Under the pieces are notes generated by a model, which worked only from the letters and a program-made list of their open reading frames with translations, ran no database searches and had not been told where the DNA came from. DNA of 35,196 nt from Gammaproteobacteria bacterium (GTDB taxonomy: Bacteria > Pseudomonadota > Gammaproteobacteria > Steroidobacterales > Woeseiaceae). The translations under genes and the position numbers were made by a program. Positions 1-35,196 of this stretch are shown in pieces. The DNA lies in NCBI GenBank assembly GCA_029864095.1, contig JAOTUB010000025.1, positions 1-35,196 of the forward strand, read 5' to 3'. The first letter of the stretch is position 1, and each line of letters starts with the position of its first letter.

Positions 1-1199
1 ACGGCTTCGAAGGGTCTGTCGACGCGTCCGTCAGCGCGGCAGGTCCACTCACCGCCCCGGAGTTCAGCGGCAGCATTGCCTGGCGCAACGGCCGCTTGCT
101 CCTGCCCGCGTTAAACGTGCCGCTCGACAACGTTGACCTCGTCATCTCGGGCGCATCGCAAGGAACCGCGACGTTGACCGCGTCAGCCAAAGCCGGTGAC
201 GGGACTCTGGGTGTCACCGGACAGTTCGACGACCTGATGCGCCCCGCCAGGTCAGTGACCCTGAATCTAACCGGCAACAGCGCAGAAATGATCAACTGGC
301 CCGAGTATCACCTTTGGGCGACACCGGATCTTGTCATTATCGGCAGCACCGCGGGCTGGCAAATCAACGGCGAGGTCACGGTACCGCGTGCGGATATCGC
401 TTTCCGGGAAATTCCTGTCGAGGCCGTAACGATTTCGCCGGACGTCGTTGTTCTGGGCGAAGAGGACGTTGCCGTGACGGCAACGCGCTATTCGGGTCAA
501 GCACGTCTGTTACTGGGCGAGCGCGTCCGCTTCAACGCGATGGGACTGGATACCGGGCTATCAGGAGATTTGTTGCTGCGCATGCCCGAGGACCGTCCGT
601 TAAGAGCGGAGGGTCAGGTATCGCTGGTCGATGGCATTTTCGCCGCGTACGGTCAAAAACTCACGATTGCCGCGGGCACTCTCACGTTTACCGGCCCACC
701 CGATGATCCGATTGTCGATGTACGGGCTGTGCGGGTCATCGAGACTTTCGAGGGCACGGTGACGGCCGGCATTCATCTCCGGGGACGAGCGCAGAATCTG
801 ACGTCCACTGTTTTTTCCGAGCCCAAAATGGCTGACGCTGATGCGCTATCGTATCTGGTCATCGGGCGGCCCCTGAATCAGGCGACCGAATCCGAGGGCG
901 GGGAACTCTCCGGTGCGGCGGTCGCACTCGGACTCAGACAGGCAACACGGCTGACCGAACAGATCGGCCAGGCGGTCGGTCTTGATCAGCTTTCGTTGAC
1001 CGGCGACGGCGGTGAAACAACGGCGCTGGTTGCCGGCAAACAGATCAATTCGCGCCTCTACGCACGCTATGCCTACGGTGTATTCAGCCGCCTCGGCACG
1101 CTTGTGCTGCGTTACAAATTGTCACGCAGAGTGGCGCTCGAGGCCGGGGCCGGTGAGACGCAGTCCATCGATGTTCTCTATTCCGTTGAAAAGGACTGA
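1..1199 (+). CDS. tamB: TamB, translocation and assembly module inner-membrane subunit (3' part only)
   Basis: This is the C-terminal part of TamB (DUF490), the periplasm-spanning partner of the outer-membrane protein TamA, which helps insert outer-membrane proteins and move phospholipid. The frame is open from base 3 and contains no native start; the first bases read G-F-E-G-S-V, so the gene enters from the left edge. About 398 residues are visible against well over 1000 for a full protein. The repeated beta-strand pattern and the C-terminal signature (VLRYKLSRR, then LEAGAGETQSIDVLYS) are typical of the family's end. The last 22 bp overlap the 3' end of the convergent CNNM/CorC gene. TamA would be expected to the left, outside the window. 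Confidence 0.9.
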   Translation, partial: GFEGSVDASVSAAGPLTAPEFSGSIAWRNGRLLLPALNVPLDNVDLVISGASQGTATLTASAKAGDGTLGVTGQFDDLMRPARSVTLNLTGNSAEMINWPEYHLWATPDLVIIGSTAGWQINGEVTVPRADIAFREIPVEAVTISPDVVVLGEEDVAVTATRYSGQARLLLGERVRFNAMGLDTGLSGDLLLRMPEDRPLRAEGQVSLVDGIFAAYGQKLTIAAGTLTFTGPPDDPIVDVRAVRVIETFEGTVTAGIHLRGRAQNLTSTVFSEPKMADADALSYLVIGRPLNQATESEGGELSGAAVALGLRQATRLTEQIGQAVGLDQLSLTGDGGETTALVAGKQINSRLYARYAYGVFSRLGTLVLRYKLSRRVALEAGAGETQSIDVLYSVEKD

Positions 1200-2503
1200 G
1201 CGCGAGACACCAGAATCCTCGTCGCATGACGGTCTTCAACAGACTCGATTGTCAGGCGCAGTTGTTCAATGTCCATGACGTCACCGACCTCGGGGATTCT
1301 GCCCAGCTTCTCCATAAACAGTCCCGACAGCGTGTTCACTTCGGTAGTGCGCTCTATCTCGAGGCCGAACTCCCGTTGTGCGTCAGCCACAGTCATGCCG
1401 CCGTCTGCGATCCACGCATGTTCGCCCAGTTGCTCCAGGAACGCGTGCGGCTTCGATACATCCTTCTCATCCGAGATATCTCCGACAACCTCCTCGAGAA
1501 GATCTTCGATCGTGATAATGCCGGCAAATTCCCCGTACTCATCCGCAACCACCGCCATGTGTTCAGCGCGTGATCGAAGCGTCTCGAACGCGCGGGATAC
1601 CGTTTGCCTTTCGGGAATGACGAGCGTATCCCGGGTGAAATCCGCCAAATGGCTTGCTGGATGAGCGTCACCTTGCATCATCGCCTGGTGCAACAATTTG
1701 ACAACGACGATGCCAACAACGTTTTCGTTATTGTCTCCATCCAGCAGCGGAAACCGCGAGTGCTTCGTTTCCGAGATGACAGCAAGGTTGCGCTCCTCCG
1801 AATCACCCAGTTTCAAAATATTGACGTCTTTGCGCGGAATCATCACCCACGCGACGGGACGATCATCCAGTTCGATCAGATTCTTGAGCATCAACGCGCG
1901 CCGGTTCGATATTTTCCCGTGCTCGCTCGACGTGGCAACGACATCTTTGAGCTCGGCGAGCGTCAGGATGTCGGCGTGCGTTCCCTCCTCTACACCGAAA
2001 AGGCTCAGAACAGCTCGAGAGGCCCGATCGAGCAACCAGGTCAGCGGAAACGAAACGATGAAAAACAGGAGCAACGGGTACGCGATCCAGATGGATACGC
2101 GCTCGGATTGCCGAATCCCGAAGGACTTCGGCACCTGCTCGCCGAGCACGATATGTAACGATGAAAACATCAGAAATCCGACAAGGAACGAGACCTGATG
2201 GATGAATTCGTCAGGCAAAGACCAAAGTTCAAAAAGAGGTTTCAGCAATGCGGCGACTGCCGGCTCGCCAATCCAGCCGAGCCCAAGCGATGCCATCGTA
2301 ATGCCGAGCTGGCACGCAGCAAGGTAGGGCTCGAGGCTCTGCTGCATTTTCACGGTTATACCTGCAGCCTTGCTACCCGCATCCGCCTTAGCATTAAGCC
2401 GAAACGGTTTTGCTTTGACCAGCGCGAATTCAGCGGCAACGAAAAACGCGTTTGCCAGCAGCAAGGCGACAATTGCGGCAACACTCATTGACGTAGATGT
2501 CAT
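1178..2503 (-). CDS. CNNM/CorC-HlyC family membrane protein with CBS pair
   Basis: A 441-residue protein of the CNNM (DUF21) family, linked to magnesium/cobalt transport or efflux and often annotated as hemolysin or CorC-like. Roughly residues 1-190 hold about four hydrophobic segments (for example around 8-28, and the stretch ending in LGEQVPKSFG). A CBS-domain pair follows at about 205-335 (VAWVMIPRKDV; VVADEYGEFAGIITIEDLLEE) and a CorC/HlyC C-terminal domain at about 350-435. The ATG at 2503 has an AAAGGAA Shine-Dalgarno site about 9 nt upstream, preferred over a second ATG five codons in. It lies 59 bp behind the exchanger gene on the same strand, so co-transcription is possible. The transported ion cannot be told from sequence. 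Confidence 0.9.
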   Translation of the reverse strand: MTSTSMSVAAIVALLLANAFFVAAEFALVKAKPFRLNAKADAGSKAAGITVKMQQSLEPYLAACQLGITMASLGLGWIGEPAVAALLKPLFELWSLPDEFIHQVSFLVGFLMFSSLHIVLGEQVPKSFGIRQSERVSIWIAYPLLLFFIVSFPLTWLLDRASRAVLSLFGVEEGTHADILTLAELKDVVATSSEHGKISNRRALMLKNLIELDDRPVAWVMIPRKDVNILKLGDSEERNLAVISETKHSRFPLLDGDNNENVVGIVVVKLLHQAMMQGDAHPASHLADFTRDTLVIPERQTVSRAFETLRSRAEHMAVVADEYGEFAGIITIEDLLEEVVGDISDEKDVSKPHAFLEQLGEHAWIADGGMTVADAQREFGLEIERTTEVNTLSGLFMEKLGRIPEVGDVMDIEQLRLTIESVEDRHATRILVSRAQSFSTE

Positions 2504-2562
2504 GCGACGAAATTCCTTTCAGTAGCAAACGAGAATTTGAAGAAGCGGAATCGTTTTTCGGC

Positions 2563-3546
2563 CTAATTTTCAGCCGTGGATATGCGCGCAACCGCATAGC
2601 CCGCGTAAACGAGGAGCAGAAAGCCGCCAGCACGTCGGCCCAGCCGCGCTTCCCCATAAAAAAAAAGCGGAATCAGCGCAACCGTCAGGCTCAATGACAA
2701 CATCAGATCTGTGATGCCGCCGGCTGGTACTTTGACCGGCCCAACCAATGCGGTAACGGGCATCACAACCAGCGTGTTGAACAGATTCGATCCCACTACG
2801 TTGCCAAGTGCAAGGTCGGACTCATGTCGCAATGCGGCAATTATGGAGGTCGCGAGCTCTGGCATGCTCGTGCCCACCGCTACGACGAAAAGGCCTATTA
2901 GGACTGGAGGCACATCGACATAGGCTGCAAGATCGACCGCACCCTCGACAGCCAGATCACCGCCGATGAACAGCAGAGCACAACCTGCTATGACGAACAG
3001 CCAGCGGGCACGGCTAGGCGTCGGTGCTATAACCAGCGGACTGTCATCGACATCCAGGAAGAACTGGTCCGTCGTACTCCGCTGGTATATTTCGAGGACA
3101 TTCGTGTACACAAAAATGCAAAAAAGAAGCAGCAGGACCACGGCCTCCGAGCGGCTGATAGTCGCGGATCCGCCTTCGAACAGACTGTCGGCCGCCATCG
3201 CAGTCACTACTGCCGTAGCGAGCAATAGTAGCGGCACTTCGCGTTTGACGAGCTGACCTTGAATCGTAATTGGCATCACGAGAGCCGCCGTTCCCAGCAC
3301 CAGGGCCAGGTTGCTGATATTGGAACCGACGACATTACCGAACGCGAGGGCGGTAACACCTTTGCTCGCACTCAACGTATTAACGATGAGCTCGGGAGCA
3401 CTGGTGCCGAATCCAACGATGGTCAGGCCGACGATCATCGGCGATACGCCGAAGTGGGTTGCGATTTCTGATGCCCCACGCACGAGCAACGTGCCGCCGC
3501 CGATTAGCAGGACAAAACCAAGCAAGAGTGTGCCAGTCGCCGACAT
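2563..3546 (-). CDS. Calcium/sodium antiporter, CaCA superfamily (YrbG-like)
   Basis: A 327-residue integral membrane cation/Ca2+ exchanger, expected to export Ca2+ from the cytoplasm in exchange for Na+ or H+. The two inverted alpha-repeats that form the ion site are clear: GFGTSAPELIVN in the N-terminal half and AVGTSMPELATS in the C-terminal half, each followed by a GNVVGSN motif. Around ten hydrophobic segments are visible, with a charged loop near the middle (DQFFLDVDDS). The ATG at 3546 has a strong GGAGGA site about 10 nt upstream. The gene follows metH after 101 bp on the same strand and precedes the CNNM/CorC gene. In other bacteria yrbG sits elsewhere, so a functional link to metH is not implied. 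Confidence 0.92.
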   Translation of the reverse strand: MSATGTLLLGFVLLIGGGTLLVRGASEIATHFGVSPMIVGLTIVGFGTSAPELIVNTLSASKGVTALAFGNVVGSNISNLALVLGTAALVMPITIQGQLVKREVPLLLLATAVVTAMAADSLFEGGSATISRSEAVVLLLLFCIFVYTNVLEIYQRSTTDQFFLDVDDSPLVIAPTPSRARWLFVIAGCALLFIGGDLAVEGAVDLAAYVDVPPVLIGLFVVAVGTSMPELATSIIAALRHESDLALGNVVGSNLFNTLVVMPVTALVGPVKVPAGGITDLMLSLSLTVALIPLFFYGEARLGRRAGGFLLLVYAGYAVARISTAEN

Positions 3547-3647
3547 CGATCAAAGTCCTCCGTTGCGGGACCTCAATAATAGGCTAATCCGGCAGCATTA
3601 CCGGCTTTTTTGCATACGCGCTGTCAGGCGGTCACGCGGTAAATGGA

Positions 3648-6600
3648 TCAGGCCGCATCCGCAGTCCGTGGCGCATAGCCGAGATTCGGCCCAAGCCACT
3701 TTTCTGCCTCCGACACGGTGAGGCCCTTTCTTGCGGCATACGATTCGACCTGGTCCCGATCGATCTTGCCCACCGAGAAATAAACCGCATCCGGATGCGA
3801 AAAGTAGAAGCCGCTTACTGCTGCGGTCGGGTACATCGCAAATGACTCAGTCAGCCGCAATCCGATGCTGGCCTCGACGTCCAGCAGTTCCCAGAGTTTT
3901 GCTTTCTCAGTGTGGTCCGGACAAGCGGGATAGCCGGGCGCCGGGCGAATTCCCCGGTACTTCTCGGAGATCAACTCGTCGTTCGATAGCTGCTCGTCAC
4001 CGGCATAGGCCCACAAGTCGCGGCGCACGCGTTCGTGCAAATACTCGGCCGCTGCTTCGGCGAGACGATCCGCAAGCGCTTTGAGTATGATTGCGCTGTA
4101 GTCGTCGTGATCTTTTTCGAAACGCTCAACATGTTCCTCGATGCCGATTCCGGCCGTCACTGCGAATGCCCCAATGAAGTCAGCGAGACCCGTCTCGGCC
4201 GGCGCAACGAAATCGGCGAGGCAGTTCTGCCGCTGTCCCTCGGGTTTGAGTCGCTGCTGGCGCAGATGACACAGGCGCATAGTCGCACTGGCGCGCGACT
4301 CGTCTCCGTAAACCAGCAGGTCATCATGGTTGTCGCAATTCGCGGGGAAAAAACCGACTACGGCTTTGGCCTGCAGCCATCGCTCGCTGACAATTCGGTC
4401 GAGCATTGCAGTCGCGTCGGCGAAAAGGCTCGTTGCCGCCTCGCCAACTATCGCGTCGCTCAGAATACCGGGGAACTTGCCGTGGAATTCCCACGCGTTG
4501 AAAAACGGCATCCAGTCGATGTAATTTCGCAGCACGTCGAGACCGATCTCTTCGTACCTCTTTGTGCCCGTAAACGTCGGCACTGGCGGTACGTAGTTGT
4601 CCCAGTCGCAACGATGGCGACGCTCGCGCGCTTCTGTTAACGAGACCTGCGGTGCAAGACGTGATTTGTTCGCGTGCCGCTCGCGGCGACGCGTGTTGTC
4701 GTCGCGCGTTTTCTCGATAAACGCATCACGAGTTCCGGGTTCGATCAGCGCCTGCGCCACGCCTACGGCGCGGGAGGCATCCTTGACGTACACCACCGGG
4801 CCCTCGTAGTTCGGCTCGATTTTGACAGCAGTGTGCGCCGGCGACGTCGTAGCGCCGCCGATCAATAGCGGCAAGTCGAATTTCTGGCGCTGCATTTCGC
4901 TCGCGACGTGCACCATTTCATCGAGCGACGGGGTGATCAGACCCGACAGGCCAATAATGCTGGCGCCTTCGCGACTCGCCGCGTCAAGTATTTTCTCGCA
5001 AGACACCATGACGCCAAGGTCGATTACCTCGAAATTATTGCATTGCAGAACCACACCAACGATATTCTTGCCGATGTCGTGTACGTCGCCCTTGACCGTC
5101 GCCATCACGATCTTGCCATTAGAGCTTGCGACGCCGTCCTTCTCTTCTTCGATGTACGGCACGAGGTGACCAACGGCCTTTTTCATAACCCGCGCGGACT
5201 TGACCACCTGCGGTAGGAACATCTTGCCAGCACCGAACAGGTCGCCAACGACATTCATGCCGGCCATGAGCGGTCCTTCGATGACAGCAAGCGGTCGAGG
5301 CGCGACAAGCCGCGCCTCCTCGGTGTCGGCAACGACATACTCGTCGATGCCATTCACGAGCGCGTATTCCAGACGCTTGTCGACAGCCAATTGCCGCCAG
5401 GAGAGATCCTGTGCTTTGGCCTTGGCGCTGGAAGCCACGCCCTTGTAGTTTTCGGCGACCTCCAGCAATCGCTCGGTGCCATCGCTACGCCGATTCAGGA
5501 CTACGTCTTCGACCGCATCGCGCAGATCTGCTGGCAAGTCCTCATAGATCGCCAGTTGCCCGGCATTGACGATACCCATGTCCAGTCCGGCGCGTATTGC
5601 GTGATACAGGAACACGGAATGAATTGCCTCGCGCACGACGTTGTTGCCGCGGAACGAGAACGAAACATTGCTGACGCCACCGCTGACAAGAACGCCCGGC
5701 AGCACGGCCTTGATCTGACGAGTCGCTTCGATGAAGTCGAGGCCGTAGCTCGAGTGCTCATCGATTCCGGTAGCGATCGCAAAGATGTTCGGATCGAAGA
5801 TGATGTCTGCCGGTTCGAAGCCGACAACATCAGTCAGGATCTGAAAGGAACGTTTGCAGATCTCGACTTTGCGTTCGACCGAATCGGCCTGACCGTTTTC
5901 ATCGAACGCCATCACGATAACGGCTGCACCGTAGTCGCGTACGAGTTGGGCTTGCTCGACAAAAGCCGTCTCGCCCTCTTTCAGACTGATCGAGTTGACG
6001 ACGGCCTTGCCTTGCACACATTGCAGGCCCGCCTCGATGACCGACCACTTCGATGAGTCGATCATGACTGGTAATCGTGCGACGTCGGGCTCCGATGCGA
6101 TCAGATCAAGAAACGTCACCATCGCTTTTTCGGAGTCGAGCATGCCCTCGTCCATGTTTACATCGATGATCTGCACACCGTTCTCGACCTGAGTGCGCGC
6201 AACCTGGACAGCGGCGGTATAGTCATCCGCCTCGATCAGGCGCCGGAAAATTGCCGAGCCCGTAACATTGCAGCGCTCACCGACATTAACGAACAGGTCA
6301 TCAGGCCCGATATTCAGCGGCTCGAGCCCGGACAGGCGACAGTGCACAGGCAGTTCCGGCACCGTGCGTGGCGGTCGGCCGTCGATGACTTCTTTGATTG
6401 CGCGAATATGATCGGGACGCGTACCGCAGCAACCGCCGACCATATTCACGAACCCGCTTGCGGCGAATTCGCCGATCACATCAGCCATGGTTTCGGGCGT
6501 CTCGTCGTACTCGCCGAACTCATTCGGCAGCCCTGCGTTCGGGTGAGCACCAACGCGCGTATCGGCCACGCGCGACAGCTCGGCAACATACGGCCGCATG

Positions 6601-7361
6601 TCTTGCGCACCGAGTGCACAGTTGAGTCCGATCATGAACGGATTAGCGTGGCGAACCGAATTCCAGAACGCTTCACAGGTCTGGCCCGATAGCGTGCGTC
6701 CCGACGCATCCGTGATCGTCCCGGAGATCATTACGGGCAAAGTCGTTCCGGACTTCGCAAAGCTCCGTTTGATTGCAAATATCGCAGCTTTGGCGTTGAG
6801 CGTGTCGAATATCGTCTCGACCATGAGAAAGTCGACGCCGCCTTCGATCAAAGCGCATGCCGCTTCCTCATACGTCGCGACAAGTTCGGCAAAACGTACA
6901 TTGCGAAAACCGGGGTCGTTCACATCGGGCGAAATCGATGCCGTTCGGTTCGTCGGTCCGAGTACACCGGCAACGTAGCGCGGACTGCCGGCGCGAGCTG
7001 CATGCACATCGGCGCATTCGCGGGCCAGTCGAGCGGCTGCAAGATTGAGTTCGGGCACCAGGTCCTGCAGGCCGTAGTCGGCCATCGACGGGGAATTCGA
7101 ATTAAACGTATTGGTCTCGATGATGTCGGCGCCTGCATCGAGGAACTGACGATGAATCTCCTGGATTACGGTGGGCCGCGTGATCGACAGAAGGTCGTTG
7201 TTCCCCTTCAGATCCATGTGCCAGTCGCGGAACCGCTCGCCACGATAGTCGTCCTCGCCGAGACGGTAGCTCTGGATCATCGTGCCCATCGCACCATCGA
7301 GCAGCAAGATCCGCTCGTCGAGTGACTGCATCAGCGTTGCAATTCGATCATTACGTTTCAT
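3648..7361 (-). CDS. metH: Cobalamin-dependent methionine synthase
   Basis: MetH transfers the methyl group of 5-methyltetrahydrofolate through cobalamin to homocysteine, giving methionine. All four modules are present in about 1237 residues, close to the usual 1227. The homocysteine domain carries the zinc cysteines (GLNCALG near 250, GGCCGT near 315). The pterin domain begins at [11 protein letters not shown]. The B12 cap and Rossmann domain contain [12 protein letters not shown], whose His is the lower cobalt ligand. The reactivation domain carries [12 protein letters not shown], which binds S-adenosylmethionine. I place the start at ATG 7361 ([10 protein letters not shown]) because the family begins here and AAGG lies 8 nt upstream; the frame stays open 16 codons further. 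It starts 10 bp after the metF stop, so the two are an operon. Confidence 0.97.
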
Positions 7362-7371
7362 CAGGAAAACC

Positions 7372-8244
<873 letters not shown>

Positions 8245-8252
8245 TCAAGACC

Positions 8253-9137
8253 TCAGGCGGCTGCCACTTCCTGGTCGGCAGGCGATGCGACCGCCAGCAG
8301 CCACAGCGGGTTATTTACCGGAATATGTTTCGGTGGCGCGAGACGCAGGCCCGCAGCGCCACACCAGACGGCAAGCTGTTTTTCCAGCGTTGTGATGTCA
8401 CGCACATCTGACCTTATGAGCAACAGCAGACGACCGCCATTTTTCAGGATGCGGCGTGCTTCCCTGATTGCTGTCATCGGGCGCTCGGCGTCGGCAAGCA
8501 CGTCATCGAGAATGACCGTGTCGAACTCTCCGTCTGCGAACGGCAATTCGTACATATCGCCGTGGCGAAGACTGCAGTTCTCGATTCCGGCCAGCAGCAA
8601 CTCTGCGCGCGCCAGCTGCCGCGCGTCGGCATTGGTATCCACGCCAACGGCCCGCTGCGCACGTGAACCGAGCAGCTTGAGAATCCGCCCCTGGCCACTA
8701 CCGATATCGATCAGATCTCCGAGCGGCATGGCGACCGTGAGTTCGATGAGCGCGCGGTGCAGATAACGCACTGCGTCGTCTTTCTCGGGCGGTGCGAGCC
8801 CTTGCTCGGTGCGCAGGCCACACAGTTTTTTGAAATCACGTTCGTAGGCTGGCTCGTCGGTGGGCAACAGCGCGAACAAGCGCCGCCGCTGCGAAGCCTG
8901 TTCGGTATCAAGTGGCACGCGGTAATACACGAAGTGTCCGTCGCGAAATCGCTCCAGCAGTCCGGCATCGCAGAGTTGCTTCAGGTGCTGCGAAATGCGT
9001 GGCTGGCTCTGGCCCATCACCTCGGTCAACTCCGAGACCGTGCATTCGCCACGAACACACAGCGCCAGCAGGCGTAGCCGAACCGGATCGGCGAAGGCTT
9101 TCAAATGGATAATCAGCTGCTGGGTACTATTTTGCAT
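8253..9137 (-). CDS. ArsR-family regulator fused to SAM-dependent methyltransferase (SahR type)
   Basis: A 294-residue two-domain protein. Residues about 1-95 form a winged helix of the ArsR family (FADPVRLRLL, then SELTEVMGQSQPRISQHLKQL and a wing with DGHFVYYRV). The ArsR metal motif CVC is absent, so it is not a typical arsenic or metal sensor. The rest is a class I methyltransferase fold (LIDIGSGQGRILKLLG, VGVDTNADA, then ILKNGGRLLLLI). Fusions of this kind in front of methionine genes have been described in Proteobacteria as SahR, which senses S-adenosylhomocysteine; here the methyltransferase-like domain is probably the sensor (inference). ATG 9137 is chosen because the ArsR domain begins there and a promoter lies immediately upstream; the frame is open 17 codons further through AT-rich DNA. 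It precedes metF by 14 bp. Confidence 0.88.
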   Translation of the reverse strand: MQNSTQQLIIHLKAFADPVRLRLLALCVRGECTVSELTEVMGQSQPRISQHLKQLCDAGLLERFRDGHFVYYRVPLDTEQASQRRRLFALLPTDEPAYERDFKKLCGLRTEQGLAPPEKDDAVRYLHRALIELTVAMPLGDLIDIGSGQGRILKLLGSRAQRAVGVDTNADARQLARAELLLAGIENCSLRHGDMYELPFADGEFDTVILDDVLADAERPMTAIREARRILKNGGRLLLLIRSDVRDITTLEKQLAVWCGAAGLRLAPPKHIPVNNPLWLLAVASPADQEVAAA

Positions 9138-9146
9138 AAGATAAAT

Positions 9147-9166
9147 ATATAAATATTTATTTATAT
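9147..9166. promoter_or_regulatory. Inverted-repeat operator candidate for the ArsR-type regulator
   Basis: ATATAAATA (9147-9155), a 2-bp TT spacer and TATTTATAT (9158-9166) form a perfect 9-2-9 inverted repeat. It overlaps the predicted -10 box and the proximal spacer of the regulator's own promoter. ArsR-family dimers bind such short-spaced AT-rich palindromes and repress by occluding RNA polymerase. Autoregulation of the whole regulator-metF-metH unit is the natural inference. Confidence 0.6.
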
Positions 9167-9176
9167 TAAAACTCAA
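9148..9176 (-). promoter_or_regulatory. Predicted sigma70 promoter for regulator-metF-metH
   Basis: On the minus strand a -35 like TTGAGT (9176-9171) is followed by a 17-bp spacer and a -10 like TTTATA (9153-9148). The predicted transcription start falls near 9141, only about 3-5 nt before the ATG at 9137. No Shine-Dalgarno sequence lies in front of this ATG, which fits a nearly leaderless message. The surrounding 40 bp are strikingly AT-rich compared with the rest of the window. Prediction by eye only. Confidence 0.5.
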
Positions 9177-9241
9177 ATAGCATAGCATACGCGGGCCCCT
9201 TCAAACAGCCGCCACCAGGCATCCCGCCCAAAAACGCTCGC

Positions 9242-10681
9242 CTACTTCAGCTTGTCCTTAAGGATGGCATTGACCTGGCCGGGGTTGGCTTTGCCGCCAG
9301 TCTCTTTCATGACCTTACCGACGAAGAAACCGATCAGCTTTTCCTTGCCGGATTTGTACTCGGCGACCTGGCCGGGATTCGCTTCGATGACCTGGTCGAC
9401 GATCGCCTCGATCGCCGAGCTGTCGGTGATCTGTTTGAGGCCCTTGGCGTCGATGATCTCGGCGGCACTTCCCTCGCCCGCCCACATGGCCTCGAAAACC
9501 TCTTTGGCAATCTTGCCCGAGATCGTGTTATCCGCAATACGGTCCAGGAGCCCCGCGAGCTCTGCCGCGCTAATGTTGCTCGCCTCGATTCCTGCGCCGC
9601 CGCGCTTCAGTGCACCAATAAGGTCGCCGATGACCCAGTTCGCGACAATCTGCGCGCTGGCGTCCGTTGCCGCGACAACGGCTTCGAAATAATCGGCGAG
9701 TGCCCGGGTTGAAACCAGAATGGCTGCGTCGTCGGTTTTCAGCCCGTATTCGGCGGCGAATCGCTGCTGCTTGGCATCCGGCAGTTCGGGCAGCGACTCG
9801 CGGACTGCCTCGATATACGCGGCGTCTATCTCAACCGGTAACAGGTCCGGGTCCGGGAAATAGCGGTAGTCGTTCGCTTCCTCTTTCGAACGCATCGGCC
9901 GCGTTTCGTCTTTGTCCGAATCGTAAAGTCGTGTCTCCTGCACCACCTTGCCACCATCCTCGATCACTTCGATCTGACGATCGATCTCGAAGTTGATGGC
10001 TTTCTCGACAAAGCGGAATGAGTTCAGGTTCTTGATCTCGGTGCGCGTGCCGAGCTCCTCCTGCCCGCGTGGCCGCACCGATACATTCGCATCGCAGCGG
10101 AAAGAACCTTCCTGCATGTTGCCGTCGGAGATGCCGAGATAGCGCACGAGCGTATGAATCTTGCGCATATAGGCGACGGCGTCTTTGGCCGAGCGCAGAT
10201 CGGGTTCGGAAACGATCTCGAGCAGTGGTGTGCCCGCCCGGTTCAGATCAATGCCCGACGACTTCGCGAGGCCCTCGTGGATAGACTTGCCGGCATCTTC
10301 TTCGAGATGCGCACGCGTGATGCCGATGCGCTTGTGGTTGCCATCCGCGTCGACGATAAACAGCTCGCCATGTTCGACAATCGGCAACTCGTACTGACTG
10401 ATCTGGTAGCCCTTGGGAAGATCGGGGTAGAAATAGTTCTTGCGTGCAAATACCGAACGTTTCGCGACAGTCGCGTTCACGGCCAGCCCGAATTTGGTCG
10501 CCATGCGCACGACTTCCGCGTTGAGCACCGGTAGTACGCCGGGGTAGCCGAGGTCGACGAGACACGCCTGTGTATTGGGCTCGGCACCATAAGCTGTGGA
10601 GGCGCCCGAAAAGATCTTGCTCTTTGTCGCCAGCTGCGCATGGATTTCGAGGCCGATAACAACTTCCCAGGAGCCACTCAT
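9242..10681 (-). CDS. gatB: Asp/Glu-tRNA amidotransferase subunit B
   Basis: GatB recognises misacylated Glu-tRNA(Gln) or Asp-tRNA(Asn) and activates the acyl group by phosphorylation in the GatCAB complex. With the start at ATG 10681 it has 479 residues, the usual length. The N-terminus [13 protein letters not shown], the kinase-like core with [11 protein letters not shown] and [18 protein letters not shown], and a C-terminal YqeY-like tail (about 330-479, ending [12 protein letters not shown]) are typical. The start overlaps the gatA stop as ATGA and has GGAGG 7 nt upstream; an in-frame upstream start would intrude further into gatA. Last gene of gatC-gatA-gatB. Confidence 0.97.
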
Positions 10682-12144
10682 TGGAAGTCCTCCGGGCAGG
10701 CCTGATGCCAACTCGACAATTGCTCATAGTTGTGCCCACAGCGCAAGAGCGTTTCCTCGCCCCAGTGTGGCGCGACGAGATGCAGGCCGACCGGCAGGCC
10801 GTCCACGAAACCGCAGGGCGTCGACATGCCGGGCAGGCCGGCAAGGTTCGCACCGATCGTGTAGATGTCGTTGAGGTACATCGTGATCGGGTCGTCGATC
10901 TTGTCACCTAGTCTGAACGCGGCAGTTGGCGACGTCGGACCCGCAATCACGTCTACTTCGGCAAATGCCTTGTGGAAGTCATCCGCAATCAGATGCCGTA
11001 CCTGCTGTGCCTTAAGGTAGTAAGCATCGTAGTAGCCGGCAGACAAAACGTAGGTGCCGGTCATGATGCGGCGTTTGACCTCCGCACCGAATCCCTCGCC
11101 TCGGCTGCGGCAATAGAGATCCAACAAATCTTCAGGGTTTTCGGCGCGGTGCCCAAAGCGCATGCCATCAAAGCGTGACAGATTGGACGAGCATTCGGCC
11201 GGAGCAACCACGTAGTAGGTCGGTACCGACAGATCGAGATTCGGCATATCGACTTCGGTAAGGATTGCGCCTTGCGATTCGAGTACTGCCAATGCCTCTT
11301 TGACCGCGGCACCGCATTGCTCGTCGAGCCCTTCGTCGAAGTGCTGCCGCACAATCCCGACACGCAGGCCCTTGAGTGATCCTGACAACGCTGCAGTGTA
11401 ATCGGCAACCGGATGCTCGATGCTGGTCGAGTCGCGCTCGTCAAAGCCCGCCATTACGCCGAGTAACAGCGCGGCGTCCTCGCTTGACCGAGTGATGATG
11501 CCCGCCTGATCCAGGCTCGACGCGAACGCGATCATTCCGTAGCGCGACACGCGCCCATAAGTAGGCTTCAATCCGACCGTTCCCGTGAGTGCGGCGGGCT
11601 GCCGGATCGAGCCGCCCGTGTCGGTACCGGTCGCCGCCGGGGTCAGGCGCGCCGCGACCGCTGCGGCCGAACCTCCGGATGAACCGCCAGGCGAGCAGTC
11701 GAGACGCCACGGATTCTTGACCGGGCCGAAGTAGCTCGTCTCGTTGGAAGAGCCCATCGCGAACTCGTCCATATTGGTCTTGCCGAGCACAACGGCACCA
11801 GCTACTGCCAGCCGTTCAACAACCGTCGCATCGTACGGCGAAACAAAATTCTCGAGCATGCGCGAACCGCAGGTCGTCAGGACACCCCGCGTGCAAAAAA
11901 TATCTTTGTGGGCGATTGGCAGACCGTTCAGGACGCCGGCGGCTCCGGCAACGCGCGCAGCGTCGGCGCGCTTCGCGGCCGCGAGTGCCTGGTCGCCAGT
12001 GACAGTGATAAACGCGTTGAGCGCCTGCTCGTGTGTTTCGATTCGTGCGAGCAGTGCCTCGGTCAACTCGACGGACGAGAAGTCACCGCGCTCGAGACCC
12101 GCGGCAAGCTGCGTCAAAGTCTGTGCATGCAAATCCAGGGCCAT
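10678..12144 (-). CDS. gatA: Asp/Glu-tRNA amidotransferase subunit A (glutaminase)
   Basis: GatA is the amidase subunit that releases ammonia from glutamine for transamidation. It has 488 residues, normal for the family. The Ser-cisSer-Lys catalytic triad is intact: Lys80 in GLPIAHKD, Ser155 in SPGGSSGGS and Ser179 in [13 protein letters not shown]. The ATG at 12144 lies 3 bp after the gatC stop, and its TGA overlaps the gatB ATG by 4 bp, so the three subunits are translationally linked. Presence of GatCAB suggests that at least one of Gln-tRNA or Asn-tRNA is made indirectly in this organism. Confidence 0.97.
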
Positions 12145-12147
12145 GGG

Positions 12148-12435
12148 TCACTCGATGACTTTTGGCACCAGATACAGACCGTGCTCGACCAGCGGCGCAT
12201 TTTGCTGCACGTGATCTCGATCATTTGGCTCTGTGACCCGATCAGGGCGCAAGCGTTGCGACTCATTGAGGGGATGCGCCATCGGCACGACATTTTCCGT
12301 GTCCGCCTGACTCAACTGGTCGACGAAATCGACGATTCGCGACAGTTTGTCGACTGTCTCGCTGAACTCGTCATCTGCGAGCCTGAGTCTCGCCAGCATC
12401 GCGATATGCTGAACTTGATCTTTATCGAGTGACAC
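12148..12435 (-). CDS. gatC: Asp/Glu-tRNA amidotransferase subunit C
   Basis: GatC is the small subunit that wraps around GatA and GatB and stabilises the complex. The 95-residue protein begins SLDKDQVQHIAMLARLRL and contains the conserved DFVDQLSQADTENVVPMAHP segment. I choose the GTG at 12435, with AGGA 8 nt upstream, because family members start exactly here; the frame stays open 19 codons further upstream through GC-rich, non-homologous sequence. It is the first gene of gatCAB and is divergent from mreB, as in Pseudomonas. Confidence 0.93.
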   Translation of the reverse strand: MSLDKDQVQHIAMLARLRLADDEFSETVDKLSRIVDFVDQLSQADTENVVPMAHPLNESQRLRPDRVTEPNDRDHVQQNAPLVEHGLYLVPKVIE

Positions 12436-12491
12436 GGGGAAAATCCTGCTTGTCCGGGTGCGTGATTCGCCGTCCGGCGGGCGCGCCCGCA

Positions 12492-12520
12492 ATGATACAT
12501 GCTGCCTTGTGCAATGTCGT
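12492..12520 (-). promoter_or_regulatory. Weak promoter candidate for gatCAB
   Basis: On the minus strand a -35 like ACGACA (12520-12515) and a -10 like TATCAT (12497-12492) are separated by 17 bp. The predicted start falls near a 14-bp GC palindrome at 12477-12490. The -35 overlaps the mreB promoter candidate on the other strand. By eye only. Confidence 0.3.
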
Positions 12521-12535
12521 GCGCATTGTTAGATT
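12507..12535 (+). promoter_or_regulatory. Promoter candidate for the mreB cluster
   Basis: TTGTGC (12507-12512), a 17-bp spacer and TAGATT (12530-12535) give a plausible sigma70 promoter about 36 bp before the mreB ATG. It sits in the 135-bp divergent gatC-mreB region, the only sizeable intergenic space before the long envelope cluster. Confidence 0.4.
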
Positions 12536-12537
12536 AG

Positions 12538-13614
<1,077 letters not shown>

Positions 13615-13659
13615 GCCGTAATTCGGGCCTGGTTGACGATTTGCGGATGCTAAGCACCG

Positions 13660-14544
13660 ATGGTCGCTTCCCGAACCAGTAACACCAATCCGGCACGCAT
13701 TCCCGCTCTCGGCGTTCGCGTCCTTTTGCTGTTGTTCGCGAGCATCCTGCTCATGGTGCTCGATCACCGGCAGAACCATCTTAATACAGTTCGCAAGGCC
13801 GTCGGGGCCGCAGTGTATCCGGTACAACTTGTCGTGGATGCGCCGTTCCGGCTCTGGGAGTGGATTCGCGAGCGCACACAGTCTCGGGACGAAATGCAGC
13901 AGGAACTCAATCATCTGCGGAACGAGCGGCTTTTTACCAAAGCCGAATTGCAGCAACTCAATGCGCTCAAGGCAGAGAATGCCCGGTTGCGCGATTTGCT
14001 CGAAGCGCGCGGTCGGGTGCGCGACGAAATTCGCGTCGCCAAGATCATGGCCGTGGACGCGAACCCCTACCGGCACAACATTGTCATCGATATCGGCGAA
14101 CGCGAGGGTGCGTACGACGGCCAGGCCATCATCGATGCCGTTGGTGTGATCGGTCAGGTCATCAAGACCGGCCTGACGACCTCGCAGGCGATGCTCATCA
14201 GTGATCCGAGCCATTCGCTGCCCGTCGAAGTCAATCGCAACGGCCTGCGCACGATTGCGAACGGCACTGGCGAATTCGATCGACTCGACCTGCCGTTTAT
14301 TACGAACAACGCCGATATCCAGCCCGGGGACCTGCTGGTCACGTCTGGATTGGGCGGCGCGTTTCCCGCAGGCTATCCGGTCGCCGTCGTCGAAACCGTC
14401 AACAGAATTCCTCAGGATCCGTTTGCCGACGTTACGGCAACGCCCGCGGCCGCCCTCGATCAGGTTCGCGAAGTCATGTTGATCTGGTCGTCTGCCGAAA
14501 CACAGACCGAAATGCAGACTGAAACGGAGCCCGACGATGAGTAG
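13660..14544 (+). CDS. mreC: Rod-shape determining protein MreC
   Basis: MreC is a bitopic inner-membrane protein that activates PBP2-RodA from the periplasm. The 294 residues comprise one N-terminal transmembrane segment (about 20-38, VLLLLFASILLMVL), a coiled coil (about 75-115, rich in Leu, Glu and Arg, for example AENARLRDLLEAR) and the paired beta-barrel domains (about 120-275, with VIGQVIKTGLTTSQAML and LLVTSGLGGAFPAGYPV). A short polar, Glu/Thr-rich tail ends the protein. It starts 45 bp after mreB and overlaps mreD by 8 bp. Confidence 0.97.
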   Translation: MVASRTSNTNPARIPALGVRVLLLLFASILLMVLDHRQNHLNTVRKAVGAAVYPVQLVVDAPFRLWEWIRERTQSRDEMQQELNHLRNERLFTKAELQQLNALKAENARLRDLLEARGRVRDEIRVAKIMAVDANPYRHNIVIDIGEREGAYDGQAIIDAVGVIGQVIKTGLTTSQAMLISDPSHSLPVEVNRNGLRTIANGTGEFDRLDLPFITNNADIQPGDLLVTSGLGGAFPAGYPVAVVETVNRIPQDPFADVTATPAAALDQVREVMLIWSSAETQTEMQTETEPDDE

Positions 14545-15028
14545 TGGCGGCAGCACGCAGCGACTACCGGTGGTCATCACGATCGTCGTCGCTTTGATGC
14601 TGATGGTCGTGCCGCTGCCGGACTGGGCGGCACCGTTTAGGCCCGACTGGGTTGCGCTGACACTTATTTACTGGGCGATGATGTTGCCGCGTACCTGGAG
14701 CGTTGGCTCCGCGTGGATCGTCGGCATTGTGCTTGACGTTGCGCAGGGAACCATTCTTGGCCAGCACGCGCTGGCGCTGTGCCTGATCGTCTTTATTACC
14801 GTACGGTTTCATCTCCTGATGCGCGTTTTTCCGCTGCAGCAGCTTGCCGCAACGGTGTTCGCGATCCTCGCTTTGTATCAGTTCATCCTGTTCTGGATCA
14901 ACGGCGTTGCGGGCATTGACGTGCCTGCGGTCGATTACTGGGGTCCGGTCATAACGGGCACACTTTTCTGGCCCGTCGTCCTGATAGTGCTGCGTGGGGT
15001 ACGCGTTCGAATCCAATTGGGGCATTAA
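14537..15028 (+). CDS. mreD: Rod-shape determining protein MreD
   Basis: MreD is a small polytopic inner-membrane protein of the elongasome. The 163 residues hold about five hydrophobic segments, with the family stretch FRPDWVALTLIYWAMMLPRTWSVGSAWIVGIVLDVAQGTILGQ (given here in part: RPDWVALTLIYW and GIVLDVAQGT near 30-75). The ATG at 14537 has GGAG 7 nt upstream and overlaps the mreC stop. It is followed within 2 bp by the mrdA start, so mreC, mreD and mrdA are probably translated in a coupled way. Confidence 0.95.
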   Translation: MSSGGSTQRLPVVITIVVALMLMVVPLPDWAAPFRPDWVALTLIYWAMMLPRTWSVGSAWIVGIVLDVAQGTILGQHALALCLIVFITVRFHLLMRVFPLQQLAATVFAILALYQFILFWINGVAGIDVPAVDYWGPVITGTLFWPVVLIVLRGVRVRIQLGH

Positions 15029-15029
15029 C

Positions 15030-16925
15030 TTGGATCTGTTGTCGCCCATCAAGGACCATCATTCGGAGCGCCGGCTGTTTATCGCGCGCGTCATCCTGAC
15101 CTCGATCATTGGTTTTCTGTTGCTCAGCACGGTCATTGCACGACTGGTGCAGCTGCAGATTTTTGACCATGAAGTCTTCGCGGCGCAATCACAGGGTAAT
15201 CGCGTTCGCATCGAGGCCGTGCCGCCGATCCGCGGCCTCGTCTTCGACCGTGAAGGCCGGGTCCTGGCCGAAAACCTGCCTGCCTATCAACTGGAACTAA
15301 TTCCGGAACAGGTCGCGGACATCGACGATACCTTGCAACGCCTCGCCACCCTCGGATTGATCGACGCCGACGACATTGTCGGGTTCAAGGAACTCAGCGA
15401 GAGCGGACCACGATTCAAGCCCGTCACGCTCAAGCTGCGGCTAAGCGAGGTGGAGATCGCCAACTTTGCGATACAGCGGCCGCGTTTCCCAGGGGTCGAC
15501 TTCAAGCCGCGCCTGGTGCGCCACTACCCGAACGGCGAAGCGATTGCGCACGCGGTTGGCTACGTCGGCGCGCTATCAAAGAACGATCTTGCACGACTCG
15601 ATACGTCCTCCTACGCAGGGACGGCGCACACCGGCAAGACAGGCGTGGAAAACAGCTTCGAGCCCTATTTGCATGGCGACGTCGGTTACCGGCACATCGT
15701 GTCCAACGCGCTCGGCCGGCAGATTCCGACTGACTCCAGAAACATGGCGGATTCACTACCTGACGACGAATCATCAGCACCCGGCCAGAACGTTTATCTG
15801 AGTCTTGACCTGGACCTGCAACTGCTCGCGACAAAAGCACTCGAAGGACGGCGGGGAGCCGTTGTTGCGATCGACCCCTGGAGCGGTGAAATCCTGACAA
15901 TGGTCAGCGCCCCTTCTTTCGATCCCAACCTGTTCGCCGTCGGAATGTCGACAGCGCAGTATGCGGAGCTACAGAACGACCTCGGGCAACCGTTGTTCAA
16001 TCGCGCCATACGCGGCGCCTACCCACCTGGATCGACGATAAAGCCAATGCTTGCCCTCGCGGCTCTGGACACGGGCGCGACCAATCCGATGAGAAGGAGT
16101 ATATGCCGCGGATTTTTCATGTTGCCGAACACAACTCACCGCTACCGCGACTGGAAACCCGAAGGACATGGCGAGGTCGATCTGCACGATGCCATTACCC
16201 AATCTTGCGACGTCTATTTCTATGAGCTCAGTGGCGACATCGGCATCGACAACATGCACGACTATCTGGACAAGTTCGGGCTCGGGCAAGCTACAGGCAT
16301 CGACGTCCGCGGTGAACATCTGGGCGTAAACCCGTCGCGCGACTGGAAACGCACTGCGTTTACTGAAAGAGCAGACCAACGCTGGTTTCATGGCGAGACC
16401 GTTAACAACTCGATCGGCCAGGGATACATGCTCACAACGCCGCTGCAGCTCGCCGGCGCCGCCGCAGCTTTGGCTACCCGTGGCACTCGCTTCCAGCCAC
16501 ATCTCGTCGCCGCGGTCGAGGACCCGATAACGGGGCGGCGTACATTGACCGCTCCGACGCGACTCGCTGACGTCGGGATTAACGATCAGTCGTACTGGGA
16601 AATCGTTATTGGCGCCATGCACGACGTCATGCAAAACGTACGCGGAACGGCTTACGCTACTGGCCGTAACGCCGAGTATGAAATGGCTGGCAAGAGCGGC
16701 ACGGCGCAGGTGTTCTCGGTCGCCCAGGAAGAGGAATACGACGAGGAAGAGATTGAAGAACGGTTGCGGGATCACGCCCTGTTTATCGCTTTTGCGCCTG
16801 TCGATAATCCACGCATCGCTGTCGCTGTAGTTGTGGAGAATGGCTCGAGCGGGAGCCGGGTCGCGGCACCGATTGCGCGCGCCATCATGGATGAGTACCT
16901 CGGGTACGGTGGCGATGCGCCTTAG
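15030..16925 (+). CDS. mrdA: Penicillin-binding protein 2, elongasome transpeptidase
   Basis: PBP2 cross-links peptidoglycan during cell elongation, with RodA as glycosyltransferase partner. I start it at TTG 15030 (MDLLSPIKDHHSERR), matching related proteins, 1 bp after the mreD stop; a GTG at 14994 is the alternative, and neither is ATG. This gives 631 residues: a transmembrane anchor at about 20-45, a pedestal domain (FDREGRVLAENLPAY; HTGKTGVENSFEPYL) and the transpeptidase domain. Active-site motifs are Ser335-T-I-Lys338, Ser392-C-D and Lys555-S-G-T. After KSGT comes an acidic stretch (EEEYDEEEIEERLRDH), longer in Glu than usual but at a normal loop position. The stop lies within rodA. 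Confidence 0.96.
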   Translation: MDLLSPIKDHHSERRLFIARVILTSIIGFLLLSTVIARLVQLQIFDHEVFAAQSQGNRVRIEAVPPIRGLVFDREGRVLAENLPAYQLELIPEQVADIDDTLQRLATLGLIDADDIVGFKELSESGPRFKPVTLKLRLSEVEIANFAIQRPRFPGVDFKPRLVRHYPNGEAIAHAVGYVGALSKNDLARLDTSSYAGTAHTGKTGVENSFEPYLHGDVGYRHIVSNALGRQIPTDSRNMADSLPDDESSAPGQNVYLSLDLDLQLLATKALEGRRGAVVAIDPWSGEILTMVSAPSFDPNLFAVGMSTAQYAELQNDLGQPLFNRAIRGAYPPGSTIKPMLALAALDTGATNPMRRSICRGFFMLPNTTHRYRDWKPEGHGEVDLHDAITQSCDVYFYELSGDIGIDNMHDYLDKFGLGQATGIDVRGEHLGVNPSRDWKRTAFTERADQRWFHGETVNNSIGQGYMLTTPLQLAGAAAALATRGTRFQPHLVAAVEDPITGRRTLTAPTRLADVGINDQSYWEIVIGAMHDVMQNVRGTAYATGRNAEYEMAGKSGTAQVFSVAQEEEYDEEEIEERLRDHALFIAFAPVDNPRIAVAVVVENGSSGSRVAAPIARAIMDEYLGYGGDAP

Positions 16926-18054
16926 CGAAACGCAGCGGCTCATTGCCAGCAAACCGGCGCCACTCGGCGACCTCGCGCGCGCGTTTCGACGCCTGAACAT
17001 CGACGCGCCGCTATTTGTTGGCATCCTGCTGATAAGTGCGCTTGGGCTCGTGGTACTCTACAGCGCCGTTGGCGAAAACATGCGGCTTTTGGTCAATCAG
17101 ATCTTGCGCCTCGGCGTTGCGCTGGTCGCCATGCTGATCACGGCGCAGCTGTCGCCGGATTTCCTGCGGCGCTGGACACCGTGGGGCTTTCTCGGCGGGC
17201 TAATACTACTAGTGCTCGTGCTCACGACCGGAGAGGTCAGCCAGGGTGCGCAGCGCTGGCTCAACCTCGGTATTCGATTCCAGCCGTCGGAAATCATGAA
17301 GCTCGCCGTGCCAATGATGGCCGCCTGGTACCTCCACGATCGGCAGATTCCACCGCGCGCCGGGCAACTTTTGCTACTCGCATTGATGATCGTCGTGCCT
17401 ACCGCGCTGATCGCCCGCCAGCCTGACCTCGGTACGGCTCTGCTGATCGCGGCGTCCGGCATCATCGTCATTGTACTTGCCGGCCTGCCGATTCGCGTAA
17501 TGGTCGCGCTGGCGGTTCTCGCGATACCTGGCGCACTCGTCTTGTGGAACTTCATGCAGGACTATCAGAAGCAGCGCGTGCTGACGTTGCTCGATCCCGA
17601 CGCCGACCCGCTCGGTGCCGGTTACAACATTATTCAGTCAAAGATCGCAATCGGCTCGGGCGGTTTGTTTGGCAAGGGCTGGACAAACGGCTCGCAAGCG
17701 CAGCTCGAATTCCTCCCCGAGCGCGACACCGACTTCATCTTCGCGGTTATGGGTGAGGAACTCGGTCTGCTGGGTGTGCTCGCGCTGATCGTTTTGTACG
17801 TTTTTGTCATTGGTCGCGGGCTGTACATCGCCATCCAGGCGCCGGACACCTACTCGCGTCTGCTTGCCGGTTCGATCAGCCTGACCTTTTTTGTATATGT
17901 GTTCGTGAACACGGCAATGGTCACCGGGATCGTGCCAGTCGTCGGAGTTCCATTGCCATTGGTCAGTTTTGGAGGAACATCCATGGTGACGCTGCTGGCC
18001 GGATTCGGTATTCTGATGTCCATTCAATCTCACCGAAAACTGTTACCACACTGA
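16915..18054 (+). CDS. rodA: SEDS peptidoglycan glycosyltransferase RodA
   Basis: RodA polymerises lipid II into glycan strands and works as a pair with PBP2. With ATG 16915 (MRLSETQRLI) the protein has 379 residues and about ten transmembrane helices. The family motif FLPERDTDFIFAVMGEELGLLG, here cited as FLPERDTDFIFAVMGEE near 277-293, contains the catalytic Asp region, and the end PLPLVSFGGTSMVTLLAGFGIL is typical of SEDS proteins. The start overlaps the mrdA 3' end by 11 bp and the stop overlaps the mltB start (TGATG). The frame is open further upstream inside mrdA, but that part is not RodA-like. Confidence 0.96.
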   Translation: MRLSETQRLIASKPAPLGDLARAFRRLNIDAPLFVGILLISALGLVVLYSAVGENMRLLVNQILRLGVALVAMLITAQLSPDFLRRWTPWGFLGGLILLVLVLTTGEVSQGAQRWLNLGIRFQPSEIMKLAVPMMAAWYLHDRQIPPRAGQLLLLALMIVVPTALIARQPDLGTALLIAASGIIVIVLAGLPIRVMVALAVLAIPGALVLWNFMQDYQKQRVLTLLDPDADPLGAGYNIIQSKIAIGSGGLFGKGWTNGSQAQLEFLPERDTDFIFAVMGEELGLLGVLALIVLYVFVIGRGLYIAIQAPDTYSRLLAGSISLTFFVYVFVNTAMVTGIVPVVGVPLPLVSFGGTSMVTLLAGFGILMSIQSHRKLLPH

Positions 18055-19106
18055 TGAAGAACGGCGTCGAACCGCAACATTCAGTGCTCATTCGTGTCTA
18101 TCGTTTCGTTATGAGAAAAATTTCGGTTCGACCTCACTTACTCGTCGCCTCACTGCTGCTGTTCGTGTCTGCGAGTTATGCGATCGACCTCGACCGGCCT
18201 GACGTTGCAGCATTCATTGAAACGATGGTCGCGAAGCATGGCTATGATCAGGACGCCATTCGTACCATTCTCGGTGAGGCCAAGATGCAGAGCTCGATTA
18301 TCGATCTGATCAGCAAGCCCGCAGAAAAGACCCTGACCTGGGCTGAGTACCGACCGATTTTCATGACCAAGGCGCGCATTCGTGCGGGCGCTGCGTTTTG
18401 GCGCGAGAACCGAGAAACCCTTGAAATGATCAGCGCAAAAAACGGCGTGCCTGTTGAGATACTCGTCGGCATCATCGGTGTCGAAACTTATTTCGGCCGA
18501 ATCACGGGCGGGCATCGCGTAATCGATGCTCTCACGACGCTGGCCTTCTTCTATCCACCGCGGCAAAAGTTCTTCCGCGGCGAACTCGAGCAGTTCTTGT
18601 TACTTGTCCGCGAAGAGGACATGCTGGCCACCGACGCGATTGGTTCCTATGCCGGTGCAATGGGGCGACCGCAATTTATGCCATCCAGTTATCGTGCGTA
18701 CGCAATTGACTCTACTGGCGACGGCAAGCGTGACATCTGGAACAACTGGGCTGACGTCGCGGGCAGCATCGCCAACTACTTCAATGCGCACGGCTGGAAG
18801 TCCGGCGAAGAGGTTGCGGCCCGGGCGACTCTGAGCTCCCGCTGGAACGGTGAGTTACCGAAGAAGAATAAACTCAAAGCCGAGCAGACGGTTAGCTCGC
18901 TCAGCGACATGGGGGTCGTTTTCTCCACGACCATGCCCAACGAATCGGCGGGGCAGCTGCTATCTCTCGAAGGGCCATACGGCGACGAACTTTGGGTTGG
19001 CTTCCATAACTTCTTCGTCATAACGCGTTACAACCATAGCGTCATGTACGCGTTGGCGGTTCACCAGCTCGGGCAGGAAATTGCGGAAGAGGTGCGTCGG
19101 CGTTGA
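18054..19106 (+). CDS. mltB: Membrane-bound/periplasmic lytic transglycosylase B
   Basis: MltB cleaves peptidoglycan glycan strands, forming 1,6-anhydro-MurNAc ends. The protein has 350 residues from ATG 18054, which overlaps the rodA stop, or 331 from ATG 18111; neither has a good Shine-Dalgarno site. A signal peptide follows the second Met (LLVASLLLFVSASYA), without a lipobox Cys, so the mature form is probably soluble, as in the SltB branch. The catalytic Glu is Glu144 in VGIIGVETYFG, and GAMGRPQFMPSSYRAYA and GDGKRDIWNNWADVAGSIANYF are family hallmarks. Its anhydro products are the substrate route for AmgK-MurU, also in this window. Confidence 0.95.
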   Translation: MKNGVEPQHSVLIRVYRFVMRKISVRPHLLVASLLLFVSASYAIDLDRPDVAAFIETMVAKHGYDQDAIRTILGEAKMQSSIIDLISKPAEKTLTWAEYRPIFMTKARIRAGAAFWRENRETLEMISAKNGVPVEILVGIIGVETYFGRITGGHRVIDALTTLAFFYPPRQKFFRGELEQFLLLVREEDMLATDAIGSYAGAMGRPQFMPSSYRAYAIDSTGDGKRDIWNNWADVAGSIANYFNAHGWKSGEEVAARATLSSRWNGELPKKNKLKAEQTVSSLSDMGVVFSTTMPNESAGQLLSLEGPYGDELWVGFHNFFVITRYNHSVMYALAVHQLGQEIAEEVRRR

Positions 19107-19978
19107 CTCTTAAGCCGCATACAGTACTGCTGCTACTGGCGCTTGCTGCGTCGCTTGCATCGTGTGGTTCGAGCAGAATAAAAGACGGCCCGCCGCGCTC
19201 GGGCAGTGTGTTTATTCCGGAGCTGCCAGATGATGCGGTACCGCGGCGCGAACCGCGCAGCCGCTACGGCAATGGCCCTGTTTACGAGGTATTCGGAAAA
19301 CGCTACACCGTCATGCCGAGCAGCGACGGCTACAAGGAACGCGGCGTCGCCTCATGGTATGGAAAAAAATTCCACAAAAAGCTGACATCCATGCAGGAAC
19401 CGTACGACATGTACGCAATGACCGCGGCGCACAAGTCATTGCCATTGCCGACCTATGTTCGTGTACGCAACCTGCGTAATGACAAGAGTGTAATCGTGCG
19501 CGTCAACGATCGTGGGCCGTTTGTCCACAATCGTATTATCGACCTGTCGTATTCGGCAGCCCTGAAGCTCGACATGGTTGGCACCGGCACCAGTCTCGTC
19601 GAGGTCGAGGCAATCGGCTTCGACGCGCCGAGCGGCGACCGCCCGACGCGACGGACAATCACGGCCGCGCCACCGGCACCCGTGCCGGAATCGCAGCCGG
19701 ATCCGGAGCCGGCCGCCGCGACTGCGCCGGAGCCCGTTTCCAGCCACAAGATCTTTGTTCAGATCGGGGCCTTTGGGGACCGGGAGAATGCAGAGCGGCG
19801 CTTGTCCAAACTACGCTCAGGTGGCATCGGCACCGGGTTCATCCTCGAAGACAGGAGCAGCAACGCGGCCCTCTATCGCGTGCGCGTCGGCCCAATCAAA
19901 AGCGTGGTGCAGTACGACATCCTCATCGAAGAGCTCGAAAACCTCGGTATCATGGACCCCTACCTCGTTACCGACTAA
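19103..19978 (+). CDS. rlpA: RlpA, lipoprotein lytic transglycosylase with SPOR domain
   Basis: RlpA acts on glycan strands stripped of stem peptides, mainly at the division site. The 291-residue protein has a lipoprotein signal with lipobox LASC (Cys21). A double-psi beta-barrel domain follows at about 75-165: GVASWYGKKFH, then Glu in QEPYDM, His in TAAHKSLPLP and Asp in VRVNDRGPF, the positions reported as catalytic in Pseudomonas RlpA. A Pro/Ala/Glu-rich linker (about 195-215) leads to a C-terminal SPOR domain (HKIFVQIGAFGDRENAERR), which binds denuded glycan. The start is TTG 19103, forced by the lipoprotein signal, with GAGGTG about 8 nt upstream; it overlaps the mltB stop. Confidence 0.95.
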   Translation: MTLKPHTVLLLLALAASLASCGSSRIKDGPPRSGSVFIPELPDDAVPRREPRSRYGNGPVYEVFGKRYTVMPSSDGYKERGVASWYGKKFHKKLTSMQEPYDMYAMTAAHKSLPLPTYVRVRNLRNDKSVIVRVNDRGPFVHNRIIDLSYSAALKLDMVGTGTSLVEVEAIGFDAPSGDRPTRRTITAAPPAPVPESQPDPEPAAATAPEPVSSHKIFVQIGAFGDRENAERRLSKLRSGGIGTGFILEDRSSNAALYRVRVGPIKSVVQYDILIEELENLGIMDPYLVTD

Positions 19979-20021
19979 CCCATTACAATACGCGCCCTGA
20001 CCGATTACCTCCGAGAATCCA

Positions 20022-21158
20022 TTGAGAGTTCGTTTTTTCGCGCTATTTGCGCTGTTCGTTGCCGTTAGTTCGCCGGCCGCTGATCTCCTCCCCCTTCCGG
20101 CACCACCGATTATTGGTGCTACGAGCTATATCGTTATTGACGGACGCACCGCTCATGAGATAGCTGCGCTGGAGCCCGACAGTCCGGTCGCGCCCGCGAG
20201 CTTGACCAAGCTAATGGCAGCCTATGTCGTTTTCAAGACGCTGCGGGAAGAACAGATTGCGCTGGCCGATGAAGTAACCGTGAGCGAAAAAGCCTGGCGC
20301 GCCGAAGGTTCACGCATGTTCATCGAGGTCGGCAAGCGCGTGTCGGTGCGGGATTTGCTGCTCGGCATGATCGTTCAGTCCGGCAACGACGCGAGTATAG
20401 CTCTGGCCGAACATGTCGCCGGCTCGGAGACCGTTTTCGCCGAGATGATGAATCAGTACGCGCGAGCGCTTGGCATGCTGTCTAGCAATTTCGTTAACGC
20501 AACCGGTCTGCCGCATGACGATCACTACTCGACTGCACGGGACCTGGCGACGCTCGCACGCGCTATCATCACGGAGTTCCCGGACTTCTACAAATGGTAT
20601 TCGGTCAAGGAATTTACGTTCAACGGCATTAAACAGCCTAACCGTAATAACCTGCTTTGGCGTGACGATTCAGTTGACGGCATGAAGACCGGGCATACCG
20701 ATGCCGCCGGTTACTGCCTCGTCTCGTCTGCACAACGTGACGAAATGCGCATCATTGCCGTCGTGCTCGGAACCTCGAGCGCCAAAGCCAGAATCGATGG
20801 CAGCCAGGCGTTGCTCAACTACGCATTCCGGTTCTTCGAGACCCGCTTGCTCTACAAGGCCGGCGAAGAAATTGCACAAGCTCGAATCTGGAAGTCGGCA
20901 AACGAATTCTCGCCGCTCGGTGTACTTGATGACCTTTACATCACCGTGCAGCGCGGCGCTTATGACTCGCTCGATTCTGTGCTGAACATTCCGGCAATTC
21001 TGGTCGCGCCGGTCGCTCAGGGCCAGCCGCTCGCCGAGCTGAAAATCACATTGAATGGCGCCGACATTACCAGTCAACCTTTGCGTGCTTTGGCCGACAA
21101 CCCAAGCGGTTCATTCTGGCAGCGAACCCGTGATAGCGTCAGTCTCTGGTTCGAATGA
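20022..21158 (+). CDS. dacA: D-alanyl-D-alanine carboxypeptidase (PBP5/6 type)
   Basis: This periplasmic DD-carboxypeptidase removes the terminal D-Ala of stem peptides and so controls cross-linking. The 378 residues carry a signal peptide (MRVRFFALFALFVAVSSPAA), the active-site motifs Ser60-L-T-Lys63, Ser120-G-Asn122 and Lys222-T-Gly224, a PBP5-type C-terminal beta domain (about 270-355) and a final amphipathic helix (NPSGSFWQRTRDSVSLWFE) that would lie on the membrane. The only usable start is TTG 20022 with a weak GAG upstream; no ATG or GTG fits the signal peptide. It follows rlpA after 43 bp and precedes ybeD by 16 bp. Assignment to dacA versus dacC is arbitrary. Confidence 0.95.
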   Translation: MRVRFFALFALFVAVSSPAADLLPLPAPPIIGATSYIVIDGRTAHEIAALEPDSPVAPASLTKLMAAYVVFKTLREEQIALADEVTVSEKAWRAEGSRMFIEVGKRVSVRDLLLGMIVQSGNDASIALAEHVAGSETVFAEMMNQYARALGMLSSNFVNATGLPHDDHYSTARDLATLARAIITEFPDFYKWYSVKEFTFNGIKQPNRNNLLWRDDSVDGMKTGHTDAAGYCLVSSAQRDEMRIIAVVLGTSSAKARIDGSQALLNYAFRFFETRLLYKAGEEIAQARIWKSANEFSPLGVLDDLYITVQRGAYDSLDSVLNIPAILVAPVAQGQPLAELKITLNGADITSQPLRALADNPSGSFWQRTRDSVSLWFE

Positions 21159-21174
21159 GCAGGGGAAGAACGCG

Positions 21175-21438
21175 ATGACCGAAGAAACGCTGCTCAAGTT
21201 TCCATGCGCGTTCCCAATCAAGATGATGGGACGTGACACGCCAGCATTTAGCGAAACGGCGCGCTTGCTGGTCGAAAAACATGTGGGCCCAATCGACGAT
21301 GCGGCAATCCGTCGAGCGCTGAGTCGCAACGGCAGTTTCGTTTCCATCACAATAACCGTTAGTGCGCAAAGTCAGGAGCAGCTGGACAATATTTACCGTG
21401 AGGTATCGGCACACAAAGAGGTGCTGATTGCGCTATGA
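21175..21438 (+). CDS. ybeD: YbeD/DUF493 family small protein
   Basis: An 87-residue protein of the YbeD (DUF493) family, exactly the length of the E. coli protein. It resembles ACT-like regulatory folds, and its role is unknown, although it is nearly always next to lipB. The sequence EETLLKFPCAFPIKMMG and the middle SRNGSFVSITITVSAQS are typical. The ATG at 21175 has AGGGG about 9 nt upstream; an in-frame extension upstream would run into dacA and is not conserved. Its TGA overlaps the lipB ATG (ATGA), so the pair is translationally coupled. Confidence 0.93.
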   Translation: MTEETLLKFPCAFPIKMMGRDTPAFSETARLLVEKHVGPIDDAAIRRALSRNGSFVSITITVSAQSQEQLDNIYREVSAHKEVLIAL

Positions 21439-22106
21439 GCGAAATCGTCATACGCGAGCTGGGCCTGCAGGTGTACGAACCTGTATGGCGCTCGATGCAG
21501 GAATTCACCAACACGCGCACTGACGCCACACCCGATGAAATCTGGTTCACCGAGCATCAAAGTGTCTTCACACTCGGCCTCAATACCTCGCCCGAACATC
21601 TTCTCGCCCCGGGCGACATTCCCGTAATCCAGATCGATCGCGGCGGACAGGTTACGTATCACGGTCCGGGGCAGCTGATGATCTACCCGTTGATTGACCT
21701 GCGTCGGGCCGGCCTGGGTGTTCGCGATCTCGTCACGGCGCTCGAACAGTGTGTCGTCGATCTCGCCGCCGACTACGGTATCGAGGCCGCGAGCCGCTGC
21801 GATGCGCCCGGTGTATACGTCGACGGCGTCAAACTCGCGAGCGTTGGGCTTAGGATACGACGTGGATCGAGTTTTCATGGCATGGCGCTCAATGTCGACG
21901 TGGACCTGGAACCGTTTTCCCGCATCAATCCCTGCGGCTTCAAGGGACTCGAGCTAACGGATCTTGCGCGGCTCGGTGGCGAAAGCGATCTCGCCGCCGT
22001 TCGCGATCGTCTGTTACCACACTTTTTGCGCCACCTGCGTATGGATTACGCGTTGAGCTCTCTCAGTTTGTCTGGCGTGCCGACATCCCTCCACAACCCG
22101 GCGTAG
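21435..22106 (+). CDS. lipB: Octanoyl-[acyl-carrier-protein]:protein octanoyltransferase
   Basis: LipB moves the octanoyl chain from ACP to lipoyl domains, the first step of lipoate synthesis. The 223 residues contain the signature RGGQVTYHGPGQ (69-80) and the two catalytic residues, Lys133 in GVKLASVG and Cys167 in RINPCGFKG. GSSFHGMALNVD is also conserved. It overlaps ybeD by 4 bp. Its last 61 bp overlap the convergent murU gene, and the extra C-terminal residues (from about SSLSLSG on) are encoded there. lipA, often next downstream in other gammaproteobacteria, is not here, so it must lie elsewhere. Confidence 0.96.
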   Translation: MSEIVIRELGLQVYEPVWRSMQEFTNTRTDATPDEIWFTEHQSVFTLGLNTSPEHLLAPGDIPVIQIDRGGQVTYHGPGQLMIYPLIDLRRAGLGVRDLVTALEQCVVDLAADYGIEAASRCDAPGVYVDGVKLASVGLRIRRGSSFHGMALNVDVDLEPFSRINPCGFKGLELTDLARLGGESDLAAVRDRLLPHFLRHLRMDYALSSLSLSGVPTSLHNPA

Positions 22107-22696
22107 ACACTGCCGCCCAGTCGCCCGGCATCGGCGGCGGCGCGCAGCATTGGCACGACCGAAAAACGTCCGGCCACGCACCCTGCGAAGAATTCGGGAC
22201 GATAGACGGCTACGCCGCTGAAGGTTAAATCAGGATTATCCCCGTTCTGGATACGTCCATCGTTCAGTTCGAAATCGCCGGACGATTTGTCCGGTGGCGT
22301 TGGCACCAGTACAAGGTGACCCGTATCCTGATCGGCCAGCTCCGGGATGAGCAACGGCATGTCGGTGTAAATATCGGCGTTGACCACGAGAAACGGCGCA
22401 TTGCCCAGCATGGGCAACGCTCGATGAATGCCGCCGCCGGTCTCGAGAATGTTGTCGCCTTCCGGGCTGTAAATGACGTTGAGGCCGAATTCGGACCCGG
22501 ACCCGACGCGCGCGATAATCTGATCGCCAAGCCAACCCAGGTTGATCACAACCGAATCCACGCCGGCCGCTTTGACGGCTCTGAGATGCCGCTCGAGAAG
22601 ACTATCGCCTCGCACCTCGACAAGGGCTTTAGGAACTGTGTCGGTCAGAGGGCGAAGCCGCTCGCCGCGCCCGGCCGCGAGGATCATGGCGATCAC
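22046..22696 (-). CDS. murU: N-acetylmuramate-1-phosphate uridylyltransferase
   Basis: MurU joins MurNAc alpha-1-phosphate to UTP, giving UDP-MurNAc, and so completes a recycling route that bypasses de novo synthesis and fosfomycin inhibition. The 216-residue nucleotidyltransferase has the N-terminal loop [16 protein letters not shown] with PKAL after it, the FLVVNADIYTDMPL metal site and the end LWRDVGTPDKL. The start is GTG 22696, overlapping the amgK stop as GTGA and preceded by GGAA; it places three residues before MILAAG, as in the family. It is convergent with lipB and overlaps it by 61 bp. The assignment over a generic sugar-phosphate nucleotidyltransferase rests on the amgK partner. 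Confidence 0.92.
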   Translation of the reverse strand: MIAMILAAGRGERLRPLTDTVPKALVEVRGDSLLERHLRAVKAAGVDSVVINLGWLGDQIIARVGSGSEFGLNVIYSPEGDNILETGGGIHRALPMLGNAPFLVVNADIYTDMPLLIPELADQDTGHLVLVPTPPDKSSGDFELNDGRIQNGDNPDLTFSGVAVYRPEFFAGCVAGRFSVVPMLRAAADAGRLGGSVYAGLWRDVGTPDKLRELNA

Positions 22697-23673
22697 GATG
22701 GGTTTCCAAGCGCGGGCAGGCAGCGCGCGTTGATCAGTTCGACGAGAAACCCGAGCTCTTCGAAACGCGGACCCAGCGCAACGATGTAGCTCAGCGTTCG
22801 CGGTACATCGGCCATATAACCGGGCTTGCCGTCACGGTGGTTGAGACGCGCAAATATACCCGCAGCTTTGAGATGGCGCTGCACGCCCATGAGGTCGAAG
22901 AAGCGCATGAACTGATGCTCGTCGACCTGGTGCTGCATTGACGCATCCATCTCGCCATAGAAAGAGTGTGCCCAGGCAGCGACTCGTTCTTGTGGCCACC
23001 GGATGTAGCAGTCCCTTAGCAGTGAGACCAGATCGTAAGTTAACGGCCCCTCGACAGCATCCTGGAAATCAAGAATACCCGGATTGTTCTCGGCAGTAAT
23101 CATCAGATTTCGTGAATGATAGTCGCGGTGCACGAAGACCTGCGGTTGGTCGAGCGCATTGTTAACGAGCACATCACACAGTGTTTGCCACTGCGACTCG
23201 TCGCCGTCGCTGAAGTCGATGCCGAGGTGCTTTTTACATAGCCAATCATGAAATAGCGACAACTCGAAGCGCAGCAATCTTTCGTCGTAGGGTGGCAACA
23301 AAGATTGAAATGCAGTACCGCGACCCTGCATTGACGTCAGTGCGCGCAATGCGTCTCTGTACAATGGCGCTGCAGCTTCAGGCTCATCGATCAGCTTCTC
23401 GAGGTATTGAACAGCACCGAGATCCGTGAGCAACAGGAACCCTTTATCGAGATCGGCTTCGAGGACGCGCGGCGCATTGAGCCGCATCGCCTCCAGATAG
23501 CCAGCGACGCGAATGAACGGCCGACAGTCCTCCTCTGGCGGCGGTGCGTCCATCGCAACGTAACTCTGACTTGCGGATTGCAGCCGGAAATACCGGCGAA
23601 AGCTGGCATCGCCCGACGCGGGCTGCGGATCGGCGGCAGAGAGCCCGTCAATGCAGCGCAGCCAATCCCTCAA
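22693..23673 (-). CDS. amgK: Anomeric MurNAc/GlcNAc kinase AmgK
   Basis: AmgK phosphorylates MurNAc at its anomeric position in the Pseudomonas-type cell-wall recycling route, feeding MurU. The 326-residue protein has an aminoglycoside-phosphotransferase fold: SGDASFRRYFRL near 20, MDAPPPEEDCRPF near 41, the catalytic HRDYHSRN (His182, Asp184, Asn189) and the metal motif Asp202-F-Q-D. The annotated start is TTG 23673. The frame is open upstream with no ATG or GTG, and the preceding codons (for instance L-A-E before L-R-D-W-L) resemble the family N-terminus, so translation may begin earlier at a rarer codon such as CTG 23718. It is divergent from lptD, as in Pseudomonas. Confidence 0.93.
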   Translation of the reverse strand: MRDWLRCIDGLSAADPQPASGDASFRRYFRLQSASQSYVAMDAPPPEEDCRPFIRVAGYLEAMRLNAPRVLEADLDKGFLLLTDLGAVQYLEKLIDEPEAAAPLYRDALRALTSMQGRGTAFQSLLPPYDERLLRFELSLFHDWLCKKHLGIDFSDGDESQWQTLCDVLVNNALDQPQVFVHRDYHSRNLMITAENNPGILDFQDAVEGPLTYDLVSLLRDCYIRWPQERVAAWAHSFYGEMDASMQHQVDEHQFMRFFDLMGVQRHLKAAGIFARLNHRDGKPGYMADVPRTLSYIVALGPRFEELGFLVELINARCLPALGNPS

Positions 23674-23750
23674 TTCGGCCAGCCGGCCGTCGCTATCAGA
23701 ACTCGAAGGCTTGATCAGTGGTCTCCGTAACGCGTTGAAGCACCTGCAAA

Positions 23751-23779
23751 ACTATGCGAAGGTAACATACCCCTGTAAA
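23751..23779 (-). promoter_or_regulatory. Promoter candidate for amgK-murU
   Basis: On the minus strand TTTACA (23779-23774) and CATAGT (23756-23751) are separated by 17 bp, giving a good -35 and a fair -10. The predicted start near 23744 leaves about 70 nt before TTG 23673 and about 26 nt before CTG 23718. The site lies within the 118-bp divergent gap and close to the lptD start. I could not identify a convincing lptD promoter in the same stretch. Confidence 0.45.
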
Positions 23780-23791
23780 CCGACAACTATC

Positions 23792-26020
23792 TTGTCTGTA
23801 AAATATCTGATCATCGCCGGTGCCCTGCTGGGCATGCCCCATGCGCACAGTGCAGAGCCGGATGCATGCCGTGTGCCGCTCGAGCGAATCTCGACGGAGC
23901 GCCCTGTTCCGACGGTTGACGCCGCAGACCCGGATACCGTCGTCCTGGAAGTCGGTGAACTGCAGGCGCAAATGGGCGATGCCCCGGGCGCATCGATGAC
24001 CGGTGGCATCCTGCTGCGGCAGGGTGACAAACTCGCTGGCGCCGATAGCGCCAGTTACGACGTATCACGCAAGGCCCTTCTGCTCGAGGGCAACGTTCGC
24101 TATGAGGACGCGGGATCGCAAGTCGAGTCCGACATTGCGGAGTTTGCTTACGATCTCGGCCGCATCCGGTTCGAAGGCGCCAACTTTATGCTCGACGCGA
24201 ACGGTGGTCGCGGCGCAGCGGAGGCGATCGAAATCAACCAGCGGGGAACGCTCGAACTGGACGGCGTGAGTTACACGACCTGTCCGCCCGAGTCGAACGA
24301 CTGGCTGCTCCTCGCGAAGGACATCGACCTCGACACGCGTAGTGGCGTTGGCACCGCAAAAGGAGTTCGGCTGCGTTTTCAGGGTGTGCCGATTCTTTAT
24401 ACGCCGTACGTATCATTCCCGATAGGCGACGCGCGCAAGTCCGGCATCCTTACGCCGCAGGTCGGCAGCACCCGGCGCGGCGGACGAGAAATTACCGCGC
24501 CCTTTTACTGGAACATTGCCCCCAACTACGACGCAACGATAACACCACGTTTGCTGAGCGACCGGGGCCTGCAAATGGGCGCGCAGTTTCGCTATCTAAC
24601 AAATGCATCGGGCGGTAGTGCCAAAGTCGAATACCTCTCCAGCGACAGCATGCTCGATGAATCGCGTTACTTGCTGCAGCTCAGGCACCGTACGATGTTC
24701 GTAAACGGTTGGCGAAATCGTATCGATTATCGGAAAGTTTCGGACAGTCAATACTTTGAGGACCTCGGCGGCACGCTGAACATCTCGAGTATCACGCATC
24801 TCAATCGCAGCGTGAGTTTTGACTACCACACCAGGACACTGTCCTTTTTTGGCCAGGTGCAGGACTTTCAGACCATCGATCAGTTCGACGTCGACGCCAA
24901 TCCCGAGGGACTCCAACCGGAAGACGAGCCGTATCGCCGCGTGCCACAATTGCTCGTGCGCGGTTCGTGGCCGGACAAATTCCTCGGCATGCGCTTCGGA
25001 CTGGATGGTGAACTCGTCAATTTCGACCGTGACGAAGGCGTCACAGGCTGGCGCGTGAATGTGGCTCCGACAGTTGAACTGCCTATAGGCCGGCCGGGAT
25101 GGTTCATAACGCCAGCGGCGACGCTCGATTACACGCAATACGAACTGAGCAACACTTTGCCCGGACAGATTTCCGACCCACATCGAGTGGTACCCATCGG
25201 TAGTCTGGACATGGGCGTGGTGCTAGAGCGGAACATGCGTGGTTCTTCGAACCGGATTCAGACGCTCGAACCACGGGTCCTGTACGTGCATGTTCCGCAT
25301 CGGGATCAGGACGACCTGCCGGTGTTCGACACAATTACGCCGGACCTCAATCTTGTTTCGCTGTATCGCACGAATCGATTTCTCGGCGTTGACCGCGTCG
25401 CGGACATCGATCAGGTCAGTCTTGGCATTACGTCGCGCGTTCTCGATACGACATCCGGCCGCGAACTGGTAACGGCAACGGTCGGCCAGACTCGTTTCCT
25501 GAGTTCAAGCGGTGTGACCTTGCCCGGCGAGCCGTTCGTGACGGAAGAATCGTCGGACTACATTGCCGAGGTGCGCTTCCTGGTGTATGAAAACCTCAAT
25601 TTTGATTTCGGTCATCAGTGGGGCCGCAAGGATCGCGGCACGACGCGATCAGAGGCTCGCCTGCAGTATCGCCCGGCTAGTAACAAGATACTTAACCTGG
25701 CTTATCGATTCCGCCGTGACTCGCTCGAACAGGGTGACATATCCTGGTCATGGCCGATCGGTTCTCAATGGAACTTCGTTGGCCGCTACAATTACTCGTT
25801 GCGCGACAAGAAGGCACTCGAAGAGTTTTTCGGTTTCGAGTATGAGAGCTGCTGTTGGGGGCTCAGGGTCGTGTCGCGCCGGCATATCTCGACCCGTGAT
25901 GGAACTCCCGATTCCTCAATCGGTCTGGAACTGGTATTGAAAGGATTCTCCAGTGTGGGTACCGCAGCTGACAAACTGCTCGAACGTGGTATTCTTGGCT
26001 ACTCCGCGAATCTCCGGTAA
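23792..26020 (+). CDS. lptD: LPS-assembly outer-membrane protein LptD
   Basis: LptD, with the lipoprotein LptE, inserts lipopolysaccharide into the outer leaflet of the outer membrane. From TTG 23792 the protein has 742 residues: a signal peptide (MSVKYLIIAGALLGMPHAHSA), an OstA-like periplasmic jellyroll (about 50-160) and the C-terminal beta-barrel. The four cysteines that form the maturation disulfides are all present, at positions 26, 164 and the adjacent pair 687-688 (YESCCWG). The start is uncertain: TTG 23735 or upstream codons would only lengthen the n-region, and no Shine-Dalgarno site is seen. surA, the chaperone that helps LptD fold, follows 6 bp later. Confidence 0.95.
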   Translation: MSVKYLIIAGALLGMPHAHSAEPDACRVPLERISTERPVPTVDAADPDTVVLEVGELQAQMGDAPGASMTGGILLRQGDKLAGADSASYDVSRKALLLEGNVRYEDAGSQVESDIAEFAYDLGRIRFEGANFMLDANGGRGAAEAIEINQRGTLELDGVSYTTCPPESNDWLLLAKDIDLDTRSGVGTAKGVRLRFQGVPILYTPYVSFPIGDARKSGILTPQVGSTRRGGREITAPFYWNIAPNYDATITPRLLSDRGLQMGAQFRYLTNASGGSAKVEYLSSDSMLDESRYLLQLRHRTMFVNGWRNRIDYRKVSDSQYFEDLGGTLNISSITHLNRSVSFDYHTRTLSFFGQVQDFQTIDQFDVDANPEGLQPEDEPYRRVPQLLVRGSWPDKFLGMRFGLDGELVNFDRDEGVTGWRVNVAPTVELPIGRPGWFITPAATLDYTQYELSNTLPGQISDPHRVVPIGSLDMGVVLERNMRGSSNRIQTLEPRVLYVHVPHRDQDDLPVFDTITPDLNLVSLYRTNRFLGVDRVADIDQVSLGITSRVLDTTSGRELVTATVGQTRFLSSSGVTLPGEPFVTEESSDYIAEVRFLVYENLNFDFGHQWGRKDRGTTRSEARLQYRPASNKILNLAYRFRRDSLEQGDISWSWPIGSQWNFVGRYNYSLRDKKALEEFFGFEYESCCWGLRVVSRRHISTRDGTPDSSIGLELVLKGFSSVGTAADKLLERGILGYSANLR

Positions 26021-26026
26021 GAAATA

Positions 26027-27343
26027 GTGTTAACAATCAATAAGTTAGGCGCAAACGTCTGCGCAATTGCCGTACTGTCCGTTGGCTCCGCCACGGCGTA
26101 TGCCGATCTTTCGGAGACCGGCGAATTCATCGACGGCGTCGCGGCCATCGTTAACGAAGGCGTCGTTCTGAAAAGTCAGGTGCGCGATCAGATGGCGTTG
26201 ATCATCGAACGAGCAAGCACCGCGAATCCGCCCATGCAGCTGCCGCCGCCCAACATCTTGCGCGAGCAGTTGCTCGAGCGTCTGATCATGACGGAGATTC
26301 AGCTGCAGCGCGCAGCGCGAATCGGCATTCAGGTATCGGATCAAATGCTCAATGCGGCGATCGGTCAAATGGCGCAGCAAAACGGCGTCGCTTTCGAGGA
26401 CATGCCGATTCTGCTCGCACAAGAGGGCATCGACTACTCGGAATATAGGCGCGAGCTCCGTGAACAGCTTACGTTGGAGCAGCTGCGGCAAATCGACGTT
26501 GGCCGGAACATCCGCACATCGCCGCGCGAGATAGAGCAATGCATTGCCGACCTCGAAGGCAACGTCATCGTAAACTCGGATTTCAACTTGTCGCATATCC
26601 TTATCTCGTTGCCCGAGTCGGCAACTGCCGCACAGATTGCCGAAGCCAAGGCCAAAGCCGACGACGTTTATGAGCAGCTGAAAAACGGTGCGGACTTCGG
26701 TGAGATGGCGGTGCGATATTCGAACGCACAAACGGCGCTTGAAGGAGGATCGCTTGGCTGGATGAAAGGAAGTCAACTGCCTACTTTGTACACGGATATC
26801 GTTGCAGCAATGAAAGGCGGCGATTTCTCTGAACCCTTTCGCGGCGCCAGTAGTTTTCACATCGTAAAAATCAACGAGATGCGCAGCGCCGACCAGCGCA
26901 GCGAAGTCGATCAGGTCAAGGTCCGGCATATTCTCGTAACGCCCAACGAGATTATCGACGATGAAACAGCGAAACAGCGTCTCGATGATGCCGTAAAACG
27001 CATTCAGGACGGTGAGGAATTTGGCGAGATAGCGAAGCTTCTGTCAGACGATCCGGGCTCTGCGAATTCGGGCGGTGACATGGGCTGGGCCGGCCCGGGC
27101 ACCTTCGTCCCTGAATTCGAAGAGGTCGTTAATAACTCGGAAATTGGCGATCTGTCGTCGCCGTTTCGCAGTCGCTTCGGCTGGCACATAATCGAAGTCC
27201 TCGATCGGCGCGTCTATGACAACACCGAGGACCTCAAAGAGAGCAACTGCGTGATGGGAATCCAGAACAGCAAATTGGAGGAAGAAACGCAGGTCTGGAT
27301 GCGTCGTTTGCGCGACGAAGCTTTCGTCGATACTCGCATCTGA
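26027..27343 (+). CDS. surA: Periplasmic chaperone and peptidyl-prolyl isomerase SurA
   Basis: SurA carries unfolded outer-membrane proteins, including LptD, across the periplasm. The 438 residues have a signal peptide (ending SATAYA), an N-terminal chaperone region (about 35-180), two parvulin domains (about 184-285, FNLSHILISLP; about 295-400, VKVRHILVTP with FRSRFGWHIIEV) and a short C-terminal helix. The start is GTG 26027, 6 bp after lptD; no ATG fits the signal peptide. The second parvulin domain keeps the better-conserved active-site pattern. Transcription from the lptD promoter is likely. Confidence 0.96.
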   Translation: MLTINKLGANVCAIAVLSVGSATAYADLSETGEFIDGVAAIVNEGVVLKSQVRDQMALIIERASTANPPMQLPPPNILREQLLERLIMTEIQLQRAARIGIQVSDQMLNAAIGQMAQQNGVAFEDMPILLAQEGIDYSEYRRELREQLTLEQLRQIDVGRNIRTSPREIEQCIADLEGNVIVNSDFNLSHILISLPESATAAQIAEAKAKADDVYEQLKNGADFGEMAVRYSNAQTALEGGSLGWMKGSQLPTLYTDIVAAMKGGDFSEPFRGASSFHIVKINEMRSADQRSEVDQVKVRHILVTPNEIIDDETAKQRLDDAVKRIQDGEEFGEIAKLLSDDPGSANSGGDMGWAGPGTFVPEFEEVVNNSEIGDLSSPFRSRFGWHIIEVLDRRVYDNTEDLKESNCVMGIQNSKLEEETQVWMRRLRDEAFVDTRI

Positions 27344-27373
27344 GTGCGACCGCAGACGGCAGGACAAACTGTC

Positions 27374-28357
27374 GTGGCCCCTGACAAACCGCTCATCATC
27401 ACAGCCGGAGAACCCGCCGGCATCGGTCCCGAAATCTGTCTCGCCCTTGCGCGTGAGGCTCTGCCCTGCCGGTTCGTCGTCGTGTCGGATCCCGAGATGC
27501 TGCGTTCGCGCGCCCGCATGGCGGGCATGGACGTAAGTATCAAGGAAACTAGCGCGGAGGATGCGGCCAGCATGCAGACAAAATCCGGCGAGCTGCACGT
27601 TATCGCCACGCGTTTTCCCGAGCCTCCCGAGTGTGGCCGGCCCAGAACGGCAAACGCGCAAACCCTCCTCGATGGCCTGAAACTGGCTGTTGATGGCTGC
27701 ATGAACGGCAGATTCGCAGGGCTTGTCACGGCGCCGCTGCACAAAAGCGTGATCAACGATGCCGGGATCGCGTTTACCGGTCACACTGAGTTCCTGGCTG
27801 AATGCACCGGCACGCAGCTTGCGGTGATGCTGCTGGTCGCCGGCGATCTGCGCGTCGCGCTGGCGAGCACGCATTTGCCGCTACGCGAGGTGCCGGATTA
27901 CCTGACGCAGGAGCGAATCCGCAACGTCTTGCAGATCCTGTTCGACGATCTGAAATCGAGATTCGGCATCGCAACACCCCGAATCGTGGTCTGTGGCCTG
28001 AATCCGCATGCCGGCGAGGCCGGACATCTGGGCGCCGAGGACGCGGCCATCATCGCACCGGTCGTCGACGAATTTGCCGCACGCGGTTACAGTATTCGCG
28101 GCCCTGTGCCCGCCGACACGGCGTTTACACCCGCCGCCGGCCAGAAAGACGCCGTGCTTGCCATGTATCACGATCAGGGCCTGCCCGTGCTCAAGTACGC
28201 CGGATTCGGGCGTGCCGTGAACGTCACACTTGGCCTGCCGATCATCCGCACATCCGTTGACCACGGTACGGCGCTCGACATCGCGGGTACGGGCGAAGCC
28301 GACGCCGGCAGCCTGTTTGAAGCTGTCCGGCTGGCCGCGAAAATGGCGCAGCAATGA
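27374..28357 (+). CDS. pdxA: 4-hydroxythreonine-4-phosphate dehydrogenase
   Basis: PdxA oxidises 4-phosphohydroxy-L-threonine with NAD, on the way to pyridoxal 5'-phosphate. I choose GTG 27374 (MAPDKPLIITAGEPAGIGPE), with AGGA about 9 nt upstream, giving 327 residues, the normal size; GTG 27344 directly after the surA stop has no ribosome site. The metal-binding histidines are in ITFTGHTEF-like AFTGHTEFLAE, NPHAGEAGHLG and MYHDQGLPVLK. It overlaps rsmA by 4 bp (ATGA). The PLP it helps make is the cofactor of the two lyases encoded 3-6 kb downstream. Confidence 0.95.
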   Translation: MAPDKPLIITAGEPAGIGPEICLALAREALPCRFVVVSDPEMLRSRARMAGMDVSIKETSAEDAASMQTKSGELHVIATRFPEPPECGRPRTANAQTLLDGLKLAVDGCMNGRFAGLVTAPLHKSVINDAGIAFTGHTEFLAECTGTQLAVMLLVAGDLRVALASTHLPLREVPDYLTQERIRNVLQILFDDLKSRFGIATPRIVVCGLNPHAGEAGHLGAEDAAIIAPVVDEFAARGYSIRGPVPADTAFTPAAGQKDAVLAMYHDQGLPVLKYAGFGRAVNVTLGLPIIRTSVDHGTALDIAGTGEADAGSLFEAVRLAAKMAQQ

Positions 28358-29124
28358 GTCGGCATCGTCCGCGGAAGCGATTTGGTCAGCATTTTCTCAC
28401 GGACCCGAGCGTCATCGATGCGATCATACGCGCGGTCGCGCCGGCAAAAGACGACGTCATTGTCGAAATAGGACCCGGACAGGGGGCGATCACGCGGTCG
28501 CTGGCCGCACGTTCAGGCGCGCTGCATGCTATCGAGCTTGATCGCGACCTCGCGTCGCGTCTTGTCCGGGAGTTTGCCGACAATTGCAACGTGACAGTAT
28601 ACGCCGCCGACGCTCTCAGCTTTGATTACGCTGCGCTCGGCCCCTCGCTGCGCATCGTTGGCAACCTGCCGTACAACATCTCGACACCGTTGCTGTTCGA
28701 GCTGCTCAACTACCGCGGGCACATCGTCGACATGCATTTCATGCTGCAAAAAGAGGTGGTCGATCGCATGGCCGCTGCGCCCGGCAGCAAAGCGTACGGT
28801 CGACTCAGCATAATGCTCGGCTGCCACTTTCAGATCGATGCATTGTTCGACGTGGACAAATCTGCCTTTGATCCACCGCCCGAGGTGACGTCGGCTGTCG
28901 TCCGGCTTGCCCCGCTGCCCGCCGGAACCTATATCATCGAAGACGAAGCGCGGTTGTCGAAGCTCGTCGCTCAGGCATTTAGCCAGCGGCGCAAGACCAT
29001 TCGTAATTCGCTGCGCAACGTCGCTGATGCCGTACTGCTCGAGTCTGTTGGCATCGATCCGGGACTGCGACCCGAGGCAATTGCAATCGCCGACTATGTC
29101 CGCCTCGCGAATACGTTAGAATGA
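28354..29124 (+). CDS. rsmA: 16S rRNA adenine dimethyltransferase RsmA (KsgA)
   Basis: RsmA dimethylates the two adjacent adenines of the 16S rRNA helix 45 loop (A1518/A1519 in E. coli) during small-subunit assembly. The 256 residues begin with RKRFGQHFL, have the SAM-binding EIGPGQGAIT, acidic loop ELDRDL, the catalytic NLPYNIS and FDPPPEVTSAVVRL. Length and order are normal. It overlaps pdxA as ATGA and is followed after 30 bp by apaG, the conserved pdxA-rsmA-apaG-apaH order. Confidence 0.97.
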   Translation: MSRHRPRKRFGQHFLTDPSVIDAIIRAVAPAKDDVIVEIGPGQGAITRSLAARSGALHAIELDRDLASRLVREFADNCNVTVYAADALSFDYAALGPSLRIVGNLPYNISTPLLFELLNYRGHIVDMHFMLQKEVVDRMAAAPGSKAYGRLSIMLGCHFQIDALFDVDKSAFDPPPEVTSAVVRLAPLPAGTYIIEDEARLSKLVAQAFSQRRKTIRNSLRNVADAVLLESVGIDPGLRPEAIAIADYVRLANTLE

Positions 29125-29154
29125 TCGCACCGACGCGTAGGACACCGATGCCCG

Positions 29155-29535
29155 ATGAACGACAAGAGCTGCGATATCCACATTCAGGTCGCCACCGACT
29201 ACGTCGATGAGCAGTCCGAGCCCGATTCGGATCGCTACGTGTTTGCGTACACGATAACGATCTCGAATAACGGCGATGTGCCGGCGCGGCTGATCAGTCG
29301 CCACTGGATCATCACCGATGCAAATGGCAAGGTCCAGGAGGTCAGCGGCGATGGTGTTGTAGGTGAGCAACCGCATTTGAACCCGGGCGAAGAGTTCCGC
29401 TATTCCTCCGGGGCCGTGCTCGAAACACCCGTCGGCGCAATGCAGGGGCTGTATCGCATGGAAGCTGACAATGGTGTGAACTTCGACGCGCCGATAGCTC
29501 CGTTCACGCTTGCGGTGCCGGGCGTCCTGCACTAG
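29155..29535 (+). CDS. apaG: ApaG family protein
   Basis: ApaG is a small immunoglobulin-like beta-sandwich protein of uncertain role, tied to ApaH and to cobalt/magnesium phenotypes. The 126-residue length matches E. coli (125). [30 protein letters not shown] and [17 protein letters not shown], cited as [12 protein letters not shown] and [16 protein letters not shown], are the strongest family features. ATG 29155 has AGGA about 12 nt upstream. It sits 14 bp ahead of apaH. Confidence 0.95.
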
Positions 29536-29549
29536 ATCCCGGGCCAGCT

Positions 29550-30368
29550 ATGGCGCTTTACGCGATCGGAGACGTGCAGGGTTGCTACGACCCATTCTGC
29601 GAGTTGCTCGATGAGCTGCGCTTCGACCCCGCAGACGACACCCTATGGCTTACTGGCGATCTTGTAAACCGTGGTCCCAAGTCGCTGAAAATGCTGCGCT
29701 TCGTGAAATCGTTGGGCGACTCCGTAATAACCGTGTTGGGTAATCACGACCTGCACCTGCTGGCGCTTGCCGCCGGCAAGATTCGCAACATAAATCGCTT
29801 CGAAACCCTGCAGTCGGTACTGCGAGCTGGCGACAGCGACGAGCTGCTTGACTGGCTGCGGCATTGCCCGCTCGCCCATTACGACAAGTCGATCAAGACC
29901 CTTCTCGTGCACGCCGGTACGCATCCAAACTGGAGCGTCAAGGGAACGCTGGCGCATGCCGCCGAGGTCGAAGCGGCGCTGCAAGGCGACGATTACGAAT
30001 CGCTGCTGCGTAAGATGTACGGCAATACACCGGTGGAGTGGTCGAAAGACCTTGTCGGGTACAAGCGACTGCGTTTCATCATCAACTGCTTGACGCGCAT
30101 GCGCATGCTGACGAACAAGAAAGGGCTGAATTTCTCGCACAGCGGATCGCCGTATCGGGCGCGAAAAAATCTCACGGCGTGGTACGACTTCAAGAATCCA
30201 AAATGGACCGGTACGCGCATCGTGTTCGGGCACTGGTCGGTACTCGGCCTAGTCGTTCTACCCGACATCATATGTCTTGATACGGGCTGTGTCTGGGGGC
30301 GGCAACTCACCGCGGTGCGACTCGACAAGCGAATCCCGCGAGTTTTTCAGGTCAGGGGACAGTCATGA
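29550..30368 (+). CDS. apaH: Symmetrical diadenosine tetraphosphatase
   Basis: ApaH hydrolyses Ap4A to two ADP and also removes Np4 caps from RNA. The 272-residue protein shows the metallophosphatase signatures GDVQGCYD, GDLVNRGPKS and GNHDLHLL, with HAGTHPNW and GHWSVLG supplying later metal ligands. The ATG at 29550 has only a weak ribosome site. It is the last of the usual lptD-surA-pdxA-rsmA-apaG-apaH genes; here only 13 bp separate it from a kynurenine monooxygenase gene on the same strand, which is not part of the usual operon. Confidence 0.97.
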   Translation: MALYAIGDVQGCYDPFCELLDELRFDPADDTLWLTGDLVNRGPKSLKMLRFVKSLGDSVITVLGNHDLHLLALAAGKIRNINRFETLQSVLRAGDSDELLDWLRHCPLAHYDKSIKTLLVHAGTHPNWSVKGTLAHAAEVEAALQGDDYESLLRKMYGNTPVEWSKDLVGYKRLRFIINCLTRMRMLTNKKGLNFSHSGSPYRARKNLTAWYDFKNPKWTGTRIVFGHWSVLGLVVLPDIICLDTGCVWGRQLTAVRLDKRIPRVFQVRGQS

Positions 30369-30381
30369 TGGAGATCTCGTG

Positions 30382-31746
30382 ATGCGGAGCACACACGTCA
30401 ATATTCTCGGCGCAGGGCAGTGCGGAACCTTGCTTGCGACGATGCTCGCACGAAAGGCCATGACGGTCAGCCTGTTTGAACGCAATACCGATCCACGCGG
30501 AGAGTTCGCGGCGGCCGGCCGCTCGATCAACCTCGCGCTCTCGTCGCGCGGTATCAATGGCCTGAGACAAGCAGGCGTGCTCGAGCGCGTTGGCCCGCTG
30601 CTTGTACCAATGCGTGGACGCCTGGTGCACGAAATTGACGGATCAACGGAGTTTCTGCCTTACGGCCAGCGCGACGAAGAGCAAATCTACTCGGCCTCAC
30701 GCGGCGAGTTGAACAAGCTGCTGCTGGATGCGGCCGATGACCTCGACAATGTGGAAATTCATTTTGGGCATGCATTGACTGGCTATGACCGCGCCGCACG
30801 GCACGCACGCGTACTCGACATCGAAGCGGACAACGACTACGAGATCGAGGCGAGCCCGATCATTGCCGCCGATGGCGCGGGCTCGGTCATGCGTAATGCG
30901 CTGCATGAGTCCGGCATCGTAGGTGCGAATGAGATCCTGCTGGCGCACGGCTATAAGGAACTGGTCATTCCGTCTGGGCCCGACGGCGCGTTTCAACTGG
31001 AACCGCATGCGCTGCACATCTGGCCACGCGGCGAATTCATGCTCATTGCCCTGCCAAACCCGGGTGGCGACTTTACGCTGACCCTGTTTATGCCGAATGA
31101 GGGCAAGGTTAGCTTCGCCTCGCTCACGACAGAGCAAGCCGCGACGGAGTTTATGGACAAGTACTTTGCCGACGTCGCACCGTTGATCACCGACCCGGCA
31201 CGTTCATTAGTGGAGAATCCGCTCGGCCTGCTCGGTACCGTCCGCTGTCAGCACTGGCATGATCGTGGCGACGTACTCCTGCTCGGGGATGCCGCTCACG
31301 CGATTGTGCCGTTCCACGGCCAGGGTATGAACCTCGCGTTCGAGGATTGCGTCGTGCTCGATCGAATCCTCGACGGCAGCGACGCGGGCTGGGATGAGGT
31401 CTTCAGGCAGTACGAGGATGAACAACACAAGAATGCCAACGCGATCGCGGATATGGCGCTCGAGAACTACGTGGAGATGCGGGATACGGTCCGTGACCCC
31501 AAGTTTGCGCTGCGCAAGGAACTGTCGTTCGAGCTCGAACGGCGTTTGCCCGACCGTTTTATCCCGCGCTACTCGATGGTCATGTTTCATGCGGAGATAC
31601 CCTACTCGGTCGCTCAGCAGCGCGGCGCAGTGCAAGAGACGCTGCTCGAGGAATTCACAAACGACGCAGAGACACTCGCTCAGGTAGACATCGATGCCGC
31701 CGCCGCCGCCGCGACCCGGCAACTCGAACCGGTCGCGACGATCTAG
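30382..31746 (+). CDS. kmo: Kynurenine 3-monooxygenase
   Basis: An FAD-dependent monooxygenase expected to convert L-kynurenine, NADPH and O2 to 3-hydroxykynurenine. The 454 residues begin with the nucleotide fold NILGAGQCGTLLA (GxGxxG at 10-15; the usual family reading has hydrophobic residues where Q and C stand here). GRSINLALSSRG, the YSASRGELNKLLL segment, HGYKELVIP, LHIWPRGEFMLIALPN and GDAAHAIVPFHGQGMN are strong kmo hallmarks. ATG 30382 has GGAG 8 nt upstream. The gene is 13 bp behind apaH and 100 bp before tpl. Kynureninase and tryptophan dioxygenase, its usual partners, are not in the window. A short poly-Ala run (DIDAAAAAA) near the C-terminus is coded by a GCC repeat. Confidence 0.9.
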   Translation: MRSTHVNILGAGQCGTLLATMLARKAMTVSLFERNTDPRGEFAAAGRSINLALSSRGINGLRQAGVLERVGPLLVPMRGRLVHEIDGSTEFLPYGQRDEEQIYSASRGELNKLLLDAADDLDNVEIHFGHALTGYDRAARHARVLDIEADNDYEIEASPIIAADGAGSVMRNALHESGIVGANEILLAHGYKELVIPSGPDGAFQLEPHALHIWPRGEFMLIALPNPGGDFTLTLFMPNEGKVSFASLTTEQAATEFMDKYFADVAPLITDPARSLVENPLGLLGTVRCQHWHDRGDVLLLGDAAHAIVPFHGQGMNLAFEDCVVLDRILDGSDAGWDEVFRQYEDEQHKNANAIADMALENYVEMRDTVRDPKFALRKELSFELERRLPDRFIPRYSMVMFHAEIPYSVAQQRGAVQETLLEEFTNDAETLAQVDIDAAAAAATRQLEPVATI

Positions 31747-31768
31747 CGCTCCCGGGAGCGGTACTTTT
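31747..31768 (+). terminator. Weak hairpin with short T run behind kmo
   Basis: CGCTC CCGG GAGCG (31747-31760) is a perfect 14-bp palindrome directly after the kmo stop, giving a 5-bp stem with a 4-nt loop. TTTT follows at 31765-31768. It could be a weak terminator or attenuator between kmo and tpl; the short stem and T run make complete termination unlikely. Confidence 0.35.
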
Positions 31769-31846
31769 ACGTATAGGTTGCCCCGGGCACGACGCCCTAT
31801 GCTTGTGGTTGATCCCGGATAGCCTTGATTACCCGGCGGTGCAACT

Positions 31847-33226
31847 ATGACCATGAAATCCTGGGCCGAACCTTACAAGATCAAGATGGTCGAGCTGATC
31901 AAGATGACCAGCCGCGAAGACCGCCTCAAAGCCATTCGAGAGGCTGGCTACAACACCTTTTTGCTGCGTTCCGAAGACGTCTACATCGATCTGTTGACGG
32001 ATTCCGGGACGGGCGCCATGAGCGACCGGCAGTGGTCGGGACTCATGATGGGCGACGAGGCTTATGCCGGCAGCCGCAATTTCTATCGGTTGCGGGACAC
32101 GGTGCAGGAGTACTACAGCTACGAATACACGGTGCCGTGCCACCAGGGCCGCGGCGCCGAAAACATCCTGAGCAAGATCCTGATATCAGACTGCGACTAC
32201 GTGCCGGGCAACATGTATTTCACGACGACGCGCCTGCACCAGGAGCTCGCGGGCGCGACGTTCGTCGATGCCATCATCGATGAGGCACACGACGCTGACT
32301 CCGAGCACCCCTTCAAAGGCAATTTCGACTTCAACAAGCTGGACGCGCTCGTCGATGAAGTTGGCGCGGAGAAAATCCCTTACGTCTGCATGGCGACCTG
32401 CGTCAACATGGCGGGCGGCCAGCCGATATCGCTTGCCAACCTCAAGAAGCTGCGCGCATGGTGCGACAAGCACGGCATCATGCTCGTGCACGACATGACG
32501 CGCGTCGCCGAGAACGCCCATTTCATCCAGGCGCGTGAAGAAGGCTACAAAGACAAGTCGATCCGGGAGATCGTCTACGAGATTTGTGCGCTAACCGACG
32601 CGGCGACGATGTCTGCCAAGAAGGATGCCATAGTCAATATCGGCGGTTTCCTTGCGATGAACGACGCAAAGTTTTATGAAAAAGCCTGCGGCCTGGTCGT
32701 CGTGTACGAAGGTCTGCATACCTATGGTGGCATGGCCGGTCGCGACATGGAGGCCCTTGCGATCGGCATCACAGAGAGCGTTCAGGACGATCACATCCAC
32801 GCGCGCGTCGGTCAGGTGCAGTACCTGGGCCGCCATCTCAGAGAGGCCGGTGTGCCGATTGTCAATCCGATTGGCGGCCACGCCGTATTCCTGAACGCAA
32901 CGAAGATGCTGCCGAACATTCCACAGGAACAATTCCCGGCGCAGGCCTTGTCGGCGGCGCTGTATGTCGAATCGGGCGTTCGATCGATGGAACGAGGGAT
33001 CGTCTCCGCTGGTCGTGACAAGATCACCGGCAAAAATCACAGACCGAAACTGGAACTGGTGCGACTGGCGATCCCGCGAAGGGTGTATACGCAAGGGCAC
33101 ATGGACGTGACGGTCGAGGCAGTCGAAGAGGTCATGCGCCGACGAGACGAGATCAAAGGGCTGCGCTTCACTTACGAGCCAGAAATGCTGCGATTCTTCC
33201 AGGCACGCTTCGAGCAAATCGCATGA
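31847..33226 (+). CDS. tpl: Tyrosine phenol-lyase
   Basis: A PLP enzyme expected to split L-tyrosine to phenol, pyruvate and ammonia. The 459 residues align with Citrobacter TPL at a constant offset of +2: Tyr73 (GDEAYAG), Arg102 (HQGR), Thr126 (YFTTTR), Asp216 and Arg219 (HDMTR), the PLP lysine Lys259 (MSAKKD), the specificity residue Arg383 (VRSMERG), Arg406 (LVRLAIP) and Phe450-Phe451 (LRFFQARF). All correspond to known catalytic or substrate residues, so the call is to phenol-lyase and not tryptophanase. Cys99 replaces the usual Thr before HQGR. ATG 31847 (MTMKSWAEP) has a weak GGCGG site. It overlaps the next lyase gene by ATGA. Confidence 0.9.
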   Translation: MTMKSWAEPYKIKMVELIKMTSREDRLKAIREAGYNTFLLRSEDVYIDLLTDSGTGAMSDRQWSGLMMGDEAYAGSRNFYRLRDTVQEYYSYEYTVPCHQGRGAENILSKILISDCDYVPGNMYFTTTRLHQELAGATFVDAIIDEAHDADSEHPFKGNFDFNKLDALVDEVGAEKIPYVCMATCVNMAGGQPISLANLKKLRAWCDKHGIMLVHDMTRVAENAHFIQAREEGYKDKSIREIVYEICALTDAATMSAKKDAIVNIGGFLAMNDAKFYEKACGLVVVYEGLHTYGGMAGRDMEALAIGITESVQDDHIHARVGQVQYLGRHLREAGVPIVNPIGGHAVFLNATKMLPNIPQEQFPAQALSAALYVESGVRSMERGIVSAGRDKITGKNHRPKLELVRLAIPRRVYTQGHMDVTVEAVEEVMRRRDEIKGLRFTYEPEMLRFFQARFEQIA

Positions 33227-34593
33227 AAACCATCATCGAGCCATTCAAGATCAAGATGGTCGAACCCATCAAGCTGACGACGCGCGGCGAGCGCGTGCAG
33301 ATGATCGAAGCGGCAAAGTTCAATCCGTTTCGGTTGCGTGCGGAAGACGTCATCATCGATCTCCTGACCGACTCGGGCACCAGCGCGATGTCCTCCGAAG
33401 CCTGGGCGGCGATGATGCGCGGCGACGAATCCTATGCCGGCGCCAGAAGCTGGTATCGGTTTCGTGACACCGTCAAGGACATCTTCGGCTTCGAGCAGGT
33501 CATCCCCACGCATCAGGGGCGCGCCGCCGAGCACATCCTGTTCGGCGTCATGGTCAAAGCGGACTCGGTCATCCCGAATAACACCCACTTCGACACGACG
33601 CGCGCGAACATCGAGTTCTGCGGCGGCGAGGCCGTCGACCTGCCCTGCGCAGAGGCCGATGACCTCGATTCCAGCTACCCGTTCAAGGGCAATATGGATA
33701 TCGAGGCGCTCGAAAAACTCGTGGCTGAGATGGGCCCCGAGCACATTCCGCTCATCATGGTCACCGTGACCAACAACTCCGGCGGCGGACAGCCGGTTTC
33801 GATGGCGAACATCCGCGAGATCAGCCGCATCGCGCGTGGCGCCGGCATCCCGTTCTACCTCGACGCCTGCCGCTTCGCCGAAAACGCGCATTTCATCAAG
33901 CGGCGTGAGCCGGGCTTCGAAACTACCCCGACGATCGACATCGCGCGTGAGATGTTCAGTTACGCGGACGGCTGCACCATGTCGGCCAAGAAGGACGCTT
34001 TCGCCAACATCGGCGGCTTCCTGTGCACCAACGATGCGGAGCTGGCGCACCGCGAGCGCAACATACTGATTCTCACCGAAGGCTTTCCGACCTATGGCGG
34101 ACTGGCCGGCCGCGATCTCGACGCGATTGCCGTTGGGCTGTGTGAAATTCTCGACGAGCATTACCTTGACTTCAGGCTGCGGTCAACGCGTTACGTTGTG
34201 CGACATCTGCTTGAAGCCGGCATTCCTGTGCTCGCCCCGGCAGGCGGCCACGCCGTCTACATCGATGCTCACCGCTTCCTGCCGCACATCGAGCCGCTGC
34301 AGTATCCGGGCCAGGCGTTAGCCGTCGAACTCTACATCGAGGCGGGTGTTCGCAGTGTTGAGATTGGTTCTGTCATGTTCGGGCTCGATCCGCATACGGG
34401 CGAAGAGCACCCTGCTCGTCTCGAGCTGCTGCGCCTCGCAATCCCCCGCAGGGTGTATACGCAGAGTCATATGGACTACGTGATCGAGGCAATTAACCTC
34501 GTCTGGGAGCGACGCGAAAAGGTTCGCGGCATGCGTATCGTCGAGGCGCCGCAATTTCTGCGACATTTCACGGCCGAGTTCGAACGGGTCTGA
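33223..34593 (+). CDS. tnaA: Tryptophanase (tryptophan indole-lyase)
   Basis: A PLP beta-eliminating lyase, paralogous to the preceding gene, expected to convert L-tryptophan to indole, pyruvate and ammonia. The 456 residues keep Tyr71 (GDESYAG), Arg100 (THQGR), Asp214 and Arg217 (LDACRF) and the PLP lysine Lys257 (MSAKKD). At the position of phenol-lyase Arg381 it has Ile381 (VRSVEIGS), and at the Phe448 position it has His448 (LRHFTAEF); both are tryptophanase features. NNTHFDTTRANIEF and LTEGFPTYGGLAGRDL also match tryptophanases of the Proteus type. It starts inside the tpl stop (ATGA) with no clear ribosome site, implying coupled translation. No TnaC-like Trp-containing leader is visible in front of the pair. 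Confidence 0.87.
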   Translation: MKTIIEPFKIKMVEPIKLTTRGERVQMIEAAKFNPFRLRAEDVIIDLLTDSGTSAMSSEAWAAMMRGDESYAGARSWYRFRDTVKDIFGFEQVIPTHQGRAAEHILFGVMVKADSVIPNNTHFDTTRANIEFCGGEAVDLPCAEADDLDSSYPFKGNMDIEALEKLVAEMGPEHIPLIMVTVTNNSGGGQPVSMANIREISRIARGAGIPFYLDACRFAENAHFIKRREPGFETTPTIDIAREMFSYADGCTMSAKKDAFANIGGFLCTNDAELAHRERNILILTEGFPTYGGLAGRDLDAIAVGLCEILDEHYLDFRLRSTRYVVRHLLEAGIPVLAPAGGHAVYIDAHRFLPHIEPLQYPGQALAVELYIEAGVRSVEIGSVMFGLDPHTGEEHPARLELLRLAIPRRVYTQSHMDYVIEAINLVWERREKVRGMRIVEAPQFLRHFTAEFERV

Positions 34594-34608
34594 ACGCCAG
34601 ATGCCCGG

Positions 34609-35196
34609 CTAACGCAGTACGCGCCGTCCCGGGAACACGTTTTCCTGCATCTCGCCGTCGCGAATGACGATCTGTCCGCCAACGATGACGTGTTCAATGC
34701 CACTCGAAGCCTGATACGGATCCCGGTACGTCGCGTTGTCGATGACAGTCTCCGGATCGAATACCGTGATATCCGCATCAGCGCCCCGCCGGATGCGACC
34801 TTTGAGCGCCATCGCCGGGCTGTAATCGTCGAGCACGGCGGCGGGAAGATAGGTCATCTTTGCGATAGCGTCAGCAAGACTCAGGCTGCCCTTTTCCCTG
34901 ACGTAACGTCCGAGCACGCGCGAGTTCGTGCCGATGCCGAACGGTGCAACCTTTTGCTCCAATGTGAAAATCGGAAAGCTGTCCGCAGCAACGATGACAT
35001 CCGGCGCGTTGGTCGCGACGCTGGTCCACTCTTCCTTGTTGTAGTGATGAATGATCGTTCCACCAGGATGCTTCTCCCGGTACTCGTGCCACGTTTTCTC
35101 GGTGAAGCGCTCGCCCGTCGCGGCCCACTCGACGTCTTCATACGTGATGTCGAATATCGTCTGCCAGTCGCGATTGAAGACGGCAGCCGTATTCGA
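34609..35196 (-). CDS. D-aminoacylase/amidohydrolase-family protein (C-terminal part)
   Basis: The frame is open from the stop at 34609 to the right edge, so the gene's 5' part is outside the window; about 195 residues are visible. The C-terminal pattern RVLGRYVREKGSLSLADAIAKMTYLPA, cited as RVLGRYVREKGSLSL then AIAKMTYLPA, followed by RIRRGADADITVFDPETV and IEHVIVGGQIVIRDGEM, is that of N-acyl-D-amino-acid deacylases in the amidohydrolase superfamily. An Asp in VIVAADSFP sits where these enzymes have their catalytic Asp. The usual His-Pro-Arg stretch before RVLGRYV appears replaced by APFGIGTNSR. Substrate is unknown. It is convergent with tnaA, 15 bp away. Confidence 0.8.
   Translation of the reverse strand, partial: SNTAAVFNRDWQTIFDITYEDVEWAATGERFTEKTWHEYREKHPGGTIIHHYNKEEWTSVATNAPDVIVAADSFPIFTLEQKVAPFGIGTNSRVLGRYVREKGSLSLADAIAKMTYLPAAVLDDYSPAMALKGRIRRGADADITVFDPETVIDNATYRDPYQASSGIEHVIVGGQIVIRDGEMQENVFPGRRVLR

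Follow-up and report, generated by a model that had tools for sequence, protein, structure and literature searches.

A conserved palindromic box is the predicted operator of a SahR-type regulator–metF–metH operon in a Woeseiaceae gammaproteobacterium

SahR belongs to the ArsR family and has a 20-bp palindrome as its motif; the core targets given for it in PMC4239095 are sahR, ahcY, metH, metH2, metF and metK. The same paper describes SamR of the Xanthomonadales with the motif ATC-10 nt-GAT, which is shared by the gamma-type SahR motif, and it argues for S-adenosylmethionine (SAM) as the SamR effector from a regulon that holds no SAM-cycle genes except metK. S-adenosylhomocysteine (SAH) is the reported effector of Desulfovibrio SahR, as cited in PMC4239095 and PMC8877191. 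The latter also reports that the highest sahR expression was found in an sahR deletion strain, and it lists 'sahR (1023)' for Ensifer aridi, a figure taken here as the gene length; the corresponding regulator gene on pSymB of Sinorhizobium meliloti is 1023 bp long. A further described protein is ArsR-M of Brevundimonas sp. M20, an ArsR/methyltransferase fusion heading the metRFHH operon. According to PMC10190100, it methylates As(III) and binds its own promoter in a gel shift, with the palindrome CTTTATATAAAG. The words SahR and S-adenosylhomocysteine do not occur in that paper, and ligand binding may therefore not have been distinguished from catalysis. An earlier note on the DNA analysed here had described the sensing role of the fused methyltransferase domain in SahR-type regulators as poorly resolved. 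More had been reported than this suggests, namely SAH as the effector of Desulfovibrio SahR and the Brevundimonas fusion; the domain may be a sensor, an enzyme or both.

The DNA analysed (the window) is a stretch of 35,196 nucleotides from a gammaproteobacterium of the Woeseiaceae (assembly GCA_029864095.1, contig JAOTUB010000025.1). Like the described SahR loci, it carries an ArsR-family regulator beside metF and metH and a 20-bp palindrome before the regulator gene, and the described control of sahR, metF and metH agrees with it by operon position only. Unlike SahR elsewhere, the host has a single boxed operon detected, and its metK–ahcY region, which holds usual but not required SahR targets, is without a box; moreover, in this gammaproteobacterium the box is of the alphaproteobacterial type. 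The locus also resembles that of Brevundimonas ArsR-M, as described in PMC10190100, in that the fusion gene comes first in a met operon and an AT-rich TTTATA/TATAAA palindrome lies in its own promoter. That protein was interpreted there as an arsenite methyltransferase, and the likeness rests on the description, not on sequence. The context and operator of Brevundimonas ArsR-M, as described, look like those of SahR.

The palindrome is the inverted repeat ATATAAATA-TT-TATTTATAT, which was located at 9147–9166 as the earlier note had placed it, with perfect 9-bp arms and a 2-nt spacer; read on the minus strand, the strand of the operon, it is ATATAAATAAATATTTATAT. In the whole window, perfect repeats with arms of at least 9 and a spacer of 0–6 occur at just two places, here and at 467–485 (CGTTGCCGTGACGGCAACG), the latter within a TamB-like ORF. 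Around the box, 45 of 52 bases are A or T, and mononucleotide shuffles of these 52 bp gave a perfect 9-2-9 repeat in 0.36% of trials, so the repeat is unusual by composition alone, and it is conservation that settles the question. In the host assembly (G000; 3.83 Mb, 253 contigs, 95.8% complete), the repeat pattern with up to three mismatches matched 9147–9166 alone (two overlapping registers, both strands), and the control, the same pattern read backwards, gave one match per strand.

The gene directly behind the repeat (8253–9137, minus strand) encodes a SahR-type regulator of 294 aa, assigned by its domains, tree placement and residue conservation. Both halves of the fusion of an ArsR helix-turn-helix (HTH) with a methyltransferase domain, as read by the earlier note, were matched by domain models: a winged ArsR HTH at residues 17–62 (PF01022, 5.3e-12) and a SAM-dependent methyltransferase fold at residues 143–238 (Methyltransf_11, PF08241, 1.2e-19). 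Orthologues align from the ATG at 9137 on the minus strand, which is taken as the start; a longer ORF from 9188 was rejected as the regulator start because that start is not conserved. The SAM-pocket residues D144, G146, G148, G150 and D167 are each at least 95% conserved among 101 SahR-side proteins, and the SAM/SAH motif is intact. At alignment column 106, R is the commonest residue (40 of the 101). In a PDB sequence search at E ≤0.001, each of the 50 matches spans one domain only, and the AlphaFold model is weak over the methyltransferase half, with a mean pLDDT of 62.8 and values below 50 at residues 120–187.

Two features of the HTH set the host's family (f1) apart. None of the cysteines of the window protein is universal among the 101 SahR-side proteins (C27 in 84, C188 in 70, C56 in 67, C32 in 50 and C259 in 40), whereas all three of C27, C32 and C56 are present in 43 of 54 f1 proteins versus 0 of 47 other SahR-side proteins; C32 by itself is found in 50/54 and 0/47, respectively. 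With the three-cysteine set restricted to f1, a metal or thiol input is conceivable. In addition, the recognition helix carries Q at residue 50 in 53 of 54 f1 proteins, whereas all 45 others have R there; at position 8 of the box, 21 of 54 f1 sites have G versus 34 of 45 others. This pattern possibly reflects a change of specificity, and it is a lead rather than proof because a single ancestral change could have produced it.

Downstream on the regulator's strand lie metF (7372–8238; methylenetetrahydrofolate reductase, 288 aa; PRK09432, 412.6 bits against a cut-off of 382) and metH (3648–7409; cobalamin-dependent methionine synthase; PRK09490, 2122 bits). The metH ORF start overlaps metF, and the PRK09490 match begins at residue 19; the true start is probably a little further downstream. 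The gene after the regulator is metF in 82/82 testable orthologous loci, and metH follows metF in 75/75, in agreement with the earlier proposal that the three genes form one unit. Beyond metH come a Na/Ca exchanger gene and then a CNNM/CorC gene; the ORFs at 2563–3546 and 1178–2503 had been considered as adenosine kinase and ahcY candidates and were rejected on these domain matches. Upstream of the regulator and on its strand lies gatB–gatA, with gatB at 9242–10711, and gatB was found upstream on the regulator's strand in all 12 relatives' loci inspected as well (L040–L051). No terminator was found between gatB and the regulator in the window, and read-through from gatAB into the regulator operon is possible.

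A search with the regulator gave matches at E <1e-40 in 112 of 149 genomes, a count that includes the host's. Upstream sequences came from 87 of these 112 genomes, as 30 loci and 60 stretches (including 3 repeats), plus the loci L047 and L048. After removal of duplicates, the dataset held 89 distinct upstreams, 55 from f1 (L047 and L048 assigned by record title) and 34 from elsewhere in the order; L052 (a fragment), L055 and second copies of identical upstreams were excluded. With a symmetrised matrix trained on the same set, the best box match reached 10.8–32.7 bits in 89/89 upstreams, and mononucleotide shuffles reached at most 8.3. As such a test is circular, cross-validation was added, in which a matrix built from either group was applied to the other. 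The results showed that 86 of the 89 upstreams scored above the 99% level of Markov shuffles (32/34 in other families, 54/55 in f1) and that 77 scored above the Markov-shuffle maximum (28/34 and 49/55, respectively). The weakest boxes, for example those of L125, L158, L048 and L154, are degenerate.

The f1 consensus box is ATATAAAkAAATmTTTATAT, in the register of the 9-2-9 repeat, and the consensus in the other families of the order is ATATAAAGATATCTTTATAT. Pairing between the arm positions lay within 0.04 of the independent-column prediction, and this lack of covariation beyond the make-up of the columns is as expected for a dyad bound by protein. Outside the order, 7 of 13 loci of the class carry the box (24–33 bits); those without it comprise two SahR-side and four SamR-side loci. 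The upstreams of L289 and L297, SahR-side loci from one family of the same class, showed no recognisable box or clear substitute. The earlier note had held that loss of the repeat before orthologues that are themselves kept would speak against its proposal; the repeat proved to be conserved in the orthologue upstreams. On this evidence the box is a predicted, conserved DNA operator rather than a chance repeat.

Relatives with 31–40% identity were also found in 11 records of a plasmid collection, including S. meliloti pSymB, Shinella, Sphingomonas and Methylobacterium, and these named alphaproteobacterial proteins align across both domains. All four alphaproteobacterial loci that were read have the box upstream (23.0–32.7 bits) and metF downstream. 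The box is ACATAAACATATCTTTATGT before the ArsR-type gene–metF pair of pSymB and ATATAAAGATATCTTTATAT before the gene–metF-...-metH series of Sphingomonas parapaucimobilis, and the Methylobacterium and Shinella loci are likewise boxed; the SahR label of these alphaproteobacterial loci rests on gene size, context and box. In a quick maximum-likelihood tree of 72 of 107 proteins, a SamR-type clade was separate (fork support 100, branch 1.35) and the window protein fell on the SahR side.

A distant homologue from Lysobacter maris (L055; 37% identity), which aligns over both domains, is encoded next to metH. In the clade that it forms with L295, L296, L298 and L299, the box is absent from all five loci (best scores ≤5.1), and ATC-N10-GAT is present instead in four of the five. 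We infer that this clade, of which L055 is the sole named member, is SamR. Although PMC4239095 gives this motif for gamma-type SahR, ATC-N10-GAT occurs in only three of the 89 boxes with 10-nt flanks (L130, L147 and L155) and is absent from the window's box, which thus resembles the alphaproteobacterial form more closely. SamR membership of the window protein was rejected, given that its box is without ATC-N10-GAT, that the L055 clade has no such box and that the protein lies outside this clade. Box, operon context and tree placement thus agree on a SahR-type regulator, as the earlier note had suggested, and not on the related SamR.

The proposed overlap of the repeat with the −10 element was not borne out. 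At the conserved position in f1 promoters there is an extended −10, TGC-TATGCT, at 9187–9179 on the minus strand (TG at 9187–9186, hexamer at 9184–9179), which lies upstream of the repeat. A TANNNT starting −20 to −15 from the box was found in 54 of 55 f1 upstreams and, with the extended TG, in 42 of 55; in shuffles, TANNNT (TG not required) was found in a mean of 4.0 and a maximum of 9 of 55. A consensus scanner detected no sigma-70 promoter within 9050–9300. Transcription is predicted to start about 7 nt past the −10, near 9172, which would place the box at about +6 to +25. In the other families the spacing between −10 and box differs, and in L162 and L163 a −10-like sequence follows the box; such variable spacing fits a repressor able to act from several positions.

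The sequence ATTTAT directly after the box (9141–9146, minus strand) is also conserved in f1 (columns 20–25: A 55, T 89, T 98, T 84, A 100 and T 100%), and at some loci its final AT belongs to the start codon. The TTTAT of the box recurs in it 8 bp further on, and it may be either a third half-site or a signal in the leader. None of five types of Shine–Dalgarno-like 4-mer was found before the regulator start in the 55 f1 loci (9137–9146 being the leader in the window), and the f1 regulator leader is AU-rich and seems to have no Shine–Dalgarno sequence.

Other boxes were searched for with a sequence-only model built from 69 boxes. In the own genome, at E ≤10, the window's box was the only one detected; as the assembly is about 96% complete, a box may have been missed. 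The earlier note had asked whether ahcY, metK or metE carry the repeat. In the host genome metK and ahcY are adjacent, and no box was detected in their regions; metE itself was not found in the host by a search that was positive in 10 of 14 control genomes. A metK search gave a match in 38 of 40 genomes, and 30 metK loci were examined, 22 from f1 and 8 from others of the order. None of the 22 f1 loci and one of the other 8 (L232, 18.0 bits) had a box, and the remaining 29 loci scored ≤2.8. With a single detected box and a single detected methionine synthase, the switch controls one operon in the host, as far as the searches show.

Among the box-model matches listed for related genomes, L272, from another family of the order, has a perfect box before metK, and in L273 another regulator of this kind is preceded by a box. 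In L274 (family f8), two adjacent boxes lie at 1986–2033 between a metF-like ORF, which covers the N-terminal part of MTHFR in 144 aa, and a gene for a 315-aa protein with a pterin-binding domain; this double box may be a second SahR target. The further matches were at L275 (23.1 bits, inside a gene start), L276 (21.3 bits, ahead of an ORF of 237 aa with no Pfam match), L277 (16.3 bits, before a metallo-beta-lactamase-fold gene), L278 (20.0 bits, near an aldo-keto reductase gene) and L279 (8.8 bits). No methionine gene was seen among the ORFs scanned beside L276–L279. These five matches are taken as chance or uninformative, although four of them score within the range of true sites; the boxes of 16–21 bits without a methionine gene at L276–L278, from three same-genus genomes, mean that the regulon may be wider there.

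The reading that we favour, with a probability of roughly 0.78, is that the regulator is a SahR-type autorepressor which would be released by SAH and would govern the regulator–metF–metH operon; binding, repression, effector and direction are all predicted. A dimer of the ArsR/methyltransferase protein would bind the 20-bp box just past the extended −10 and block initiation or promoter escape, with the methyltransferase-fold domain serving as the SAH receptor. A rise in SAH would cause the dimer to leave the box, so that more MetF and MetH would be made; MetH, the only methionine synthase detected, and MetF, the supplier of methyl-folate, would then allow homocysteine to be re-methylated. The metK–ahcY pair would stand outside this switch in the host. 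Repression and the response to SAH are carried over from the cited SahR papers and are thus argued by analogy.

Another reading leaves operator and regulator as they are and makes SAM the effector, a co-repressor as suggested for SamR, so that the operon would be shut when SAM is plentiful. It gains from the fact that the only box detected in the host lies at the metF–metH operon and not at ahcY: ahcY is a core SahR target elsewhere according to PMC4239095, and its position outside the regulon weakens the argument for SAH from regulon content, while for SamR the same source drew its case for SAM from a regulon poor in SAM-cycle genes. The pocket residues, too, would suit either ligand. The phylogeny points the other way, since the window protein stands apart from the SamR-type clade and its closest named relatives are SahR-side; the box is without the ATC-N10-GAT motif, and metH and metF are core SahR targets in that source. 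We therefore regard SAM as an unlikely effector. Less likely still is a role of the protein beyond that of a SAH sensor, either because its methyltransferase domain is catalytically active, for instance on arsenite, or because the HTH has a metal or thiol input. PMC10190100 does report both promoter binding and methyltransferase activity for the Brevundimonas fusion, although binding of a ligand may not have been told from catalysis there. The SAM motif of the window protein is intact, and models of arsenite methyltransferases and metalloregulators match its two halves, the arsenite methyltransferase model (PRK11873.1) far under its cut-off, with 39.3 bits against 263. The joint occurrence of C27, C32 and C56 in most f1 proteins fits a metal or thiol input, but no cysteine of the window protein is kept throughout the SahR side and the three-cysteine set is absent outside f1. 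Nor was an arsenic gene seen among the nine window ORFs scanned.

Two further explanations deny the repeat a role as a protein site. As the box follows the −10, it is probably transcribed, and the leader can fold (−5 kcal/mol), which speaks for an RNA hairpin. This folding hardly stands out from that of shuffled sequences, 23 of 200 of which did as well (z −1.2), the arms pair no more than independent columns would predict, and the position of the box relative to the start codon shifts among relatives in the order; for a SAH or SAM riboswitch, Rfam gave no match at the gathering score in 10 loci, including the host's own sahR, metK and ahcY. A leader hairpin is thus very improbable. The AT-rich local sequence speaks for a chance palindrome, but that explanation is refuted, and we give it hardly any weight: the box is kept in orthologues down to 35–38% protein identity and in alphaproteobacteria, and most flanking columns are not.

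The preferred SahR-type reading makes the box a sound but largely ordinary find, a regulator of known kind that very probably controls its own gene together with metF and metH. A more far-reaching proposal, speculative and in our view improbable, is that in the Woeseia-type family SahR became a private one-operon switch on the only methionine synthase and was remodelled, by Q50 with a relaxed G at position 8 and by three HTH cysteines adding a metal or redox input. With ahcY uncoupled, such a switch would read the methylation state (SAM versus SAH, perhaps turning SAM over) plus redox, and not SAH breakdown.

Among the papers listed in searches of the open-licence PMC literature, none dealt with SahR in Woeseiales. 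The minimal cassette of one regulator, one box and two enzymes would suit work on the role of the fused methyltransferase domain, and the analysis suggests that the arsenic interpretation of such a protein in Brevundimonas deserves a check against SAH. For the host and its relatives, a clade of Woeseiaceae type that is globally distributed in marine sediments according to PMC7451513, these findings would extend SahR-type control, with its predicted operator and promoter geometry, to Woeseiaceae-type gammaproteobacteria.
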